IMG/VR virus record: IMGVR_UViG_3300036854_000028
Span: 1 to 50,845 of that record
Length of the DNA stretch: 50,845 bases
DNA from: a virus
Strand: one strand, 5' to 3'
The notes beneath the pieces were generated by a model. That model searched no databases, had not been told where the DNA came from, and saw nothing but the letters and a program-made list of their open reading frames with translations. The position numbers were made by a program, and so were the translations under genes. Positions 1 through 50,845 of the stretch are shown here, one piece after another. The stretch's first letter is position 1; each line of letters begins with the position of its first letter.

Positions 1-1
1 C

Positions 2-415
2 GTCCGCTCGGTGGTCAGCGGCATCGGGGCCAGCTCGATCGGGTCGGCGCTGGCCGGATTGAAGTTCGAGCACGGCGGCATCCGCAAGGCTGCCTCCGGG
101 CTGATCGTCAGGCCGTCGGACCCGGGCACCCTGATCGGTGAGCCGCAGACCGGCGGTGAGGCGCTGATCCCGCTGCGGGGCATCACGCAGACCCGCGCGG
201 CGGCGCTGGGTCAGGTCGCGGTGGGCGGCTACGGCCTGGACGTGGTGGCCCGGGATCGCCATGGCGGCACGTCCGGCTGGTCCGGACCGTCCACGCTCCA
301 GCTCGCGGCGACGTTCGTCCTGCCCTCCGGCGAGGTTTCGCACCGGCAGCTCATCACCTACGCGCTGAACACCGGCCGCACCCCGGCGCAGCTGTTCCCG
401 GACAGCGCGCGGTGA
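2..415 (+). CDS. Tail tape measure protein, C-terminal part (5' end outside window)
   Basis: The frame is open from base 2, with no start needed, to TGA at 413-415. The motif EHGGIRKAASGLIV followed by GEPQTGGEALIPLRG is the usual end of actinophage tape measure proteins, which set tail length and sit in the tail lumen. The start of the same kind of protein lies at 49293-50845. The two leftover bases at the window end plus base 1 make one codon, and base 2 then continues this frame, so both pieces can belong to one gene. The next gene begins in the GTGA overlap at its stop. Confidence 0.8.
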   Translation, partial: VRSVVSGIGASSIGSALAGLKFEHGGIRKAASGLIVRPSDPGTLIGEPQTGGEALIPLRGITQTRAAALGQVAVGGYGLDVVARDRHGGTSGWSGPSTLQLAATFVLPSGEVSHRQLITYALNTGRTPAQLFPDSAR

Positions 416-1845
416 CCTGGTTCGTCGAGGCGGCCCCGTTCAACGGCCCCGACGACGCGGATGCGGCCATGAACTGGGTCGACATCACCGCGTACGCCAA
501 CGACAACCTGGCGCCGGTCGGCGCCGGCTACGGCCGGTCCACCGAGTTGGAGGCGGTGCAGCCGGGCACCCTGTCGTTCATCGTCAACAACGGCGACCAC
601 CGGTTCACGCCCGGGAACCCGACCAGCCCGTACTACCCGGGGTGGCGGACCGGGATGCGGGTGCGGGTGCGGGAGACCGTCGGTCCCCGCGAGTTCGTGA
701 TCTTCGACGGGAACATGCTGCAACCCGACATGACCATCTCCACGCCGGGGTTCGACCAGACGGTCACCGTCAACGTCGTCGACCGAATCGGGCGGCTCGC
801 GACGGGCGGCAAGTTCGTGTCCACTCTCGCCGCGCATATCCTGTACCAGAGCGCATCGACATTGATCGGGTACTACCCGCTCGGCGACCCCGGCCCGACG
901 CACCGGCCAGTCGTCAACACGGCCGGCTTCCCGGCCCTCAACGAGCTGCTCGTCACGAACGCCGCCACCGCAGCCGTGCAGGGCGCCGGCAGCTATGCCG
1001 CCCAGGCTGGCACGCCGCCGCCGGGCGACGATCTGCGGCCGCCACGGTTCGCGCCGCTGATGACCGGCTCCCCGGCGACAGTGGTGTCCGAGACCAACCT
1101 TCAGGCCTACATCTTCGGTAGCGGCGTCGCGGTCGCCACGAACTCGACGCTCACCATCGCACTGTGGGCCACGCCCGACCTCGCATCCGTGGACGCATCC
1201 TGGGCGGTTCTCCGCGTCTACTTCGGCTGGAACAACGGCCTCGGCACCGGAATCATCACGATCCGTCGCACCACCTCCGCCGAGTCGCCGCCCGCGGTAT
1301 GGAAGTGTTCCTTCAATGACGATCTCGCGAGTTGGACGAGTAACGCGTATGGCACCGGGCCCGACCTCGGCCGCGCTGCGCTGATCGCGGCGCGCATCGA
1401 GTTGGCCGCGTCGAAGCTGACCCTGATGGTCAACGGCTATACCTACAGCGGCACGGTGTCCGGCTCGTTCCCATCGACGATCAACTTCCTGCAGATCGCG
1501 GTCGGGGATGCGTTCACCGGGTCACTCTCACATCTACAGTTCCACCAGTCCACCGCCTCGGCCGATTACACCGCGACGACCCAGGCCGCTCAGTACGTGA
1601 TGGGCACCAACGGCCTGTACGGCCAATTCGCCGGCGAGCGGATCAAGACCGTCGCGCTGTATGCGGGCGTATCTGCCGCAGACCTCGCGATCGATCAGGG
1701 CACCGCGGTAATGCAGAGGGCATCGCTCGCTGGCAAGACGCCGCTGGCGGCGGCGCAGGAAGCCGCCGACACCGACCAGGGCCTGCTGCACGCGGTAGGC
1801 CGCAGACTCGTCTTCCGTTCCCGTAAACGCCGGTACGACCTGTGA
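412..1845 (+). CDS. Minor tail protein with LamG/concanavalin-like domain (N-terminal part of a split protein)
   Basis: This 477-residue protein starts at GTG in a GTGA overlap with the tape measure stop. Residues 1-140 are the conserved N-terminal domain of actinophage minor tail proteins (VDRIGRLAT). IGYYPLGDP opens a LamG/concanavalin-like carbohydrate-binding domain at about 150-400. It ends abruptly after RLVFRSRKRRYDL, where relatives usually continue into a further domain with the motif VSIARYG. That missing part appears two genes downstream, at 2687-3355. Likely tail-tip or baseplate component that touches the host surface. Confidence 0.7.
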   Translation: MTWFVEAAPFNGPDDADAAMNWVDITAYANDNLAPVGAGYGRSTELEAVQPGTLSFIVNNGDHRFTPGNPTSPYYPGWRTGMRVRVRETVGPREFVIFDGNMLQPDMTISTPGFDQTVTVNVVDRIGRLATGGKFVSTLAAHILYQSASTLIGYYPLGDPGPTHRPVVNTAGFPALNELLVTNAATAAVQGAGSYAAQAGTPPPGDDLRPPRFAPLMTGSPATVVSETNLQAYIFGSGVAVATNSTLTIALWATPDLASVDASWAVLRVYFGWNNGLGTGIITIRRTTSAESPPAVWKCSFNDDLASWTSNAYGTGPDLGRAALIAARIELAASKLTLMVNGYTYSGTVSGSFPSTINFLQIAVGDAFTGSLSHLQFHQSTASADYTATTQAAQYVMGTNGLYGQFAGERIKTVALYAGVSAADLAIDQGTAVMQRASLAGKTPLAAAQEAADTDQGLLHAVGRRLVFRSRKRRYDL

Positions 1846-1855
1846 CGGAGGCTTC

Positions 1856-2683
1856 GTGGCGACACTGATCACTTCGCTCGATACCCTCATCGCCGCGTTC
1901 GTGCCGGGACTGGCCGACCTGGCGAAGAATTCCGGCTCCAACCTCGCCGCCGGGACCTGGCACTCGACGTGGTACCTCGCCGGCACGCCCGCGGCCGGTT
2001 CGGCGCCGACGGGTGGGCTGAACGGCGTCACATTCTCCGGCACCGTGACGGGGCAGGTCCCCATCCCCGCAGCGGCGAGCGGAAAGCAGATCTTCTTGTC
2101 CCGCGTCGAGGTCACGCCGATCGGCGTCGGGAACATCGCGGCCATTGAGATCATCGATCGGCTATGGGGAGATGTGCCGGTCGTGACCACCACCACCGGC
2201 CAGGCCGTCACCTCTCCAACCTGGCCATCCCGCGATGCCAACGGAGCGACCACGGGAGCGAAAGTCAAGCTGGCGTTCGAGGTGTCATCGGCGCTGGGTA
2301 ACGGTGCGCCGATCACCAACACCACGGTGGCGTACACCAACTCGTCGGGTACCGGCTCCCGAACGGGTACGGTCGCAAGCTTCCCGGCCTCGGCCTCGGC
2401 CGGGACATGGATTCCGGTTACCCTGGCGGCAGGTGATGACGGCGTTCAGTCGGTGCAAACGATCACCCTTGGTACTAGCTACGTCTCTGGCGCCATGCAC
2501 CTGATCGCGTACCGCACCATCGCCCGAATTCCATTGGCCGGCGCGCTGGTTGCTGTTGACCGATCCGCGTACCAGCTCGACCTACCACCGATCTACGACT
2601 CCTCGGTGCTTCAGATGCTGTACCTGCCGACCTCGACGACCTTCGGCGCCATGTACGGTTCGCTCGCGTACGCGCAGGGCTGA
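1856..2683 (+). CDS. Predicted tail/virion surface protein inserted in the minor tail region
   Basis: This 275-residue protein starts at GTG 1856 behind a GGAGG ribosome site. It is rich in Ser, Thr, Gly and Val, without Cys clusters, signal peptide or membrane segment. The composition and alternating short hydrophobic strands suggest a beta-rich virion surface protein. I do not recognise a named family. It lies between two pieces (412-1845 and 2687-3355) that together resemble a single minor tail protein in other phages, so it may be an insertion into that gene. Confidence 0.6.
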   Translation: MATLITSLDTLIAAFVPGLADLAKNSGSNLAAGTWHSTWYLAGTPAAGSAPTGGLNGVTFSGTVTGQVPIPAAASGKQIFLSRVEVTPIGVGNIAAIEIIDRLWGDVPVVTTTTGQAVTSPTWPSRDANGATTGAKVKLAFEVSSALGNGAPITNTTVAYTNSSGTGSRTGTVASFPASASAGTWIPVTLAAGDDGVQSVQTITLGTSYVSGAMHLIAYRTIARIPLAGALVAVDRSAYQLDLPPIYDSSVLQMLYLPTSTTFGAMYGSLAYAQG

Positions 2684-2686
2684 CCG

Positions 2687-3355
2687 GTGCCGGCGCTCGG
2701 CCGCGGGCGACTGACCCGCACCCACGACGTGGGCTTCGATCGGCTCCTGCCCCGCACCGACGGGCTCGGCTCCGGCGTCGCGTCCGCCGCGGCCCGGGAC
2801 TTCTGGTGGGGGTTCTCCCCGACCCCGCCGACGCAGATCCCCTACGACTGGCTGGCCCCGCCGTTTAGGGCCCGCGCCGACCAGCCCATCAATGACGCCC
2901 AGGTGACCCGGGCCGGCGGCGGAACCGCCTACGCTACCAACGCGGTCAGTATCGCCCGCTACGGCGACGTCGGCGGGGGCGCCACCCTGGAAACCGCGCA
3001 GGACACCGACCCGCAGTCCTACGCGAACTGGCTGGTCACCTACTACACCGACCCGAGGATGCGCTGCCCCGCCCTGACCCTGAACCTGCGCGAGCCGCGT
3101 ACCGACGCCGACCGGTGGCGCATCCTCGGCGTGACGATCGGCACCCGCATCCAGATCGCCAACGCACCCGCCACCTGGCCCGAGGGTGCCGCCGCGCTGA
3201 TCGTCGAGGGCATCGCCCACCAGATCGGCCAGTCCGTGCGCACCGTCACCTGGCACACGTCACCTGTGATCGGCGCGACGCCCGGCGTGCCCGGCCCGTG
3301 GTTCCGGCTCAATGGCGGCTCCAACATCAACGGAATCGACGTTGTGCCCTTCTGA
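2687..3355 (+). CDS. Minor tail protein, C-terminal part of the split protein
   Basis: This 222-residue protein starts at GTG 2687, 4 bases after the previous stop. From about residue 65 it carries INDAQVTRAGG, VSIARYGD, a region with YTDPRMRCPALTLNL, and VEGIAHQIGQSVRTVTWHTSP. These are the usual C-terminal segments of actinophage minor tail proteins that have a LamG domain. Here they are translated separately from the N-terminal part at 412-1845. The first 60 residues are unlike the family and may be a new start region. Confidence 0.6.
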   Translation: MPALGRGRLTRTHDVGFDRLLPRTDGLGSGVASAAARDFWWGFSPTPPTQIPYDWLAPPFRARADQPINDAQVTRAGGGTAYATNAVSIARYGDVGGGATLETAQDTDPQSYANWLVTYYTDPRMRCPALTLNLREPRTDADRWRILGVTIGTRIQIANAPATWPEGAAALIVEGIAHQIGQSVRTVTWHTSPVIGATPGVPGPWFRLNGGSNINGIDVVPF

Positions 3356-3367
3356 GAGGCGGCGACC

Positions 3368-3880
3368 GTGAGCAATGCCCCTACGCTGCCGCAGTTCAGC
3401 GGAGGCAGCCTCACCGACGTTCAGCTCAACGGCCTGGTCACCGGCATCACGTTCGCGACGGCGCTCGGCCAGAAGCTGGCCAACATCGGCGTGATGTGGG
3501 CCAGCGGCACTGCCAGCCTCGCCGCCTCGACGTCGACGAGCTATGTGGACGTGAGCGGGACCTCGACGAGCTGGACCAAGACGGGCGACTCGTCCAGCTC
3601 GAACGTGCTGGTGGTCCTGCTGATGTCCGCGTGGACTTCGGTGGCGGCCACCATCCCGGCGTTCGGGGTCCGGCTCGGCGGTGTCGACTACGACCTCGTC
3701 GCCAAAACGATCAACGAGGCCAGCTCGCACAACACGCTGACCGCGGTGCGTACCCTCACCGGTATCGCCGCTGGCAGCTACAGCCCGAACCTGCGCTTCA
3801 AGCGGAATTCCGGGACCGGCGCGGTGACCATCGACACCGGGGACACCGTCTCATACCTGCTACTGGAGGTGCCGCTATGA
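3368..3880 (+). CDS. Predicted small virion/tail surface protein
   Basis: This 170-residue protein starts at GTG 3368. It is Ser/Thr/Ala-rich with a probable beta-sandwich pattern and has no Cys, signal peptide or clear membrane segment. It sits last in the tail block, immediately before the endolysin, and its stop overlaps the lysin start (ATGA). Proteins in this place are often receptor-binding or decoration proteins, but no specific motif is visible. Confidence 0.6.
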   Translation: MSNAPTLPQFSGGSLTDVQLNGLVTGITFATALGQKLANIGVMWASGTASLAASTSTSYVDVSGTSTSWTKTGDSSSSNVLVVLLMSAWTSVAATIPAFGVRLGGVDYDLVAKTINEASSHNTLTAVRTLTGIAAGSYSPNLRFKRNSGTGAVTIDTGDTVSYLLLEVPL

Positions 3881-4761
3881 GTCGTTGGACCGGCGCGACG
3901 TGGGTCGGCCCGACCCCGAACTGCACGGCCGGCGGGATGGGTCATCCCGTGTATGGGGTGGTCGTGCACATCGCCGAGGGCACCTACGACGGGACGATCT
4001 CCTGGCAGAAGATCCCCACCGCGGACGTGTCGAGCTACTTCGTCAACGCCAAGGACGGCCGTCGAGCGCAGGTCGTCGACACCGTCGACAAGGCGTGGAC
4101 CCAGGTGTCGGGGAACTCGCATTGGCGCGGCATCGAGCATGAGGGTTACTCCGGCGCACCGCTGACCGCCGCGCAGTGTGAGTCTCTCGCGCGGGAGATC
4201 GCGTGGCTGCATCAGCTCGATGGCTTCCCGCTGCGGATGTGCACGCAGGATCCGCGGACAGTGGCATCGCAGGCTGATGGCGGTGTCACGTGGCACGCGG
4301 CGGGCGGCGACGAGTGGGGCGGCCACTACGACTGCCCCGGGGCACCCATCATCGCCCAGCTCCCGGGGGTCGTAGCGCGGGCGCAGCAGATCGTTCGACC
4401 CGTCAAGATCGGAGACACCATGTACGCGCTGATCCAGCAGGCCGGCGATAGCCAGGTATGGCTCGCTGACGGCACCACCCGTCGGCCGGTCGCCGGCAAG
4501 CAGCTCGCCGACGTCAAGTACCTCGCGTCGATCGGGTTCTACCAGCTCGTTGCCCCGCCCGCTGGGACCACTGTCGTCGGCGGGGTGTGGCAGGTCGAGG
4601 ATCTCGACGCTTTCGGTGTGGCGGCCGGCGCGGTGTCTCTCACCGACGCGCAGGTGGCCGCCGTCGCGGCTCAGCTCGGGCAGCCGCTGACTGACTGCCT
4701 GCGCTGGGCGCAGGATCTGCATGAGCGGATCATCGCGGTCGGGCGCGCTCTCGGCGACTGA
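3877..4761 (+). CDS. Endolysin: N-acetylmuramoyl-L-alanine amidase (Amidase_2 type)
   Basis: This 294-residue protein starts at ATG 3877 in an ATGA overlap. Residues about 20-165 form an Amidase_2/peptidoglycan-recognition domain. His31 (VVVHIAEGT) is the first zinc ligand; HWRGIEHEGY at 82-91 and TWHAAGGDEWGGHYDCPG at 138-155 supply the remaining His and Cys ligands and the conserved CPG turn. Such enzymes cut the bond between MurNAc and L-Ala in peptidoglycan to release progeny. The C-terminal 120 residues probably form a wall-targeting region with a helical end. Membrane protein genes follow, as expected for a lysis cassette. Confidence 0.88.
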   Translation: MSRWTGATWVGPTPNCTAGGMGHPVYGVVVHIAEGTYDGTISWQKIPTADVSSYFVNAKDGRRAQVVDTVDKAWTQVSGNSHWRGIEHEGYSGAPLTAAQCESLAREIAWLHQLDGFPLRMCTQDPRTVASQADGGVTWHAAGGDEWGGHYDCPGAPIIAQLPGVVARAQQIVRPVKIGDTMYALIQQAGDSQVWLADGTTRRPVAGKQLADVKYLASIGFYQLVAPPAGTTVVGGVWQVEDLDAFGVAAGAVSLTDAQVAAVAAQLGQPLTDCLRWAQDLHERIIAVGRALGD

Positions 4762-4782
4762 GCTCCCCGTGCCGGAGTCGCC

Positions 4783-5133
4783 ATGAACGCCGCCGAGACC
4801 CCAAAGGAGGCGTACGACCGGGGAATTGAGGCCGGTCGGATCGAAGCGCGCCTTGACGAGTACGCCAAGCACTTCGCCGCCATTAACGGTTCCGTCGCCG
4901 ACACCGCACGGGAACTACACCTGCTCGTCCTGGCGGTGCAGCGTCTGGAGCAGCAGGCGGTGGCCCGCGACGCGACTGTGGTCACCACCGCGAAAGCACT
5001 GAAGGAGGCGGAGGAAGCCCGCCGCGACAAGTCCACCCAGTCGTGGTCGCCGTTCGCCCGGCTGATGGCCGGCCTGGGTGGTCTGGCCGCGCTCGCCACC
5101 GTGCTCGCGGTGTACCTCGCACTCAGGAAGTAA
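4783..5133 (+). CDS. Coiled-coil protein with C-terminal membrane anchor, holin candidate
   Basis: This 116-residue protein has a long, charged, helical N-terminal part (residues 1-85, heptad-like) and one membrane segment at about 90-113 (LMAGLGGLAALATVLAVYLAL) ending in Arg-Lys. It starts 21 bases after the endolysin stop. A single-span, tail-anchored helical protein next to an amidase is compatible with a holin or lysis regulator. There is no motif that proves it. Confidence 0.6.
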   Translation: MNAAETPKEAYDRGIEAGRIEARLDEYAKHFAAINGSVADTARELHLLVLAVQRLEQQAVARDATVVTTAKALKEAEEARRDKSTQSWSPFARLMAGLGGLAALATVLAVYLALRK

Positions 5134-5143
5134 CCGCACCAAC

Positions 5144-5168
5144 CCCACGGCCGAGACCCCGCCGTGGG
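5144..5168 (+). terminator. Stem-loop between lysis genes
   Basis: CCCACGGC (5144-5151) and GCCGTGGG (5161-5168) form a perfect 8-bp stem with a 9-base loop. No T-run follows, as is common in high-GC phages. The upstream GTG at 5164 lies inside the stem, which argues for the later start at 5197 of the next gene. Confidence 0.45.
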
Positions 5169-5196
5169 TAGCGCAACGCCCGAAACGGATGGCACC

Positions 5197-5502
5197 GTGA
5201 GTCTCGACCAATGGCAGGCCCTCGGCATCGTCTGCGGCTCGCTGCTGACGCTGCTGACGCTGGTCGGCCTGCTCTACCGATGGGTGGTACGCCCCGTGTG
5301 GCGAACACTACGGCGCTTGAATGAGGTTGCGGACCAGCTGCTCGGCGACAAGGCCAAGCGCATCCCGTCGATGACCGACCGGATGGCTGCGCTGGAGCGG
5401 GAGCTGGCCGAGCATGTCCGGTGGCATTCGGCGACGGGCCGGGGTAACGGGCCGCGGCCGGCGGAGCGGCAGCAGAGCCAACGACGCGACGCGAGGCCGT
5501 GA
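5197..5502 (+). CDS. Small membrane protein, holin-like
   Basis: From GTG 5197 this is a 101-residue protein with one strong membrane segment near its N-terminus (IVCGSLLTLLTLVGLLYRWVV), then a helical, charged region and a basic tail. GTG 5164 would add 11 residues, but it lies in a stem-loop, and GGATGG sits just before 5197. Together with the preceding tail-anchored protein it could form a holin pair. Topology and position are the only evidence. Confidence 0.55.
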   Translation: MSLDQWQALGIVCGSLLTLLTLVGLLYRWVVRPVWRTLRRLNEVADQLLGDKAKRIPSMTDRMAALERELAEHVRWHSATGRGNGPRPAERQQSQRRDARP

Positions 5503-5591
5503 CCCTACTTCGGTGGAGTCGCGACCCTACCCGCTAGTACTGGCTGGCGTTGGCCGCACTTCGGGCTGCACTGATGAGAGGTAGGAAAGAA

Positions 5592-5816
5592 ATGACACAG
5601 GATCGGCACCCGGCGACGACCGGGCTCCTGCGCTACTTCGAGTACGCGCATCTGCCCGAGCGCCTCCAGGCCGTCAGCCGGCCGTGCGGCGAGCTCGCGC
5701 AGGCGATGGTCGACGAGTTGCCCGACGGTCCCGAGCTCACCACCGGGCTGCGGAAGCTGCTGGAGGCGAAGGACTGCTTTGTGCGCGCCGCGCTGGACAA
5801 GCCGGCCACCGAGTGA
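5592..5816 (+). CDS. Acb2/Tad1 hairpin-domain-like small protein (candidate anti-CBASS/Thoeris sponge)
   Basis: This 74-residue, all-helical protein has ATG 5592 behind GGTAGGAAAG. Its core runs HLPERLQAVSRP, then ELAQAMVDELPDGPE, then LRKLLEAKDCFVRAAL. This matches my memory of the short helical-hairpin family that includes the cyclic-nucleotide sponges Acb2 and Tad1: an N-helix, a Pro-x-x-x-Glu turn and a second helix ending in alternating Ala. Known members bind host signalling nucleotides and block CBASS or Thoeris immunity. It lies in the lysis/accessory block, where phages keep defence-evasion genes. Family membership is inferred by eye; ligand residues cannot be confirmed. Confidence 0.55.
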   Translation: MTQDRHPATTGLLRYFEYAHLPERLQAVSRPCGELAQAMVDELPDGPELTTGLRKLLEAKDCFVRAALDKPATE

Positions 5817-6352
5817 CCCTCCCGCTGCTGCTGCCCGGTGACGTCCTCGTCTGCCGCACGAACGACACCGGCGGCGAGCTGATCCGCCTCGGCGCGGCGC
5901 TGAAAGACAAGCCGAACCTCGACAACCACGTCGCTCTCGTCCACCACCGCGACCCCGCCGGCAATCTGTGGGTGCTCGAAGCCCGGCCCGGCGGGGTCGG
6001 CTGGGAGGTCGCGTCGAAGTACGACAACCCGTACCTGCTGACCAACGTGGAGCAGCCGAAGACCGACACCCAGCGGCGGCAGGTGTGCGCCCTCGCCGTG
6101 GGCATGCTGCGGGTCGGCTACGACTGGGCGGCGATCGGCATGGACGCCGCCCAGGCCTTGCACCTGGATGGGCTGTGGCGGGTCAAGGACTTCGGCGACG
6201 AGCCGCCAGCGCATGTGGTGTGCTCGTCGCTGGTGTGGTGGCTGTACCGGCAGGCCGGGTTGGCGGTCCCGCCTGTGCCGGGGCGTACGGTCACCCCGGC
6301 GGACTTCGCGGACTGGATCCTGCGGCGAGGATGGCTAACGGCCGGACCGTGA
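5813..6352 (+). CDS. Papain-like (permuted NlpC/P60-type) hydrolase
   Basis: This 179-residue protein starts at GTG 5813 in a GTGA overlap with the preceding gene. It begins with a loading motif PGDVLVCR, has a His in NHVALVHH (about residue 43) and a Cys in HVVCSSLVWWLY (about residue 140). That order, His before Cys, is typical of permuted papain-fold enzymes related to NlpC/P60 and YiiX, which cut peptide or acyl bonds. It could help wall degradation or act on host lipoprotein or peptidoglycan links. Its last 18 bases overlap the convergent gene at 6335. Confidence 0.55.
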   Translation: MTLPLLLPGDVLVCRTNDTGGELIRLGAALKDKPNLDNHVALVHHRDPAGNLWVLEARPGGVGWEVASKYDNPYLLTNVEQPKTDTQRRQVCALAVGMLRVGYDWAAIGMDAAQALHLDGLWRVKDFGDEPPAHVVCSSLVWWLYRQAGLAVPPVPGRTVTPADFADWILRRGWLTAGP

Positions 6353-6502
6353 CGCCCGCGCCTTGATCGCCTCGTCGAGCAGTCGCCGGATCATCTCGGA
6401 GCGGCTGACACCCTCGGCCTCAGCGATTCGGTCGACGACCTCGAGGTCGCCCTCGCTGAGACGTAGGGCGACCAGGGGTCGGCGGGGGCCGGGACGGGGC
6501 AT
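6335..6502 (-). CDS. Ribbon-helix-helix DNA-binding protein
   Basis: This 55-residue protein uses ATG 6502 on the minus strand and overlaps the upstream gene's stop (TGATG). The sequence LVALRLSEGDLEVVDRIAE followed by GVSRSEMIRRLLDEAI is a typical MetJ/Arc-type strand plus two helices. Such small proteins are repressors of their own operon and often antitoxin-like. The inverted repeats at 6983-7019, just upstream of this two-gene operon, are the likely operator. Confidence 0.75.
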   Translation of the reverse strand: MPRPGPRRPLVALRLSEGDLEVVDRIAEAEGVSRSEMIRRLLDEAIKARASRSGR

Positions 6503-6942
6503 CAGAGCACGCGCCACGCGGTGACGACGCTCGCGCGGACCGTCAGGGGGAGCGCGGTGAACCGCAGAGCAGGCGTGCCGTCCTTGCTGCTCAGCACGAT
6601 CGAGTCGACCTTCCCGCTGACGGTCCGCGGCTCGCCGTCTGGGGCGGTGTAGGTGATCTCGACGTCTCTGCCCAGCAGGGCCAGGATGCCTTCGGCTGCG
6701 AGGGTGCCGATGATGACTGGCGTCGTCTCCTGCTTCTCGGCCTGCTTCTCGGCGTTCTCGATCTGCTTCCGCAGGTCGTCGATACAGGCGCTCGCCTCGG
6801 GCATCGTCAGTCCACGCCGGAGTGCGGACTTGGACACCGGCAGCACGCTCGCCGCCTTGTCGAGGTAGCTGATGCTCTCGCCAAGCAGTTGGCCGGCAAG
6901 CATCAGGATGAGGTCGCGCTGCTTGCTCGTCATGGCGGCCAT
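6502..6942 (-). CDS. Hypothetical protein, first gene of the ribbon-helix-helix operon
   Basis: From ATG 6942, preceded by GGAG, this is 146 residues. The N-terminal half (MTSKQRDLILMLAGQLL; LTMPEASACIDDLRKQI) looks like the short helical domain that ends many phage DNA-binding proteins (a DUF3072-like pattern, low certainty). The C-terminal half is beta-rich. It is coupled to the ribbon-helix-helix gene by a TGATG overlap, so the two are probably co-regulated. A toxin role is possible but there is no catalytic motif to support it. GTG 6987 would add 15 residues but lies in the operator. Confidence 0.55.
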   Translation of the reverse strand: MAAMTSKQRDLILMLAGQLLGESISYLDKAASVLPVSKSALRRGLTMPEASACIDDLRKQIENAEKQAEKQETTPVIIGTLAAEGILALLGRDVEITYTAPDGEPRTVSGKVDSIVLSSKDGTPALRFTALPLTVRASVVTAWRVL

Positions 6943-6982
6943 CGTGGGCTCCGTTCTGGTGTGTCGTCCTGCTGATGTGTAT

Positions 6983-7019
6983 AACACTACCCCACAGGAG
7001 CCGTAGTGTCAAACACTAC
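6983..7019. promoter_or_regulatory. Operator candidate between divergent genes
   Basis: The half-site ACACTAC occurs at 6984-6990 and 7013-7019 and its complement GTAGTGT at 7003-7009. GTAGTGT-CAA-ACACTAC is a perfect 17-bp inverted repeat, and AACACTACCCC is repeated directly (6983-6993 and 7012-7022). It separates the leftward ribbon-helix-helix operon from the rightward HNH-like gene and overlaps that gene's start. A ribbon-helix-helix repressor is the natural binder (inference). Confidence 0.55.
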
Positions 7020-7455
7020 CCCGGCCCATGACCAGAAGCTCACCCTGCACCTGATCACCCACGTGCCCGAGCATGAGATACGCGGCTCCGACCCCCGCTA
7101 CCACCTGTTCGAGCAGGTCCGGGCCCGCATGAAACGACAGGGCCTCCTGCGGTGCGTCATCGGCGACGAGTACTGCGGCGGCATCGTCGAGCTGCACCAC
7201 TCGCACCTGGAGTACTCCCAGGCCAGCGGCGCGGACCTCGCCAAGGTCAACCGGCAGCTCGGCCTGCACCTCGCCGACGACGACGCGTTCCAGGCCTGGA
7301 TCGAGTCCCCCGGCAACCTGGAGCCGCTGTGCGTCGTACACCACCGCACCCACTTCGGCGTCCATGCCATCCCCGGGCCGCTGTGGGAGCCGCTGCGCTA
7401 CCGCAAGGCCGGGGCCAAGCCGGCGGCCGAGTTCATACCGAAGGAGGCGACATGA
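7006..7455 (+). CDS. HNH-like endonuclease family protein
   Basis: This 149-residue protein starts at GTG 7006 with CAGGAG six bases upstream. The core runs from CVIGDEYCGGIVELHHSHLEY through NLEPLCVVHHR, giving the His-His, Asn and His pattern of an HNH nuclease, and then GPLWEPLRYRK. Many actinophages carry a protein of this type near the lysis genes; its role is unknown. It is distinct from the packaging-associated HNH gene at 32395. Its stop overlaps the next start (ATGA). Confidence 0.6.
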   Translation: MSNTTPAHDQKLTLHLITHVPEHEIRGSDPRYHLFEQVRARMKRQGLLRCVIGDEYCGGIVELHHSHLEYSQASGADLAKVNRQLGLHLADDDAFQAWIESPGNLEPLCVVHHRTHFGVHAIPGPLWEPLRYRKAGAKPAAEFIPKEAT

Positions 7456-7590
7456 GCGACGAACACGCAGATCGGCCCGATTCCCCTCGGCGCCGGCCAG
7501 TGCTGGTCGATGGGGCTGGACGATCCCGACCTGCTCGGCATCCCGCCGATGAAGGAATGGAAGATCAGCTACTACCCGGTCGTCGGCTGA
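7452..7590 (+). CDS. Small gene needing a +1 frame change near 7467
   Basis: ATG 7452 has a very strong ribosome site (AAGGAGG at 7441-7447). After about five codons the coding signal (nearly all codons ending in G or C) moves to the +1 frame, which reads IGPIPLGAGQCWSMGLDD and ends SYYPVVG at TGA 7588-7590. The original frame over this stretch has poor third positions and would fuse into the next gene. The +1 frame has no in-frame start before ATG 7510. Either a base has been lost or gained, or a programmed +1 shift makes a roughly 45-residue product. Function unknown. Confidence 0.45.
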
Positions 7591-7880
7591 TGGCCAACTA
7601 CGTCGCGCCCATCATGGCGAAGCTCACCGACCTCCTGCCCGACTGCGAACCCGAGCTGGTCCGCTTCTACGCGCTGCTCATCCTGATCCGCGGTGTCAAC
7701 GCCGACGAGCGGGACGTACACGACGCGTGGGCGGTGTGGCGCGACATGACCAACCCGGGTCACCGGTCGCTGGTCCCGTTCGACGAGCTGACCGCGCAAG
7801 TCCAGGCGCTGGACGTACCGTACGCGCAGGCGATCCGCAAGGTAGCCGAGGAGGTGTGGGGTGCTGGCCCGAATCCGTAA
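7590..7880 (+). CDS. Conserved actinophage protein (DUF7701-like)
   Basis: ATG 7590 overlaps the preceding stop (TGATG) and gives 96 residues. The pattern ELVRFYALLILIRG, then VHDAWAVWRDMTNPGHRSLVPF, then a final YAQAIRKVAEEVW is common in actinophage genomes between lysis and tail genes (I recall it as DUF7701). It is probably helical and cytoplasmic. No catalytic motif is present and its job is unknown. A longer reading from 7452 is open but its N-terminal codon use looks non-coding. Confidence 0.6.
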   Translation: MANYVAPIMAKLTDLLPDCEPELVRFYALLILIRGVNADERDVHDAWAVWRDMTNPGHRSLVPFDELTAQVQALDVPYAQAIRKVAEEVWGAGPNP

Positions 7881-7923
7881 GGCGTTCGCCGGCGGAGGAG
7901 CAGTACCGGTAGGGGCACCATGA
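7861..7923 (+). CDS. Possible 20-residue leader peptide
   Basis: GTG 7861 opens a 20-codon frame beginning MLARIRKAFAGGGAVP that ends in an ATGA overlap with the holin-like gene at 7920. Short basic peptides of this kind sometimes precede phage membrane genes and couple translation. The overlap is the main support; it could be chance. Confidence 0.25.
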   Translation: MLARIRKAFAGGGAVPVGAP

Positions 7924-8177
7924 CCCAACCCATGCCGGATCCGAACACTGCGTCGGAGGAACCTCTCCTGACGATCGGCACGGTCGTCGCGTTCGCGTCG
8001 GCGGTCCTCGGTGTGCTGGTGGCGTTCGGGCTGCCGCTGACCGGCGATCAGCGCACCGCGATCCTCAGCGTCGTCGGGGTGGCCGCGCCGGTCGTGGTCG
8101 CGATTTGGGGCCGGCAGCGCGTGTACGCGCCAGCCAGCGTCGCGGCGCTCCTGGGCGGTAGCCGTGGCCAGCACTAG
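7920..8177 (+). CDS. Two-span membrane protein, holin candidate
   Basis: This 85-residue protein has two membrane segments (IGTVVAFASAVLGVLVAFGL and AILSVVGVAAPVVVAIWG) joined by the short turn LTGDQRT, with a short acidic N-terminus and a C-terminus that turns polar. Small proteins with this two-helix plan near lysis genes of actinophages are usually called holins or holin-associated. It overlaps the next gene by 14 bases. Confidence 0.6.
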   Translation: MTQPMPDPNTASEEPLLTIGTVVAFASAVLGVLVAFGLPLTGDQRTAILSVVGVAAPVVVAIWGRQRVYAPASVAALLGGSRGQH

Positions 8178-8514
8178 CATCTACCTGTTGCGTCACCTGT
8201 TGCGTCGCCTTGACCGTATTGAGCGGCTGCTCATCCAGATCGGACGGGCAGTGATCACTGAAGGAGAGATCGTGACTGACTTCCACGCCGAGCTGGACGC
8301 CGACCTGGCCGCGCTCGCCCAGCAGATCGCCGACGACGACGCGGACCTGGCGCGTGAGCTGGCTGACTTCTCGGCGGCGGTGGCGCCGAGGCTGAGCGAC
8401 GATGAGCGGGCGCAGCTGGCCGGGCTGGCGCAGCGTCTGGCGGACTTCCGGACGCAGATCGACCAGGTCGACCCGGCGCCGGCCGCGGAGACCGCGCCGG
8501 CACAGACCGCGTAG
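8164..8514 (+). CDS. Coiled-coil accessory protein after the holin-like gene
   Basis: GTG 8164 gives 116 residues: a basic helix (LLRHLLRRLDRIERLL) followed by a long acidic coiled coil (ADLAALAQQIADDDADLA) and an Ala/Pro tail. A second start, GTG 8272, has the better ribosome site (AAGGAG at 8261-8266) and would give only the 80-residue acidic part. Both products may be made. Role unknown; position suggests lysis or virion accessory function. A strong terminator follows. Confidence 0.55.
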   Translation: MASTSIYLLRHLLRRLDRIERLLIQIGRAVITEGEIVTDFHAELDADLAALAQQIADDDADLARELADFSAAVAPRLSDDERAQLAGLAQRLADFRTQIDQVDPAPAAETAPAQTA

Positions 8515-8533
8515 GTCGCGCCTGCATGCGATG

Positions 8534-8564
8534 CCGCCCCCGTGGCCTTCGGGCCCGGGGGCGG
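8534..8564. terminator. Bidirectional terminator
   Basis: CCGCCCCCG (8534-8542) pairs perfectly with CGGGGGCGG (8556-8564). It lies between the convergent genes ending at 8514 (+) and 8575 (-) and marks the end of the rightward lysis/accessory block. Confidence 0.7.
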
Positions 8565-8574
8565 TTCGTCGTCG

Positions 8575-8817
8575 TCAGGGCAGGGCATGCTCCGCCCGGC
8601 ACGCCTTCACGTAGTCGTCAAGCCACGCCGGCAGGCAGTGGCAGTCGGCCTCGTCGTAGTGGTGGTAGCCGATGCACCGGTCATCGACGCAGCCGCACTT
8701 GTCGCCCCGCCACTTCCCGTCCGGGAAGTAGTGACGGGTGTAGCCGGCGATCGTGGTCGGGATGTCGTAGCCCCAGTACTTGATGGTCTCGCGGGCCTGC
8801 TTGGTCAGGGTTGCCAT
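8575..8817 (-). CDS. Small Cys-rich hypothetical protein
   Basis: ATG 8817 has GAGGAG five bases upstream on the minus strand and gives 80 residues; ATG 8829 is too close to that site. The cluster CGCVDDRCIGYHHYDEADCHC suggests a zinc-binding knuckle. Its N-terminus is basic and helical. Similar Cys/His clusters occur in many actinophage orphans of unknown role. It is convergent with the lysis block. Confidence 0.55.
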   Translation of the reverse strand: MATLTKQARETIKYWGYDIPTTIAGYTRHYFPDGKWRGDKCGCVDDRCIGYHHYDEADCHCLPAWLDDYVKACRAEHALP

Positions 8818-8923
8818 CGATCTCCTCATTTGCTACGCTTGGCGGCACCGATCCGGTCCGATGAAGCCGATGCGCACGGTGGACTCGGCGGGGCGGCGCC
8901 ATAGCTCTGAGGCGGTGAGCGGT

Positions 8924-8972
8924 GCCGTTGTCCGGCTGGTGAGCCGCCACATCAGGTAGTTCGGACAACGGC
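8924..8972 (-). terminator. Inverted repeat at the end of a leftward gene
   Basis: GCCGTTGTCCG (8924-8934) and CGGACAACGGC (8962-8972) are perfect 11-bp complements with a 27-base spacer. The right arm lies in the last codons of the leftward gene ending at 8952, so this may end its transcript. The rest of 8830-8951 shows no gene. Confidence 0.4.
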
Positions 8973-9167
8973 GTACTTCAGGCCCCGCTTGGGCTTACCC
9001 TCAGCGTCGTTGCCGACCTCAGCCTCCAAGATCCGGCACGCTTCGCAGGTGACCCGCTCCACCCGCCAGGTCCCCTGCGTCTTGCGGTCCATCGACACGT
9101 CCAGCGGATGGCCGCACCCGGAGCACCCGGAGCACTCGTCGCGCTCCTCAGCCAGCAGCGCCAGCAC
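8952..9167 (-). CDS. Zinc-ribbon-like small protein
   Basis: This 71-residue leftward frame has GC-rich third positions and the Cys pairs CSGCSGC and CEAC, a zinc-ribbon pattern. ALLAEERDECSGC resembles the C-terminal part of actinophage tail-assembly-chaperone partners, as at 48899-49309 in this window. The start, GTG 9167, has no clear ribosome site and an in-frame stop lies just upstream, so it could be a shortened remnant. Function unknown. Confidence 0.5.
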   Translation of the reverse strand: MLALLAEERDECSGCSGCGHPLDVSMDRKTQGTWRVERVTCEACRILEAEVGNDAEGKPKRGLKYAVVRTT

Positions 9168-9275
9168 TGTGTTGGGTCAGGAGGTTGTATGCACGGCGTC
9201 CTGACGCCACGCGGCCCCGCGCAGAGTGAGTGTCGAGTGAGCAGAACCGTTGACAGCGGCCGGACACTTGAAGAT

Positions 9276-9455
9276 ATGACCAGCGAAAATCTTTCCGCCG
9301 TGTGCACCGCTGGCGACGACTTCCCCGCCTGCGACTTGTACGTCATGTGCCGTGACCCCAAGTGCCAGCACGAATGCCACGACGGCCAGGTCTTTTGCGA
9401 CGAGGCCGGGCGGCGCGGATGGTTCCCGAAGGACGAAACCCGGCTGCCCGGGTAG
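9276..9455 (+). CDS. Small Cys/His-rich hypothetical protein
   Basis: ATG 9276 gives 59 residues with strongly GC-rich third positions. It has five further Cys plus His after the first (CDLYVMCRDPKCQHECH), so zinc binding is likely. No ribosome site is evident; GTG 9237 in the same frame is an alternative start. It points right between leftward genes, so it probably has its own promoter; a TTGACA at 9250-9255 is badly placed for this start. Confidence 0.45.
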   Translation: MTSENLSAVCTAGDDFPACDLYVMCRDPKCQHECHDGQVFCDEAGRRGWFPKDETRLPG

Positions 9456-9563
9456 CTCCGTGTCAACAACGTCATGAACTACGACAACCTAGCGGTCCGC
9501 CCGGGCCGGACAGTCCGGGGCCGACCGGCTCAGCGTGACGTCCTGTCGTCGGGGCAGCCGCGC

Positions 9564-9944
9564 TCACAGCGCACCGCCCGGCCCGGAGTTGCCCTCGCCG
9601 AGCGGCCCGCGGGTCGGGTACTCCCGCTGCGGGAACTGCGCCAAGATCGCCTGACGCTGCTGCTCGCTCAGCTCCGCGTCGCGGTACCACGATGCCAACA
9701 GCTTCGCCGCCGTCTCCCGATGGATGTCCCCGAAGGAGCGCAGCGTCTGCACGGCGACGTGGACGATCGGGTCGCCCGGGGTGGCCGGGTGCGGAAGGCT
9801 CACCCCTGGCTGGTCGTCGTCCAGCGAGACCCCGGCGAGGCGTAGCACGTCATACGCGGCCTCGATCTCACCCAGCGCCGCCGCCAGGTGGTCACGCATC
9901 CGCTGCACAGCGCGGTCGAACTCGGGCAGATCAACGGTAGCCAC
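9564..9944 (-). CDS. Hypothetical protein, mainly helical
   Basis: GTG 9944 with GAGGAG upstream gives 126 residues. The first 45 are helical and charged, followed by a Pro-rich turn, another helical part (FGDIHRETAAKLLASWYRD) and a Gly/Pro-rich end. No recognised motif. The next 108 bases to the left (9456-9563) contain no gene that I can support. Confidence 0.5.
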   Translation of the reverse strand: MATVDLPEFDRAVQRMRDHLAAALGEIEAAYDVLRLAGVSLDDDQPGVSLPHPATPGDPIVHVAVQTLRSFGDIHRETAAKLLASWYRDAELSEQQRQAILAQFPQREYPTRGPLGEGNSGPGGAL

Positions 9945-10008
9945 GCGCTCTCCTCAGGTCTTGCGGTCAGGGCCGGCTCGTTCAGGACGGCGGGGGCGCC
10001 AGCGGGCG

Positions 10009-10152
10009 TCAGTGATACACCGCTGCTTGGCGTACCGCGTCGATGGTGGCGGAGATGATCCCCCCGACGAGCCACGCGACGAGGAGCGCGATGCCCACGA
10101 TGTACAGGTAGTCCCATTCGCGGCACCACCAGCGCCAGATCCGGGTCAGCAT
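10009..10152 (-). CDS. Single-span small membrane protein
   Basis: ATG 10152 follows GGAGGAGC and gives 47 residues: a short Trp/Arg-rich start (MLTRIWRWWCREWDYLY), one membrane span (IVGIALLVAWLVGGIISATI) and a short tail. It lies 14 bases after the stop of another tiny membrane gene, so the two form a small leftward operon. Function unknown; superinfection exclusion is one possibility but unproven. Confidence 0.5.
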   Translation of the reverse strand: MLTRIWRWWCREWDYLYIVGIALLVAWLVGGIISATIDAVRQAAVYH

Positions 10153-10166
10153 GTCGCTCCTCCTGG

Positions 10167-10286
10167 TCAGTGGGTGATGAGCCAGCCGACGCCGATGATC
10201 GCGGCGAGCAGGAGCACCGCGAGTAACGCGAGGCCGACGCGCCAGGCGAAGACCATCACCGGGTCGTCTTCGATGTGCTTTGTCAT
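10167..10286 (-). CDS. Single-span small membrane protein
   Basis: ATG 10286 with GGAG upstream gives 39 residues: a polar start (MTKHIEDDP), then one membrane span (VGLALLAVLLLAAIIGVGWL) ending ITH. It is transcribed leftward from the palindrome-rich region 10287-10634 and is the first gene of the pair. Confidence 0.5.
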   Translation of the reverse strand: MTKHIEDDPVMVFAWRVGLALLAVLLLAAIIGVGWLITH

Positions 10287-10634
10287 CACGTCTCCGCGTC
10301 TCCGATTGTGGGGGGGGCACCGACGGGCCGGGGCTGCGATGTCCACCGACCCGCCGGGCGTCTGCGGGGCCGCGCGGTGGGCGAACGAGCCCTTGTGGTC
10401 AAGTAGCGCCCACCGCGCGGCTGCGGGGTGCGTGGCGGCCCGGACCTCAGGGAGGCCCCGGCGGACAGCTCGTCGGACCGGGCCGCCGCGCGGTGGGACA
10501 TGCCTCCCAAGTGCCAACCCGGGAGGAGACCCTTGTGGGATGATGCCATGGTAACCATGGTTAGTCTACCTACCCTTGCAAGCCTTCGGACGGTGGTGAT
10601 CTACTTGACGGGCCAACCCGGGAGCGCCATCACC
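10287..10634. promoter_or_regulatory. Divergent control region with several inverted and direct repeats
   Basis: No gene is supported here. A perfect 14-bp inverted repeat (CCGCGCGGTGGGCG at 10370-10383, complement at 10407-10420) has a 23-base loop. GCCGCGCGGTGGG is repeated at 10369-10381 and 10485-10497, each copy followed by CCCTTGTGG. CCTCCC and GGGAGG pair at 10503-10526. CCATGGT-A-ACCATGG is an operator-like palindrome at 10546-10560, followed by a possible -10 box TAGTCT at about 10563. It separates leftward membrane genes from the GntR-type gene. Confidence 0.5.
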
Positions 10635-10859
10635 GTGCCCACCAGCAAGCCCTTATATCAGACGGTCGTCGACGACATCCGCGGTCAGATCCGCGACGGT
10701 GTCCTCCGACCGGGTGACAAGCTGCCCACCAAGCGGGAGATGTGCGTGCAGTACGGCGTGTCCGGGCAGGTCATCGACGCTGCGATGATGGTGCTTCGGC
10801 TCGACGGTACGGTCGAGGGTATCCAGGGCAAGGGAATCTACGTCGCGGGCCGACCCTGA
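10635..10859 (+). CDS. GntR-family winged-helix regulator (short form)
   Basis: From GTG 10635 the protein is 74 residues and almost entirely one GntR winged-helix domain: PLYQTVVDDIRGQIRDGVL, then GDKLPTKREMCVQYGVS and a wing with GIQGKGIYVA. There is no effector domain, as in small plasmid and phage GntR proteins. ATG 10548 is an in-frame alternative, but it lies inside the palindrome 10546-10560, the likely operator. It probably controls its own gene and the divergent small membrane genes. Confidence 0.72.
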   Translation: MPTSKPLYQTVVDDIRGQIRDGVLRPGDKLPTKREMCVQYGVSGQVIDAAMMVLRLDGTVEGIQGKGIYVAGRP

Positions 10860-10906
10860 CCGATCATCCGAGTAGCCCCGTGGACACGACCCGTCACACT
10901 GCTCGC

Positions 10907-11254
10907 GTGAGCACCCCACACGAACCCGACGAGTGGACGCGCGCCGAACCCCTCGGCCCCATGCCACCACCCCAGCCGCCGATCTCCGGCGTCCCGATGC
11001 CGTACTACCCGCCGCCACCCCCGGAGTACCAGCAGCCCCCGGCGGCGCAGTACGTGCCCATGCCCCCGCCGCCGCCCCAGCAGATCACCTACGTCCAGCC
11101 GGTCGCCCGCAGGGGACTGACCGGGCCACACGCTGCCATCTACATCACGCTGATCGTCGTCGGTGTGCTGGTCGTCCTGCCGGTGCTGTGCTGCCTCGGC
11201 CTCGGCCTGATCGGCGCGATCGGAGGTGCGGCGCATCCGTATCCGACCCCGTAA
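10907..11254 (+). CDS. Proline-rich, C-terminally anchored membrane protein
   Basis: GTG 10907 gives 115 residues (GTG 10880 would add nine). Residues 1-70 are Pro/Tyr/Gln-rich and probably disordered (PYYPPPPPEYQQPP). A single hydrophobic segment follows (IYITLIVVGVLVVLPVLCCL) and a Gly-rich end. Similar layouts occur in small actinobacterial membrane proteins. Possibly expressed in the lysogen, given its place beside the integrase; this is inference. Confidence 0.5.
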   Translation: MSTPHEPDEWTRAEPLGPMPPPQPPISGVPMPYYPPPPPEYQQPPAAQYVPMPPPPPQQITYVQPVARRGLTGPHAAIYITLIVVGVLVVLPVLCCLGLGLIGAIGGAAHPYPTP

Positions 11255-11394
11255 CCCGATCAGGTGACACCTGTAGCGCTGCGTGCGCGGCCGGCGATAT
11301 CCACGGTGGGGCCCCGGAGACCTGATAGACGCGCGACCGGGGAGTCTGCTCAGACCCCGCACCTGCCCGGCTCGCCTCGATCCCGAGGAGAGCC
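11255..11394. promoter_or_regulatory. Intergenic gap with palindrome and hairpin
   Basis: CAGGTG-A-CACCTG at 11261-11273 is a perfect 13-bp palindrome. GTCTG (11344-11348) pairs with CAGAC (11351-11355), extended by GGG/CCC across a bulged A, giving a terminator-like hairpin. GAGGAGAG just before 11395 is the ribosome site of the next gene. Confidence 0.35.
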
Positions 11395-11691
11395 ATGTCC
11401 GACGAGTTGGCGGGCGACGAGCTGGCGGCCGTGATCCTGGTACCAGACGTCGAGCAGGACCGGTGGCTGGCCCGCTGCATGGACCACATCGAACGCTGCG
11501 GCTACCGGCTGGCGGCGATCGTGCGGCGCTGGGAGGACGCCCATCGGCTGATCGGCGCCGGGCAGGTCCAGGTCGTCGTCGTGGCCCGCCCGGAGCACAT
11601 CCCGCCGCAGCGGGTACCGCGGTTCGAGGTGGCCGGGGAAGAGGGGCCGGCGCTGACCCGCCGCCAGCGCCGGCCCCGGCCGATCAGCTGA
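11395..11691 (+). CDS. Small protein resembling a resolvase N-terminal region
   Basis: This 98-residue protein has a strong ribosome site. The pattern of a first strand (AVILVPD), a helix with IERCGYRLAAIVRRW, and a strand VQVVVVARPEHI recalls the first beta-alpha-beta units of serine recombinases, but the catalytic Ser and the rest of the domain are missing. It converges with, and overlaps by 8 bases, the integrase gene. Function unknown. Confidence 0.45.
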   Translation: MSDELAGDELAAVILVPDVEQDRWLARCMDHIERCGYRLAAIVRRWEDAHRLIGAGQVQVVVVARPEHIPPQRVPRFEVAGEEGPALTRRQRRPRPIS

Positions 11692-12553
11692 ACCTCGGCA
11701 GCGTTTCCCGGGCGGCGCGCTGCTGCGCGAGGGTCGCCTGCGTATAGATCTGCGTCGACTGAAGGGAGGCGTGGCCAAGGATCTCCTGGGTGACCCGGGC
11801 GTCGCGGTACGCGGCCTGCACGGTGACGCCGAGCCAGTGCCGCATCCGATGCAGGGCGACCCCGGGCATGCCGAGGCGGCGGCGGAAGTACACCGCCGAG
11901 CGGATGGAGATGTACTTGCGGTCGGCGCGCTCGCCCGTGCGTGGGTCTATGGCGATCGGCCCGGGCGGCAGGTCCCGCACGGCCTCCCACACGGCCGGAT
12001 CGGTGTCGTGCCAGCGCGGCTTGCCGCCTTTGCCTCGCACGACCAGCAGCCGTTCCTGCGTGATGTGCTCGCGGTCCAGGCCGGCGATCTCGCAGCACCG
12101 CAGGCCCTGGTAGGCGGCGATCAGGGACCAGAGCCGGTACGGCTCGATCGCCTCGGTGAGGATCCGGCGCAGCTGCTCGTGCTCGATGGGTCGGGCGATC
12201 CCCCGCGGCGCCCGTGGCTTGGGTGGCATGTACCGCATCGGGTTGTCCCCGCCCAGCCACGGGTCGTCGACGTCGAAGGAGCGCGCGTAGAACGAGGCGA
12301 GGGCTCCATAGTACGTCTCCTGGCTGGACAGCTGGCAGTCGTCGCGGTAGACGAGCGGGATCAGCTCGTCGGCGTTGGCCCGTTCGAGGCCGAACGGGAG
12401 CTGCTGATCCATGCGGGTGAGGATGTCGCGGCGACCATCGACGGTCGCCGCTGAACATCTGGCTTCTGGGCTAGCCAGCCACCTGAGGTATCGCTCCAGC
12501 ACTGTCATTTCCTGATCGTCCGACTGCGGCTCGTGAGAATGTGATCGGGTCAT
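11684..12553 (-). CDS. int: Tyrosine site-specific integrase
   Basis: This 289-residue protein has a SAM-like N-terminal domain (about residues 15-95) and a catalytic domain (about 115-285). The active-site residues are all visible: Arg152 in GLRCCEIAGL, Lys175 in VRGKGGKPR, His235 and Arg238 in LHRMRHWLG, His261 in LGHASLQST and the nucleophile Tyr270 in TQIYTQA. It integrates and, with the excisionase, excises the phage. Its start overlaps the stop of the repressor gene (TGATG), so both are made from one leftward message. No space is left downstream for attP, because the 3' end overlaps a convergent gene. Confidence 0.92.
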   Translation of the reverse strand: MTRSHSHEPQSDDQEMTVLERYLRWLASPEARCSAATVDGRRDILTRMDQQLPFGLERANADELIPLVYRDDCQLSSQETYYGALASFYARSFDVDDPWLGGDNPMRYMPPKPRAPRGIARPIEHEQLRRILTEAIEPYRLWSLIAAYQGLRCCEIAGLDREHITQERLLVVRGKGGKPRWHDTDPAVWEAVRDLPPGPIAIDPRTGERADRKYISIRSAVYFRRRLGMPGVALHRMRHWLGVTVQAAYRDARVTQEILGHASLQSTQIYTQATLAQQRAARETLPRFS

Positions 12554-13044
12554 CAGGCGGCATCCCGGTTGCGGCCCGGCCGGATTGGCGCCGGTCGGCG
12601 GTGGCGGGGGGACTGGACGGGGATGCCGGGGTGGCTGGGCGGCCGGTTGTCAGCGGGCCGGACACGATCGGGGGAGCCCGAAGGGCCTGACCTTGCGGCC
12701 GGCCGCACCCTCGCAAGCGTAGGTTGCGAGGCTTTCCCCGTGCCGGATGCCGAAGGTCCGGTCGGCCGATAGACACCGGCCATGCAGGGGCCGGCGAGTA
12801 GCCATCCGTAGTCGACGCCGGTCCGCTCGGCGATCCGGGCGGCGATCTCGACTAGGCGTCGAGGCTGGGCGTTCTCCAGTTCCCAGAGGCGCCATGACGC
12901 TGCCGGCACGCCGCATGCGAGTGCGGCCTCTTTGATGTTCCACCCCATCCGCCAGCGCACCAGTGCGAGGCGCGCGGCGAAGCTCTCATCCGTCGGGATC
13001 CACGGCGGGGTCTCGACCGGGTTCCCCAGGACTTCGGCTGTCAT
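12553..13044 (-). CDS. Immunity repressor, HTH domain with long disordered C-terminal tail
   Basis: ATG 13044 gives 163 residues. Residues about 20-85 form a Cro/CI-type HTH (RLALVRWRMGWNIKEAALAC, then PAASWRLWELE). Residues 87-163 are Pro/Arg/Ser-rich, disordered and end in RNRDAA. The gene is upstream of, and overlaps, the integrase. A perfect inverted repeat with a 7-bp spacer sits in the codons for residues about 105-112, just after the folded domain. This is the architecture of integration-dependent immunity switches, where attP lies in the repressor gene and integration removes a destabilising tail. The start codon lies six bases after a -10 box, so the message may be leaderless. Confidence 0.8.
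   Translation of the reverse strand: MTAEVLGNPVETPPWIPTDESFAARLALVRWRMGWNIKEAALACGVPAASWRLWELENAQPRRLVEIAARIAERTGVDYGWLLAGPCMAGVYRPTGPSASGTGKASQPTLARVRPAARSGPSGSPDRVRPADNRPPSHPGIPVQSPRHRRPAPIRPGRNRDAA
12709..12731. promoter_or_regulatory. attP: Candidate attP core inside the repressor gene
   Basis: CCTCGCAA (12709-12716), spacer GCGTAGG (12717-12723) and TTGCGAGG (12724-12731) form a perfect inverted repeat of 8-bp arms around 7 bp. This is the geometry of a tyrosine-recombinase core site: two arm-binding sites flanking the strand-exchange overlap. It lies just past the folded part of the repressor. No host sequence is present to test it, so the call is inference. Confidence 0.45.
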
Positions 13045-13137
13045 GCCAACAGGATACCGGGTATGACACATCAGGCAACATATCTGGCATGAACCTGTCC
13101 TTGACACAGCTTTCTGAGTCAGAGTACCTTCATGTCC
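13045..13137. promoter_or_regulatory. Divergent leaderless promoters of the lysogeny switch
   Basis: Rightward: TTGACA (13101-13106), 18 bases, TACCTT (13125-13130), with ATG 13138 at the expected transcription start. Leftward: -35 TTGCCT (13073-13078) and -10 TATCCT (13051-13056), 16 bases apart, six bases before ATG 13044. TGACACAGCTT is repeated at 13102-13112 and 13139-13149, covering the rightward -35 box and the start codon, and TGACACA recurs at 13064-13070. The copies are operator or excisionase-site candidates. Confidence 0.6.
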
Positions 13138-13326
13138 ATGACACAGCTTCCCGAGCTTATGACGCCAGCGGAGGTAGCGGAAGCCCTCCGGCTCAGCGAC
13201 GAGACGATCCATCGCTGGGCGCGCATCGGGAAACTTCCGCACGTCGATGTCCTGGGCGTCAAGCGCTTCCGCCGTGAGGACGTCGAGGCGATCCTGCGCG
13301 GCGAGACCCCGGCGAGCGCCGCATGA
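13138..13326 (+). CDS. Excisionase/Cro-like HTH protein
   Basis: From ATG 13138 this is 62 residues (ATG 13132 adds two). MTPAEVAEALRLSDETIHRW followed by IGKLPHVDVLGVKRFRREDV is a MerR-type helix-turn-helix (HTH_17) with wing, the usual form of actinophage excisionases. It is transcribed away from the repressor and is the first gene of the rightward early operon. It could act as the Xis partner of the integrase, as the Cro-like lytic regulator, or both. Confidence 0.72.
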   Translation: MTQLPELMTPAEVAEALRLSDETIHRWARIGKLPHVDVLGVKRFRREDVEAILRGETPASAA

Positions 13327-13814
13327 GCGCCGCGTCGTATGTCCGCCAGCAGGCCCGCCGCGTCGAGGTAGCCGCCCGCGCTCGACGTACGCGGCCCAGC
13401 GACCGCCGCGACCTACCTGCGGGCCATCAGCTTTACGTCTACTGGGGCGGCATGCCCGGCGAATGCGGCGCTGAGTGCTCGTGTGGACTGGCGTTCGATG
13501 GCTTCGACCGCCTCGGTGAAGCGGTGAACCTGGTCGATCGGCACATCGCCATTTGTCGCGGCGCACGCCCGGATCACGCCGCCCGGGCGGTTGACATCCG
13601 CAACTGCTTCCCTGACGCACCACGAGGCGGCCGTCCGGTCCACACCGGCAGCGAGCGCAAGACGCCGTCAATGAGCATGGCGGTGCGCATCTGCGGCTAC
13701 TACGAGACGGGCCGCAAGGACATGACGCCGCGGCAGCGCCGCCGCGCATACAAGAAGTACCGGCGCGCCGAGCGCCGCCGGGCTGAACTGGCGGAGCTCG
13801 GCGGTGCGGCATGA
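13323..13814 (+). CDS. Hypothetical early protein, basic C-terminus
   Basis: ATG 13323 overlaps the excisionase stop (ATGA) and gives 163 residues. It has Cys residues in GECGAECSCGLAFDG and a strongly basic C-terminal helix (TPRQRRRAYKKYRRAERRR) that could bind nucleic acid. No family recognised. Confidence 0.55.
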   Translation: MSAASYVRQQARRVEVAARARRTRPSDRRDLPAGHQLYVYWGGMPGECGAECSCGLAFDGFDRLGEAVNLVDRHIAICRGARPDHAARAVDIRNCFPDAPRGGRPVHTGSERKTPSMSMAVRICGYYETGRKDMTPRQRRRAYKKYRRAERRRAELAELGGAA

Positions 13815-13960
13815 ACCTGAAGCCCCCGCCGCGTCCGCGTCCCGGTCCCGATCCGGATCGCAACCCCTTCGGCCGGACCTGCGGCCTGACGCTGCTCGCC
13901 CTCCCGGTACTGCTGCCGCTCGTCGCGTGGCACTGGCTGCGGGCCTGGTGGTCCGCGTGA
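13811..13960 (+). CDS. Tiny proline-rich membrane protein
   Basis: ATG 13811 overlaps the previous stop and gives 49 residues: a Pro/Arg/Asp-rich start, then a hydrophobic segment (CGLTLLALPVLLPLVAWHWL) and the ending WWSA. It is the first of several coupled tiny membrane or proline-rich genes. Function unknown. Confidence 0.45.
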   Translation: MNLKPPPRPRPGPDPDRNPFGRTCGLTLLALPVLLPLVAWHWLRAWWSA

Positions 13961-14175
13961 CCCGCCCGCCACGCCCGCCGCGCAATCCGACCGGAGGCCG
14001 CCGGACCGGAGGAGGCAACGCTGGCCGCGGCCCCGGACGCGCGGGCCGGTCGGGCACCAGTCCGCCGCCCGGGATGCGGCCTCCAGGGAAAGACAGCGCC
14101 GGCTGCGCGTTGCTCGCGCTCGCCGCCGCCGCCACGCCGGTGGCCGTGCTGATGCTGATGCTGGCGGTCCGGTGA
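13957..14175 (+). CDS. Small proline/glycine-rich membrane protein
   Basis: GTG 13957 in a GTGA overlap gives 72 residues. The first 48 are Pro/Gly/Arg-rich and disordered; a single hydrophobic segment follows (CALLALAAAATPVAVLMLML) and it ends AVR. Its plan matches its upstream neighbour. Function unknown. Confidence 0.45.
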   Translation: MTRPPRPPRNPTGGRRTGGGNAGRGPGRAGRSGTSPPPGMRPPGKDSAGCALLALAAAATPVAVLMLMLAVR

Positions 14176-14414
14176 CCAAGAAACCCAACCAGCCGGCCGG
14201 CCCGAACTCCCCCGGGCCCGGGCCGAAGCCGCCGCCCCCGTCGCGGCCAGCGCCGACCCGGCCGACGCCCCCGGGGCCGACCCCGCCAGGCCCGGCGCCG
14301 GTGAAGACACTGCTGCCCGGCCCGTACGTAGGCCGCCACCGCGCACACCACGCCGAACCGACCCCGCTCTACTTCGCCACCCTCGTCGACCTCGCCGCCG
14401 CTGATCCCCGATGA
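14172..14414 (+). CDS. Proline-rich small protein
   Basis: GTG 14172 in a GTGA overlap gives 80 residues. Residues 1-45 are mostly Pro with Lys/Arg/Gly (PPPPSRPAPTRPTPPGPTPP), followed by a short folded-looking end (TPLYFATLVDLAAAD). No membrane segment. Function unknown. Confidence 0.4.
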   Translation: MTKKPNQPAGPNSPGPGPKPPPPSRPAPTRPTPPGPTPPGPAPVKTLLPGPYVGRHRAHHAEPTPLYFATLVDLAAADPR

Positions 14415-14650
14415 CCTCACCCACGTCCCGCGCGGTGCGCCCCGGCAGGGGCGGCGGCGAGCGCACGCCGGGACACGGCCGCCCCGGGCGCTTCCCCCCG
14501 GCCCGGGGCGGCCACCAGACGGCTGCCGGCTCATGGAGTCGCCGGCAGATGGACACCGCTGGTGTCCAGCCCGGCCGGCCCGATCGGGAAGCGGGCCGGC
14601 CGGGTAACCCCCCAACCCCCAACCCCCAGGAGATGTCGTGCCGAACCTGA
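14411..14650 (+). CDS. Doubtful ORF covering the stem-loop array
   Basis: ATG 14411 overlaps the previous stop (ATGA), which favours translation. The 79-residue product is featureless, rich in Gly/Pro/Arg, and the DNA consists largely of five perfect inverted repeats (14438-14604) and C-rich repeats. The RNA or DNA structure is probably what is selected, and the frame may be open only because the region is GC-rich. Confidence 0.3.
   Translation: MTSPTSRAVRPGRGGGERTPGHGRPGRFPPARGGHQTAAGSWSRRQMDTAGVQPGRPDREAGRPGNPPTPNPQEMSCRT
14438..14604. other. Array of five consecutive perfect stem-loops
   Basis: Five non-overlapping perfect inverted repeats: 14438-14453 (6-bp stem, 4-base loop), 14477-14513 (12-bp stem GGCCGCCCCGGG), 14524-14547 (7 bp, TGCCGGC), 14551-14567 (7 bp, GGACACC, 3-base loop) and 14570-14604 (13-bp stem CCCGGCCGGCCCG). 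They run almost end to end, before the gene at 14638. This may be a structured RNA, a terminator cluster, or a replication or nicking origin; the sequence does not decide. Confidence 0.6.
14606..14628 (+). repeat. AACCCCC tandem repeat
   Basis: AACCCCCC, AACCCCC and AACCCCC follow one another directly after the last stem-loop and before the ribosome site of the gene at 14638. The complementary strand has three runs of five or six G separated by TT, so G-quadruplex-like structure is possible. Confidence 0.55.
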
Positions 14651-15378
14651 TCGACCTGGATGCCCTCCAGCTCGCCAAGGGCGCCCACCCCGATGGGCCG
14701 CCCCCCGGCGACCCGAACTGCGAGATGTGCCTCTTCGAGGCGTACAACGCCCTCCTCGCGTTCTGCGGCCAGCGCGAGATCGACGAGCTGACCGACGAAT
14801 GTCCCGACGACGTGTCGCCCATCCTGCACCGCATGGGCGTCTACTTGAACGACCTGCTGCCCGACGATGTGCGCCAGCACATGAAGCAGTACCTGCCCGA
14901 CCCCATCACCGGCCGTTCCCTCCTGTCCGGCACCCGCGACGACGGCCTCGACGAGCAGCGGCAGTGGATGGCCGCCGACTGGACCGTCCAGTACGCCCTG
15001 CCGCGCTGGCTCGACGCCACCGGCCACGCCGAGCACGCGGCGCGGCTGCGCGTACTCGCCCCGATCACCGACCCGGCGTCTCTCGACGCGGCGTGGCCAG
15101 TGGTGCTCGCGGTCCGCGAGCAGATGTGGAGGCTGCGCCAGTCGCGGCTGGCCGAACTGCGCGCGACGTACCGGGCTGCCGGTGCCGTTGCCGGTGCCGT
15201 TGCCGCTGCCGGTGCCGGTGCCGGTGCCGGTGCCGGTGCCGGTGCCGCGTACAACGCGACCTACTACAAGGTCTACCACGCGGTGCGGCTGCAGATCGAG
15301 GCCAGGTACGCGCCGGTGAGCGCCGAGCTCCAAGGCTCGGCGCTCGGCTTGTACCACCGCATGATCCGCCCCGCCTGA
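14638..15378 (+). CDS. Conserved actinophage protein with Gly-Ala repeat
   Basis: GTG 14638 behind CAGGAG gives 246 residues. The first 110 residues, with EMCLFEAYNALLAF, CPDDVSPILHRMG and LPDDVRQHMKQYLPDP, resemble a family common in actinobacteria and their phages (Cys-containing helical domain, no assigned function). Residues about 180-204 are a pure Ala/Gly/Val stretch encoded by a hexanucleotide repeat. The last 40 residues are helical. Role unknown; its early position suggests takeover or replication support. Confidence 0.6.
   Translation: MPNLIDLDALQLAKGAHPDGPPPGDPNCEMCLFEAYNALLAFCGQREIDELTDECPDDVSPILHRMGVYLNDLLPDDVRQHMKQYLPDPITGRSLLSGTRDDGLDEQRQWMAADWTVQYALPRWLDATGHAEHAARLRVLAPITDPASLDAAWPVVLAVREQMWRLRQSRLAELRATYRAAGAVAGAVAAAGAGAGAGAGAGAAYNATYYKVYHAVRLQIEARYAPVSAELQGSALGLYHRMIRPA
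15181..15246 (+). repeat. GGTGCC hexanucleotide repeat inside a gene
   Basis: Eleven hexamers: GGTGCC, GTTGCC, GGTGCC, GTTGCC, GCTGCC, then six GGTGCC in a row, encoding Gly-Ala, Val-Ala and Ala-Ala dipeptides. The unit is two codons, so copy-number change by slippage keeps the frame. Confidence 0.9.
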
Positions 15379-15391
15379 CCCCGCACAGCAA

Positions 15392-15423
15392 CGTGGGGCT
15401 GGGCCCACACGCCCAGCCCCACG
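15392..15423 (+). terminator. Perfect 13-bp stem-loop before a ribosome site
   Basis: CGTGGGGCTGGGC (15392-15404) pairs with GCCCAGCCCCACG (15411-15423) around a 6-base loop. It lies between the genes ending at 15378 and starting at 15438 and is followed at once by GAGAAGGAG. It can act as a terminator or attenuator, or protect the downstream message. Confidence 0.6.
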
Positions 15424-15437
15424 AGAAGGAGACTGCC

Positions 15438-15818
15438 ATGACGATCGTACCGAACACCACCGACGTGACCGAGCCGGACCCGAAGTCGCCCCGCCAAGTC
15501 CTCGCGGCGATCGCGCTCGCTGAGTTGCCGATGCCGCACCAGATCATCTTGTGGGCTCCCGGCGAGGTGTCCAAGGAGCCGTGCATGAAGCTGGACTTCC
15601 GGACCATGGCGGAAGGCGAACAGTGGCTCACCGCGCACGGCGGGACGCCGAGCCGTCGATGGAGCGACGGCTCGAAGCGGTACCACCTCGACCACGACGG
15701 CGGCTCTATCCTGTGGCTGGGCTGGCGGCTGCACTGCCACGCGAGCGAGGCCCTGTCGCCCGAGCCGGCCCCGCTGGATGACGAGACCCGCGAGCAACTG
15801 CGGGCGGTGGCGTCATGA
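15438..15818 (+). CDS. Hypothetical early protein
   Basis: ATG 15438 with AAGGAG upstream gives 126 residues. The central part (MKLDFRTMAEGEQWL; SKRYHLDHDGGSILWLGWRL) is mixed alpha/beta with a Trp-rich strand. No catalytic motif is evident. It starts a run of genes joined by ATGA/GTGA overlaps that continues to 18374, so all are probably translated from one message. Confidence 0.55.
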   Translation: MTIVPNTTDVTEPDPKSPRQVLAAIALAELPMPHQIILWAPGEVSKEPCMKLDFRTMAEGEQWLTAHGGTPSRRWSDGSKRYHLDHDGGSILWLGWRLHCHASEALSPEPAPLDDETREQLRAVAS

Positions 15819-16006
15819 GCGACCTGTACCGGCTGTGGTGGCACACCGACCGCGGGCTCGGGCACACGGATCCCCTGTCGTGGGAGCAGGCCCACCGGCG
15901 CTACGACGAGCTGATGCACGGGCCGTGCGTGTACCACCGGCCGGTGCATCTGGTCACCGACGAGCAGTTCCTGCGCGCGTACGCCGAGGCGGTGCTGGCC
16001 GGATGA
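15815..16006 (+). CDS. Small hypothetical protein
   Basis: ATG 15815 (ATGA overlap) gives 63 residues, starting YRLWWHTDRGLGHTDPLSW and ending in a short helix. It is soluble and Trp/His-rich. Nothing identifies its function. Confidence 0.5.
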   Translation: MSDLYRLWWHTDRGLGHTDPLSWEQAHRRYDELMHGPCVYHRPVHLVTDEQFLRAYAEAVLAG

Positions 16007-16317
16007 TGTCGACGACTGACCCGTGGTGCCTGGCCCTCGCGGTGGAGCGGATGGCGGCCCGGTACGGCGCGGCCTGCCTCGACTTCGGGCTGGCCGAGCG
16101 CGGCAGCCGCGAGGAAGACGCGGCTCGGCGCGCCATGTACCGCCGCTTCCGGGCGTTGTGCCGCCTCACCGCCGGAGCGCTGGAGGAGCACCAGCAAGCG
16201 ACCCGACCGCTGCGGGTGGCCGCACTGTTCGAGGAGCCCCGGGCCGAGGCCGCGGTGGCCGGAGTGGAGCTGACCCCCGTGTCGTGGGGCCGCACCCCGG
16301 TCGGAGGGGCCACGTGA
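16003..16317 (+). CDS. Small helical hypothetical protein
   Basis: ATG 16003 overlaps the previous stop and gives 104 residues (ATG 16006 is an equal alternative). It is helical, Ala/Arg/Glu-rich, with two Cys in the helices. No motif recognised. Confidence 0.5.
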   Translation: MMSTTDPWCLALAVERMAARYGAACLDFGLAERGSREEDAARRAMYRRFRALCRLTAGALEEHQQATRPLRVAALFEEPRAEAAVAGVELTPVSWGRTPVGGAT

Positions 16318-16532
16318 GCCGCGCCGACCACGTAGCGTGGCGCTACCGGCATGGCGGCCGGGTACGCCATGCACTGATCGACGCCCATGACCACGAGGCC
16401 CTCTGCGGCACCTTCGTCCTCGACCCGGCCTGGTGGTACGGCACCGGCAGCCAGGACGAGCACGCGCGCTGCGCGGTGCTACCGGCGTGCCGGATCTGCG
16501 TCCGCAGGCTCGGGATCGAGGCGACGTCGTGA
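16314..16532 (+). CDS. Small Cys/His hypothetical protein
   Basis: GTG 16314 in a GTGA overlap gives 72 residues. His residues in HALIDAHDHEALCGTF and Cys in ARCAVLPACRICVRRLG could bind a metal. The pattern of a substrate-like first half and a CxxC end is frequent in small actinophage proteins of unknown role. Confidence 0.5.
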   Translation: MSRADHVAWRYRHGGRVRHALIDAHDHEALCGTFVLDPAWWYGTGSQDEHARCAVLPACRICVRRLGIEATS

Positions 16533-16738
16533 CCGTCGCGCAGCTCGCCGTCATCGCCATCGTCTACGCCTCGGTCCGGGTCGCCGGGTGGGGCATCGCC
16601 GTCCTGCGGCGGCGTGCGCGGCGCCCAGATCCGGTCGACGCGCACGCCGCTACCGCCCCCGTCGACCCGCTCACCCAACAAGACGTCCACCGATACCTCG
16701 CCGACATCCAGCGCTATCTACAGGAGCACGCCGAATGA
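16529..16738 (+). CDS. Small N-terminally anchored membrane protein
   Basis: GTG 16529 in a GTGA overlap gives 69 residues. One hydrophobic segment is at residues 3-25 (AQLAVIAIVYASVRVAGWGI), followed by an Arg cluster and a soluble helical tail. Function unknown. Confidence 0.5.
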   Translation: MTVAQLAVIAIVYASVRVAGWGIAVLRRRARRPDPVDAHAATAPVDPLTQQDVHRYLADIQRYLQEHAE

Positions 16739-17283
16739 TCCTCGTCCCGCTCGCCCTCGCCCTACTGGCCGCCGTTCTGGCCGCGGCAACGGTGTCGCTG
16801 CTGGCCCGCCGCCGCCAGCGTGAGGCCGAGCAGCAGGAGCCCGTCCATCCGGTACCGCCGATTGCCGAGCGCCGGCGTGTGCTGCTGCGGCTGGTGCGCC
16901 GGTTGGTCCAGCGTCGCCGCGACACATCGCGCGACACATCGTGGGCAGGCGCCACCGAGCACTGGTCACCGGCTGCGGAGATCGGCGACCAGGACCTCAC
17001 CGCGGAGCTGGTCACGCCGGCCGAGCAGCGGGCGGCCGACCACGCCGCCCTCGATCCGCTCGGCGACGCCACCCGCGAGTTCGGCGACGCCGTCTGGCAG
17101 GCCATCGACCACTTCCTCCGCGACGACCCGGCGGCGGCGCTGAGGGTGCGCTCGGGAGCGGACCAGACGGCCGAATGGACCGCGGCCGAAGTCGCTGATC
17201 TGCGGGCCGCGCTCGACGACGACGAGCTGGCGGCATGGATGGACCAGCTGGAGACGGTACGACCGGTCGGAGGTGCGCGGTGA
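16735..17283 (+). CDS. Membrane-anchored hypothetical protein
   Basis: ATG 16735 in an ATGA overlap gives 182 residues. The N-terminus is a membrane anchor (ILVPLALALLAAVLAAATV) followed by a very basic stretch with LRLVRRLVQRRRD and an acidic, helical C-terminal domain. No family is recognised. It sits among other anchored small proteins and could form part of a membrane complex with them. Confidence 0.5.
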   Translation: MILVPLALALLAAVLAAATVSLLARRRQREAEQQEPVHPVPPIAERRRVLLRLVRRLVQRRRDTSRDTSWAGATEHWSPAAEIGDQDLTAELVTPAEQRAADHAALDPLGDATREFGDAVWQAIDHFLRDDPAAALRVRSGADQTAEWTAAEVADLRAALDDDELAAWMDQLETVRPVGGAR

Positions 17284-17453
17284 GCCAGGACATGCAGCCG
17301 AAGGTGTACCACGAGGTGACCGTGGCCGGTCGCACCCGCCGCTGGACTGGCTGGCGGGCCCTGGCCGTCGCATACGGGCCGGTCGCTATGTTCGCGTTCA
17401 TGCTCGGCGTCCTCGTCGGCACGCTGCTCGCGCTGATCGGCGGTGCGTGGTGA
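17280..17453 (+). CDS. Small C-terminally anchored membrane protein
   Basis: GTG 17280 gives 57 residues: a polar, basic start and one hydrophobic segment (PVAMFAFMLGVLVGTLLALI) at the end. It is coupled on both sides by GTGA overlaps. Function unknown. Confidence 0.5.
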   Translation: MSQDMQPKVYHEVTVAGRTRRWTGWRALAVAYGPVAMFAFMLGVLVGTLLALIGGAW

Positions 17454-17755
17454 CCACGACGATCGCCGAGCGGGTCGCCGCCGGAGCCGCGTGGCTCGAC
17501 GAGCACCGGCCCGGCTGGGATCAGCGGATCGACCTGGAGACGCTGGACCTCGGCGACCCCTGTCACTGCGTGCTCGGGCAGGAGTACGGCAACTACGGCG
17601 ACTCGCCGGAAGAGATTCGCTGGGAACGCAGGCCGGCCGGTGAGGACGTGTGGGTCGCGCCGCTGTTCGGCTTCCACGAATGGAACGAGCGCAACTACGA
17701 CGTCCTGACCGCCGAGTGGCGCCGGCTCATCGAGGAGCGGAGGGCCGCACGGTGA
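17450..17755 (+). CDS. Hypothetical soluble protein
   Basis: GTG 17450 gives 101 residues. CHCVLGQEYGNYGDS and a conserved-looking acidic/aromatic middle (PLFGFHEWNERNYDVL) suggest a compact fold; similar short proteins with a CxC-VLGQ motif are common in actinophages. Function unknown. Confidence 0.5.
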   Translation: MTTTIAERVAAGAAWLDEHRPGWDQRIDLETLDLGDPCHCVLGQEYGNYGDSPEEIRWERRPAGEDVWVAPLFGFHEWNERNYDVLTAEWRRLIEERRAAR

Positions 17756-17943
17756 TCGTGCCCGCCACGCAGATCGCCGCCACCATCGACGAGCGCCAGC
17801 CCCCCGGGACCCGCTATCCGCGGTTCGGCAGCTACCTGGGTGACCGGGCCGCGTACCTGCGCGCCGAGTCGCAGGCGATCGAGGCCGACATGCAGCGCCT
17901 CGTCGGCACCCTCCGCGCGGCCCGGATCGGAGTCGGGCAGTGA
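17752..17943 (+). CDS. Small hypothetical protein
   Basis: GTG 17752 gives 63 residues, with a Pro/Arg-rich middle (PPGTRYPRFGSYLGDRAAYL) and a helical end. It is tightly coupled to its neighbours. No motif. Confidence 0.45.
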   Translation: MIVPATQIAATIDERQPPGTRYPRFGSYLGDRAAYLRAESQAIEADMQRLVGTLRAARIGVGQ

Positions 17944-18374
17944 CCGGCGTCGTCCCGGCCGAGCAGATTCTCGCCGACATCGACACGCGTGGGGGGGAAA
18001 CACCCCGCGCCGTCCATCCCGTCGTCCGCGATCTGACACTGATCCGTAGGCGGCAAGGCCGTTCGCAGAGCGGAGTCAGCCGTGACGCCGACCTGTCTCA
18101 GCAGTCGATCTGCCGTTGGGAGATGGGAGACGTCGTACCGCGACTGGACAACCTCGCCGCGTGGGCCGGCGCACTTGGGTACGACCTTGTGCTCCGGCAG
18201 CGTGTCGTGGTCCCCGATCCGGATGTCGTAACCCCCGCGCAAGGTAACCGCGTCACGGACGACATGGGCCGCTACGGCGTTGACGCGGTACTCGCGGGCC
18301 GCGTCGGGCGTACCGCCGACGCGTTCGAGACGCCAGCCGAGATCGCCGCACACGACCGGAGGTTGGACGCATGA
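17940..18374 (+). CDS. XRE-type HTH regulator in the early operon
   Basis: GTG 17940 gives 144 residues. Residues about 30-85 form a lambda-repressor-like HTH: LIRRRQGRSQSGVSRDADLS, then QQSICRWEMGDVVPRLDNL. The C-terminal 60 residues are unlike known partners, with an EIAAHDRRLDA end. It is the last of the coupled small genes before the recombination genes and may tune early transcription. Confidence 0.65.
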   Translation: MTGVVPAEQILADIDTRGGETPRAVHPVVRDLTLIRRRQGRSQSGVSRDADLSQQSICRWEMGDVVPRLDNLAAWAGALGYDLVLRQRVVVPDPDVVTPAQGNRVTDDMGRYGVDAVLAGRVGRTADAFETPAEIAAHDRRLDA

Positions 18375-19366
18375 CCGCGCCCGCCGTCACCCGCCGCGTC
18401 ACCCCGACCGCATACCGGGTCCTCCCCGCCGATGCTGACCGCGACCTGTGGCTCGCCCGCCGCCGCGCCGGGATCGGCTCCTCCGACGTCGCCGCGATCC
18501 TCGGGCTATCGGGGCAGCGCACGCCCGTGCACGTGTGGCGAGACAAGCGGGGCGAGATGGTCGACGAGCAGACCGAGCCCATGCTGTGGGGCACGCTGCT
18601 CGAAGATACCGTCGCCCGCGAGTGGGCCCGACGCAACCGCTCCGTCATCCAACGCGTCGGGCTGGTCGCGAACATCGAGCACCCATGGCGACTGGCTACC
18701 CTCGACCGGCGCGTCGCCGAGTGCCCACTGAACCGAGCCGCCCGCGAAGCGTGCGCGCTGGAGATCAAGTGCCGCAATGCGTTCACCACGCACCGCTGGC
18801 GCTCCGACGTTCCCGACGACGTCCTCGCCCAGGTCGCCTGGCAACTGGCCGTCACTGGCTACGAGCACATCCACGTCGGGGTACTCATCGGTGGCAACGA
18901 CTACCGGCAGACCGTCGTGCGGCGCGACGTCGATGTCGAGCGGTACATCCTCGCCGAGGTCGACCGGTTCCGCACCGACCATGTGCTCGCCGACGTCGAA
19001 CCGCCCTGGGATCTGACGAAGGCCGCCGCGCTGGTCGAGCTGGACAACCTGATGCACCCGGACCGGGTCGGTGAGATCGACGTCGTCGAGATCGGCGAAG
19101 TGCTGGAGTACGCGGCGGCGTCCGCCGCGAAGGGCGCCGCCGAGCGGCGCCTGAAGGCCGCCCGCGCCGAGCTGGCCCGGCTGGCCGCTGGTCGTCGCGT
19201 CGTCACGTTCGGCGGCGAGCTGGCGTACGAATTCGCTCCGGTCGCGAAGGCCACGCCGGACCTCGACGCGCTCGCCGAGCGGTGGCCCGACGCGTACGCC
19301 GACTGCGTGATCGACAAGCACCACCACCAGATCCGTCTCAACCCGGCACTACGGCAGGGAGCCTGA
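18371..19366 (+). CDS. YqaJ-type phage exonuclease (lambda Exo-like)
   Basis: This 331-residue protein starts at ATG 18371 in an ATGA overlap. It carries the YqaJ nuclease set: GIGSSDVAAILG at 34-45, GTLLEDTVAREW at 74-85 (Glu78), TLDRR with Asp112, ALEIKCR with Glu131 and Lys133, and QVAWQL with Gln154/Gln158. The C-terminal 110 residues are helical. Such enzymes resect double-stranded ends 5' to 3' to give a single strand for the annealing protein encoded just downstream at 19565, forming a two-part recombination system like Exo/Beta. Confidence 0.85.
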   Translation: MTAPAVTRRVTPTAYRVLPADADRDLWLARRRAGIGSSDVAAILGLSGQRTPVHVWRDKRGEMVDEQTEPMLWGTLLEDTVAREWARRNRSVIQRVGLVANIEHPWRLATLDRRVAECPLNRAAREACALEIKCRNAFTTHRWRSDVPDDVLAQVAWQLAVTGYEHIHVGVLIGGNDYRQTVVRRDVDVERYILAEVDRFRTDHVLADVEPPWDLTKAAALVELDNLMHPDRVGEIDVVEIGEVLEYAAASAAKGAAERRLKAARAELARLAAGRRVVTFGGELAYEFAPVAKATPDLDALAERWPDAYADCVIDKHHHQIRLNPALRQGA

Positions 19367-19368
19367 AG

Positions 19369-19575
19369 ATGACCGAACCGACACCGCGTCGCCGCCAGAT
19401 CTCCTGGGCGGACGTGCCTGCCCTGCTCCCACCCGACCCGGGACAGGTCGAACTGCTCGGCCTGGGTGTGCTCGTCGCCGTACTGGAGCGCATGTCGAGC
19501 GCCGAACGGCGCCGCGCGCTGGTGTACCTGGCTGACCGCTATGGCGAGAAGGCGGCGGCCAGCGATGACCAGTAG
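19369..19575 (+). CDS. Small hypothetical protein between Exo and ERF
   Basis: ATG 19369 gives 68 residues and lies 2 bases after the exonuclease stop. It is helical (LGVLVAVLERMSSAERRRAL) with an acidic end, and overlaps the ERF gene by 11 bases. Its place suggests a recombination accessory role; no motif proves it. Confidence 0.5.
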   Translation: MTEPTPRRRQISWADVPALLPPDPGQVELLGLGVLVAVLERMSSAERRRALVYLADRYGEKAAASDDQ

Positions 19576-20332
19576 CCTTCGCCAGCGCGCTACGGCCGCC
19601 GCCAACGGCCAGCCTGCCATCGTCGCACCGAGCACCGACGGTTCGCCCGAACCCGAGCTTGCTCCATACCCCGACGTACCTGAGGCGACCGGCGACCCGG
19701 ACATGGTGTCGGTGTTCGTCGCCTGGAACCGGGTCATGCGCGACGTCGCCGGCATCGCTAAGTCCGAGAAGACGGAAACCGGCACCCGGTACAACTTTCG
19801 GGGCGTTGACCGTGTGGTCAACGCGTTCGGGCCGTCGGTGCGACGCCACGGCATCATCGTGGTACCCGTCAGGGTCACCCCCGCGCACCGGGACGCGAAG
19901 TCGACCAACGACAAGAACATGCGCGAAACGACCACGGTCGTCGACTGGCGCGTGTACGGGCCGTGCGGCGACTACTTCGACGGGCAGACGGAGGGCGAGT
20001 CCCTGGACGTGTCCGACAAGGGCACCGCGAAGGCCCAGTCGATCGCCGAGCGGGTGTTCCTGCTCATCACCGGCATGGTGCCCACCGATGAGCCCGAGCC
20101 GGACAAGACGGTGCATGAGCGCGGTGAGCAGCCCGCGCCGAACCCGGCCGCGTACCGCGACGAGATGACCGACCCGCGTACGTCGCTGGGTCGGCTGCGG
20201 CAGATCCGCACGGAGATCGTTCAGCATCGAATGGCCGGGGTGGTGCAGACCAACGAGGTCGGCGACGAGGAGGGGCTGCTGGCCATGTGCGACCGGATCG
20301 GCCGGGAGCGTCGGGCGGGTGGCGAGCCGTGA
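19565..20332 (+). CDS. ERF-family single-strand annealing protein
   Basis: ATG 19565 gives 255 residues. Residues about 46-175 contain the ERF core: FVAWNRVMRDVAGIAKSEK, YNFRGVDRVVNAFGPSVRRH (76-95), then strands with GIIVVPVRV, and a Ser/Lys-rich loop DVSDKGTAKAQSIAERVFLL. ERF proteins form rings that anneal complementary single strands during phage recombination and genome circularisation. The YqaJ exonuclease upstream is its natural partner. Confidence 0.88.
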   Translation: MTSSLRQRATAAANGQPAIVAPSTDGSPEPELAPYPDVPEATGDPDMVSVFVAWNRVMRDVAGIAKSEKTETGTRYNFRGVDRVVNAFGPSVRRHGIIVVPVRVTPAHRDAKSTNDKNMRETTTVVDWRVYGPCGDYFDGQTEGESLDVSDKGTAKAQSIAERVFLLITGMVPTDEPEPDKTVHERGEQPAPNPAAYRDEMTDPRTSLGRLRQIRTEIVQHRMAGVVQTNEVGDEEGLLAMCDRIGRERRAGGEP

Positions 20333-20538
20333 TGGCCACCTGGATCTGCATGGACTGTGGCATGTACGACCCGTACGACGGCGACGGGGACGGCATCGGG
20401 TCGTGTGACTGTCCTCGCTGCGAGTGGTGCGGCGGCCCGCCGGGTATGGGCTGCTGCCCCGAGGACGAGCTGCCGGACTGGCCCGACGACGTGATCGTGC
20501 CCGTGGTCACCGAGACGGCCGACGTGCGGTGGCTGTGA
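20332..20538 (+). CDS. Small zinc-binding-like protein
   Basis: ATG 20332 (TGATG overlap) gives 68 residues. Cys pairs in WICMDCGMYD and CDCPRCEWCGG with later GCCPEDE suggest one or two zinc knuckles; the C-terminal third is acidic. Function unknown. Confidence 0.5.
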   Translation: MATWICMDCGMYDPYDGDGDGIGSCDCPRCEWCGGPPGMGCCPEDELPDWPDDVIVPVVTETADVRWL

Positions 20539-20672
20539 TGCCCCGCTGCCGCTGCACGCACCTGGAGACAGTCCACACGATCGGTACCCGCGCCGGCGTG
20601 AAGGTCCGCACCGCTTGCACGGCCGCTGACCCGCGGCCGTGCCGCTGCCCACGCTACGAGGAGGCGCCGTGA
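20538..20672 (+). CDS. Tiny Cys-rich protein
   Basis: ATG 20538 (TGATG overlap) gives 44 residues. It is Cys/Arg-rich (MPRCRCTHLETVHTIG; PRPCRCPRYEEAP). CxCxH spacing resembles the small HGTxxxYxxGCRCxxC-type proteins of actinophages. Function unknown. Confidence 0.45.
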   Translation: MPRCRCTHLETVHTIGTRAGVKVRTACTAADPRPCRCPRYEEAP

Positions 20673-21037
20673 GGACCAGTTGGTCGAGGAGAACAGGGTC
20701 CGTTCTGGCCTGCTCCGCGTACGGCCTGGACTCCGGACGCGAGATCGACTGGCGGCAAGAAGCCGAGTGCGGATCGGGCTGGTGGGACCCGGACTGGTGG
20801 TCCTCCACGTCTGGGCTCCGGCAGGCGCAGGCCCGCTGGATCTGCCAGCACCTGTGCCCGGTCCTCGCCGAGTGCCTGCCCTGGGCGCAGGAAGACCCGC
20901 TGCGCGTCGGGGGAACGGTCGCCGGGGGTGTGCTGTGGACACTGCGCAACGGCCGCTCCCGCTTGGCCATGACCCAGCCGCGTTCGGTCCGCCCGGACGG
21001 GGTGGATGCGCGGGTCGCGGCGAGGAGCGCGCGGTGA
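20669..21037 (+). CDS. WhiB-like iron-sulfur regulator
   Basis: GTG 20669 gives 122 residues. Four Cys fit a WhiB cluster: Cys34 in EAECGSGWWDPD, then Cys59, Cys63 and Cys69 in ICQHLCPVLAECLPWA, followed by GGTVAGGVLW and a basic end. The family usually has Cys-x2-Cys; here it is Cys-x3-Cys. WhiB proteins bind a [4Fe-4S] cluster and sigma region 4 and regulate transcription; phage members can change host gene expression. Confidence 0.75.
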   Translation: MRTSWSRRTGSVLACSAYGLDSGREIDWRQEAECGSGWWDPDWWSSTSGLRQAQARWICQHLCPVLAECLPWAQEDPLRVGGTVAGGVLWTLRNGRSRLAMTQPRSVRPDGVDARVAARSAR

Positions 21038-21273
21038 GCCGGCCACCCGCGCACCGCCGCCGGCGCGACCCGTTCGCCCGGACGCAGCTGGCCCCACGCG
21101 TCGCGCCGCGCACCCACCCGTTCGCGGCCGGCGGCGAGCGGGACTGGCGTGACCAGCCGAGCTGCGCCGAGTGCGGCCTGCCGAAGGACAACCGAGTGCA
21201 CACCATGCCCGACAACCCGGCCGCCGAGGAAGAAGCACGGCGGTACGGGGACCGAGAAGAAGGAGAGCAGTGA
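21034..21273 (+). CDS. Small basic protein with CxxC
   Basis: GTG 21034 gives 79 residues: an Arg/Pro-rich start (PPAHRRRRDPFART), one CxxC pair in SCAECGLPKDNRVH and an acidic end. The CAECGLPKxNxxH pattern recalls zinc-knuckle proteins that are common in actinophages. Function unknown. Confidence 0.5.
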   Translation: MSRPPAHRRRRDPFARTQLAPRVAPRTHPFAAGGERDWRDQPSCAECGLPKDNRVHTMPDNPAAEEEARRYGDREEGEQ

Positions 21274-21581
21274 CCGAGACACCCGAACAAGCCACCGCCC
21301 GATACCGGGCCGCGGCGCACGCCATGCAGTCCGGCGTCGCCATGAAGATGAACCACGACGGCGGCCCGCAGCGAGGCGAGACCAGCCCGAAGCACCTACG
21401 CGTCGGCGTCAACTCGGCGATGGTCGAACACAGCGCACTCGTCCGTCTCCTCATGGCAAAGGGCGTGATCACCGAGGACGAGTACCTGACGGCGCTGGCC
21501 GACGCCATGGAGGCCGAGAAGCGTCTCTACGAGACCGAGCTGCGCGACCACATCGGAAACGAAGGGATCGCCCTCGCATGA
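21270..21581 (+). CDS. Hypothetical early protein
   Basis: GTG 21270 gives 103 residues. A conserved-looking middle (PKHLRVGVNSAMVEHSALVR) precedes a helical acidic end with the residues DEYLTALADAMEAEKR. The pattern of a Gly-Val-Asn loop followed by a helix is seen in small actinophage proteins. Function unknown. Confidence 0.5.
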   Translation: MTETPEQATARYRAAAHAMQSGVAMKMNHDGGPQRGETSPKHLRVGVNSAMVEHSALVRLLMAKGVITEDEYLTALADAMEAEKRLYETELRDHIGNEGIALA

Positions 21582-22084
21582 CAAAGGTCAAACTGGACAG
21601 CGCCATCGCGAACGCGGCCAACGACGCGCTCATGCCGCACGTCGGAAGGCTGTACAGCGCGCTCGGCACCCGCATCGTCGTCATCGCCGAGCTGGCGGCG
21701 GTCGAACGCACCCAGCCCGCGGCCGACGAGGACAAGGAAGCTGTGGTGCGCCTGCAGGTCAAGCACCTGGAAGTCGCCACCGACGAGCGCGAGGAACCCG
21801 TCCGCGAGGCCCTACGCGCGCTGCACACCCAGCGCACCGCGTACGGCACCCTCCTCGAGGACGGCGAGGTCGAGCTCGCCGAGCGCACCCTTGCCGCCTG
21901 CGCCGGCGAGCTCAACGCCATCGAGGCCGCGCGGCTGCACGTCGCCATCGAACGCTGGACCGACTACGCGCGGCAGGCCACCGGCAACGGCAAGCTCACC
22001 GCCAGCGAGCTGCGCCACGAGCTCGCAGCCGTCGCCGACGGCCTGCGCGCGGCGATCTACCCCGACGTGCTGGCCAAGGCCTGA
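21578..22084 (+). CDS. Helical hypothetical protein
   Basis: ATG 21578 (ATGA overlap) gives 168 residues, almost all helical and rich in Ala/Glu/Leu, probably a coiled-coil bundle (VVRLQVKHLEVATDEREEPV). It ends 3 bases before the replication-initiator-like gene, so it may be a replication accessory. No motif. Confidence 0.5.
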   Translation: MTKVKLDSAIANAANDALMPHVGRLYSALGTRIVVIAELAAVERTQPAADEDKEAVVRLQVKHLEVATDEREEPVREALRALHTQRTAYGTLLEDGEVELAERTLAACAGELNAIEAARLHVAIERWTDYARQATGNGKLTASELRHELAAVADGLRAAIYPDVLAKA

Positions 22085-22087
22085 CGC

Positions 22088-22750
22088 GTGCCGTGGTTCC
22101 GCGTGGACGACTCGTTCCACTCCCATCCCAAGGTGCTAGCGACCGATCCGGCCGCGCTGGGCCTGTGGGTACTCGCTGGCTCGTGGTCGAGCGCACACCT
22201 GACCGAGGGTGTGGTGCAAGACGACGTGCTCCCGCGACTACTCCCGGACGCAGCAACGCTGGCCCGGAAGCTCGTGGCCGCGGGACTGTGGAAGCGGATA
22301 CGAGGCGGCTACCAGTTCCACGATTGGGCCGATCGAAACCCGACCAAGGAATCCGTGACGGCATCGCGGAAATCCAACGCCGAACGACAGAAGCGCTGGC
22401 GAGAGGCTCAGCGTAACGGGAGCACTAACGCCGTTACTAACGCCGTTACTAACAGTGCCCCGACCCGACCCGACCCTATTAAGGGGGGGAACTCTTTGAC
22501 CGCTGGTAACGCTCGCGCAAGCCCAAGCCCAGAGCCTCCCCGAACCTGCCCCAAGCACACCAACGACCCAGACCCGCCATCGTGCGGAGCCTGCGCCGCC
22601 ACCCGCAGCGCCCACGACCGCTGGGCAATCGCCGAAGCCGACCGCAAACGGCTCGCGCCCAAGTGCCCCCAGCACCGCGGCCAGCCACGCCACAACTGCG
22701 CCGGCTGCCGCGCCGACCAGCTCGCTGCCGACACCGAAGGAGACCCATGA
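22088..22750 (+). CDS. Replication-initiator-like protein
   Basis: GTG 22088 gives 220 residues. MPWFRVDDSFHSHPKVLA, then GLWVLAGSWSSAHLTEG and LWKRIRGGYQFHDWADRNPT define a winged-helix domain widespread in actinophages next to replication genes, comparable to the N-terminal domains of phage replisome organisers. Residues about 112-122 are a repeat (TNAVTNAVTN) encoded by DNA direct repeats. The C-terminal half has paired Cys/His (CPKHTNDPDPPSCGAC; CPQHRGQPRHNCAGC), probably zinc binding. It may bind the origin and load host replication proteins. Confidence 0.65.
   Translation: MPWFRVDDSFHSHPKVLATDPAALGLWVLAGSWSSAHLTEGVVQDDVLPRLLPDAATLARKLVAAGLWKRIRGGYQFHDWADRNPTKESVTASRKSNAERQKRWREAQRNGSTNAVTNAVTNSAPTRPDPIKGGNSLTAGNARASPSPEPPRTCPKHTNDPDPPSCGACAATRSAHDRWAIAEADRKRLAPKCPQHRGQPRHNCAGCRADQLAADTEGDP
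22424..22453 (+). repeat. Iteron-like direct repeats in the replication gene
   Basis: ACTAACGCCGTT occurs at 22424-22435 and 22436-22447, followed by ACTAAC at 22448-22453. Each unit contains the near-palindrome TAACG-CC-GTTA. An A/T-richer stretch with CTATTAAG follows. Iterons inside an initiator gene mark the origin in lambda-type phages; here that is inference. Confidence 0.5.
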
Positions 22751-23124
22751 CCCCCGAAGAGATCCGCGACCACGCCACCGACATCATCCTCGACCACGCC
22801 CAGGACGTGGAGTTCCTGTCGATCTCGGAGCACCTCGAAGACCTCGGCCTGTCCGAGGCCGAGCACGCCGACGCGTGCAACGCCATCGACGAGGCGATCC
22901 GCGAGGCCACCGTCACCGTCGAATGGCCCAGCGGCCGAGACCCCGTCACGGCCCTGCGCGACCTCGCCGCAGAGACACGCGCGGAAGGCGTATCCACCCC
23001 CGCCGAACTGGCAATGGTCGCCGCCCTCGATGCCGCAGCCGACGCGTACCCGACTGACGACTCGCCCGTGGTTCAGGCCCTGGCCCGGTTCGCGGTCGCG
23101 CTGGCCGACGCGGAGGACCGGTGA
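22747..23124 (+). CDS. Acidic helical hypothetical protein
   Basis: ATG 22747 (ATGA overlap) gives 125 residues. It is very acidic and helical (EHLEDLGLSEAEHADACNAI). No motif. Phage DNA-mimic proteins share such composition, but that alone is weak evidence. Confidence 0.5.
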   Translation: MTPEEIRDHATDIILDHAQDVEFLSISEHLEDLGLSEAEHADACNAIDEAIREATVTVEWPSGRDPVTALRDLAAETRAEGVSTPAELAMVAALDAAADAYPTDDSPVVQALARFAVALADAEDR

Positions 23125-23366
23125 GCACGCAACCCGAGCCCCACACGCTGTGGCTCGACCGCCGGCGGACCGCCGCCGTCCCGATGCCGGACTGGCGCCG
23201 CGTCCTCCGTGTGACAGCCGCCAACCCGGACGGGTACGTGGAGGGGACCGGCTGGTGGCAGCGGTTCTACGACGGCCGCTGGCAGGACGCGACCGAGAGC
23301 CGCCGGACCCGCATGCGGTACGAGTCGTTCACGACGCGCTACACGCCCGTTGAGGAGGGCCAGTGA
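23121..23366 (+). CDS. Small hypothetical protein
   Basis: GTG 23121 gives 81 residues with Trp-rich, basic segments (LWLDRRRTAAVPMPDW; GTGWWQRFYDGRWQDA). Probably a small beta-rich fold. It is coupled on both sides. Function unknown. Confidence 0.5.
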   Translation: MSTQPEPHTLWLDRRRTAAVPMPDWRRVLRVTAANPDGYVEGTGWWQRFYDGRWQDATESRRTRMRYESFTTRYTPVEEGQ

Positions 23367-23599
23367 CCGCCGACGTACGCCAGGAACACCGCGGTGAGGT
23401 CATCGTCCGTGATGCCACCGCGCTGACCGCCGAGCAGCTCATCCGCATCAACGCGGCCACGCTCGCGGTCCAACGCCTCGGCCCGATCACCATCGGCGAG
23501 TTCAGCTCGCCGATGGTGGCCATCGACGTGTTGCTCGACGCCAGCAGCGCCGTCGCCCGGTGGCTGCGCGACGGCGACGCAGAGGAGGCCGACCGGTGA
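23363..23599 (+). CDS. Small hypothetical protein
   Basis: GTG 23363 gives 78 residues: beta strand start (RGEVIVRDATALT), a helix and an acidic helix end (SAVARWLRDGDAEEADR). No motif recognised. Confidence 0.5.
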   Translation: MTADVRQEHRGEVIVRDATALTAEQLIRINAATLAVQRLGPITIGEFSSPMVAIDVLLDASSAVARWLRDGDAEEADR

Positions 23600-23886
23600 C
23601 CGCCCCCAACCCGCCGGAGACGACACCGGAGCCGTCGAACCTCTACCCGACGCAGACGCGCCTTGCGCTACTGCGCGACGTCGACCAGGGCATCGTGTGG
23701 CGCGACGACCGCGACGGCCAGGCGTACCTCGGGTCAGGAACCGGGGGGCGCAAGGCATCGAAGGTCACCGCCGCCGTGGACGAACTGCTCGCCGCAGGGT
23801 GGATCGAGAAGCGACTCTCGACCAGCGCCGTGTACCGGCTCACCACAGCCGGCCGCGCGGTGCTCGCGAAGGGCGGTGCCCAGTGA
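23596..23886 (+). CDS. Winged-helix DNA-binding protein
   Basis: GTG 23596 gives 96 residues. TQTRLALLRDVDQGIVWRD, then KVTAAVDELLAAGWIEK and a wing VYRLTTAGRAVLAKG have the plan of a compact winged-helix domain of the kind seen in MarR/PadR proteins. It likely binds DNA or serves as an early regulator. Confidence 0.55.
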   Translation: MTAPNPPETTPEPSNLYPTQTRLALLRDVDQGIVWRDDRDGQAYLGSGTGGRKASKVTAAVDELLAAGWIEKRLSTSAVYRLTTAGRAVLAKGGAQ

Positions 23887-24401
23887 TCGACCTCGACGTC
23901 GTACGGCAGACCGTCTCCCGCGCCATGGGCTTCATCCGAAGCGGTGCTCCCGCAACCGAGGTGGCTCGGATGCCGTCAGTGCTCCTTGCCGTCGGGGCCG
24001 CCGAACAGCTCATCGCTGAGGTCGAACGGCTACAGGCCGAGGTGGTCGACATGCGTGCGCTGTTCGACCTGCAATGGCGGCGCATGGCCGAGGCGACCGC
24101 CCGGTGGCGGGCCGAAGACCCCGGCGCCCGCGCGCTGGTGATGCCGGACCTGGGCGACCTGCTCCAGTGGCTGATGGGCGAACTGGACCGCGCCGTTGCA
24201 CGCGCCAATCTCAACGCCCGCCTCGCCGCCGACTGCGCCGACGAACGGGACACCGCCACCGAGCGGGAGCGCGAACGCATCGCCGACTGGTTCACCGCCG
24301 AGGGTGACCAGTGGCGGATCAACAACAACACCGTGGCGGAGTGCGAGTACGACCGGGCGGCGCAGATGGTCCGCGACGGCGCCGGGGATGGTGAGCTGTG
24401 A
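23883..24401 (+). CDS. Helical hypothetical protein
   Basis: GTG 23883 gives 172 residues. It is mostly coiled-coil-like helix (EQLIAEVERLQAEVVDMRAL) with a charged C-terminal region (CADERDTATERERERIADWF) and an acidic end. No motif. It lies among early genes without assigned roles. Confidence 0.5.
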   Translation: MIDLDVVRQTVSRAMGFIRSGAPATEVARMPSVLLAVGAAEQLIAEVERLQAEVVDMRALFDLQWRRMAEATARWRAEDPGARALVMPDLGDLLQWLMGELDRAVARANLNARLAADCADERDTATERERERIADWFTAEGDQWRINNNTVAECEYDRAAQMVRDGAGDGEL

Positions 24402-24841
24402 CCGGCACCCGCAACGGCAAGCCACCGACTCCCTTCGACCACCCACTGGTGATCGCGCTACAGGTTGCCGTCCCGATGTGGATCGCTGAGGCCAACCTGC
24501 GTCACGGCGACACCCGAGCCGAACTACTCGCCGACTGGCGCGACGATGCCGGCCCGACCATCGCCTACCAGGGCGACGTCCTCCTCTACGGCAAGAACGG
24601 CGGACCCGCCAAGGTATTCAACTCGCTAGCCCGGGGCGTTGCCGCGCTGGCCTGCCACCGGGGTGGGGTGAACGTGTTTGGCCGGATCTGGTGCGCTGAG
24701 CACGCGCCGGCCGGCAGCCCACCTACGACCGATCCGGCGTGCGGCCGGTGCGCCGAGCAGTACGAGAGCCCGCGGGGCTGCGCCTGCTGCACCATTCCCG
24801 CGCGCCGGCCACCTGACCTGATCGCCAGCAGGCGCGGATGA
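24398..24841 (+). CDS. Hypothetical protein with C-terminal Cys cluster
   Basis: GTG 24398 gives 147 residues. The first part is helical (VPMWIAEANLRHGDTRAEL); DVLLYGKNGGPAKVFNSL follows. The second half has Cys/His pairs (ACHRGGVNVFGRIWCAEH; CGRCAEQYESPRGCACC), likely a zinc domain. The pattern is frequent in actinophages and has no known function. Confidence 0.5.
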   Translation: MTGTRNGKPPTPFDHPLVIALQVAVPMWIAEANLRHGDTRAELLADWRDDAGPTIAYQGDVLLYGKNGGPAKVFNSLARGVAALACHRGGVNVFGRIWCAEHAPAGSPPTTDPACGRCAEQYESPRGCACCTIPARRPPDLIASRRG

Positions 24842-25680
24842 CGCGCGCCCGCAACGCCAATCGTCTTGCGTCGTACTGGGCCGCAGGAATACCCGCCCGG
24901 CTCGTCGAGGCACCCGAATCCGTGGTCGCCGACGAACCGCCGGTACCGCCCGCACTCCGAGCCGACGAGCTACGTCACGGGTACACCCTCGCCGAGGTTC
25001 GGCGCCTCGCACATGCCGCCGCCGCGAACAACCACACGATGGCCGCCGACCACCGCGACCTCGTCCACGCCGCTTGGTCAGCCATCATCGACCTGCTCTA
25101 CACGGCCACCGAGCCGCCCACCCGCCACGACCTGGCCACCGAAGGACGCAAGGGCATCTGGCAGCTCGTCCGGGACCACCGCCAAACCTACGGCTACCGC
25201 GACCGCGACCCGTACAACGGCATCGGCTCCGCCCCACACTTCGCCGCCTACTGGCAGATGCCCGCCGAGGCACCCCATGAGGAGCGCTTCGTCGAGCAGG
25301 TCGCCGTGTGGCAGGTCTTCAACGTCCTCACCGACCGGCAACGCGAGGTGCTGCTGGCCGCCGCCGCCCACGACGGGGACTACCACGCCGCCGCCGAATC
25401 GCTGGGCATGTCCCGTGGCTCGTACACGGCGTGGCTCAGCCAAGCCCGCCGGGCCGCCTCCGCCTGGTGGCACACGCCAGAGACGCCATATCGCGCCCCT
25501 GGTCGCAGGGGCACATTCAACCGACGCGTACATCGCGGTGAGGTCGCACCCTGCGGCACCCTGCCCGCCGTTCACCGGCATAAAGCCCGGGGTGAGCGGA
25601 TGTGCGAACTGTGCGCGCCGATCCGGACGGTGTACGACCGGGAGCGACGCAACCGGCGCAAAGAAAGGAACGCTGCATGA
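24838..25680 (+). CDS. Sigma-like HTH protein with C-terminal zinc motif
   Basis: ATG 24838 (ATGA overlap) gives 280 residues. Residues about 163-210 (NVLTDRQREVLLAAAAHDGD, then AAAESLGMSRGSYTAWLSQA) match sigma region 4, the part that reads the -35 box. The central part (70-160) may stand for region 2, but typical region 2 motifs are not obvious. The end has CGTLPAVHRHKARGERMCEL followed by Cys, a short metal-binding motif that is common in actinophage DNA-binding proteins. It could redirect host RNA polymerase or bind phage DNA. Confidence 0.6.
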   Translation: MTRARNANRLASYWAAGIPARLVEAPESVVADEPPVPPALRADELRHGYTLAEVRRLAHAAAANNHTMAADHRDLVHAAWSAIIDLLYTATEPPTRHDLATEGRKGIWQLVRDHRQTYGYRDRDPYNGIGSAPHFAAYWQMPAEAPHEERFVEQVAVWQVFNVLTDRQREVLLAAAAHDGDYHAAAESLGMSRGSYTAWLSQARRAASAWWHTPETPYRAPGRRGTFNRRVHRGEVAPCGTLPAVHRHKARGERMCELCAPIRTVYDRERRNRRKERNAA

Positions 25681-25958
25681 CCGACCAGCCACCCACCGTC
25701 GTTAACCCGCAGGCCGTCGGCGACCCCAACCAGACACCGATCGTGCGACTGTGGCCCGGCAAGCCCAGCCCCGCCGAACTGTGGCGCCAGGCCGGCGGCG
25801 GCACCCCCGACTTCTCCCGCGACCGGTACCGGGAACTGCTCATCGCCCACGGCCACCTGACCCCGCTGGAGCCCGGCGAGAAGCCGGAGCCGCTGCCGTG
25901 CGGCTGGCCCGGGCCGACGCGTGACGACTACGACCCCGAGGAGGCCGAGCGTGCCTGA
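25677..25958 (+). CDS. Small proline-rich hypothetical protein
   Basis: ATG 25677 (ATGA overlap) gives 93 residues, Pro/Gly-rich (PTVVNPQAVGDPNQTPIVRL) with a short helix (FSRDRYRELLIAHGHL). Probably partly disordered. Function unknown. Confidence 0.45.
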   Translation: MTDQPPTVVNPQAVGDPNQTPIVRLWPGKPSPAELWRQAGGGTPDFSRDRYRELLIAHGHLTPLEPGEKPEPLPCGWPGPTRDDYDPEEAERA

Positions 25959-26286
25959 CGACCTGCGCCCCTCCGTCCGCGCGACCTACGACTCCCGCAT
26001 CACCGGACCCCGCTACTGGGTCACCACCGAAATCGACGGCGAGACCATCGCGTTCCGGGAACCCATCGACGACCCGTTCGTGCGCTGCGCTGTCCGCGTC
26101 AACCTGCGGGCGCTGCTGCGCGGCCTGCTCCGTCGGCAGGTGTTCGTCACCGTCGTGGTCGGCGCCGACCCGGAGTTGATGAACGACGTGCTGGAGCTCG
26201 ACGAGAACACCCTCATCCCGGGACGTACCCGTAAGGCCGCGTTCGGGCAGTCCATCCACCAGAAGCTGCGAGGAATCGATGGCTGA
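25951..26286 (+). CDS. Hypothetical protein
   Basis: GTG 25951 gives 111 residues. It has beta strands (RYWVTTEIDGETIAFREPID), a basic helix (LRALLRGLLRRQVFVTVVVG) and DPELMNDVLELD. The fold appears to be a small alpha/beta domain frequent in actinophages. Function unknown. Confidence 0.5.
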   Translation: MPDDLRPSVRATYDSRITGPRYWVTTEIDGETIAFREPIDDPFVRCAVRVNLRALLRGLLRRQVFVTVVVGADPELMNDVLELDENTLIPGRTRKAAFGQSIHQKLRGIDG

Positions 26287-26470
26287 CGACCTGCGCACCC
26301 TGGCCGCCGAAGCGCTGCGAGCGGCGTGTCCCGACGACGCCGAGTGTCAAGCGCCGTCGACATCGTGCAGCGTCTCGCCGCAACCGGCCCCAACGGCCAC
26401 CCCAGCGTGCCAGGAGTCCGAGGGCGGGCCGGCAGTACCCGAGGCCACCGAGGAGACTCCCGATGCCTGA
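26279..26470 (+). CDS. Small disordered hypothetical protein
   Basis: ATG 26279 gives 63 residues: a short helix (LRTLAAEALRAACPDDAEC) and a Ser/Pro/Glu-rich tail. It overlaps both neighbours by 8 bases. Function unknown. Confidence 0.4.
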   Translation: MADDLRTLAAEALRAACPDDAECQAPSTSCSVSPQPAPTATPACQESEGGPAVPEATEETPDA

Positions 26471-26738
26471 ACGTCCCACGAAGGTCCTAGTCCTGCACAT
26501 CGAGGTGCCGGGCGTCTGGGCCGACGACCTACCTGCCTCCGCCGCCGAGATCGCTCACAGCGACGAACCGACATCCGAGGACTACCTGTTCGTCGTTACC
26601 GAGGAGTGGATGCGCGAAGAGGTCGGCCTGACGATCGTGACGTTGCCCGGCGAGAAGAACACGAACGACGACTTCGAGATCCACGCGTACACAGGCCGCA
26701 TCGTGGGCGCGTCAGTTCGGGAGGCCAACCGTGGGTAG
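26463..26738 (+). CDS. Small hypothetical protein
   Basis: ATG 26463 gives 91 residues with alternating strands and helices (PTKVLVLHIEVPGVWADDL; GLTIVTLPGEKNTNDDFEI). It overlaps the methyltransferase gene start by 8 bases. Function unknown. Confidence 0.5.
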   Translation: MPERPTKVLVLHIEVPGVWADDLPASAAEIAHSDEPTSEDYLFVVTEEWMREEVGLTIVTLPGEKNTNDDFEIHAYTGRIVGASVREANRG

Positions 26739-27579
26739 CGCGCTCAAACCGCCGATCCCGTACTTCGGCGGGAAGACCATCCTCGCCCCGCAGATCGCCG
26801 CGCTGCTGCCCCCGCACCGGCATTACGTCGAGCCCTACTGCGGCAGCCTCGCCGTGCTCTTGGCCAAAGACCCGTCGCCGATGGAGACCGTCTCCGACAT
26901 CGACGAAAAGCTCGTCACGTTCTGGCGGGTCCTCCGCGAACACCCCGACGAGCTGATCCGCGCGGCCGCGCTCACCCCGCACTCCCGGCGCGAGTACGAC
27001 CTCGCCATCGACCTTGACGCGGACGACGAACTCGAACTCGCTCGGCAGGTGTGGATCAAACTAACCCAAGGACGCAGCGGACGACTCAAGCGCACCGGGT
27101 GGCGGCACTACGTCGACCCGGCCGGCACGAACGTCGGAATGCCCGCCTACCTCGACGGCTACATCGATCGGATGGCGCCGGCGGTCGAGCGCCTGCACCG
27201 GGTGTCGCTGGAGTGCCGTCCGGCGCTGGAACTGATCGCGAAGTACGGCGAGTGCCCCGAGGTATTGCTGTATGTCGATCCTCCATATGTGGGATCGACG
27301 AGGGCGAACGACAACGCGTACCGGCACGAGATGCGCACCGACGATGAGCACCGCGAGCTGGCTGAGGCACTCCATGCCGCCCGGGCGGCCGTCGTCATCT
27401 CCGGGTACGCCAGCGACCTCTACGACCGAGAGCTGTACCCCGGCTGGGACCGGCACACGATGATCTCCGGGACCGGCCAGGGCGACGGGTGGGGCAACCG
27501 CACCGAGGTGTTGTGGTCGAACCGTCCTCTCGGTACCGCCCCGACCCTGTTCGACCTGGGAGACGACCATGCAGCCTGA
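26731..27579 (+). CDS. D12-class DNA adenine-N6 methyltransferase
   Basis: GTG 26731 gives 282 residues. The Dam/D12 signatures are visible: PIPYFGGKTILAPQIAALLP (motif X and cofactor side), HYVEPYCGSLAVLL (motif I), and LLYVDPPYVGST with DPPY at 183-186 (motif IV). ISGYASDLYDREL matches the later part of the family fold. It transfers methyl groups from S-adenosylmethionine to adenine in double-stranded DNA. No restriction enzyme is beside it, so it probably protects phage DNA against host restriction or marks it. Confidence 0.88.
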   Translation: MGSALKPPIPYFGGKTILAPQIAALLPPHRHYVEPYCGSLAVLLAKDPSPMETVSDIDEKLVTFWRVLREHPDELIRAAALTPHSRREYDLAIDLDADDELELARQVWIKLTQGRSGRLKRTGWRHYVDPAGTNVGMPAYLDGYIDRMAPAVERLHRVSLECRPALELIAKYGECPEVLLYVDPPYVGSTRANDNAYRHEMRTDDEHRELAEALHAARAAVVISGYASDLYDRELYPGWDRHTMISGTGQGDGWGNRTEVLWSNRPLGTAPTLFDLGDDHAA

Positions 27580-28798
27580 ACCGGCGGTACCCGACACCAC
27601 CGAACCCGACGCCACCGGCCTCGCCGGGCACTGCCCACACGGCGTCGGCATGCTCGACGCCTGCGACCCGTGCGAGAGCAGCACCACCGAACCCGACGAG
27701 CCGCAGGACACCGCGGGCGGCTGGTCGGCCACCGCATGGCTGTGCAGCTGCTGCGCCGTCAACTGGCAACGCTGGCGCTGGACACCCCCAGGCCGACCAG
27801 CCGCACCCGACACACCGTGGGGCGTACGCGGCGGCCTGTTCTCCCACAACACCCTCGACGAGTTCTTCGCCCAGCACCGCGACATCACACCCGTCGAGGT
27901 CGACAACCAAGCCGCGCTGCTCGCCGACCTGACCCGCGTAACCCGGCAACGAGACGAAGCCTGGGCCCAGATCCGCCGCTACGAAGGCACCGGCAACGAC
28001 TCGAAGCTGACCTACGCCGAGCTGGAGCAGGAACGCGACCGCCTCGCCCTGGAGCTGTACCGCGCGCAGGACTGCGGCCACGACCTGGAGGCGTTCCAGC
28101 GGCAGGGGATCCATCTGGACCAGATGACCGAGAATGCAGCGGCCTGGATGCGCGAGGCCCAGCGCCAAGCCGAAGAGCGGGACGAGGCGCGACGTCAGGC
28201 CGAGTACTGGAAGAAGCGCACCGAGACGGCATGGGAACGCGGCGACGAGGACGGAATGTCGATCGTGAGCCTGAGCTTCCGACTACGGGACGCCGAGGCC
28301 GAGCGGGACCGGCTGGCCGACACCGTACGGCGGTACCAGCCCGTCATCGACGCGGCGAAGGCGTGGCGGCAGATGCGCTCCGGGACACCGACCCGACCGA
28401 AGCCGACCGCGCTGGCGCTCATCGAGGCCGTGGACGCACTCGACACCGCCGACGATCAGCCCGGGTTCCGGCCCATGGTCGGGACCGTCACCGGCGAGGA
28501 CGCCCGGTTCGTCGCGCGGGCAACCGGGGGCGGCATCACCTCAGCCGACCTGCCCGTCGAGTTCGAGGCTGAGACCGGGCAACGAGACGAAGACCTCGCC
28601 GAGATCGACACGACCGAGAAGGAGATCGTCGGCCCACAGACGTACGCCATCTCGGAGCCGATCTTCGGGACGTGGCCCGGTCTCAGCCTCGGACTGCACC
28701 TCGTCGACCACGCCGACTTAAACCGCTGCGTACGCTGCGGCGGCCCGTCGCTCATGGCGGACTGCCCCGGCGAGACGAGAGGCGAGGGTGCGCCGTGA
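27569..28798 (+). CDS. Large coiled-coil hypothetical protein
   Basis: ATG 27569 gives 409 residues. The first 70 carry Cys/His pairs (AGHCPHGVGMLDACDPC) and an aromatic patch AWLCSCCAVNWQRWRW. Residues about 120-270 form a long charged coiled coil. The C-terminus ends in a small zinc knuckle (NRCVRCGGPSLMADCPG). The plan suggests a scaffold or nucleic-acid-binding factor; no family recognised. It overlaps the methyltransferase gene by 11 bases. Confidence 0.55.
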   Translation: MQPEPAVPDTTEPDATGLAGHCPHGVGMLDACDPCESSTTEPDEPQDTAGGWSATAWLCSCCAVNWQRWRWTPPGRPAAPDTPWGVRGGLFSHNTLDEFFAQHRDITPVEVDNQAALLADLTRVTRQRDEAWAQIRRYEGTGNDSKLTYAELEQERDRLALELYRAQDCGHDLEAFQRQGIHLDQMTENAAAWMREAQRQAEERDEARRQAEYWKKRTETAWERGDEDGMSIVSLSFRLRDAEAERDRLADTVRRYQPVIDAAKAWRQMRSGTPTRPKPTALALIEAVDALDTADDQPGFRPMVGTVTGEDARFVARATGGGITSADLPVEFEAETGQRDEDLAEIDTTEKEIVGPQTYAISEPIFGTWPGLSLGLHLVDHADLNRCVRCGGPSLMADCPGETRGEGAP

Positions 28799-28935
28799 TC
28801 CGTGCGTGGCTGAAACGGCGTCGCTGCTTCCACCACGACCACCACACCGGAGAGTCATGGATCGGTCGCGGTCAGATCATCGACTACCGCAAGCTGTACC
28901 GCTGCTCGCGCTGCGGAAGGACATGGATCCTGTGA
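28795..28935 (+). CDS. Tiny zinc-knuckle protein
   Basis: GTG 28795 gives 46 residues with basic start (MIRAWLKRRRCFHHDHH) and the pair CSRCGRTW at the end. His and Cys may share one metal ion. It is coupled to both neighbours by GTGA overlaps. Function unknown. Confidence 0.5.
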   Translation: MIRAWLKRRRCFHHDHHTGESWIGRGQIIDYRKLYRCSRCGRTWIL

Positions 28936-29510
28936 AGATCTTTTACGATACCGAGTTCCTCGAAGACGGCCGCACCATCGACCTGATCTCGATCGGCATG
29001 GTTGCCGACGACGGCCGTGAGCTGTACCTCGTGAACCAAGGTATCGAGGACGACCCGCTGCACGAGCGCATCTGCCGGGACCGGTGGCTCATGGGGAACG
29101 TCGTCCCGCATCTGCCGCTACGCGAGAAGGACCCCATCACCCAGCCGCAGGCGCAGTACGCCGGTCGCTTCTGGATCGACCACGGCGACAACCGCATCGT
29201 GTCGATCCGTTTCATCCGCAACGCAGTCCGCGACTTCGTCCTGTCCACGCCACAGCCGGAATTGTGGGCATGGTACGGCGCGTACGATCATGTGGTCCTC
29301 GCCCAATTGTTCGGCCGAATGATCCATCTGCCGCAGGGCTTCCCGATGTGGACGCACGAGATGCAGCAGGAACTCGACCGGGCCGGCATCGACGCACCAG
29401 AGCAGTCCGGCGACCTCCACAACGCGCTCGCCGACGCGAAGCACCTCGCCACCCTCGACCGGCTCGTCAAGGCGGCCGGCAGCGAGACGGGAGACGGCGA
29501 TGGCTGCTGA
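28932..29510 (+). CDS. DEDD-type 3'-5' exoribonuclease (Rv2179c-like)
   Basis: GTG 28932 in a GTGA overlap gives 192 residues (ATG 28923 is an alternative). The four acidic residues and the His are visible: Asp6 and Glu8 in MKIFYDTEFL, Asp119 in WAWYGAYDHVVL, His163 and Asp168 in HNALADAKH. This is the RNase T/Rv2179c fold, a 3'-5' exoribonuclease. It could trim phage or host RNA during takeover or salvage nucleotides. Confidence 0.8.
   Translation: MKIFYDTEFLEDGRTIDLISIGMVADDGRELYLVNQGIEDDPLHERICRDRWLMGNVVPHLPLREKDPITQPQAQYAGRFWIDHGDNRIVSIRFIRNAVRDFVLSTPQPELWAWYGAYDHVVLAQLFGRMIHLPQGFPMWTHEMQQELDRAGIDAPEQSGDLHNALADAKHLATLDRLVKAAGSETGDGDGC
29481..29504 (+). repeat. 24-base junction repeat, copy 1
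   Basis: The 24 bases from AGCGAGACGGG to GCGATGGC are identical at 29481-29504 and 29824-29847. Each copy spans the end of one gene and the ribosome site and ATG of the next. Confidence 0.9.
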
Positions 29511-29853
29511 AACCTGCCCCGGCTGCGGCGAGCTGCTCACCGACCCGAAAGACTGCGACCACTGCGAATACTTCAACCTCGCCAGCGGCCGGAACCACTA
29601 CTGCGGGCGGGACGAGTGCTACTGCCGGGAGCTTCGCCGAACCATGAAGCGCGAGGTTCTTGGCCAGTTCGCGGCTCGCCATGCCGCCACCTTCGCTGGC
29701 TGGCAAGCGCTCCGTGTCGCGTTCGCCGACCGGCCGGACCTGCTTCACCCCGGCGTCGGAGATTTCATCGCGCGGACCGTCGTAGACGCGGCGTGGCCGA
29801 TCCTCGGCGTCCGACCGGCCGCGAGCGAGACGGGAGACGGCGATGGCCGCTGA
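29500..29853 (+). CDS. Cys-rich hypothetical protein
   Basis: ATG 29500 gives 117 residues. Cys pairs in CPGCGELLTDPKDCDHCEY and in HYCGRDECYCRELRRTM point to zinc binding; the rest is helical. The end, SETGDGDG, is nearly the same as the end of the upstream exoribonuclease, because a 24-base sequence around the gene junction is duplicated. Confidence 0.55.
   Translation: MAAETCPGCGELLTDPKDCDHCEYFNLASGRNHYCGRDECYCRELRRTMKREVLGQFAARHAATFAGWQALRVAFADRPDLLHPGVGDFIARTVVDAAWPILGVRPAASETGDGDGR
29824..29847 (+). repeat. 24-base junction repeat, copy 2
   Basis: Identical to 29481-29504, with the flanks also similar (GCTGAACCTG against GCTGAAACCTG). It includes the ribosome site GGGAG and ATG 29843 of the HTH gene. 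Confidence 0.9.
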
Positions 29854-30244
29854 ACCTGTCTCCGACCTCATGCGCACCGTCGGCGCCCGCATCCGCGCGC
29901 TCCGCGAAATCTACGACGTGACCCAGGAAGAGATCGCCAAGGAAGCCGGCCTCAACCGCACCTCGATCACCAACATCGAGTCCGGCCGGCAGAACGCCCA
30001 ACTCGACGCGCTCGCCGCCGTCGCGAAGCACTTCGGGGTGTCGCTGGGCGCGCTGCTCGGCGAGTCCGACCTGCCCGCCCTCAGCCGCGTCCTCGTCGTG
30101 TCGGTATGCGAGGTGCGCTGCGAAACCTGCGGCGTGGTCGCTCAGGACTTGCCCCACGCGCAGGCGTACGAGGTGCGCAAGCAGCACATCCGGGGACACC
30201 TCGGCGCCGCCGTAGCCAAGATGATGGGAGGCGCCGATGGCTGA
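29843..30244 (+). CDS. XRE-type HTH protein with zinc-finger-like end
   Basis: ATG 29843 gives 133 residues. Residues about 10-75 are a classic Cro/CI HTH (GARIRALREIYDVTQEEIA, then LNRTSITNIESGRQ). After it comes RCETCGVVAQDL with a later KQHIRGH, a Cys2His2-like finger. A combined HTH and finger suggests a DNA-binding regulator, perhaps of late genes. Its start lies in the duplicated junction sequence. Confidence 0.68.
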   Translation: MAAEPVSDLMRTVGARIRALREIYDVTQEEIAKEAGLNRTSITNIESGRQNAQLDALAAVAKHFGVSLGALLGESDLPALSRVLVVSVCEVRCETCGVVAQDLPHAQAYEVRKQHIRGHLGAAVAKMMGGADG

Positions 30245-30683
30245 CGACGAGCTGGTCGAGGAACTGGCCGAGCACCTCGCCCGATCCATCTTCACCGCGA
30301 ACCGCCTGACGCGACCCGACGGCAAGCCGATCGCATGGGACGACCTCACCGATGATCAGCGGCAGCACTGGATGAACAACTTCCGCGAACTGCACGCCGC
30401 ACCGGCCCTGGAGTGGCTGGCCGAGCGGGGACGGCTCATACCCGACGGAGCCGAGACGATCGAGCAGTGGGAGACGTGGTGCCACGCCAGGGACAGCGAT
30501 GCGATTAGGCACGCCAGCCCCCACGCCTTCCCGAGCCGACAACAAGCCGAAGAGTGGGGCCAGGAGCAGATCGGCCAGTACGGCATCACGAGGTACACCG
30601 TTCTTCGCCGTGTGGCTCGCCGCTGGCCGGACGGCAGCGCGATGACCGGGCCATGGGAGCCCGTACCCGAGGAGGCGACGTGA
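30237..30683 (+). CDS. Hypothetical protein
   Basis: ATG 30237 gives 148 residues. ELVEELAEHLARSIFTANRL and a Trp-rich middle (DQRQHWMNNFRELH) suggest a helical protein; the end (YTVLRRVARRWPDGSAMTGP) is beta-like and basic. Similar orphans with the DQRxxWMxxxR pattern are common in actinophages. Function unknown. Confidence 0.5.
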   Translation: MADDELVEELAEHLARSIFTANRLTRPDGKPIAWDDLTDDQRQHWMNNFRELHAAPALEWLAERGRLIPDGAETIEQWETWCHARDSDAIRHASPHAFPSRQQAEEWGQEQIGQYGITRYTVLRRVARRWPDGSAMTGPWEPVPEEAT

Positions 30684-30868
30684 CCGACGACGCGGACACG
30701 ACCCAGGACATCTGTCCCGCCTCCGAGCGGGTCGACGGCCCCTGGCACTCCTGGCGGTTTGATGGCGACGACCCCCGCGTCATCTGCGTGTACTGCGGCG
30801 AGATGCGGGATGCGCTGACGGCGGTGTCGGTCATGAACCCGCGGACCGAATCATGGGAGACCCTGTGA
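30680..30868 (+). CDS. Small CxxC protein
   Basis: GTG 30680 gives 62 residues with a Trp-containing middle (GPWHSWRFDGDDPRVICVYC) and one CxxC-like pair (VICVYCGEM). Probably a small zinc-binding protein. Function unknown. Confidence 0.5.
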   Translation: MTDDADTTQDICPASERVDGPWHSWRFDGDDPRVICVYCGEMRDALTAVSVMNPRTESWETL

Positions 30869-31596
30869 CCCGACTCCTGTGCGCCGTGGCCCGCTGCGGC
30901 ATCCCGCGCCGCCACCATGACGGATGCGACGACCAGCAATGCCGAGGCTGCCTACCCGGCTGGGCGGCGGACGGACTACGCCTGTGCGCCCACCACGCCG
31001 CACGCATCGGCGGCGACGCCATCAAGGCCGCAGTGCTCCACGGCGAGCTGGAGCTGGTCCTGCGGCCCTCGGGTGGCGGCGGGCGCACCGGCAAGCCAGG
31101 ATCGGCCAGCCCACCCCGCGACGACGTGGTGGCCATGCGTACCGAGATCAGGCATGTGCTCGTGTCGTGGTGCCTGCTGATCTCCGAGGAGCGCGGCATC
31201 AGCCTGCCGACGCGGCTGGAAGTCGAGCAGCTCCCCGACGGCTTCATCGGGCCACCCCGGCGCCGACGCGTACACGACGAGACCGCCCTGAGCGTCGGCG
31301 GCTACGTCGCCAAGCACGCCGAGTGGCTCGCCGCGCAGCCCTACGCCGGCGAGGTGTCCGACGAGCTGGCGTCCCTCGCCTCACGGGCGCGGGGGATCGC
31401 CTTCCCGTCCGGGACACGCAGGGTGGAGGCCGGGCCGTGCCCGCTGTGCCCCGGGACGCTCACCGCGCTCGTGCGCACCACCGACGCGCTGCTGCCGAGC
31501 GAGGTGGCCTGCGATGGGGACGAGGCGCACCGGTGGGCGAGTGAGCGGTGGCGGGAGCTGGACAGGCTCGTGGCGGCGAAGAGGAGAGCGGCGTGA
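30865..31596 (+). CDS. Hypothetical protein with Cys-rich ends
   Basis: GTG 30865 (GTGA overlap, GGGAG five bases upstream) gives 243 residues; ATG 30853 would add four. N-terminal Cys/His: CAVARCGIPRRHHDGCDDQQ and CRGCLP. Residues about 85-180 are helical. Near the C-terminus CPLCPGTL and CDGDEAHRW form another metal site. Proteins of this plan (zinc, helical body, zinc) are widespread in actinophages near the end of the early operon. No known function. Confidence 0.55.
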   Translation: MTRLLCAVARCGIPRRHHDGCDDQQCRGCLPGWAADGLRLCAHHAARIGGDAIKAAVLHGELELVLRPSGGGGRTGKPGSASPPRDDVVAMRTEIRHVLVSWCLLISEERGISLPTRLEVEQLPDGFIGPPRRRRVHDETALSVGGYVAKHAEWLAAQPYAGEVSDELASLASRARGIAFPSGTRRVEAGPCPLCPGTLTALVRTTDALLPSEVACDGDEAHRWASERWRELDRLVAAKRRAA

Positions 31597-31820
31597 AGGT
31601 CAATATCCACGGCCACAGCCATCAGGTTGAGGTCGAGGCCGAAGGTGAACTCCATGACGTCGTCGAGGTGGCACGCAAGCTCTGGGAAGCCACCTTCCAG
31701 CCCGAGCGTGGACCGGCCGGCCCGGCGTACGGCTTCAGCATGGAACGCGACTGTGGCCTCCAGATCGGCGACAACAAGCGCTGGGGCGGCGAGATCGAGC
31801 CAGTCCGGGCAGTCGAATGA
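31593..31820 (+). CDS. Small hypothetical protein
   Basis: GTG 31593 gives 75 residues: beta strands with His (MKVNIHGHSHQVEVEAEGEL), a helix, and a Gly-rich C-terminal part. No motif. Confidence 0.5.
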   Translation: MKVNIHGHSHQVEVEAEGELHDVVEVARKLWEATFQPERGPAGPAYGFSMERDCGLQIGDNKRWGGEIEPVRAVE

Positions 31821-32014
31821 TCCGCTACTACACCGCCGCCGAGGTGCGCGACATCTGGCGCCGGCCCATCGGCACCGTCTACCGGCTCGCGTCCGAACAC
31901 CGCTGGCGGCGAGTCGGCGACCGGGCGCGGCCAGTGCTGTACAACGCCGAGGACGTGGACGCGACGATGAACGGAGGCGACAGTGAACCTCGGCTGGACC
32001 ATGACCATGCCTGA
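31817..32014 (+). CDS. MerR-type HTH protein
   Basis: ATG 31817 (ATGA overlap) gives 65 residues. YYTAAEVRDIWRRPIGTVYR, then LASEHRWRRVGDR and VLYNAEDVDATM have the form of a small HTH_17 domain, as in excisionases and packaging regulators. It overlaps the next gene by 32 bases. Possibly a late-gene or packaging regulator. Confidence 0.6.
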   Translation: MIRYYTAAEVRDIWRRPIGTVYRLASEHRWRRVGDRARPVLYNAEDVDATMNGGDSEPRLDHDHA

Positions 32015-32288
32015 GCACCAGTGGAACGAGGTCCTGCGAGCTGGCCACACCGCACCCGTCGCCTACGTCTGCGCCAACTGCGGCGAACGACGCCCACGAG
32101 GACAAGCCATCGTGCGCCACGGCGAACTCAGCGCCGAGCGTCGCGACGAGCTGGAGCAAGCCGGCTACGAGGTTATCGAGTCCGACGTGTCGCCGTCTGG
32201 CCAGATCGTCGTGTTCGACGGACGACTCACGCCCTCGCACGCCGACGAGCGGCTATGGTGCACCAACGCGCCGCGCGCCGCTGCTTGA
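31983..32288 (+). CDS. Hypothetical protein with CxxC
   Basis: GTG 31983 has the strong ribosome site GGAGG and gives 101 residues; ATG 32001 is an alternative. AYVCANCGERRPRGQAI is a zinc-knuckle motif; HGELSAERRDELEQAGYE is helical, and a later strand follows. It is the last gene of the early operon; its 3' end overlaps the next promoter. Confidence 0.5.
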   Translation: MNLGWTMTMPEHQWNEVLRAGHTAPVAYVCANCGERRPRGQAIVRHGELSAERRDELEQAGYEVIESDVSPSGQIVVFDGRLTPSHADERLWCTNAPRAAA

Positions 32289-32313
32289 CACCTGACCTGC
32301 GGCGAAGCAAGAT
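32285..32313 (+). promoter_or_regulatory. Promoter candidate before the packaging genes
   Basis: TTGACA (32285-32290), 17 bases, CAAGAT (32308-32313). The -35 box is perfect and the spacing ideal. It lies between the last early gene and the HNH gene at 32395, so it may start the late transcript. Confidence 0.5.
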
Positions 32314-32394
32314 GACCTTACTGTGGCGCAACTCTGCCACGGACATCCGCGCCGGTGAGCATCGCTGCCGGCGCGTTGGCGTTGCGGAGGTGTG

Positions 32395-32664
32395 ATGCCT
32401 TCCGCCGGTAGTACCGCCGCCCGCGGCTACGGCCGGGCACACCAGGCCGAACGCCGACGGTGGGAACCAAAGGTCAACGCGGGCCTCGTCGACTGCCGGC
32501 GCTGCGACCAGCCCATCGAACCCGGCAGGCCGTGGGACCTGGGGCACACAGACGACCGGACTGGCTGGACGGGGCCCGAGCACACGGTGTGTAACAGGCG
32601 GGCAGGGGCGCGGACTACTCACGCGATGCGACGCAAGGGTGTGCGCACATCCCGGGACTGGTGA
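32395..32664 (+). CDS. HNH endonuclease next to terminase
   Basis: ATG 32395 behind GGAGG gives 89 residues; GTG 32392 is too close to that site. The core is CRRCDQPIEPGRPWDLGHTD, GPEHTVCNRRAGARTTH: paired Cys, His, Asn and His in the order of phage HNH nucleases. In HK97-like and many actinophages an HNH protein encoded here is needed with terminase to cut at cos. The noncoding structured region follows directly. Confidence 0.85.
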   Translation: MPSAGSTAARGYGRAHQAERRRWEPKVNAGLVDCRRCDQPIEPGRPWDLGHTDDRTGWTGPEHTVCNRRAGARTTHAMRRKGVRTSRDW

Positions 32665-32996
32665 TCCCGTGCATGAGTATGCAGCCCACCGCAATGCAAT
32701 AGCCCGACCCTTGTGCTCGCGCACAAGGACGAGAGCCGTAGAGAAGACCCTGACGCTTAGCGTCGGGTAAGCCCTCAATCCAGGCGCCACGTTTCCGCAG
32801 GTCAGAGCCTTGGAAAAAATCCAAAGATGATCTTGCGGACCCCGGGTGCAGTCCCCCAAATCTCCCTCCGGCAACCCCCGTACCCGGTCTTTGTGCTCGG
32901 GCACAGCCCCCCCGGCCTGGGGTATGCATGACTATGCATAGATGTCGCTCTACCTATTCAAGCGCCCTCGGTTAGCAGTTGTGGAGCAGGTGACCG
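32665..32996. other. Structured packaging-site (cos/pac) candidate
   Basis: No gene is supported. TGCATGAGTATGCA (32670-32683) and TGCATGACTATGCA (32925-32938) match except for one base, near each end. Inside them TTGTGCTCGCGCACA (32711-32725) and TTGTGCTCGGGCACA (32891-32905) form a second pair, each a stem-loop. Further stems are at 32749-32767 (CCTGACGC/GCGTCGGG) and 32810-32824. The place between HNH and small terminase genes is where cos lies in related phages. Confidence 0.5.
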
Positions 32997-33422
32997 ATGC
33001 CCCCTCGTGCCCGCCGCCTCGCCGCAGTCCCGGCTACCCAGCGTGAGCGTGCGCCGGACCTCCGCGATTCGGTACGCGCCGCGGTCGACGCGATGGACTG
33101 GCTGACGCCGACCGATGAGGCGATGAAGACCCTCGCCTTGCGCCAGGCCGAGGAGATCGAGAAGGCCATCGACCGGGCCGAGGAGCTGGCCGGCATTCTG
33201 CGTGATGCGGTCGGTCAGCCGGACATCTACAAGCGGGTCGAGAAGCTGGCCGCGATGTGCGAGGTCACCAAGACGGTCGGCTGGCTGGGTCCGCAGCTTC
33301 AGGGCGTGCTGCGTGACCTGGGTGGTACGCCCGCGGCTCGGGCCGCGATGAAGAAGGATAAGCCGGTAGGGAGTCGTCTTGCACAGCTCCGCGACGCTGC
33401 CGGCCAGCACGACGCCTCCTGA
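32997..33422 (+). CDS. Terminase small subunit (predicted)
   Basis: ATG 32997 gives 141 residues. It has a basic, disordered start, a helical central domain (WLTPTDEAMKTLALRQAEEI, then AIDRAEELAGILRD) and LGGTPAARAAMKKD. Position between the HNH gene and the large terminase, size, and helical content fit the DNA-recognition subunit that binds cos/pac. The HTH is not clear by eye. Confidence 0.72.
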   Translation: MPPRARRLAAVPATQRERAPDLRDSVRAAVDAMDWLTPTDEAMKTLALRQAEEIEKAIDRAEELAGILRDAVGQPDIYKRVEKLAAMCEVTKTVGWLGPQLQGVLRDLGGTPAARAAMKKDKPVGSRLAQLRDAAGQHDAS

Positions 33423-33572
33423 GTTAGCGTCACAAGAACGTACGAGGCAGGGCTTGAACCTTCGCGGTTGGCCCGGGATGTCGTGCCCTGCGCCAGCGGG
33501 GGGAATCGGTGAGGTGGCAGCTCACCAGCGGCGTCCCAGCCTCGTGCTCTCCGTCGAGCGGAGGCGGGGCGC

Positions 33573-35135
33573 ATGCTGACCGTTGCGCCGCCACTCCTCG
33601 GCTCGACGACGCCGCGGATCTTCACGCCGCCGCTGATCGCCGGGCCACCGGGGAGGTGTGGCTGTGGCTGCGCCTTGACCCCGGCGACGTCGCTGGGCTT
33701 CTCCGCGGCGGACTTCGCCGAAGAGGTGTTGGGCTTCGAGCTCATCCCCTGGCAGCGCTGGCTGTTGATCCACGCTCTGGAGTTGCGCCTCGATGGCCGG
33801 TTCCGGTTCCGCACGGTGTTGGTGCTGGTGGCCCGGCAGAACGGCAAGACGACCCTGGTCGAGGTCAAGAACCTGTGGAAGCTGTTCGTGCTGCGGGTGC
33901 CGTTGGTCATCGGGACGGCGCAGAACCTGGACGTCTCCGAGGAGTCGTGGGACAAGGCCGTCGAGATCGTCGAGTCGATCCCGGAACTGTTCGCCGAGGT
34001 CCCCAAAGACGGCGGCGTGGTCCGCGTCAACGGCAAGAAGAGCCTGAAACTGGTCCACGGCAGCCGCTGGAAGGTCGCCGCGGCCTCCCGCAAGGGTGGT
34101 CGAGGGCTCTCCGGCGACGATGTGAACCTCGACGAGTTGCGCGAACACCACACCTGGGACTCCTGGGCCGCGGTCACGAAGACCACCATGGCGCGGCGCA
34201 AGGCGCAGATTTGGGCGTTCTCCAACGCGGGCGATGACCGGTCCGTGGTGCTCAACGACCTGCAGGACAAGGGTCGGGAGACCGTTTCGGACCCCGATGC
34301 GGACTCTTCGCTGGGCATTTTCGAGTGGTCGGCCCCCGACGACTGCCCGATTGACGATCCGCAGATGTGGCGACTGGCGAATCCGTCGCTCGGCTACCCG
34401 CAGGGCATCTCGGTCGAGGCGCTGCGCGCGGCGCTGGAGACGGACCCGGAGCCGATCTTCCGCACCGAGTGTCTGTGCCAGCGGGTGCCCGATCTGGTGC
34501 CGTCGAAGATCCCTTTGACGGCCTGGGTGAAGTGCGCGGACCCGAAATCGGCCATCACGGGCGGCGTGGTGCTGTCCTGGCAGGTGTCCTGGGACCGTTC
34601 CTGGGGCGCCATCGGGGTTGCCGGGTACCGGGCGGACGGGTTGCCGCATGTGGAGCTCATCGACTACCGGCAGGGCACCGACTGGATTGCTGGCCGGTTC
34701 GGCGAGCTGGTGAAGCGGCACAACGTGCCTGCGGTCGTCTACAACCCGGCCGGCCCGGGGGCGTCGCTGGTCAATGAGGTGTCGGAGCGGCTTCCGGTGA
34801 AGCTGGAACCGCAGCCGATGACCGCCCGGGACCAGGCGAACGCCTGCGGACGGCTCTACGACGCCGCGATCACCGGCCAGCTCCGGCAGTTGGGCGACGA
34901 CCGGCTGTTGGAGATGTTGCGCAAGTCCGCCACTCGGACGCTGGTCGACGCGTGGGCGTGGGATCTGCGCCGGTCCGGAGGCGACATCAGCGGGCTCTGC
35001 GCGATCACTGACGCCCTGCACGGCCTGATCTTGTACGGCAAGCCGCCGACCCCCGCCCCCGCGCCGGTGGTGGCTGTCCTCGACGCCAAGGACCGGTTCG
35101 TCGGCACCGCTGACCTGATGACGGCTGGGTTCTAG
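33573..35135 (+). CDS. Terminase large subunit
   Basis: ATG 33573 gives 520 residues. Walker A VLVARQNGKTTLVEVK is at about 85-100 and Walker B GDDVNLDELREHH at about 180-192, both in an ATPase domain. The C-terminal half (from about 300) has the RNase-H-type nuclease plan: WQVSWDRSWGAIGVAGYRAD and later SGLCAITDALHG. It translocates and cuts phage DNA at the portal. About 150 bases upstream, 33423-33572, contain no gene that I can support. Confidence 0.92.
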   Translation: MLTVAPPLLGSTTPRIFTPPLIAGPPGRCGCGCALTPATSLGFSAADFAEEVLGFELIPWQRWLLIHALELRLDGRFRFRTVLVLVARQNGKTTLVEVKNLWKLFVLRVPLVIGTAQNLDVSEESWDKAVEIVESIPELFAEVPKDGGVVRVNGKKSLKLVHGSRWKVAAASRKGGRGLSGDDVNLDELREHHTWDSWAAVTKTTMARRKAQIWAFSNAGDDRSVVLNDLQDKGRETVSDPDADSSLGIFEWSAPDDCPIDDPQMWRLANPSLGYPQGISVEALRAALETDPEPIFRTECLCQRVPDLVPSKIPLTAWVKCADPKSAITGGVVLSWQVSWDRSWGAIGVAGYRADGLPHVELIDYRQGTDWIAGRFGELVKRHNVPAVVYNPAGPGASLVNEVSERLPVKLEPQPMTARDQANACGRLYDAAITGQLRQLGDDRLLEMLRKSATRTLVDAWAWDLRRSGGDISGLCAITDALHGLILYGKPPTPAPAPVVAVLDAKDRFVGTADLMTAGF

Positions 35136-35410
35136 TGGTGCGTTGAGTTCGCTGATTTGCCGGACTCTTGCTCGCACATGCCTTTGGCGGCCCAAGGGCA
35201 TCCGTTGCGCCACATTAGGGCGTGTAGCCGCCGAACCTCGTCGGGGAGCACTCCGTGGAACACGTGATCCCCCCATGGAACCTCGACGGCGCGGAGTTGA
35301 CCGGACCGGATATGCCGACTCACGACGTCGCCGGTGCAGTGGAGAAGTTTGGCCACACGACCAGCCCTGATCAGGCCCCGCGCGGCGAATTCATCTCCTA
35401 AAGAGCCCAC
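35132..35410 (-). CDS. Reverse-strand HTH protein between terminase and portal
   Basis: GTG 35410 on the minus strand gives 92 residues. LIRAGRVAKLLHCTGDVVSR, then HIRSGQLRAVEVPWGDHVFH and VLPDEVRRLH look like a MerR-type HTH with wing. Its stop overlaps the terminase stop by 4 bases and it faces the late operon, so it must have its own promoter. Codons end in A or T more often than in neighbours. This is the plan of a moron, a gene expressed in the lysogen; silencing or immunity is possible. Confidence 0.6.
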   Translation of the reverse strand: MGSLGDEFAARGLIRAGRVAKLLHCTGDVVSRHIRSGQLRAVEVPWGDHVFHGVLPDEVRRLHALMWRNGCPWAAKGMCEQESGKSANSTHH

Positions 35411-35430
35411 ACCGGGGAGGGTACGCCGCC

Positions 35431-37914
35431 ATGCCCGCTACCGTCCCGTCCACCCGGGAGATCGGCTACGTTACACCGTCCTACGGCACCACGAACGCGT
35501 GGTGGCAGTTCGACCCCGACGAGGACACGCCGGAACTGCAATGGCCGATGTCCGTCAAGGTCTACAACTCCATGCGGACCACCGACTCCCAGGTCGGTTC
35601 GGTGCTGGAGGCCGTCACCCGGCCGGTGTTGCGCACGCCGTGGCGACTTGATCCGGCAGGCGCGCGTGACGAGGTCGTCGAGTTCATCGCCGACGACCTC
35701 GGGCTGCCGATCGTGGGCAAGAACCCGAAGCCTCCGCCGCGGATGAAGGACCGTTTCAGTTGGTTGGACCACCTGGAGCTGGCGCTGCTGATGCTGCCGT
35801 TCGGGCATATGTTCTTCGAGCAGGTGTACCGGGTCAACGAGGCGGGCACGGAAGCGCACCTGGGCAAGCTGAGCCCGCGTATGCCACGCACGATCGAGCG
35901 AGTCGACGTGGCCCGCGACGGTGGGCTGATCTCGATCACCCAGCTGGGCACGCTGGACCAGCATGGGCCGCAGGAGCCGATCCCGGTCGCTCACCTGGTC
36001 GCCTACGTCTACAAGAAGGAGGGCGGCAACTGGCTCGGCCGCAGCGTTTTGCGGCAGGCGTACAAGAACTGGCTGATTAAGGACCGCCTGCTGCGCGTGC
36101 AGGCGCAGACGATCGAGCGCAACGGGATGGGTATCCCCGACTACGAGGCGTCCGAGTCGGAGACCGACCTGGGCAAGGGGCTCGCGCTGGCGACGTCGCT
36201 GAGGGCCGGGGAGGCTGCGGGTGTCGCCCGCCCGAACGGGTCGAAGCTGCGCCTGATGGGTGTCGAGGGTGACTTGCCCGACGCATTGCCGGTGGTGAAG
36301 TACCACGACGAGCAGATAGCACGCGCTGTGCTGGCCCACTTCCTGAACCTGGACAGTCAGAGCCACGGCAGTTACGCCCTCGGCGCGTCGTTCATGGACT
36401 TCTTCACGCTGAGCCTGCAGACGCTCGCCCAGTCGATCGCCGACACCGCCACCATGCACATCGTCGAGGACCTGGTCGACGCGAACTGGGGCGAGTCTGA
36501 GCCCGCGCCGCGACTGGTGTTCGACGAGATCGGCTCCCGCCAGGTCGCGACCGCTGAGACGATGAAGGCGCTCGTCGACGCCGGGGTGATCCGGCCCGAT
36601 GAGGTGTTGGAGGAGTCGTCGCGGCAGCAGTACGGGCTACCACCGGCGGACACGTCTTCGGTCCGCACCCCGCCCGCGCCCACCGGTCCGACACCGCAGC
36701 CGCCGACGCAGATGGGTGACATGAGCGTTGCGGCGGCGGCTACACGTAGGCCGGTTGCCGCCCGCTTCAATCCTGACGAGCCGCGTGTGCCCGGCGGCCC
36801 GCACGGCGGCGAGTGGGGCCACGGTGGCGGGGTGCTGTCCGATGCGCTGAAACTGGCCGGGAAGATCCAGCTCGATGACGGGGAGACCCTGATCGGCTCC
36901 TCGAAGGTTGACGGCGACGCCGGCGGGATCCGGATGGCGTTCACCGAACAGCACGGCAAGCGGATGCTGCGTCTGGGCCTCGGCGGGGAAGCCTATGGGA
37001 AACGCAACCGCGACGAGGGCATCCCGGCCTGGGACGGGTCCCCGTCCCGCGAGCCTCTCCCCAAGGCGGAGCACGATCGGCTCGACGCGGAGTACGACGC
37101 CCTCAACGATGAGTACGACTCGGCGGCGCCGGCACGCAAGGAAGCGATCTCTGCCCGCCAGGATGACATCCGCGAGCAGCTCGGCGCCGCCGATCAGGGC
37201 TTCAACGGGACGGCCAAACTGGATCAGTACAGCGCTGGCCGGCTCGCCGACAAGATCCGGCCGGCCCTCGCCGAGGCGGTCGAGCAGGAGAAGATCGAGC
37301 ACAAGGCTTGGGACGAGATCGAAGCCTTGCAGGCCAAGGGCAACCCCGACCCCGCGCGGCTCGCCGAACTACAGCAAATCGCCCGCGCGGTGCCCGGGAG
37401 TCCCGGCTACGAGGGCATCACCTTCGCGTCGGGCATCATCCCCGGCTCGGCGTGGGGCGACGTGCACTGGTCGGTCGAGCTGAACGATCCCAGCCAAGGT
37501 GTCACCGTGATCCTCGGCGTGGCGCCGAAGGGCGCTCCGGACGATTGGGGCGACGACAAGGACTGGACCGGGCACTTCGGCGTAGCCGAAACCCAGAAGT
37601 TCCTACGGCTGCTCAGCCGCTATACCGGCGCGGTCCAGGCCGCCGCTGGCCACGACACCACCCCGGGCCACGACGAGCTGCACCATTACTGGGTCGCCGG
37701 CCCGGGCCTGGCCGAATGGCGCGGCTCGCCGAAGCCGTTCACGACGCTGGTTGCGCTACTCACCGAGCACGTGAAGCCACCCAGGCCAACATCCACGTAC
37801 AAGAAGTGGGCAGCGACCTGGTTCCACGAGGTGTTCGGATTCTGGCCCGGCTCTGACCTTAACCGCGTCACCCACGGCCACCCACCGCGCGGCCACGTCG
37901 TAGGCCCCGGCTGA
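35431..37914 (+). CDS. Portal protein (DUF935-like) with long C-terminal extension
   Basis: ATG 35431 behind GGGGAGGG gives 827 residues. Residues about 1-430 match portal proteins of the DUF935/Mu gp29 type (MSVKVYNSMRTTDSQVGSVL; KLSPRMPRTIERV; HDEQIARAVLAHFLNLDSQ; YGLPPAD near the end). A Pro/Gln linker (430-445) with RFNPDEPRVPGGPHGGEWG leads to about 385 extra residues, with a coiled coil (DRLDAEYDALNDEYDS) and a mixed alpha/beta end with many His (GHDELHHYWVAGPG). Portals of this type usually end near 450-500. The extension may be an internal virion protein or injected effector. Confidence 0.82.
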   Translation: MPATVPSTREIGYVTPSYGTTNAWWQFDPDEDTPELQWPMSVKVYNSMRTTDSQVGSVLEAVTRPVLRTPWRLDPAGARDEVVEFIADDLGLPIVGKNPKPPPRMKDRFSWLDHLELALLMLPFGHMFFEQVYRVNEAGTEAHLGKLSPRMPRTIERVDVARDGGLISITQLGTLDQHGPQEPIPVAHLVAYVYKKEGGNWLGRSVLRQAYKNWLIKDRLLRVQAQTIERNGMGIPDYEASESETDLGKGLALATSLRAGEAAGVARPNGSKLRLMGVEGDLPDALPVVKYHDEQIARAVLAHFLNLDSQSHGSYALGASFMDFFTLSLQTLAQSIADTATMHIVEDLVDANWGESEPAPRLVFDEIGSRQVATAETMKALVDAGVIRPDEVLEESSRQQYGLPPADTSSVRTPPAPTGPTPQPPTQMGDMSVAAAATRRPVAARFNPDEPRVPGGPHGGEWGHGGGVLSDALKLAGKIQLDDGETLIGSSKVDGDAGGIRMAFTEQHGKRMLRLGLGGEAYGKRNRDEGIPAWDGSPSREPLPKAEHDRLDAEYDALNDEYDSAAPARKEAISARQDDIREQLGAADQGFNGTAKLDQYSAGRLADKIRPALAEAVEQEKIEHKAWDEIEALQAKGNPDPARLAELQQIARAVPGSPGYEGITFASGIIPGSAWGDVHWSVELNDPSQGVTVILGVAPKGAPDDWGDDKDWTGHFGVAETQKFLRLLSRYTGAVQAAAGHDTTPGHDELHHYWVAGPGLAEWRGSPKPFTTLVALLTEHVKPPRPTSTYKKWAATWFHEVFGFWPGSDLNRVTHGHPPRGHVVGPG

Positions 37915-37963
37915 CCTGACCACGGGCATATCGCCCGCGTACCCGAAAGGTGGTGCGTGGGCG

Positions 37964-39088
37964 ATGACGCGCGCGCTGAAGGCAGCCGGTCAGGACCTGC
38001 TCGGTGTGGAACTGGCCCGGCCGGGCCCGTGGAAGGTTGCCAGCGGCGACGGCAACTTCACCCCGCAGATGCTGCGCGACGCTGCCGACTTCTTCGCCGC
38101 GTCGGGTGGCCAGGCGGTACCGGTGAAGCTCGGCCACAACGATGACCGGTTCGGCGGGGACGGGGACCCGGCGTTCGGCAACGTCACGAATGTCCGCTAC
38201 CGCGAGGACGACCGCGGCCCTGTCCTGCTCGGCGACATCATCGACATGCCCAGTTGGCTGTCCGCGTCGGCGCCGAGGTCGTGGCCGAACCGGTCGATCG
38301 AGGGCTGGCAGGACTTCGAGTATGACGGCCGCGAATACTCGCTGGTCTTGACCGGGCTGGCGTTTCTGGGTGTCACCCCGCCCGCGGTGCGCAACATCCG
38401 TTCCCTCGCCGATTTGCAGACCGCGCTGGCCGCGTCGTCGGCGCAGCGGGTGTTCGCGTCCGCGCCCGCCGACGACGCGGCGACACCACCACATGCTCCC
38501 GCCTCCGCGGCGGAAGAACCGATCGAGAGTGAGGAGGCCGGAATGTCTCTGGCCAAGTATCGAGAGGCACTGGCCGGCCTTCCGGACGATGCTTCCGAGG
38601 ATGACGTGAAGGCGGCGCTTTCCGCGGCCGGTTTCACGTCGGAGAGTTCTCCGCCCCCGCCCGAGCCGGTGCAGGCGTCGCTGTTCGACGACAAGGCGCC
38701 GACCAAGCCCGCACCGAAGAAGGATCCCGCCCCGGCTGAGGGGTCGTGGATGCGCGTCGAGGCGTCGGCGTGGGAGGCCGCGCAGGACCGCATCAGGCGC
38801 CTGGAGGCGCAGGCGCAGCGCCAGCGTGAGGGCGAGCGGGACCAGGTCATCGCCAAGGCGGTGCAGGCCGGCAAGTTCGCCCCGTCCCGCCGGGAGCACT
38901 GGGTGCGGTTGTGGAATGCCGACCCGGAGGGCACCCGCGAGGTCATCGAGGGGCTGGCGCGCAACGTCATGCCGGTGATGGCGTCGGGCTACGCGCGTGA
39001 AGGCGACGACCGCGACGACGACGAGCTGGATCGCGAGATCGATCGCTTGTCGTCGCCGTCGTCGCGGAAGGAGCCCAGCCGTGGCTGA
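37964..39088 (+). CDS. Capsid maturation protease fused to scaffold
   Basis: ATG 37964 gives 374 residues. The first half (LKLGHNDDRFG-like region, VPVKLGHNDDRFGGDGDPAF; RSIEGWQDFEYDGREYSLVL; FLGVTPPAVRNI) resembles Mu-I/phage protease family serine proteases that process capsid precursors; His137-type positions cannot be fixed by eye. From about 190 the chain is acidic, Pro/Ala-rich and coiled (AAQDRIRRLEAQAQRQREGE), a scaffold. Position between portal and capsid agrees. Confidence 0.75.
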   Translation: MTRALKAAGQDLLGVELARPGPWKVASGDGNFTPQMLRDAADFFAASGGQAVPVKLGHNDDRFGGDGDPAFGNVTNVRYREDDRGPVLLGDIIDMPSWLSASAPRSWPNRSIEGWQDFEYDGREYSLVLTGLAFLGVTPPAVRNIRSLADLQTALAASSAQRVFASAPADDAATPPHAPASAAEEPIESEEAGMSLAKYREALAGLPDDASEDDVKAALSAAGFTSESSPPPPEPVQASLFDDKAPTKPAPKKDPAPAEGSWMRVEASAWEAAQDRIRRLEAQAQRQREGERDQVIAKAVQAGKFAPSRREHWVRLWNADPEGTREVIEGLARNVMPVMASGYAREGDDRDDDELDREIDRLSSPSSRKEPSRG

Positions 39089-39467
39089 CTACACCCCCGT
39101 CTACACCGGCGGCGCCGTGCCGTTCACGGCCACCACCGCTGGTGCCGTGGTTGGCGGCAACGTTCTGATCTGGTCCGCTTCCGGCGTCGTCACCGTCTCC
39201 GGCGCCGACTCGACCGCCGTGTGCGGCGTTGCGGCTCACGACGCGGCGTCCGGCGCGAAGGTCACTGTGTGGCCGATAGACGGTGCGATTCACGAGCTCG
39301 TCGCGTCCGGCGCCATCACCGCCCTGGCCGGCGTCGTCTCCGACGCGTCCGGCCAGGTCAAGACGGCCACTATCGCCACCGCAGCCGCGGCGGCGACCCT
39401 CATCGGCGTGGCCGCGACGACAGCGGCGGGTTCCCCGCTGAAGCTGCGCGTCCAGGGCCGCCGGTAA
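39081..39467 (+). CDS. Capsid decoration protein (DUF2190-like)
   Basis: GTG 39081 gives 128 residues. It is Ala/Thr/Val/Gly-rich and beta-structured (VVGGNVLIWSASGVVTVSGA; GVAAHDAASGAKVTVWPI), like the DUF2190 or lambda-gpD-type decoration proteins that stabilise the capsid. It overlaps the protease gene by 8 bases and precedes the capsid gene. A similar protein follows the capsid gene at 40444. Confidence 0.65.
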   Translation: MADYTPVYTGGAVPFTATTAGAVVGGNVLIWSASGVVTVSGADSTAVCGVAAHDAASGAKVTVWPIDGAIHELVASGAITALAGVVSDASGQVKTATIATAAAAATLIGVAATTAAGSPLKLRVQGRR

Positions 39468-39488
39468 CCACCCGAAAGGAGATAGGCC

Positions 39489-40442
39489 ATGCCTTACGCA
39501 TTCCCGGCAGCGGCGCCCACCCTTTCGGGCGACCTGCTCACCATCTCGCGGTTCCTGCAGGACCCGACCCGCATCTCCCGGCGACTGCGGGACTACACGG
39601 ACCTGCGGTTCGTGTCGGACCAGCTACTCAAGGACCGCCAGCGGGCCAGTGGCGGCGCGGTCCTGTACGACATGACCGAGCCGTTCATCTCCGACCGGAC
39701 GGTGGAGGCCGTATCGGCTGGGTCGGACTACCCGTACGCCAACCTGGGTACCGGCACCGCCGGCATCGCGGCGGTTTCCAAGTGGGGCCAGAAGGCATTC
39801 CTGAGCGATGAGGAGGTCACCCGCAAGTCCTATCCGATGTCGGCCGTGGACCGAGCGATGACCAAAATCATCACCACGGTCATCAAGCAGGTGGACACGA
39901 TCTCCATGGCCGCCATCGGCACGGCGATCACCGCCGAGGTGGCAACGGTCGGGTCGTGGGACAACGCGACCGCATCCAGCCGCAAGCCGCTGGATGACAT
40001 CCTGCTCGGTATCCAGGCGATCGAGGACCTCAACCTGGGCTACCACGCCGATACCCTGGTCGTGTCGCCGAAGGCGTACACGTACCTGATGCTCAACGAC
40101 GCCATCGCCCAATTGCGCAAGCGGGAGACGTCCGACAACCCGGTCTACACGGGGATGATCGAGACGGTGGCGAACCTCACCGTCATCAAGACGCCGAACC
40201 TGCCGATCGTCACCAGGGCGTGGATTCTGGACTCCACCCAACTCGGCGGCATGGCCGACGAGATGGCGAGCGCGCCCGGATATGCAGCGGCAGCACGTGA
40301 TGTGGGCGGCTTCGCGGGCGTCGAGGTCAAGGCGATCCGCAAGGAAGGCCAGGACGGCTGGGACCTGCAGGCCCGTCGCCTGACCGTGCCGTTCGTGCAG
40401 GAAACCGGCGCCGGGTATGAGATCACCGGCGTGGTGAGCTGA
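39489..40442 (+). CDS. Major capsid protein
   Basis: ATG 39489 with AAAGGAG gives 317 residues. Features: PTRISRRLRDYTDLRFVSDQ (N-terminal arm), YDMTEPFISDRTVEAVSAGS, KKAFLSDEEVTRK-like stretch (GQKAFLSDEEVTRKSYPM), and the late part VVSPKAYTYLMLND. Size and order after protease and decoration genes are those of an HK97-fold capsid protein of actinophages. It builds the shell. Confidence 0.85.
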   Translation: MPYAFPAAAPTLSGDLLTISRFLQDPTRISRRLRDYTDLRFVSDQLLKDRQRASGGAVLYDMTEPFISDRTVEAVSAGSDYPYANLGTGTAGIAAVSKWGQKAFLSDEEVTRKSYPMSAVDRAMTKIITTVIKQVDTISMAAIGTAITAEVATVGSWDNATASSRKPLDDILLGIQAIEDLNLGYHADTLVVSPKAYTYLMLNDAIAQLRKRETSDNPVYTGMIETVANLTVIKTPNLPIVTRAWILDSTQLGGMADEMASAPGYAAAARDVGGFAGVEVKAIRKEGQDGWDLQARRLTVPFVQETGAGYEITGVVS

Positions 40443-40443
40443 C

Positions 40444-40839
40444 ATGCCCGTCATCTCAGGCGCGATCCTGCGCAACTCCAACCATTTGCACGAGGGGTTC
40501 GAGCACGTCTACTCCGGCTCGACCGCCTCGGCCACCGTCACCGCCGACCAGCTGCTGGAGGTCAGCGGTGACGGGACCCTCGGGCCGGCCGGCGCCGCGT
40601 CCACCTCGGTCGTCGGTCTCGCCCTCGCGGGCGCGGCTAGCGGCGCCCCGGTCAAGGCGCTGATGTTCGGCCCGGTGCTGTCCATCACGTCCAGTGGCGC
40701 CATCACCGCCGGCGCGAAGTGCGTCGCGGGCGCGGCGGGTGTGGTGACGACGATCGGCGCGAACACCTTCGAGAAGATCGTCGGCACGGCGCTGACCACC
40801 GCATCCGGCAACGTCGTGAAGATGGTGATGAACACATGA
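40444..40839 (+). CDS. Second capsid decoration protein
   Basis: ATG 40444 gives 131 residues. The second half (VVGLALAGAASGAPVKALMF; ITSSGAITAGAKCVAGAAG; FEKIVGTALTTASGNVVKMV) has the same beta-rich plan as 39081-39467, a DUF2190-like decoration protein. The first 35 residues (LRNSNHLHEGFEHVYSGSTA) are specific to it. Two related decoration genes flank the capsid gene, perhaps by duplication. Confidence 0.62.
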   Translation: MPVISGAILRNSNHLHEGFEHVYSGSTASATVTADQLLEVSGDGTLGPAGAASTSVVGLALAGAASGAPVKALMFGPVLSITSSGAITAGAKCVAGAAGVVTTIGANTFEKIVGTALTTASGNVVKMVMNT

Positions 40840-41237
40840 GCACACGCCGGGCACGGGTCGTCGTAGCGTATGCGACCGTGAAGCTCTTCGATCCGATCAG
40901 CGGCAAGCTGACCGTTGCCGGGTTCTACCAGGGCGCCATTTTCCCCGACTCGGCTGACCCGGACAACGTGGCCAGTCTGGTGCGCCGGGAGTACGCCGAA
41001 TGGGTCGACGAGCCCGAGCCGGAACTGGAGACGGAGTCGGAGCCGGAGACGGAGTCGGAGCCGGAGACGCCCCCGCCGGGCGACGTTGCGACGGACCGGC
41101 CGGCGCAGGCCGCGCCGAAGGCCGACTGGGTCACCTACGCGGTGTCGCAGCGGCCGGAGGACATGCCCGAGGACGATGCCCGGGCGGCGGCCGAGGCCAA
41201 GACGAAGGCCGACCTGATCGCCGAGTTCGGCGGCTGA
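40836..41237 (+). CDS. Head protein with acidic repeat linker
   Basis: ATG 40836 (ATGA overlap) gives 133 residues: an N-terminal small domain (YATVKLFDPISGKLTVAGFY), a Glu/Pro/Ser-rich repeat at about 65-80, and a C-terminal helical region (DDARAAAEAKTKADLIAEFG). The end resembles short helix-forming segments found after head genes. Function unknown; probably a virion or head-assembly factor. Confidence 0.55.
   Translation: MSTRRARVVVAYATVKLFDPISGKLTVAGFYQGAIFPDSADPDNVASLVRREYAEWVDEPEPELETESEPETESEPETPPPGDVATDRPAQAAPKADWVTYAVSQRPEDMPEDDARAAAEAKTKADLIAEFGG
41027..41069 (+). repeat. 18-base tandem repeat in a gene
   Basis: GGAGACGGAGTCGGAGCC occurs at 41027-41044 and 41045-41062, followed by a partial copy to 41069. 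The unit is six codons (Glu/Thr/Ser/Pro), so copy changes keep the frame. Confidence 0.9.
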
Positions 41238-41245
41238 GGTAGACC

Positions 41246-41623
41246 GTGGGCGACCTCTTTGCGCTCGACGAGTTCGCCTCCTACGTCCAGCAGGACGTCG
41301 ACACGTCCACCGCCACGGTGGTGAGGCGTGTCGCGTCCGGCTGGCTCAAGGACGTCACGGGCCTGGCCGACTTCCCGACCCCGATCCCCGATGACCTGTT
41401 CGCGTGGGGCCTGGAGCTGGCCGCGATCGCGTTCCGCAACCCGGACGGCGCGGCCAGCGAGTCGGTCGACGACCACAACGTGTCGTGGGACATGAACCGG
41501 CGCAAGGACATCCTGAAGGCCGCGCTGATCGGCTACTCGACGACCGGCCAGCCACAGTACGCGTTCCCGGACCCGGACTGGCACTGGAGTTCCGTGACCC
41601 CGACCAGCGCCATCACCGCTTGA
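41246..41623 (+). CDS. Head-tail connector protein
   Basis: GTG 41246 gives 125 residues. FALDEFASYVQQDVDTSTAT, then VVRRVASGWLKDVTGL and AWGLELAAIAFRNPDGA, with MNRRKDILKAALIGY, match the helical gp6-like adaptor that sits below the portal. Its place after the capsid genes agrees. Confidence 0.75.
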   Translation: MGDLFALDEFASYVQQDVDTSTATVVRRVASGWLKDVTGLADFPTPIPDDLFAWGLELAAIAFRNPDGAASESVDDHNVSWDMNRRKDILKAALIGYSTTGQPQYAFPDPDWHWSSVTPTSAITA

Positions 41624-41690
41624 CCTTCCCCTCTACCTTCTCCCGGGCTGGTGTCCGGGCGACCCGCCACGCCCAACTGAAGGAGTATTG

Positions 41691-42209
41691 ATGGCGCGCT
41701 ATGGCACGTCCGGGCTGTCGCAGGCGGCCCAGCTCGCCGGGGTCAACTCGGGCACGACGGTGAACGGCTACTTGGGCTACTGGGGCGGCTCGGCGACGTC
41801 GGGGTTCCGGATGCGCCGGATCAATCTCGGGGTCATCGCCGGTGCCAGTGTGCCGACGTCGCAGCAGATCTCGGTGGGCGTGTACCGGCAGACGGTGGCG
41901 CCGTCCGGGACGGGGCTGGCGGCGGCAGTCCTCGGGCAGCCCCTCGAAACGTGGACGCCGCAGACCGACCCGACCGTCGGGCTGATCATGACGACGGCGA
42001 CGACGATCGGCACGACCGGCCCGACGCTGGCCGCGAACCCGATCACGGTGCTGCCGCTCAACACCCAGTCGAACCTGGAAGAGCAGTGGGAGTTCGTCGA
42101 CGAGCTGGTGTGCGCGATCGGCACAGCCAACGGCATCGCGTTCGTGAACATCGGCAACGCGTTGCCGGCGTCGCACTCGATCCGGTTGAACGTCGAGATC
42201 GAGGTCTAA
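41691..42209 (+). CDS. Predicted virion beta-sandwich protein
   Basis: ATG 41691 behind GAAGGAG gives 172 residues, Gly/Thr/Val-rich, with alternating strands (RMRRINLGVIAGASVPTSQQ; ISVGVYRQTVAPSG) and no helix-forming middle. It is probably a capsid or neck decoration protein. It starts a block of four genes that lies between connector genes. Confidence 0.6.
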   Translation: MARYGTSGLSQAAQLAGVNSGTTVNGYLGYWGGSATSGFRMRRINLGVIAGASVPTSQQISVGVYRQTVAPSGTGLAAAVLGQPLETWTPQTDPTVGLIMTTATTIGTTGPTLAANPITVLPLNTQSNLEEQWEFVDELVCAIGTANGIAFVNIGNALPASHSIRLNVEIEV

Positions 42210-42212
42210 GCG

Positions 42213-42746
42213 GTGCGCCAGTACTGGGTCGCGCCGATCCCGCCGTTCCATACCGCGGACGGCGCCGCCTACAACACGTCGGTCACCCTGACCGACGTCA
42301 GCCCCGCCCCGGCCATCACCTTGCCGGCGAACTTCCTGGAACAGGGCTCGGAGATCGAACTGGAGGCGTGCGGGCAGTTCTCCAACACCGGCACGCCGAC
42401 GCTGCTGCTCGGGTTCTACCACGGCGGTGTGGCGGGGGTGGCCCTGGCCGCGTCGTCGGCGATCACCACGACGACAGGTGCCGCGGCCTGGCCGTGGATC
42501 ATCCGTTATCGGGGTGTGGTCCGGGCTGTGGGCTCTACGGGTTCGATCGTCGGGCAGGGCTGGCTGAAACTCGGCACCTCGCTGACCGCGTTCGCGATGT
42601 CGGCTATCCCGGTCACCGCGGCAGCCCGGACGGTGACGATCGACACCACCACCGCCAAGTCGATCACCTGCGGGGCGCAGTGGGGCACCTCCAACGCGTC
42701 GAACACGCTCACCTGCAACGACATCTCGGTCAAGGTCGTCACCTGA
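42213..42746 (+). CDS. Predicted virion surface protein
   Basis: GTG 42213 gives 177 residues. VTLTDVSPAPAITLPANFLE, IELEACGQFSNTGTPTLLLG and WIIRYRGVVRAVGSTGSIVG show a jelly-roll-like pattern known from phage decoration and fibre proteins. It follows the previous gene by 3 bases and the pair may form one structure. Confidence 0.6.
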   Translation: MRQYWVAPIPPFHTADGAAYNTSVTLTDVSPAPAITLPANFLEQGSEIELEACGQFSNTGTPTLLLGFYHGGVAGVALAASSAITTTTGAAAWPWIIRYRGVVRAVGSTGSIVGQGWLKLGTSLTAFAMSAIPVTAAARTVTIDTTTAKSITCGAQWGTSNASNTLTCNDISVKVVT

Positions 42747-42778
42747 CCGCCGTTCTGGTCACCTAAGGGGAGGGTTTC

Positions 42779-43102
42779 ATGTCGGTCGGCTATCCGGTCA
42801 CCGCGGCGGACGTCAACAACAAGGCCGGTGCGCTGGTCGTCGCGCTGTGGACGAACCTGGAGGCGATCAAGCAGTTCAAGGCGTGGCTCGACGACTCCGC
42901 CCACGGCGACGTCTACCTCAACAACCTGGGTATCACCGGCACCTCGTCGTCGGGGGACGTGAAGACGCTGCGGGACTCCTTCGCCGACCTCGCCGGGGCG
43001 GCCGGGCTGTACGGGGTGTCACACGGCACCGTCACCCCGAGCGGGGCGTCGAACTACTTCTTCAACGCCAAGAACCTTTCCGGCGTCAACTTCGCCGGCT
43101 AG
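42779..43102 (+). CDS. Small predicted virion protein
   Basis: ATG 42779 behind GGGGAGGG gives 107 residues with a helical N-terminal part (GYPVTAADVNNKAGALVVAL, then LEAIKQFKAWLDD) and a Gly/Ser-rich end. The AADVNNKAGxLxxxLxxxLExIxxFxxWL pattern is common in phage structural genes (attachment segments for larger fibres). It precedes the 812-residue surface protein. Confidence 0.6.
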   Translation: MSVGYPVTAADVNNKAGALVVALWTNLEAIKQFKAWLDDSAHGDVYLNNLGITGTSSSGDVKTLRDSFADLAGAAGLYGVSHGTVTPSGASNYFFNAKNLSGVNFAG

Positions 43103-43125
43103 TCCCGCCGCGGGAAGGTTGAGCC

Positions 43126-45564
43126 GTGGCGCTGGTGATCGACGGCTCAACCCCTGCGGTAGCGACCGGCACCGGCGCGGTCACCACCACCTCGTTCACC
43201 CCACCCGACGGTTCGATCCTGGTCGTCGCGTTCTCCGGCAACTCGACCGGCGGCTCCAACCCATCCCAGCCGTCGATCACTGACAACCTCGGCTCGCATC
43301 TGACCTACACGCCGGTCCCGACCGGCGGGCCACGCCCCGGATGGTGGAGCCGCGCCGACGGCTCGCCGACCATCGACGGCCAGTGCGCCATGTGGACCGC
43401 CCCGGTCGCCACGGGCGCGGCGATGACGGTCACGGTCACCAACAACGCTGGCTCCAACGAGGCCGCCGTCCGTGTTTGGGTCATCACCGGCCAGGACCCG
43501 ACCACCCCGATCGGTGACGTCGGGAAGGCCGGCTCCTCGTCCGCGTCGTCGGTGGCCCAGTCCTACACCGGGCAGGCCACCTCTGGGCAGGGTTTCGGGG
43601 TCATCTGCGACTGGGACGCCAAGGGCGCCGAAACCGCCGGCACTGGCTGCACCCTCGACGACACCGGCTCGGTCGGCGGCCAGTTCTCCTACGCGTTCGT
43701 GCGCCGGACGGTCGACGACGACACGCTCGGCTCGACCAACAGCCTCAACTCGACCCTGCCCGGCACCTCCACGAACCTATCGTGGGTCTGGGTCGAACTC
43801 CTGCCCGTCCAGGTCAACCAGACTTTGGTCGACCCGCCGCCGTTCGTGGCCAGCTTCCCGCCCGGCTTGTTCGCCCCCAACGGCCGGCTCCAGCCGTGGC
43901 TGGGCGCGCCCGACGCCCCATCCCAGCCGATCAGCCTGGCGGTGACAGCCACCGAAGGCGGCTCGACGAACAACGGCATCGGCCTGACCGTGAAGGTCAT
44001 CACCGGGGCTGACCTGAACCAGAACGGCCAGTTCAACTCGACCGGCACCATCACCACCCCGAACCTGTCCATCACCCCGAAGCGCTCTGGCTCCTGGGTG
44101 TACGGGGCGCTGCTGGACGACGCGTCGTCCACGGTGTGGGCGGCGCACGCCGGCACCACGTTCGGGCTGAACTTCTCCGACGCCACGAACACCGCCTGCT
44201 ACGGCACCTACCGGTCAACCTCCACCACTACCGCCCTGACCGCGGTCGTGCTGGGCGCGGACACCCCGTCCGCCACGGGTGGTCTGGCGCAGGCCGAGAT
44301 CGTCCCGATCGGCGTCCTCGCCGAGGACGTCACGTCGCCGCCCAGCGTCACCGCGACCGGGGCGCACACCGTCTCCACCATCACGTTCACGCCGCCCGCG
44401 GGGTCCCTGCTGGTGGCGATGGTGGCCGCCGATGGTGGCGCGGCCGTCGCCACCATGGTCGTGTCCGGTGGGCCGTTGGTGTGGGCCGAAGTCGTCAAGC
44501 AGAACGCGTCCGGTGCCGGTTACGTAGGGGTGTGGGTCGCCCGGGTCCCCGGCGGAACCCCGATCCCGCCGATGGTGGTTCAGCCGAGCCGCCGCCGACC
44601 CATTCCGATCCTGCGTCGGCCGTCCCGAAGCACGGACCTGGTACCGGCGCAGGTGACGGTCGCCCCGCCGGCATACCCGCCGGTGGGGGTCCGGTCGCAC
44701 GTAAAGTTCTGGCAGGCCTGGCGCAGTCACGGCGCGACCGTGGTGCCGCCGCAGGTGACCCCGGCCCCGCTGTCGTTCGTCCCGCAAGCCCCACACCCGA
44801 AGCTGTGGGCTGTGCTGCTGCGCCGGCCGCGCACCGCCGCACCACCGGTCGGCCAGCTCGTCCCGCCGCAGACCACCCGTGGGCGGCTGCGCGCGGCGAC
44901 CGTACGCAAGGCCCGCACCACCGCACCCGTGCCGCCGCAGGTTGTTCTCGCGGCCCCGGCGTACCCGCCGCAGTCGTGGCGCTCACGGATCAAAGGCGCG
45001 CGGTTGTGGCGCGGCCGGGGCGCCACACCGGTGCCGCCGCAGGTCGTCCTCACCCCGCCCGGCTATGTGCCGCAGGTGGCCCGGCTGCGGCTGCGAGCCG
45101 CGAGGCTCGGCCGTCCGCGCACCACCACCACGGTTCCGGCGCAGGCGGCCGTACCGGCACGGTCGCGGCCCGCGCCGATCCTGCGGGCGGCACCACTGGC
45201 ACGTCGCCGTACGCCGCCCGTTGTCCACGCGCAGGCGACCCCGCCGCTGCTGACCCGGATCCGGGTGCGTGTCGGGCAGTTGCTGCGCGGCAGGCGCCGG
45301 GCGGTTGTTCCGGCCCAGGTCATCCTCATCGCGCCGCCTCGGGTGTCGCAGTCGCGGGCCGCGCGGACCCGGATGCTCGCGGTCAAGCGCCGCCGGGTCA
45401 CCGATGGGTGGATCAGCCGGCTGTGTGAGACGCCCCGACCCGCGACGGGTACCACCGCCCGGCCGGGCTCGGGAACCACCGCGTACGCGCTCGCGGCGAC
45501 CACGCGGCCGAACTCGGGCATCACGAGCCGCCCGAACACCGGCACCACCAGCGATCCATGCTGA
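43126..45564 (+). CDS. Large virion protein with basic Pro/Arg repeats
   Basis: GTG 43126 gives 812 residues. Residues 1-250 and 260-480 are beta-rich domains of a kind seen twice (VTTTSFTPPDGSILVVAFSG; VSTITFTPPAGSLLVAMVAA), likely a duplicated carbohydrate-binding or adhesin fold. From about 490 to 760 come roughly six or seven degenerate units of about 35-40 residues with the pattern VPPQV-APP-YPPQ-R-RLR-ARLWRRRT, extremely basic. The end (GTTARPGSGTTAYALAATTR) is a Gly-Thr-Thr repeat. The basic part could bind DNA, teichoic acids or other polyanions. Confidence 0.6.
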   Translation: MALVIDGSTPAVATGTGAVTTTSFTPPDGSILVVAFSGNSTGGSNPSQPSITDNLGSHLTYTPVPTGGPRPGWWSRADGSPTIDGQCAMWTAPVATGAAMTVTVTNNAGSNEAAVRVWVITGQDPTTPIGDVGKAGSSSASSVAQSYTGQATSGQGFGVICDWDAKGAETAGTGCTLDDTGSVGGQFSYAFVRRTVDDDTLGSTNSLNSTLPGTSTNLSWVWVELLPVQVNQTLVDPPPFVASFPPGLFAPNGRLQPWLGAPDAPSQPISLAVTATEGGSTNNGIGLTVKVITGADLNQNGQFNSTGTITTPNLSITPKRSGSWVYGALLDDASSTVWAAHAGTTFGLNFSDATNTACYGTYRSTSTTTALTAVVLGADTPSATGGLAQAEIVPIGVLAEDVTSPPSVTATGAHTVSTITFTPPAGSLLVAMVAADGGAAVATMVVSGGPLVWAEVVKQNASGAGYVGVWVARVPGGTPIPPMVVQPSRRRPIPILRRPSRSTDLVPAQVTVAPPAYPPVGVRSHVKFWQAWRSHGATVVPPQVTPAPLSFVPQAPHPKLWAVLLRRPRTAAPPVGQLVPPQTTRGRLRAATVRKARTTAPVPPQVVLAAPAYPPQSWRSRIKGARLWRGRGATPVPPQVVLTPPGYVPQVARLRLRAARLGRPRTTTTVPAQAAVPARSRPAPILRAAPLARRRTPPVVHAQATPPLLTRIRVRVGQLLRGRRRAVVPAQVILIAPPRVSQSRAARTRMLAVKRRRVTDGWISRLCETPRPATGTTARPGSGTTAYALAATTRPNSGITSRPNTGTTSDPC

Positions 45565-45573
45565 GGAGGCGAC

Positions 45574-45969
45574 ATGTCCGCTCTGACGATCACCCTGCGT
45601 GGGCAGGCCGCCGCCGAGCGGCTGATGGTTGACGCGTGCGTGGTCACCCGCGTATCCGGATCCACGGTCGACCCGGAGACCGGCGCTATCGTCCCCACCT
45701 TCGCGACGGTCTACAGCGGCAAGTGCAAGATTCAGATGCAGACTGCGGTCACCAACCCATCGGTTGTCGGTGAGGCGGCCGTGTTTGTCAGCGAGCCCCA
45801 CCTGCACGTGCCGATGTCGGCGACCGGACTTCAGCCCGATGATCGGGTGACCGTCACTGTATCGGTGCTCGACCCGGATCTGGTCGGCAAGGTTGGCCAC
45901 CTTCGGGGGCCGTGGGCCGAGACGTTCACGACGGCGAGGCGTCTACCGATGGCGTGGGTGTCGGGCTGA
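45574..45969 (+). CDS. Head-tail adaptor (DUF6093-like)
   Basis: ATG 45574 behind GAGGAGG gives 131 residues. VDACVVTRVSGSTVDPETGA, GKCKIQM, and VTVTVSVLDPDLVGKVGHLR with the end TTARRLPMAWV match head-closure/adaptor proteins of actinophages. It forms the neck between connector and tail. Confidence 0.68.
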   Translation: MSALTITLRGQAAAERLMVDACVVTRVSGSTVDPETGAIVPTFATVYSGKCKIQMQTAVTNPSVVGEAAVFVSEPHLHVPMSATGLQPDDRVTVTVSVLDPDLVGKVGHLRGPWAETFTTARRLPMAWVSG

Positions 45970-46397
45970 TGGGCGCCACGTCGACGGGCCTGACCGAACT
46001 GGTCCACGACCTGGACTACGCGCGGGACCACGCCGTCGAAGGCGCGAAGAAAGTCGTCGGCAAGGGCATGTCCGTGGCGAAGAAGCAGGCGCAGGCGACG
46101 ATCCGGGCGGCCAGTCACAGAGGCTACCTGCCGCACTACCCGCGCGCGATCGGCTATGAGGTCACCGCCGCCGGCACCATCATCACCGCGCGGATCGGCG
46201 CGGACCCGGCGAAGCTACAAGGCGGCCTCGGGAACATAATTGAATACGGATCCAGAAACTCGACGCCGATCCCGCACATTGGCCCTGCGGTTGAGGCCGA
46301 GCTACCGGTCATCACAAGGTACCTGGAAGATCTCGGCGAGAAGCTGATCGCCGGCCAGCCCGGACCGGACGGTCCCGTCGTGGACCCGGGCGGCTGA
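45969..46397 (+). CDS. Tail component, HK97 gp10-like
   Basis: ATG 45969 overlaps the adaptor stop (TGATG) and gives 142 residues. VEGAKKVVGKGMSVAKKQAQ followed by ATIRAASHRGYLPHYPRAIG and the end IIEYGSRNSTPIPHIGPAVE give the typical gp10-type neck/tail-completion plan, with the conserved xYGS....P.hP motif. The noncoding fold at 46400-46495 follows. Confidence 0.72.
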   Translation: MGATSTGLTELVHDLDYARDHAVEGAKKVVGKGMSVAKKQAQATIRAASHRGYLPHYPRAIGYEVTAAGTIITARIGADPAKLQGGLGNIIEYGSRNSTPIPHIGPAVEAELPVITRYLEDLGEKLIAGQPGPDGPVVDPGG

Positions 46398-46399
46398 GA

Positions 46400-46495
46400 T
46401 GGGAAGTGCCGGAGTTGAACCGGCTTGCTTCGTCTGGTTTGGGCCGCCGCCCAACTGGCCAGATGCTTACCCATGCGCTCCGCGTGAGCCTTCCC
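46400..46495 (-). ncRNA. tRNA-like fold lacking an anticodon loop
   Basis: Read on the minus strand, 46495 to 46400: GGGAAG at the 5' end pairs with CTTCCC near the 3' end. The T-arm is canonical: GCCGG-TTCAACT-CCGGC, followed by seven bases and A. Between them are a short hairpin (GCTC-ACGCG-GAGC) and a long arm (TCTGG...CCAGA enclosing TTGGGC-GGCG-GCCCAA). No 7-base anticodon loop with T33 is found, so it is not a working tRNA as read. It may be a tRNA-like RNA, a decayed tRNA, or an attachment-site remnant. Confidence 0.4.
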
Positions 46496-46514
46496 GAAGT
46501 TCACGGTACCAGCC

Positions 46515-46955
46515 GTGACCGACGGCCTGGACCAGGCGCTCGCGAACGCCGCCGTGACGCTGCTGCAAGCCGACGCCGGCCTGACCGTGTTCCGCGGCGG
46601 TGTACCGAACCCGACACCGAGCCCGCCGTACGTGGTGGTCCGCACCGCACCGCCGGACCGGCCCTCCGATGATCCTGACAACTCGATGGACGGCAAGTCC
46701 GGGGTGTGGGTGACGCACATCTACTGCTACTGCGTCGGCGGCGGCGGTGGCACCCCGGCGGATGCGGAGGTCGCCGCGATCGCGGTGGCGCAACGCGTCC
46801 GGACCCAGTTGCTCGACGCAAGGGTCACCATCGCGGGCCTGTCGTGTGGGCCGATCCGCTGGGACCAGTCGTTGCCGCCGCGGCGCTCCGACGAGATCAC
46901 CGGCGTCCCGATCGTCGAGGCCGTCGAGATATACCGCCTGCGGGCGACCAGCTAA
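46515..46955 (+). CDS. Tail terminator protein (predicted)
   Basis: GTG 46515 gives 146 residues. ALANAAVTLLQADAGLTVFR, PNPTPSPPYVVVRTAPPD, VTHIYCYCVGG and VAQRVRTQLLDARVTIAGLS fit the small alpha/beta tail-terminator fold (lambda gpU-like), which ends tail-tube polymerisation and joins it to the head. Its place before the tail tube gene agrees. Confidence 0.68.
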   Translation: MTDGLDQALANAAVTLLQADAGLTVFRGGVPNPTPSPPYVVVRTAPPDRPSDDPDNSMDGKSGVWVTHIYCYCVGGGGGTPADAEVAAIAVAQRVRTQLLDARVTIAGLSCGPIRWDQSLPPRRSDEITGVPIVEAVEIYRLRATS

Positions 46956-47004
46956 TACCCCCCGCCCCATCCGGCGGGATCTCTCACAACAGGAGGTGCG
47001 CCGG

Positions 47005-47343
47005 ATGGCGCTCAATGCTGCCCAGTCGGTGGTGGCGACCGGCACCACGCCGGCCCCGTTCACCCCGACCGCGTCGGACACGATCTCGGCGGCCGACATC
47101 ATCCCCAGTGGCGGGTGCGTCCTGCGGGTGGTGACCACCGGCACGGCCACGAACGTCCAGATCGTCGACCCGGGCGTGACGCCGCTGGGGAACGCCTACA
47201 ACCCGGTGCCGGTCGCCTGTCCGGCGACTGGGGTGCGCTACATCCTCGTGGCGCCCGCCGCCGTCAATCCCGCTACCGGTGTGGCCACCGTGACGTTCAG
47301 CGGCGCGTTGACCGGCGTCACTTATGACCTTCTGAAGTTCTAG
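47005..47343 (+). CDS. Predicted tail/neck structural protein
   Basis: ATG 47005 behind GGAGG gives 112 residues, beta-rich (AADIIPSGGCVLRVVTTGTA; VTFSGALTGVTYDLLKF). It lies between terminator and tail tube genes. Similar short beta proteins there are usually structural. No specific family. Confidence 0.55.
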   Translation: MALNAAQSVVATGTTPAPFTPTASDTISAADIIPSGGCVLRVVTTGTATNVQIVDPGVTPLGNAYNPVPVACPATGVRYILVAPAAVNPATGVATVTFSGALTGVTYDLLKF

Positions 47344-47353
47344 GGAGCTGGCC

Positions 47354-47593
47354 ATGAGTGACGAGCGGACGTGGCTTCAGCATGCCCACGGCGGCTACTT
47401 CCACTGCCCCGCCGAGGCGGTCGACGAGTGGGTGGCCATGGGCTGGCAGGTGGCCGACGAGCCGCCGCCGGAGGACAACCCGGTGGTGGTCGAGCTGCTC
47501 GCCGCGCAGCGCGCCGCTGCCGCTGCGCGCGAGCAGGCGCAGCAGGAAGACGCCGAAGAGCCGGCCACGCCGGACCAAGAAACTGAGGAGTGA
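47354..47593 (+). CDS. Small tail-region protein
   Basis: ATG 47354 gives 79 residues. WLQHAHGGYFHCPAEAVDEW, then VAMGWQVAD form a small motif common in phage structural clusters; the rest is an acidic helix (AAARQAQQ-like, AREQAQQEDAEE). It overlaps the tail tube gene by 4 bases. Function unknown. Confidence 0.55.
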   Translation: MSDERTWLQHAHGGYFHCPAEAVDEWVAMGWQVADEPPPEDNPVVVELLAAQRAAAAAREQAQQEDAEEPATPDQETEE

Positions 47594-48075
47594 CCGTGGC
47601 CGACATCGTCGTCGATGGTTTTACCCGGGTCGCGTACGTGCCCACCATCGCCAGCCAGATAGCGCCGACCACGACGGAGCTGAACGCCGGGATCCTGCTC
47701 CAGTCGGTGATGACCCCGGACGGTCTGACCGGCTTCGAGCCGACCACTGCCGATGTGGACAACAGCGCGCTGAACTCGACGTTCGACACGAAGACCATCG
47801 GCCGGGACAGCTTCAGCGGCACGAAGCTGATCTTTAAGAAGCAGTCGGGCACGGACACCGTCTACAACACGCTGACCCGTGGGACGGCCGGCTACATCGT
47901 GGTCCGCCGCTACATCGACAACGCCACGGCGTGGGCGTCGTCCCAGGTCGTCGAGGTCTACCCGGTAATCTTCGGGCAGACCCGCAACCTGGCGCCGACC
48001 GCGAACACGGTGACGAAGTGGGAAGTCGACACGAAGATCACCTCGTCGCCGTCGATCCGGGCAGCGGTCGCCTAA
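47590..48075 (+). CDS. Major tail tube protein
   Basis: GTG 47590 (GTGA overlap; GTG 47596 is an alternative) gives 161 residues. VADIVVDGFTRVAYVPTIAS, FDTKTIGRDSFSGTKLIFKK, RGTAGYIVVRRYID and VYPVIFGQTRNLAP have the plan of actinophage tail tube proteins. A strong terminator follows, as often seen after this highly expressed gene. Confidence 0.8.
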   Translation: MTVADIVVDGFTRVAYVPTIASQIAPTTTELNAGILLQSVMTPDGLTGFEPTTADVDNSALNSTFDTKTIGRDSFSGTKLIFKKQSGTDTVYNTLTRGTAGYIVVRRYIDNATAWASSQVVEVYPVIFGQTRNLAPTANTVTKWEVDTKITSSPSIRAAVA

Positions 48076-48084
48076 CCCAAGAGC

Positions 48085-48118
48085 GGAGCGGCGGTTCCGT
48101 GCCCCGGGCCGCCGCTCC
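48085..48118 (+). terminator. Terminator after the tail tube gene
   Basis: GGAGCGGCGG (48085-48094) pairs perfectly with CCGCCGCTCC (48109-48118) around 14 bases. It follows the tail tube stop by about 10 bases and probably lowers expression of the downstream chaperone and tape measure genes. Confidence 0.7.
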
Positions 48119-48153
48119 TCCGCATCTTCGGGGCACGAAGGGGCACACCACAA

Positions 48154-48378
48154 ATGAGCATCAGCAACGATCCACTGATTATCGGGTTCGACAAGCTCGT
48201 CGAGTTGATACGCGGGCTCGGCCTGGATCCCGTTGACCCACGTGACATTCGGCGCATCACTATCGATCCGCACGGCGTCGAAGTGGTGCGGGTCCGACGC
48301 GACGAGAACAACCTTCTGCGTCTCGGCTTCGGCGAGAAGCCGCTGACTGAGACCGTCACGATCGGGATTAAGTGGTGA
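48154..48378 (+). CDS. Small protein between tail tube and chaperone genes
   Basis: ATG 48154 gives 74 residues. LIIGFDKLVELIRGLGLDPV, then PRDIRRITIDPHGVEVVRVR suggest a small alpha/beta protein. It overlaps the chaperone start (GTGA). No known function. Confidence 0.5.
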   Translation: MSISNDPLIIGFDKLVELIRGLGLDPVDPRDIRRITIDPHGVEVVRVRRDENNLLRLGFGEKPLTETVTIGIKW

Positions 48379-48935
48379 CCCCCGCCAAGCCGAAGCTCGC
48401 CGACGTCGGCGCGCTGATCCGTGGCGCGCACACCCACCGTCGCGAAGGCACCATCTCGATCTGCTTCGCCGGGGACCTGGTCGCCCAGTGGGAGGCCCTC
48501 GACGCGCAGCGGCGCCGCGTCGAGCTGGCCGGCGGGGACAGCCTCGCCGGGTCCGGGGCGGCCAGCTTCCAGGCGCAGATGGACGAGCTGCTCCCGCGGA
48601 TGCAGGAGTCCACTGTGGACTTCCGGCTGCGTGCGGTGTCCCGGCGCCGCTGGACGGAGCTCGTCGCCGCGCACCCGCCGCGCAAGGACGCTGAAGGCAA
48701 CGTGATTCGCCGGGACATGCTCGTGCAGGTCAACTACGAGGCGTTCTTCGACGCACTGATCCCCGAGTCGCTGATCGAACCGGAGCTCGACGCCGAGACG
48801 CTGCGACTGCTGCTCGACGAGCAGTTGACGTTCGCGCAGTACGAGGCGTTGACGACGCTGGGCTGGAACCTGAACCTGTCCGACGTGTCCGTCCCTTTCT
48901 CGCCCGCCGCCTCGCCGAGTCCCCCGAACTCCTAG
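48375..48935 (+). CDS. Tail assembly chaperone, short product
   Basis: GTG 48375 gives 186 residues (GTG 48372 adds one). It is mostly helical (MDELLPRMQESTVDFRLRAV) with an acidic, Leu-rich C-terminal part (PELDAETLRLLLDEQLTFAQ). Its location between tail tube and tape measure genes, and the slippery heptamer CCCTTTC at 48893-48899 near its 3' end, are those of lambda gpG-type chaperones. They bind the tape measure protein during tail assembly. Confidence 0.8.
   Translation: MTPAKPKLADVGALIRGAHTHRREGTISICFAGDLVAQWEALDAQRRRVELAGGDSLAGSGAASFQAQMDELLPRMQESTVDFRLRAVSRRRWTELVAAHPPRKDAEGNVIRRDMLVQVNYEAFFDALIPESLIEPELDAETLRLLLDEQLTFAQYEALTTLGWNLNLSDVSVPFSPAASPSPPNS
48893..48899 (+). promoter_or_regulatory. 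-1 ribosomal frameshift site
   Basis: CCCTTTC is read C-CCT-TTC in the chaperone frame, the exact X-XXY-YYZ form. Slipping back one base enters the frame RRLAESPELLDLAEAAERLG, which is open to 49309. Such a shift between the two tail chaperone frames is conserved in tailed phages. Confidence 0.82.
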
Positions 48936-49309
48936 ACCTCGCTGAGGCGGCGGAACGGCTGGGGATCTCGGTCAAGCGGCTGTGCGGCTGGGAGCCGACC
49001 ACCTACTACACCTACGAGCGTGGCCGGCTGGTCTCCTCGACGCCTGAGGTGGAGTGGGATGAGCAGCAGCAGGGCTGGGCGCTGGCGCTGGCCCTGCACC
49101 GGCGGACCCGGTGTAGCGGCTGCGGCGGGGACCTGCTGGAGACCACCGAGGTCGGCAACGAGGGCCGGTACCGGGCGTTGCTGCCGCTGACCTGTCACCG
49201 CTGCGTGGAGCTGGACCGCTCCCACCAGCGCTACCGCGACCATCCGGCACCCCTGTCGCTGCTGCACCGGGTCGAGCTGAAGCGGGGTGATCATGGTTCG
49301 CACGGCTGA
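48899..49309 (+). CDS. Tail assembly chaperone, frameshift extension
   Basis: This frame has no good start of its own and is joined to the gene at 48375 by the -1 shift, giving a fusion of about 311 residues. It encodes LAEAAERLGISVKRLCGWEP, a helical stretch, then two Cys pairs (RTRCSGCGGDLLET and LTCHRCVELDRSHQRY), a zinc-ribbon motif typical of actinophage chaperone extensions. The end overlaps the tape measure start by 17 bases. Confidence 0.78.
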   Translation, partial: LARRLAESPELLDLAEAAERLGISVKRLCGWEPTTYYTYERGRLVSSTPEVEWDEQQQGWALALALHRRTRCSGCGGDLLETTEVGNEGRYRALLPLTCHRCVELDRSHQRYRDHPAPLSLLHRVELKRGDHGSHG

Positions 49310-50845
49310 AGTCAAGCTGAAGGCCGACGTCGCCGACTACGTCGTGGGCATGGAGTCCTCGGCGAAGGTCACCGAGAAGGTCGACGAGAAGGTCAAAGAC
49401 GTTGACCAGAGCTTGAAGAAGCTGCCCCCCGATGCCGCGAAGGCAGCGGCGGCGATGAAGCTGCTCAGCGCCGACACGGACCGGGCGAAGCTGAGCCTGG
49501 GCGAGTTGGACCGCTCGTCGTCGTCGATGCAGATGCTGGAGCAGCGGCTGACTGCGGCGCGGATGGAGGTCCGCCGGCTGGCGGAGGAGTTCAACCGCAC
49601 CGGCAACGCCGGCACCCTGACGCAGCTGTTCTCCGCGCGGGCCGACGTGCGCAGTCTGGAGCGGTTCAAGAAGGACTTCACCCGGGCGTTGGGTGACGCC
49701 GGTACGACCGGCGGCCAGGAGATGGCCAAGAACGTCTCGGCGGGGTTCCAGGGTGCCGCGTCCACCCCGATCATCGGTCCGGCTATCGCCGCGGCGATCG
49801 TCAGCGGTGTCGCTCTCGCCCTGCCGATGGTCAATGCGCTGCTGCTATCCGCGGCCGGCCTGGGCGGCATCGGCCTGGGCATTGCCGGGCAGATGCACAA
49901 CCCGGATGTGCTGAACGCATTCACGATTCTCGGCCACGATCTCATGGACGAGCTCGGCAAGGACACGACCTCCTTCATTGAGCCGCTGCTCGGCGCCGCG
50001 CGGATCCTACGCTCCGACTTGCACGCGGCCCTCTCGTCGATTGACTTCTCCGGCCTGGCGAAGCTGCTGGACCCGCTCGTGGCTGGACTCGGTGGGCTGA
50101 TCACCCAGATGATGCCCGGCTTCAACGCAGCACTACGCGCCGCCGAACCGATCCTGCAGGAGCTGGGCCACCTCATGCCCGAGATCGGCGATGCCATTTC
50201 AGACATGTTCGCCGACTTCGCCGCGGGCGAGCCCGGAGCTATCGAAGGGCTCCGATTGCTTGTGGGCATGCTCGAAGGCACCATCATGGCCGTCGGGAAG
50301 CTGGTACGCACGTTCTCATGGCTCTTCGATCATGTCGCTCGATCCGCTGATGGGTTGGCCCACATCATCAAGCTGTTCAACGACCTCATCCCGGTCATCC
50401 CGACCGAACTGGTCGATGATCTAGTCGGTGGGCTGGATCGCCTCACCGGCAAGGCACCCGACGTGATGCAGGTCGGCAAGTCGTTACGCGACGTAGGCGA
50501 CGAGGCCAAGGCCGCGGCCACGAAGGTCGGCGCGTTCTCGATCGGAATGGTCGACCTCGCCACACTGAGCCAGCGCGCCGCGCAGGAAGCCGGTGACCTG
50601 TTCTCAAAGCTAATGGCGGTCGATCAGGGGACGCTGGGCTGGAACCGGTCGCTGACCCAGCTCCATGACACGCTGGCGCAGAACGGCCACACCCTCAACG
50701 AGCACACCAAGGCCGGGCAGGACAACGTCGGCGCGATCCTGTCAGCGGTCAGCGCGAACATGCAGCTCTACCAGGCCCAGGTCCAGTCCGGCATATCCAG
50801 TGCGGACGCGGCTCGCCAGTACGACGCGAACGAGCAGGCCCTGGA
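49293..50845 (+). CDS. Tail tape measure protein, N-terminal part (3' end outside window)
   Basis: ATG 49293 starts a frame open to the window end (517 codons plus two bases). It begins VKLKADVADYVVGMESSAKV and has long coiled coils, a hydrophobic stretch at about 160-200 (AAAIVSGVALALPMVNALLL) and further helical, Ala-rich parts. These are typical tape measure features. The last two bases plus base 1 form a codon that leads in frame into 2-415. If directly joined the protein would be about 655 residues; a helical region usually found before the C-terminal motif appears short, so some sequence may be missing. Confidence 0.85.
   Translation, partial: MVRTAEVKLKADVADYVVGMESSAKVTEKVDEKVKDVDQSLKKLPPDAAKAAAAMKLLSADTDRAKLSLGELDRSSSSMQMLEQRLTAARMEVRRLAEEFNRTGNAGTLTQLFSARADVRSLERFKKDFTRALGDAGTTGGQEMAKNVSAGFQGAASTPIIGPAIAAAIVSGVALALPMVNALLLSAAGLGGIGLGIAGQMHNPDVLNAFTILGHDLMDELGKDTTSFIEPLLGAARILRSDLHAALSSIDFSGLAKLLDPLVAGLGGLITQMMPGFNAALRAAEPILQELGHLMPEIGDAISDMFADFAAGEPGAIEGLRLLVGMLEGTIMAVGKLVRTFSWLFDHVARSADGLAHIIKLFNDLIPVIPTELVDDLVGGLDRLTGKAPDVMQVGKSLRDVGDEAKAAATKVGAFSIGMVDLATLSQRAAQEAGDLFSKLMAVDQGTLGWNRSLTQLHDTLAQNGHTLNEHTKAGQDNVGAILSAVSANMQLYQAQVQSGISSADAARQYDANEQAL

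Follow-up and report, generated by a model that had tools for sequence, protein, structure and literature searches.

The window is the entire virus record (50,845 bp, 69% GC). On its minus strand lies a leftward pair of genes, a repressor gene (12553 to 13044; 163 aa in the virion form, C terminus ...NRDAA; phrog_2328 transcriptional repressor, E = 1e-16) and a tyrosine integrase gene (11684 to 12553; 289 aa; Phage_integrase PF00589, E = 4e-11; phrog_1). The repressor stop and the integrase start overlap as TGATG, confirming an arrangement noted in an earlier sequence-only reading, which had also argued that the 3′ end of int leaves no room for attP; this end is indeed overlapped by a convergent open reading frame (11395 to 11691, plus strand), and a similar frame covers the end of int in a relative (G400). 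The integrase terminates in ...LPRFS, without a degradation tag. It was considered as a possible simple (arm-less) integrase of the Brujita type; its homology to matching proteins begins at residues 9 to 34. On the other side of the repressor gene, a divergent control region (13045 to 13131) leads to a plus-strand gene for a Cro- or excisionase-like MerR/HTH_17 protein (13132 to 13326; PF12728, E = 3e-13; phrog_66 excisionase and transcriptional regulator). The control region carries candidate operator repeats: between 13063 and 13155, TGACACA occurs three times at a spacing of ∼37 bp, inside a 23-nt direct repeat (13096 to 13118 and 13133 to 13155). Elsewhere, the phage encodes two further HTH_3 regulators (17940 to 18374 and 29843 to 30244, both plus strand) and a plus-strand open reading frame (14638 to 15378) whose C-terminal half contains a long Ala-Gly repeat (AGAGAGAGAGAG).

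The repressor was expected to consist of a folded helix-turn-helix (HTH) domain followed by a disordered tail ending in DAA, and the AlphaFold2 confidence profile bears this out. In a model based on 18 homologues, residues 21 to 80 form a block with pLDDT values of 91 to 94, helices continue to residue 89, and confidence is low from about residue 91 onward. The best Foldseek match of the model is 434 Cro (E = 3e-3), and we define the HTH head as residues 20 to 89 (12778 to 12987, minus strand). The disordered tail, approximately residues 114 to 163 (12556 to 12705, minus strand), is predicted from the alignment to be lost upon integration; a homologous tail stands at attR in two related prophages, L095 and G447.

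By sequence homology, the head belongs to phrog_2328, which is also the family of the Brujita repressor. In tblastn comparisons, the head is 52% identical to Brujita over 71 residues, and the repressor shares 55 to 62% identity with the Gordonia phages Bowser, MagicMan, and Schnabeltier (71 to 80 residues), 54.6% with Arthrobacter phage Elesar (residues 1 to 97), and 47% with Mycobacterium abscessus prophi91-3 (residues 8 to 107). According to its record, which starts at the cut, prophi91-3 has attP within the repressor. In three actinobacterial genome loci (L016, L017, and L018), repressor homologues end beside a tRNA-Arg gene, the arrangement that a prophage with integration-dependent immunity and a tRNA attB should show. 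Integration-dependent immunity has been published for BPs (PMC4557955) and for M. abscessus clusters (PMC8092301) and has been reviewed (PMC9262239). The gene layout alone, however, is no proof that attP lies in the repressor, since Arthrobacter phage Galaxy has a repressor-int organization reminiscent of this system, with attP mapping outside the repressor (PMC5513430). Following Galaxy, the two genes of the window could be ordinary neighbors, with attP elsewhere (at 11255 to 11394 or between the repressor and xis) and an intact repressor in the lysogen.

To place the locus among its relatives, viral contigs were scanned with an alignment of three integrases, which gave 23 loci; a scan of viral contigs with the single repressor protein found no relative, and the integrase scan of genome contigs returned two distant matches. 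At most of the 23 loci, the end of an HTH repressor gene lies beside int. Two types of head occur, phrog_2328-like (L092, L097, L098, and L103) and HTH_3/phrog_4583-like (L090, L091, L093, and L094), but both carry a common tail with recognizable blocks. Conserved tail blocks behind two different HTH heads mark the att position within the gene, which argues against the Galaxy-like arrangement.

Both junctions are readable in a 27-kb prophage located at yqgE-mtnP (G447), whose integrase is 50% identical to that of the window. At attL, a complete HTH head ends in GAC ATG GCA CCA TAG at residue 87, with mtnP beyond; the TAG is supplied by the host sequence GCACCATAGC. At attR, host yqgE is followed by a 46-residue tail and int. 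The common core, ∼10 bp (TGGCACCATA), lies between yqgE and mtnP. When the phage flanks are rejoined, they encode a single open frame of 133 aa, as opposed to the 87 aa of the prophage form. The attB restored in the same way fits the pattern seen in other G198-family genomes. Thus, integration in this clade removes 46 residues and creates the stop at attL, and the G447 prophage is a relative whose repressor is truncated at the point where the sequence-only reading had expected it. In a second locus, L095, the int end of a prophage is flanked by a host yqgE/AlgH gene (DUF179). Compared with an empty site (L166; 98% identical YqgE), which reads ...GCCATGAACGCACATTA-GCCC where L095 reads ...GCCATGAACGCACATTA-CTTCGG, identity ends exactly after GCACATTA. 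Past this junction come the repressor tail and int, without a head; L095 therefore has the same attR as G447. The relatives show the position of attP, the splitting of the gene, and the host-derived stop. Most of the G198-family genomes sampled have a strongly conserved yqgE-mtnP intergenic attB (GCCATG..GCAC[ACG][AT]TAGC; loci L136, L137, L166 to L195, and L226 to L285).

Host DNA also replaces the head upstream of int in G607, G433, and several more distant loci; attL of G607 and G433 was not found within the stretches fetched. Members of the same integrase clade occupy other sites as well: flank reading of L197 (G607), L198 (G433), L200 (G578), and L202 (G590) places prophages by an NlpC/P60-like gene, a tRNA-Gln-like sequence, a gcvT-like gene, and a leuB-like gene. 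Intact repressors lie beside int in two distant relatives, L201 and L204 (∼40% identity), whose contigs measure 3.6 and 4.7 kb and may or may not be integrated. These intact heads, the Galaxy precedent, and the failure to identify attB of the window phage in the genomes searched would suit ordinary neighbor genes. On the other hand, L095, G447, G607, and G433 have their prophage junctions 5′ of int, where host DNA stands instead of the head, and we regard a Galaxy-like arrangement in the window as very unlikely. The specific candidate at 11255 to 11394 was rejected, as the junctions solved in relatives fall 5′ of int.

A homologous head, a layout common to the clade, and junctions at the same point in two prophages indicate that attP very probably lies inside the repressor gene of the window phage, as first proposed, and that integration would truncate the repressor. 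The solved junctions of G447 and L095 align with the region around an inverted repeat in the window, and this alignment puts the predicted crossover at codons 110 to 113 (CTTGCGAGGGTG; 12706 to 12717, minus strand). The lysogen repressor is therefore predicted to end near residues 110 to 113, matching the original estimate of about residue 110. The integrase is only ∼50% identical to those of the solved prophages, which speaks against assuming the same event at this site.

The inverted repeat itself, the attP candidate of the sequence-only reading, is perfect (gene strand CCTCGCAA-CCTACGC-TTGCGAGG, 8-7-8; 12709 to 12731) and sits in the first conserved tail block. Shuffling the repressor gene produced a perfect repeat with arms of 8 bp or more and a 7-bp spacer in 1% of cases (4.5% for spacers of 6 to 8 bp), and the whole window holds five repeats of this kind, so that, taken alone, the repeat is only suggestive of attP. 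Its existence and its position just past the HTH domain stand, but not its status as a conserved feature: what relatives share is the position in the repressor gene, and they have no such perfect repeat at the equivalent place. This absence and the five copies in the window would fit a repeat that is due to chance or belongs to another feature and is merely overlapped by the functional core, for which we see slightly less than an even chance. Against this, the repeat overlaps a crossover position predicted independently from relatives, although the overlap involves its low-coordinate arm, away from its center. Core sites of integrases are often imperfect inverted repeats.

Comparison with attB sequences gave mixed results. 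When 16,938 segments of the window were ranked in a position-restricted comparison by their similarity to 51 distinct attB sequences from yqgE-mtnP, the segment 12697 to 12744 came within the top 25, in the orientation expected. An unrestricted alignment of 12690 to 12750 with whole yqgE-mtnP intergenic regions was not significant (best score, 22; shuffle median, 24), and the window core is not an exact match to GCACCATA. The proposed search of actinobacterial genomes for an attB core did not reveal that of the window phage: region 12600 to 12800 returned only GC-rich noise from 395 actinobacterial genomes. Neither a lysogen nor attB of the window phage was found in actinobacterial genomes, including 262 genomes of the class searched for a closer lysogen. 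A tRNA attB was considered but found no support: the window gave neither tRNA nor Rfam matches, and inspection by eye revealed nothing resembling a T-arm. In the 262-genome sample, an integrase search at 1e-35 matched only G198 itself, whereas at 1e-25 the G198 family yielded matches in 21 of its 201 genomes; the host of the window phage thus probably belongs in or near this family.

Taken together, the evidence makes it highly likely that the window phage has an integration-dependent immunity switch, with attP in the repressor gene and a truncated repressor in the lysogen. In the infecting phage, repressor and integrase would be expressed from one leftward operon, with the attachment site (∼12706 to 12731) directly past the DNA-binding domain. 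Recombination of attP with attB by the integrase would split the repressor gene, leaving the head at attL, closed by a nearby stop from host sequence, and the ∼50-residue tail at attR with int. The lysogenic, immunity-conferring form would then comprise ∼110 to 113 residues, perhaps with a few host-encoded ones added, and the virion form with its disordered tail would presumably be inactive or unstable. That the tail destabilizes the repressor is suggested by analogy with BPs in the literature.

The -DAA ending of the window repressor fits an ssrA-like tag. Tails of the relatives mostly lack -AA and end in STGD, RRDR, PDLP, TAQ, and others. Their codons contain a palindrome, GGCCGAACGGCC (L089 to L103; e.g., L103:3840-3935). 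With up to two mismatches, its core, GCCGAACGGCC, is present in 45 copies in 16 att regions, compared with a shuffle mean of 6.3 and a maximum of 15, figures that do not give a strict probability because the phages are related. Measured from the core, the copies cluster near +14, +57, and +97 bp, and they are translated as A-E-R-P, R-P-D-G-R, and R-T-A-Y; since all three frames are used, selection probably acts on the DNA. One reading of these observations keeps the truncation as proposed but regards the tail mainly as accessory DNA of attP, with sites for a recombination protein, and not as a degradation signal, with the two repressor forms differing little in stability. Fixed palindrome distances across three frames, the scarcity of -AA in the clade, and an untagged integrase in the window are in its favor. 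However, the window repressor does carry the -DAA end that an ssrA-like tag should have; proteolysis is proven for the BPs system (PMC4557955); for M. abscessus systems without tags, other signals are presumed (PMC8092301); and the palindrome has only a weak counterpart in the window, where GCCGACCGGCG (12589 to 12599, minus strand) is a weak match to the family palindrome and a 9-bp copy lies at 12758 to 12766. We consider this reading less likely than not.

Heads, including those of the two HTH families, reassort with tail-plus-int cassettes at the att core (L090, L092, L097, L098, and L103). L097 and L098 share 61% identity in their heads but 95% in their tails and 96% in int, and the breakpoint in their DNA falls within ∼15 bp of the core center. 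Conversely, heads are 84% identical between L092 and L097, with tails at 34% and int at 51%, and 81% identical between L098 and L103, with tails at 27% and int at 48%. The clade may represent a variant of the known system in which the tail is a translation of attP accessory DNA (GGCCGAACGGCC, putative sites for a recombination protein) and exchange at the core swaps heads, and with them the immunity type, while the tail-plus-int cassette stays; we give this a little under an even chance. The palindromes in tail codons, read in three frames, and the reassortment of heads with tail-plus-int cassettes are new at the family level.

The window locus shares with BPs and Brujita (PMC4557955; PMC9262239) a leftward repressor-int operon and a homologous head, and by prediction also attP after the HTH domain and a virion repressor longer than the prophage form. 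It differs in that both repressor and Int of BPs and Brujita are tagged for proteolysis, whereas the window Int is not. BPs and Brujita use the usual, though not universal, tRNA attB with a core of ∼35 bp, compared with yqgE-mtnP and a core of ∼10 bp in the solved relatives, and attP in the known systems is said to need no accessory sites (PMC9262239), unlike in these relatives with their repeated tail palindromes. Clusters MabB/C/H/K/N/O of M. abscessus (PMC8092301) likewise have attP in the repressor and an attL stop formed by host bases. Some resemble the present clade in having an attB outside tRNA genes, short cores, and repressors without tags, and the Int tag that is usual in such systems is absent in MabC/K/N/O/H (PMC8092301); they differ in their integrase clade (∼29% identical) and hosts. 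Homologous heads also occur in Gordonia phages Bowser, Schnabeltier, and MagicMan and Arthrobacter phages Elesar and Popper (PMC4982277; MK967377, MK392368), but MagicMan and Elesar have a gene or gap between int and the repressor; attB of Bowser and Schnabeltier was sought and not found.

Thus, the view that the window phage is a new case of known integration-dependent immunity is well supported. With it, this system, so far described mainly in phages of Mycobacterium, Gordonia, and Arthrobacter, is extended to another clade of actinobacterial phages, and the splitting of the repressor gene is demonstrated at the level of junctions in a public genome. With -AA tags mostly absent and DNA palindromes conserved in the tail, the clade offers a natural test of the role of the tail, and these palindromes question the view that attP needs no accessory sites (PMC9262239). 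Accessory-like tail DNA, head swapping at the core, and a non-tRNA attB are the features of the clade that merit bench tests. Through reassortment at the core, phages may have a simple means of exchanging immunity specificity.

What the first reader, a model, noticed from the sequence alone, without database searches (positions are those of the whole stretch)
46400..46495. tRNA-like cloverleaf without an anticodon loop, antisense in the tail operon
On the minus strand the sequence closes with GGGAAG/CTTCCC and has a canonical T-arm (GCCGG-TTCAACT-CCGGC) followed by seven acceptor bases and A. The D-arm position is a short hairpin, and the anticodon-arm position a long two-part helix with a GGCG tip. 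I could not find a 7-base loop with T33 in any register. A fold with a good T-arm and acceptor but no decoding loop may be a mimic that binds tRNA-modifying or tmRNA-related proteins, or a decayed tRNA.
Basis: seen in the sequence. Interest (0 to 1): 0.6.

Follow-up and report, generated by a model that had tools for sequence, protein, structure and literature searches.

The report
tRNA-like insert without a decoding loop
A short stretch in one soil phage genome has the amino-acid end and T-arm of a transfer RNA but nothing that could read a codon; it sits backwards between two tail genes that normally overlap, and is most likely a stray, non-working transfer-RNA gene, although similar oddities in other phages suggest that some such RNAs may have jobs of their own.

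Summary
On the minus strand, 46495-46401 forms a 6-pair acceptor with a G.A at the seventh pair, followed by A73, and an exact 5-bp T-arm with loop TTCAACT. No register gives an anticodon-like arm with T33. A descriptor of acceptor plus T-arm hits the window once and 10 Mb of simulated sequence never. The acceptor/T-loop pattern hits once in 200 Micromonosporaceae genomes, and that hit reads as an ordinary tRNA-Ser. So the top half is tRNA-derived, not chance. ARAGORN and Rfam call nothing.

The element fills most of a 117-nt insertion between a gp10-like gene and the next tail gene. In 35 of 41 distinct relatives these two genes overlap by a few bases, and none carries the element.

Two results count against an active RNA. 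No relative conserves it. The interior helices beat shuffles only on the plus (mRNA) strand (10/1000), not on the tRNA strand (330/1000). I therefore favour an atypical, non-decoding phage tRNA gene that landed antisense and is now a relic. An active tRNA mimic stays open: other phages carry tRNA-like RNAs without a decoding arm, including a pair that keeps a pseudoknot while its sequence changes.

The parts
46398..46514 (.). 117-nt lineage-specific insertion between the stop codon of the gp10-like gene and the GTG start of the next tail gene
   Evidence: 35 of 41 distinct relatives overlap by 1-11 nt here; and for the start codon
46400..46495 (-). tRNA-like element (acceptor, D-position hairpin, two-part helix, T-arm, A73)
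46489..46495 (-). 5' acceptor strand GGGAAGG (6 pairs, G.A at the seventh)
46477..46489 (-). D-position hairpin GCTC-ACGCG-GAGC (its first G is also acceptor base 7 in the other register); MFE prefers a competing pairing
46433..46463 (-). two-part helix: TCTGG/CCAGA (46463-46459 with 46437-46433) and TTGGGC/GCCCAA (46454-46449 with 46444-46439), GGCG tip; not above shuffles on this strand
46408..46424 (-). T-arm GCCGG-TTCAACT-CCGGC
46400..46407 (-). 3' acceptor strand ACTTCCC and discriminator A; no CCA encoded after it
46425..46488 (+). interior read on the mRNA strand: 8+6-bp rod with a 3-nt bulge and a 6-bp hairpin, helped by three wobble pairs that are A.C mismatches on the minus strand
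   Evidence: plus 10/1000 shuffles, minus 330/1000
45969..46397 (+). gp10-like tail gene (weak match to phrog_19109, function unknown) upstream of the insertion; the name gp10-like is my label
46515..46955 (+). downstream tail-operon gene (146 aa), normally coupled to the gp10-like gene by overlap

Best explanation
It is a tRNA-derived insertion: an atypical phage tRNA gene, unable to decode, that landed antisense exactly at the junction of two tail genes and is now most likely a relic. Shown: acceptor and T-arm are tRNA-like beyond chance; there is no decoding arm; the element fills most of a 117-nt insertion missing from relatives. Inferred: if transcribed on the minus strand, its acceptor/T minihelix would still be handled by tRNA end-processing enzymes (RNase P, CCA-adding enzyme), but the product would not enter decoding. 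Inferred: it persists because the plus-strand copy folds into a compact, closed structure in the tail mRNA, which shortens the effective distance between the gp10 stop and the next start.
For: Strict acceptor plus T-arm descriptor: window 1 hit, 0 in 10 Mb of simulated sequence; pattern once in 200 host-family genomes, itself tRNA-like by eye. No anticodon-like arm. The element is absent from 41 of 41 distinct relatives; 35 of 41 show a 1-11-nt gene overlap. No relative of the element by model in 24 further related viral records at E<=0.1 or in 14 more records or genomes, and no full-length DNA match in 250 Micromonosporaceae genomes, in phages or in plasmids. Signs of decay on the tRNA strand: G7.A66, short D loop, interior not better than shuffles (330/1000) while the plus strand is (10/1000). 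No promoter- or terminator-like site by consensus scan. Related phages almost never carry tRNAs: 2 of 71 loci, duplicates included.
Against: Decay should damage all helices alike, yet six acceptor pairs and five T-stem pairs are perfect. Rod-armed tRNA-like RNAs with strong interior folds occur in other phages (L127 343-434, L088 3170-3262), so a rod need not mean decay. The whole element folds better than shuffles on the minus strand (27/1000). The coupling idea for the mRNA strand is untested, and the plus-strand hairpin next to the GTG could equally hinder translation.
Confidence: 0.48

Rival explanations
1. Active non-decoding tRNA mimic: a small minus-strand RNA whose acceptor/T minihelix is matured like a tRNA and binds or distracts a tRNA-acting host factor (for example a tRNA-cleaving or tRNA-modifying enzyme), with the rod keeping it out of decoding.
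For: Intact top half. Non-decoding tRNA-like RNAs recur in phages: 18 of 56 descriptor hits not called by ARAGORN (window included) have no anticodon-like arm. Some have strong rods (L127 343-434 z -3.05, L088 3170-3262 z -3.09), one has what reads as its own promoter and terminator (L145), and one pair keeps a pseudoknot while its sequence changes (L114/L103).
Against: None of these is homologous to the window element. No conservation. Interior not above shuffles on the minus strand (330/1000). No promoter or terminator by consensus scan. It lies antisense to the tail operon.
Confidence: 0.3
2. mRNA-strand structural element: the plus-strand fold acts in the tail transcript (spacing, coupling or processing between gp10 and the next gene), and the tRNA resemblance of the other strand is a by-product or coincidence.
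For: Interior folds better than shuffles only on the plus strand (10/1000; strand difference reached by 11/1000 shuffles). The insertion breaks a coupling kept in 35 of 41 relatives. tRNA-like mRNA elements that regulate translation exist in principle (yjdF riboswitch, PMC9142559, title and start of abstract only).
Against: The descriptor found nothing in 10 Mb of simulated sequence, so coincidence for the T-loop, spacing and acceptor is unlikely. No conservation. The element as a whole shows no strand preference (592/1000).
Confidence: 0.13
3. Small non-autonomous mobile element (MITE-like) with GGGAAG ends, unrelated to tRNA.
For: Precise insertion with inverted ends at a junction that holds different inserts in three other relatives (L011, L012, L017).
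Against: No target-site duplication visible by eye; single copy in the record; no relative elsewhere; T-loop and acceptor spacing unexplained.
Confidence: 0.04
4. A normal or intron-containing tRNA that the programs missed.
For: Extended anticodon arms could be read as introns; some atypical phage tRNA-like genes have a canonical D-arm and an insert where the anticodon loop should be (L060, L127 15-128).
Against: No register with T33. Taking TCTGG/CCAGA as anticodon stem puts C at 32 and 33. ARAGORN with introns allowed finds nothing.
Confidence: 0.03

Closest known systems
Phage-encoded tRNA genes (Rfam RF00005 type)
   Same: Acceptor, T-arm with TTCRANY loop, discriminator A
   Different: No anticodon arm, mismatched seventh acceptor pair, no canonical D-arm, 96 nt, below any tRNA threshold
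tmRNA tRNA-like domain
   Same: Top half of a tRNA with a long helix instead of an anticodon arm (likeness recalled; PMC3985003 seen as listing and start of abstract)
   Different: Pair 3-70 is G-C, not the G.U that alanine charging needs (recalled); no credible tag reading frame (ARAGORN tmRNA calls only at lowered threshold); 96 nt
Rod-armed tRNA-like RNAs in GC-rich phage contigs (L127 343-434; L088 3170-3262)
   Same: Acceptor and T-arm with a two-part hairpin in place of the anticodon arm; L088 also has a GGCG tip
   Different: Unrelated in sequence; they lie among other tRNA genes and their rods are exceptional folds on the sense strand
Pseudoknotted tRNA-like RNAs of L114/L103 and L139/L075/L204
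   Same: GGGAAG acceptor and canonical T-arm, no normal decoding arm called, no other tRNA matches on the four contigs tested
   Different: Pseudoknot in the middle, sense orientation before genes; the window element has no such pseudoknot

Membership tests
canonical tRNA | 7-bp acceptor stem plus discriminator | tested here: inconclusive
   6 Watson-Crick pairs, G.A at the seventh, A73
canonical tRNA | T-arm of 5 bp with TTCRANY loop next to the acceptor | tested here: met
canonical tRNA | anticodon arm with 7-nt loop and T33 | tested here: not met
   all registers
canonical tRNA | recognised by tRNA models | tested here: not met
canonical tRNA | transcribed, end-matured and charged | not testable with these tools
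   needs RNA from infected cells
tmRNA | G3.U70 pair for alanine charging (recalled) | tested here: not met
   pair 3-70 is G-C
tmRNA | tag reading frame and tmRNA model match | tested here: not met
   no Rfam or ARAGORN tmRNA at normal thresholds; two overlapping low-threshold calls with implausible tags
pseudoknotted phage tRNA-like RNAs (as seen in L114/L103) | hairpin loop pairing with a downstream stretch | tested here: not met
   none with stem of 4 or more and 4 or more loop pairs
tRNA-based attachment site (attP) | 3' half of a host tRNA beside an integrase gene | tested here: inconclusive
   no full-length match in 250 host-family genomes (short pieces only); no integrase among the window proteins scanned, but not every ORF was scanned
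MITE or insertion sequence | target-site duplication and further copies | tested here: not met
   no duplication by eye, single copy in the record

The most novel reading that the evidence does not exclude
Phage genomes carry a loose, undescribed class of non-decoding tRNA-like RNAs that use the tRNA acceptor and T-arm as a scaffold and put an exchangeable centre (rod or pseudoknot) where the anticodon arm should be. The window element is a rod-armed member delivered as an antisense insertion, working as bait for host enzymes that recognise tRNA ends.
Probability: 0.22. Interest if true: 0.8.

Novelty: new variant of a known kind. Interest (0 to 1): 0.36.

Why it matters
By itself a stray tRNA-like insert is a curiosity, useful as a caution: half-tRNA signatures in phages are real but invisible to tRNA finders. 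If active, it would be a tRNA mimic without the loop that anticodon nucleases cut, and would give a direct handle on which host factors phages target through tRNA ends. The side finding, homologous phage RNAs that keep acceptor, T-arm and a pseudoknot while the centre is rewritten, is the stronger reason to look at this class.

Tried and rejected
Normal tRNA in a missed register, tmRNA, Rfam families, intron in the anticodon loop (T33 missing; ARAGORN with introns), pseudoknot, chance, MITE. Homologue searches without result: exact 24-mer of T-arm plus acceptor in viral contigs; blastn to phages and plasmids (only short pieces); 19-mer of the T-arm, 13 contigs, tRNAs or sites without a good acceptor partner; covariance model of the single sequence over related loci, related records, 37 of the 120 pattern-hit loci plus L193 and L194 (best 31 bits, L145, aligned over the shared ends) and 11 sources. 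The model has one distinct sequence, so its structure is my own choice. The 120 loci are a capped, acceptor-matched sample and give no frequency for phages in general. My first thought that the rod proved selection on the tRNA strand was dropped. An idea that upstream hairpins link the window element to L114 and L139 was dropped: the window hairpin overlaps the old gene start. Literature: ten searches showed no description of phage tRNA-like RNAs without an anticodon arm; the library is open-access only. Read as passages: PMC9004378 (phage tmRNAs) and PMC7953290.

Full report
WHAT IS THERE. The minus strand of 46495-46400 reads as the top half of a tRNA: GGGAAGG against ACTTCCC with six Watson-Crick pairs and a G.A at the seventh, a discriminator A, and an exact T-arm GCCGG-TTCAACT-CCGGC directly before the 3' acceptor strand. 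Between them lie a short hairpin and a two-part helix with a GGCG tip. I tested every register for an anticodon-like arm (at least 4 of 5 pairs, 7-nt loop, T33): none. The same test finds one in 608 of 630 ARAGORN-called phage tRNAs, so it is sensitive. ARAGORN finds no tRNA or tmRNA at normal settings, also with introns or mitochondrial models; at lowered thresholds it returns many mutually overlapping calls, which I disregard. Rfam gives nothing at gathering and a partial tRNA-Sec match at 14.2 bits with relaxed thresholds.

IS IT CHANCE. A loose descriptor with wobbles expects 0.23 hits per window, so the bare resemblance is not overwhelming. The strict one (T-arm 5 of 5 pairs with at least 4 Watson-Crick, G53-C61, TTCRANY; six Watson-Crick acceptor pairs or seven pairs with at most one wobble; 66-120 nt) gave 0 hits in 10 Mb of Markov-1 sequence with the window's composition, and 1 in the window, the element itself. 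The acceptor/T-loop pattern was sought in 200 Micromonosporaceae genomes, the family of Micromonospora tarensis, which carries a relative of the capsid gene: one hit in one genome, none for the reversed pattern, and that hit reads as tRNA-Ser(CGA) by eye. Both criteria were set after seeing the element, which inflates significance, but the margin is wide.

WHERE IT SITS. The record is a 50,845-base virus record with terminase, portal, protease, capsid and tail genes on the plus strand. The element lies antisense between a gp10-like gene (ends 46397) and a 146-aa gene (starts GTG 46515). I measured the same junction in 55 loci with both genes, 41 distinct by sequence. In 35 of 41 the two genes overlap by 1 to 11 nt, usually 4. 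Three have inserts: L011, 603 nt, whose reading frame looks like an HNH endonuclease; L017, 325 nt, with a small antisense frame that looks like a winged-helix protein; L012, 88 nt. For three (L043, L067, L068) the automatic stop call was not usable. None has the window element (blastn). So the window carries a private 117-nt insertion at a junction that accepts inserts. Only 2 of 71 related loci (duplicates included) have any ARAGORN tRNA. One of them, L060, has another unrecognised 98-nt tRNA-like stretch, antisense between two structural genes, whose interior folds worse than shuffles (z 1.68), which looks like decay.

WHICH STRAND. The T-loop consensus points to the minus strand. The interior does not: its 64 nt fold at -21.1 kcal/mol on the minus strand (330 of 1000 dinucleotide shuffles do as well) and -26.8 on the plus strand (10 of 1000); a strand difference as large occurs in 11 of 1000 shuffles (confirming). 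Three pairs are wobbles on the plus strand and A.C mismatches on the minus strand. The whole 95-nt element beats shuffles on both strands (plus 11/1000, minus 27/1000), and the full insertion hardly does (53/1000 and 78/1000). No promoter- or terminator-like site was found nearby, although the scan covers only one promoter type. These results speak against an actively maintained minus-strand RNA and are the main reason why I rank a relic first.

HOW IT MOST LIKELY WORKS. Shown: tRNA-derived top half; no decoding arm; private antisense insertion at a normally overlapping gene junction; interior fold better on the mRNA strand. Inferred: an atypical phage tRNA gene was inserted; it cannot decode; if transcribed it could still be matured at its ends; in the tail mRNA its complement folds into a closed structure that keeps the gp10 stop and the next start within about 25 nt of single strand, which may be why it is tolerated. 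I found no Shine-Dalgarno-like stretch at a usual distance before GTG 46515 by eye, so how this gene starts is open.

RELATED THINGS ELSEWHERE. The pattern GGGAAG..GTTCRANYC..CTTCCC in viral contigs gave a capped 120 loci. In the listing 31 rows, by my count, have no ARAGORN call. The strict descriptor over these loci (1.08 Mb) gave 630 hits with and 55 without a call; with the window, 18 of 56 uncalled hits lack any anticodon-like arm. Several resemble the window element in plan but not in sequence: L127 343-434 and L088 3170-3262 have a two-part hairpin with exceptional interior folds (z -3.05 and -3.09), inside arrays of odd tRNA genes. By the lenient arm test L127 343-434 is not among the 18 without an arm, so its lack of a decoding loop is less clear than in the window. 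L113 8542-8626 (z -2.00) lies 6 nt after a frame that reads like RtcB; it too passes the lenient arm test. Others are less convincing (L127 2543-2641 z -0.97; L084 z 0.17; L081 z 0.62).

A SIDE FINDING. L114 and L103 carry GGGAAG tRNA-like RNAs in which a hairpin starting at nt 21 has a loop (nt 29) that pairs with nt 50-51. Both helices are complete in both (8+8 and 8+6 pairs) although the sequences differ; such a pseudoknot arises in 4 of 2000 and 7 of 2000 shuffles. The contigs have no tRNA match, and Rfam has no family for the regions. L139 shows the same layout (nt 20, 27, 49). Its neighbours L075 and L204 are about 95% identical over kilobases but have a wholly different centre; L075 has a possible kissing pair at nt 28/49. 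Further scans found one more member of the L139 type (L204) and none of the L114 type. ARAGORN did call L103, with an undetermined isotype and a 4-base anticodon, and L114, L103, L139 and L075 are not among the 18 armless ones, so the absence of a decoding arm there rests on the pseudoknot, which uses the same bases, not on the arm test. This is a small sample, chosen by the window's acceptor, and it says nothing direct about the window element, which has no such pseudoknot. It does suggest that tRNA-like RNAs with another centre can be conserved in phages, and it keeps the mimic reading alive.

KNOWN KINDS. By plan it is a phage tRNA gene that fails the anticodon test. It works, at best, like the tRNA-like half of tmRNA, without the G3.U70 pair (recalled) or a tag frame. 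Ten literature searches (open-access library; numbered under Tried and rejected) showed nothing on phage tRNA-like RNAs without an anticodon arm; a listed review of tRNA introns (PMC4090602, listing and abstract start) and the tRNA-like yjdF riboswitch (PMC9142559, listing and abstract start) are the nearest. Phages with tmRNA are described (PMC9004378, passages).

VERDICT. Real, tRNA-derived, not a normal tRNA. Relic 0.48, active mimic 0.30, mRNA element 0.13, others small. Interest 0.36 for the window element; the class behind it would deserve more.

Noticed in passing
L114 4371-4465 (+) and L103 9896-9984 (-): Homologous GGGAAG tRNA-like RNAs with the same pseudoknot register but different sequence in both helices; no Rfam family, no tRNA match in the contigs.
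   Followed up: partly
L139 4843-4930, L075 2744-2833, L204 9530-9619 (+): tRNA-like RNA with constant ends but a wholly replaced centre between contigs about 95% identical over kilobases; the upstream hairpin changes together with its complement.
   Followed up: partly
L145 2762-2856 (-), same RNA in L184 7220-7314 (+): tRNA-like RNA with what reads by eye as a TTGACA/TATATT promoter upstream and an intrinsic terminator downstream; no tRNA on the contigs above threshold.
   Followed up: partly
L113 8542-8626 (+): tRNA-like RNA with a long central helix 6 nt after a frame that reads like an RtcB RNA ligase and before a tRNA-Pro and a GIY-YIG-like frame.
   Followed up: no
L088 1400-3430 (-) and L127 1-3070 (+): Arrays of odd tRNA genes in GC-rich phage contigs, several with long rods or 2- and 4-base anticodon calls.
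   Followed up: partly
L060 959-1055 (-): 98-nt tRNA-like stretch with a canonical D-arm and inserted anticodon region, antisense between structural genes of a distant relative; interior folds worse than shuffles.
   Followed up: partly
L011 13666-14268, L017 13950-14274, L012 14631-14718: The same gp10/tail junction holds an HNH-like frame, an antisense winged-helix-like frame and a short insert in other phages: an insertion-prone junction.
   Followed up: partly
L083 1509-1601 (-), L112 763-856 (-), L175 1786-1876 (+): Tyr-like RNAs (GTA) whose anticodon arm follows the acceptor almost directly and whose further helices come after it: an unusual arm order.
   Followed up: no
L193 2501-2523 (Microbacterium phage A3Wally): Unannotated T-arm plus 3' acceptor end just after a tRNA-Val, without an obvious 5' half.
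   Followed up: no
window 33355-33463 (-), approximate: A weak second tRNA-like match of the loose descriptor (4 T-stem pairs), close to the chance expectation.
   Followed up: no
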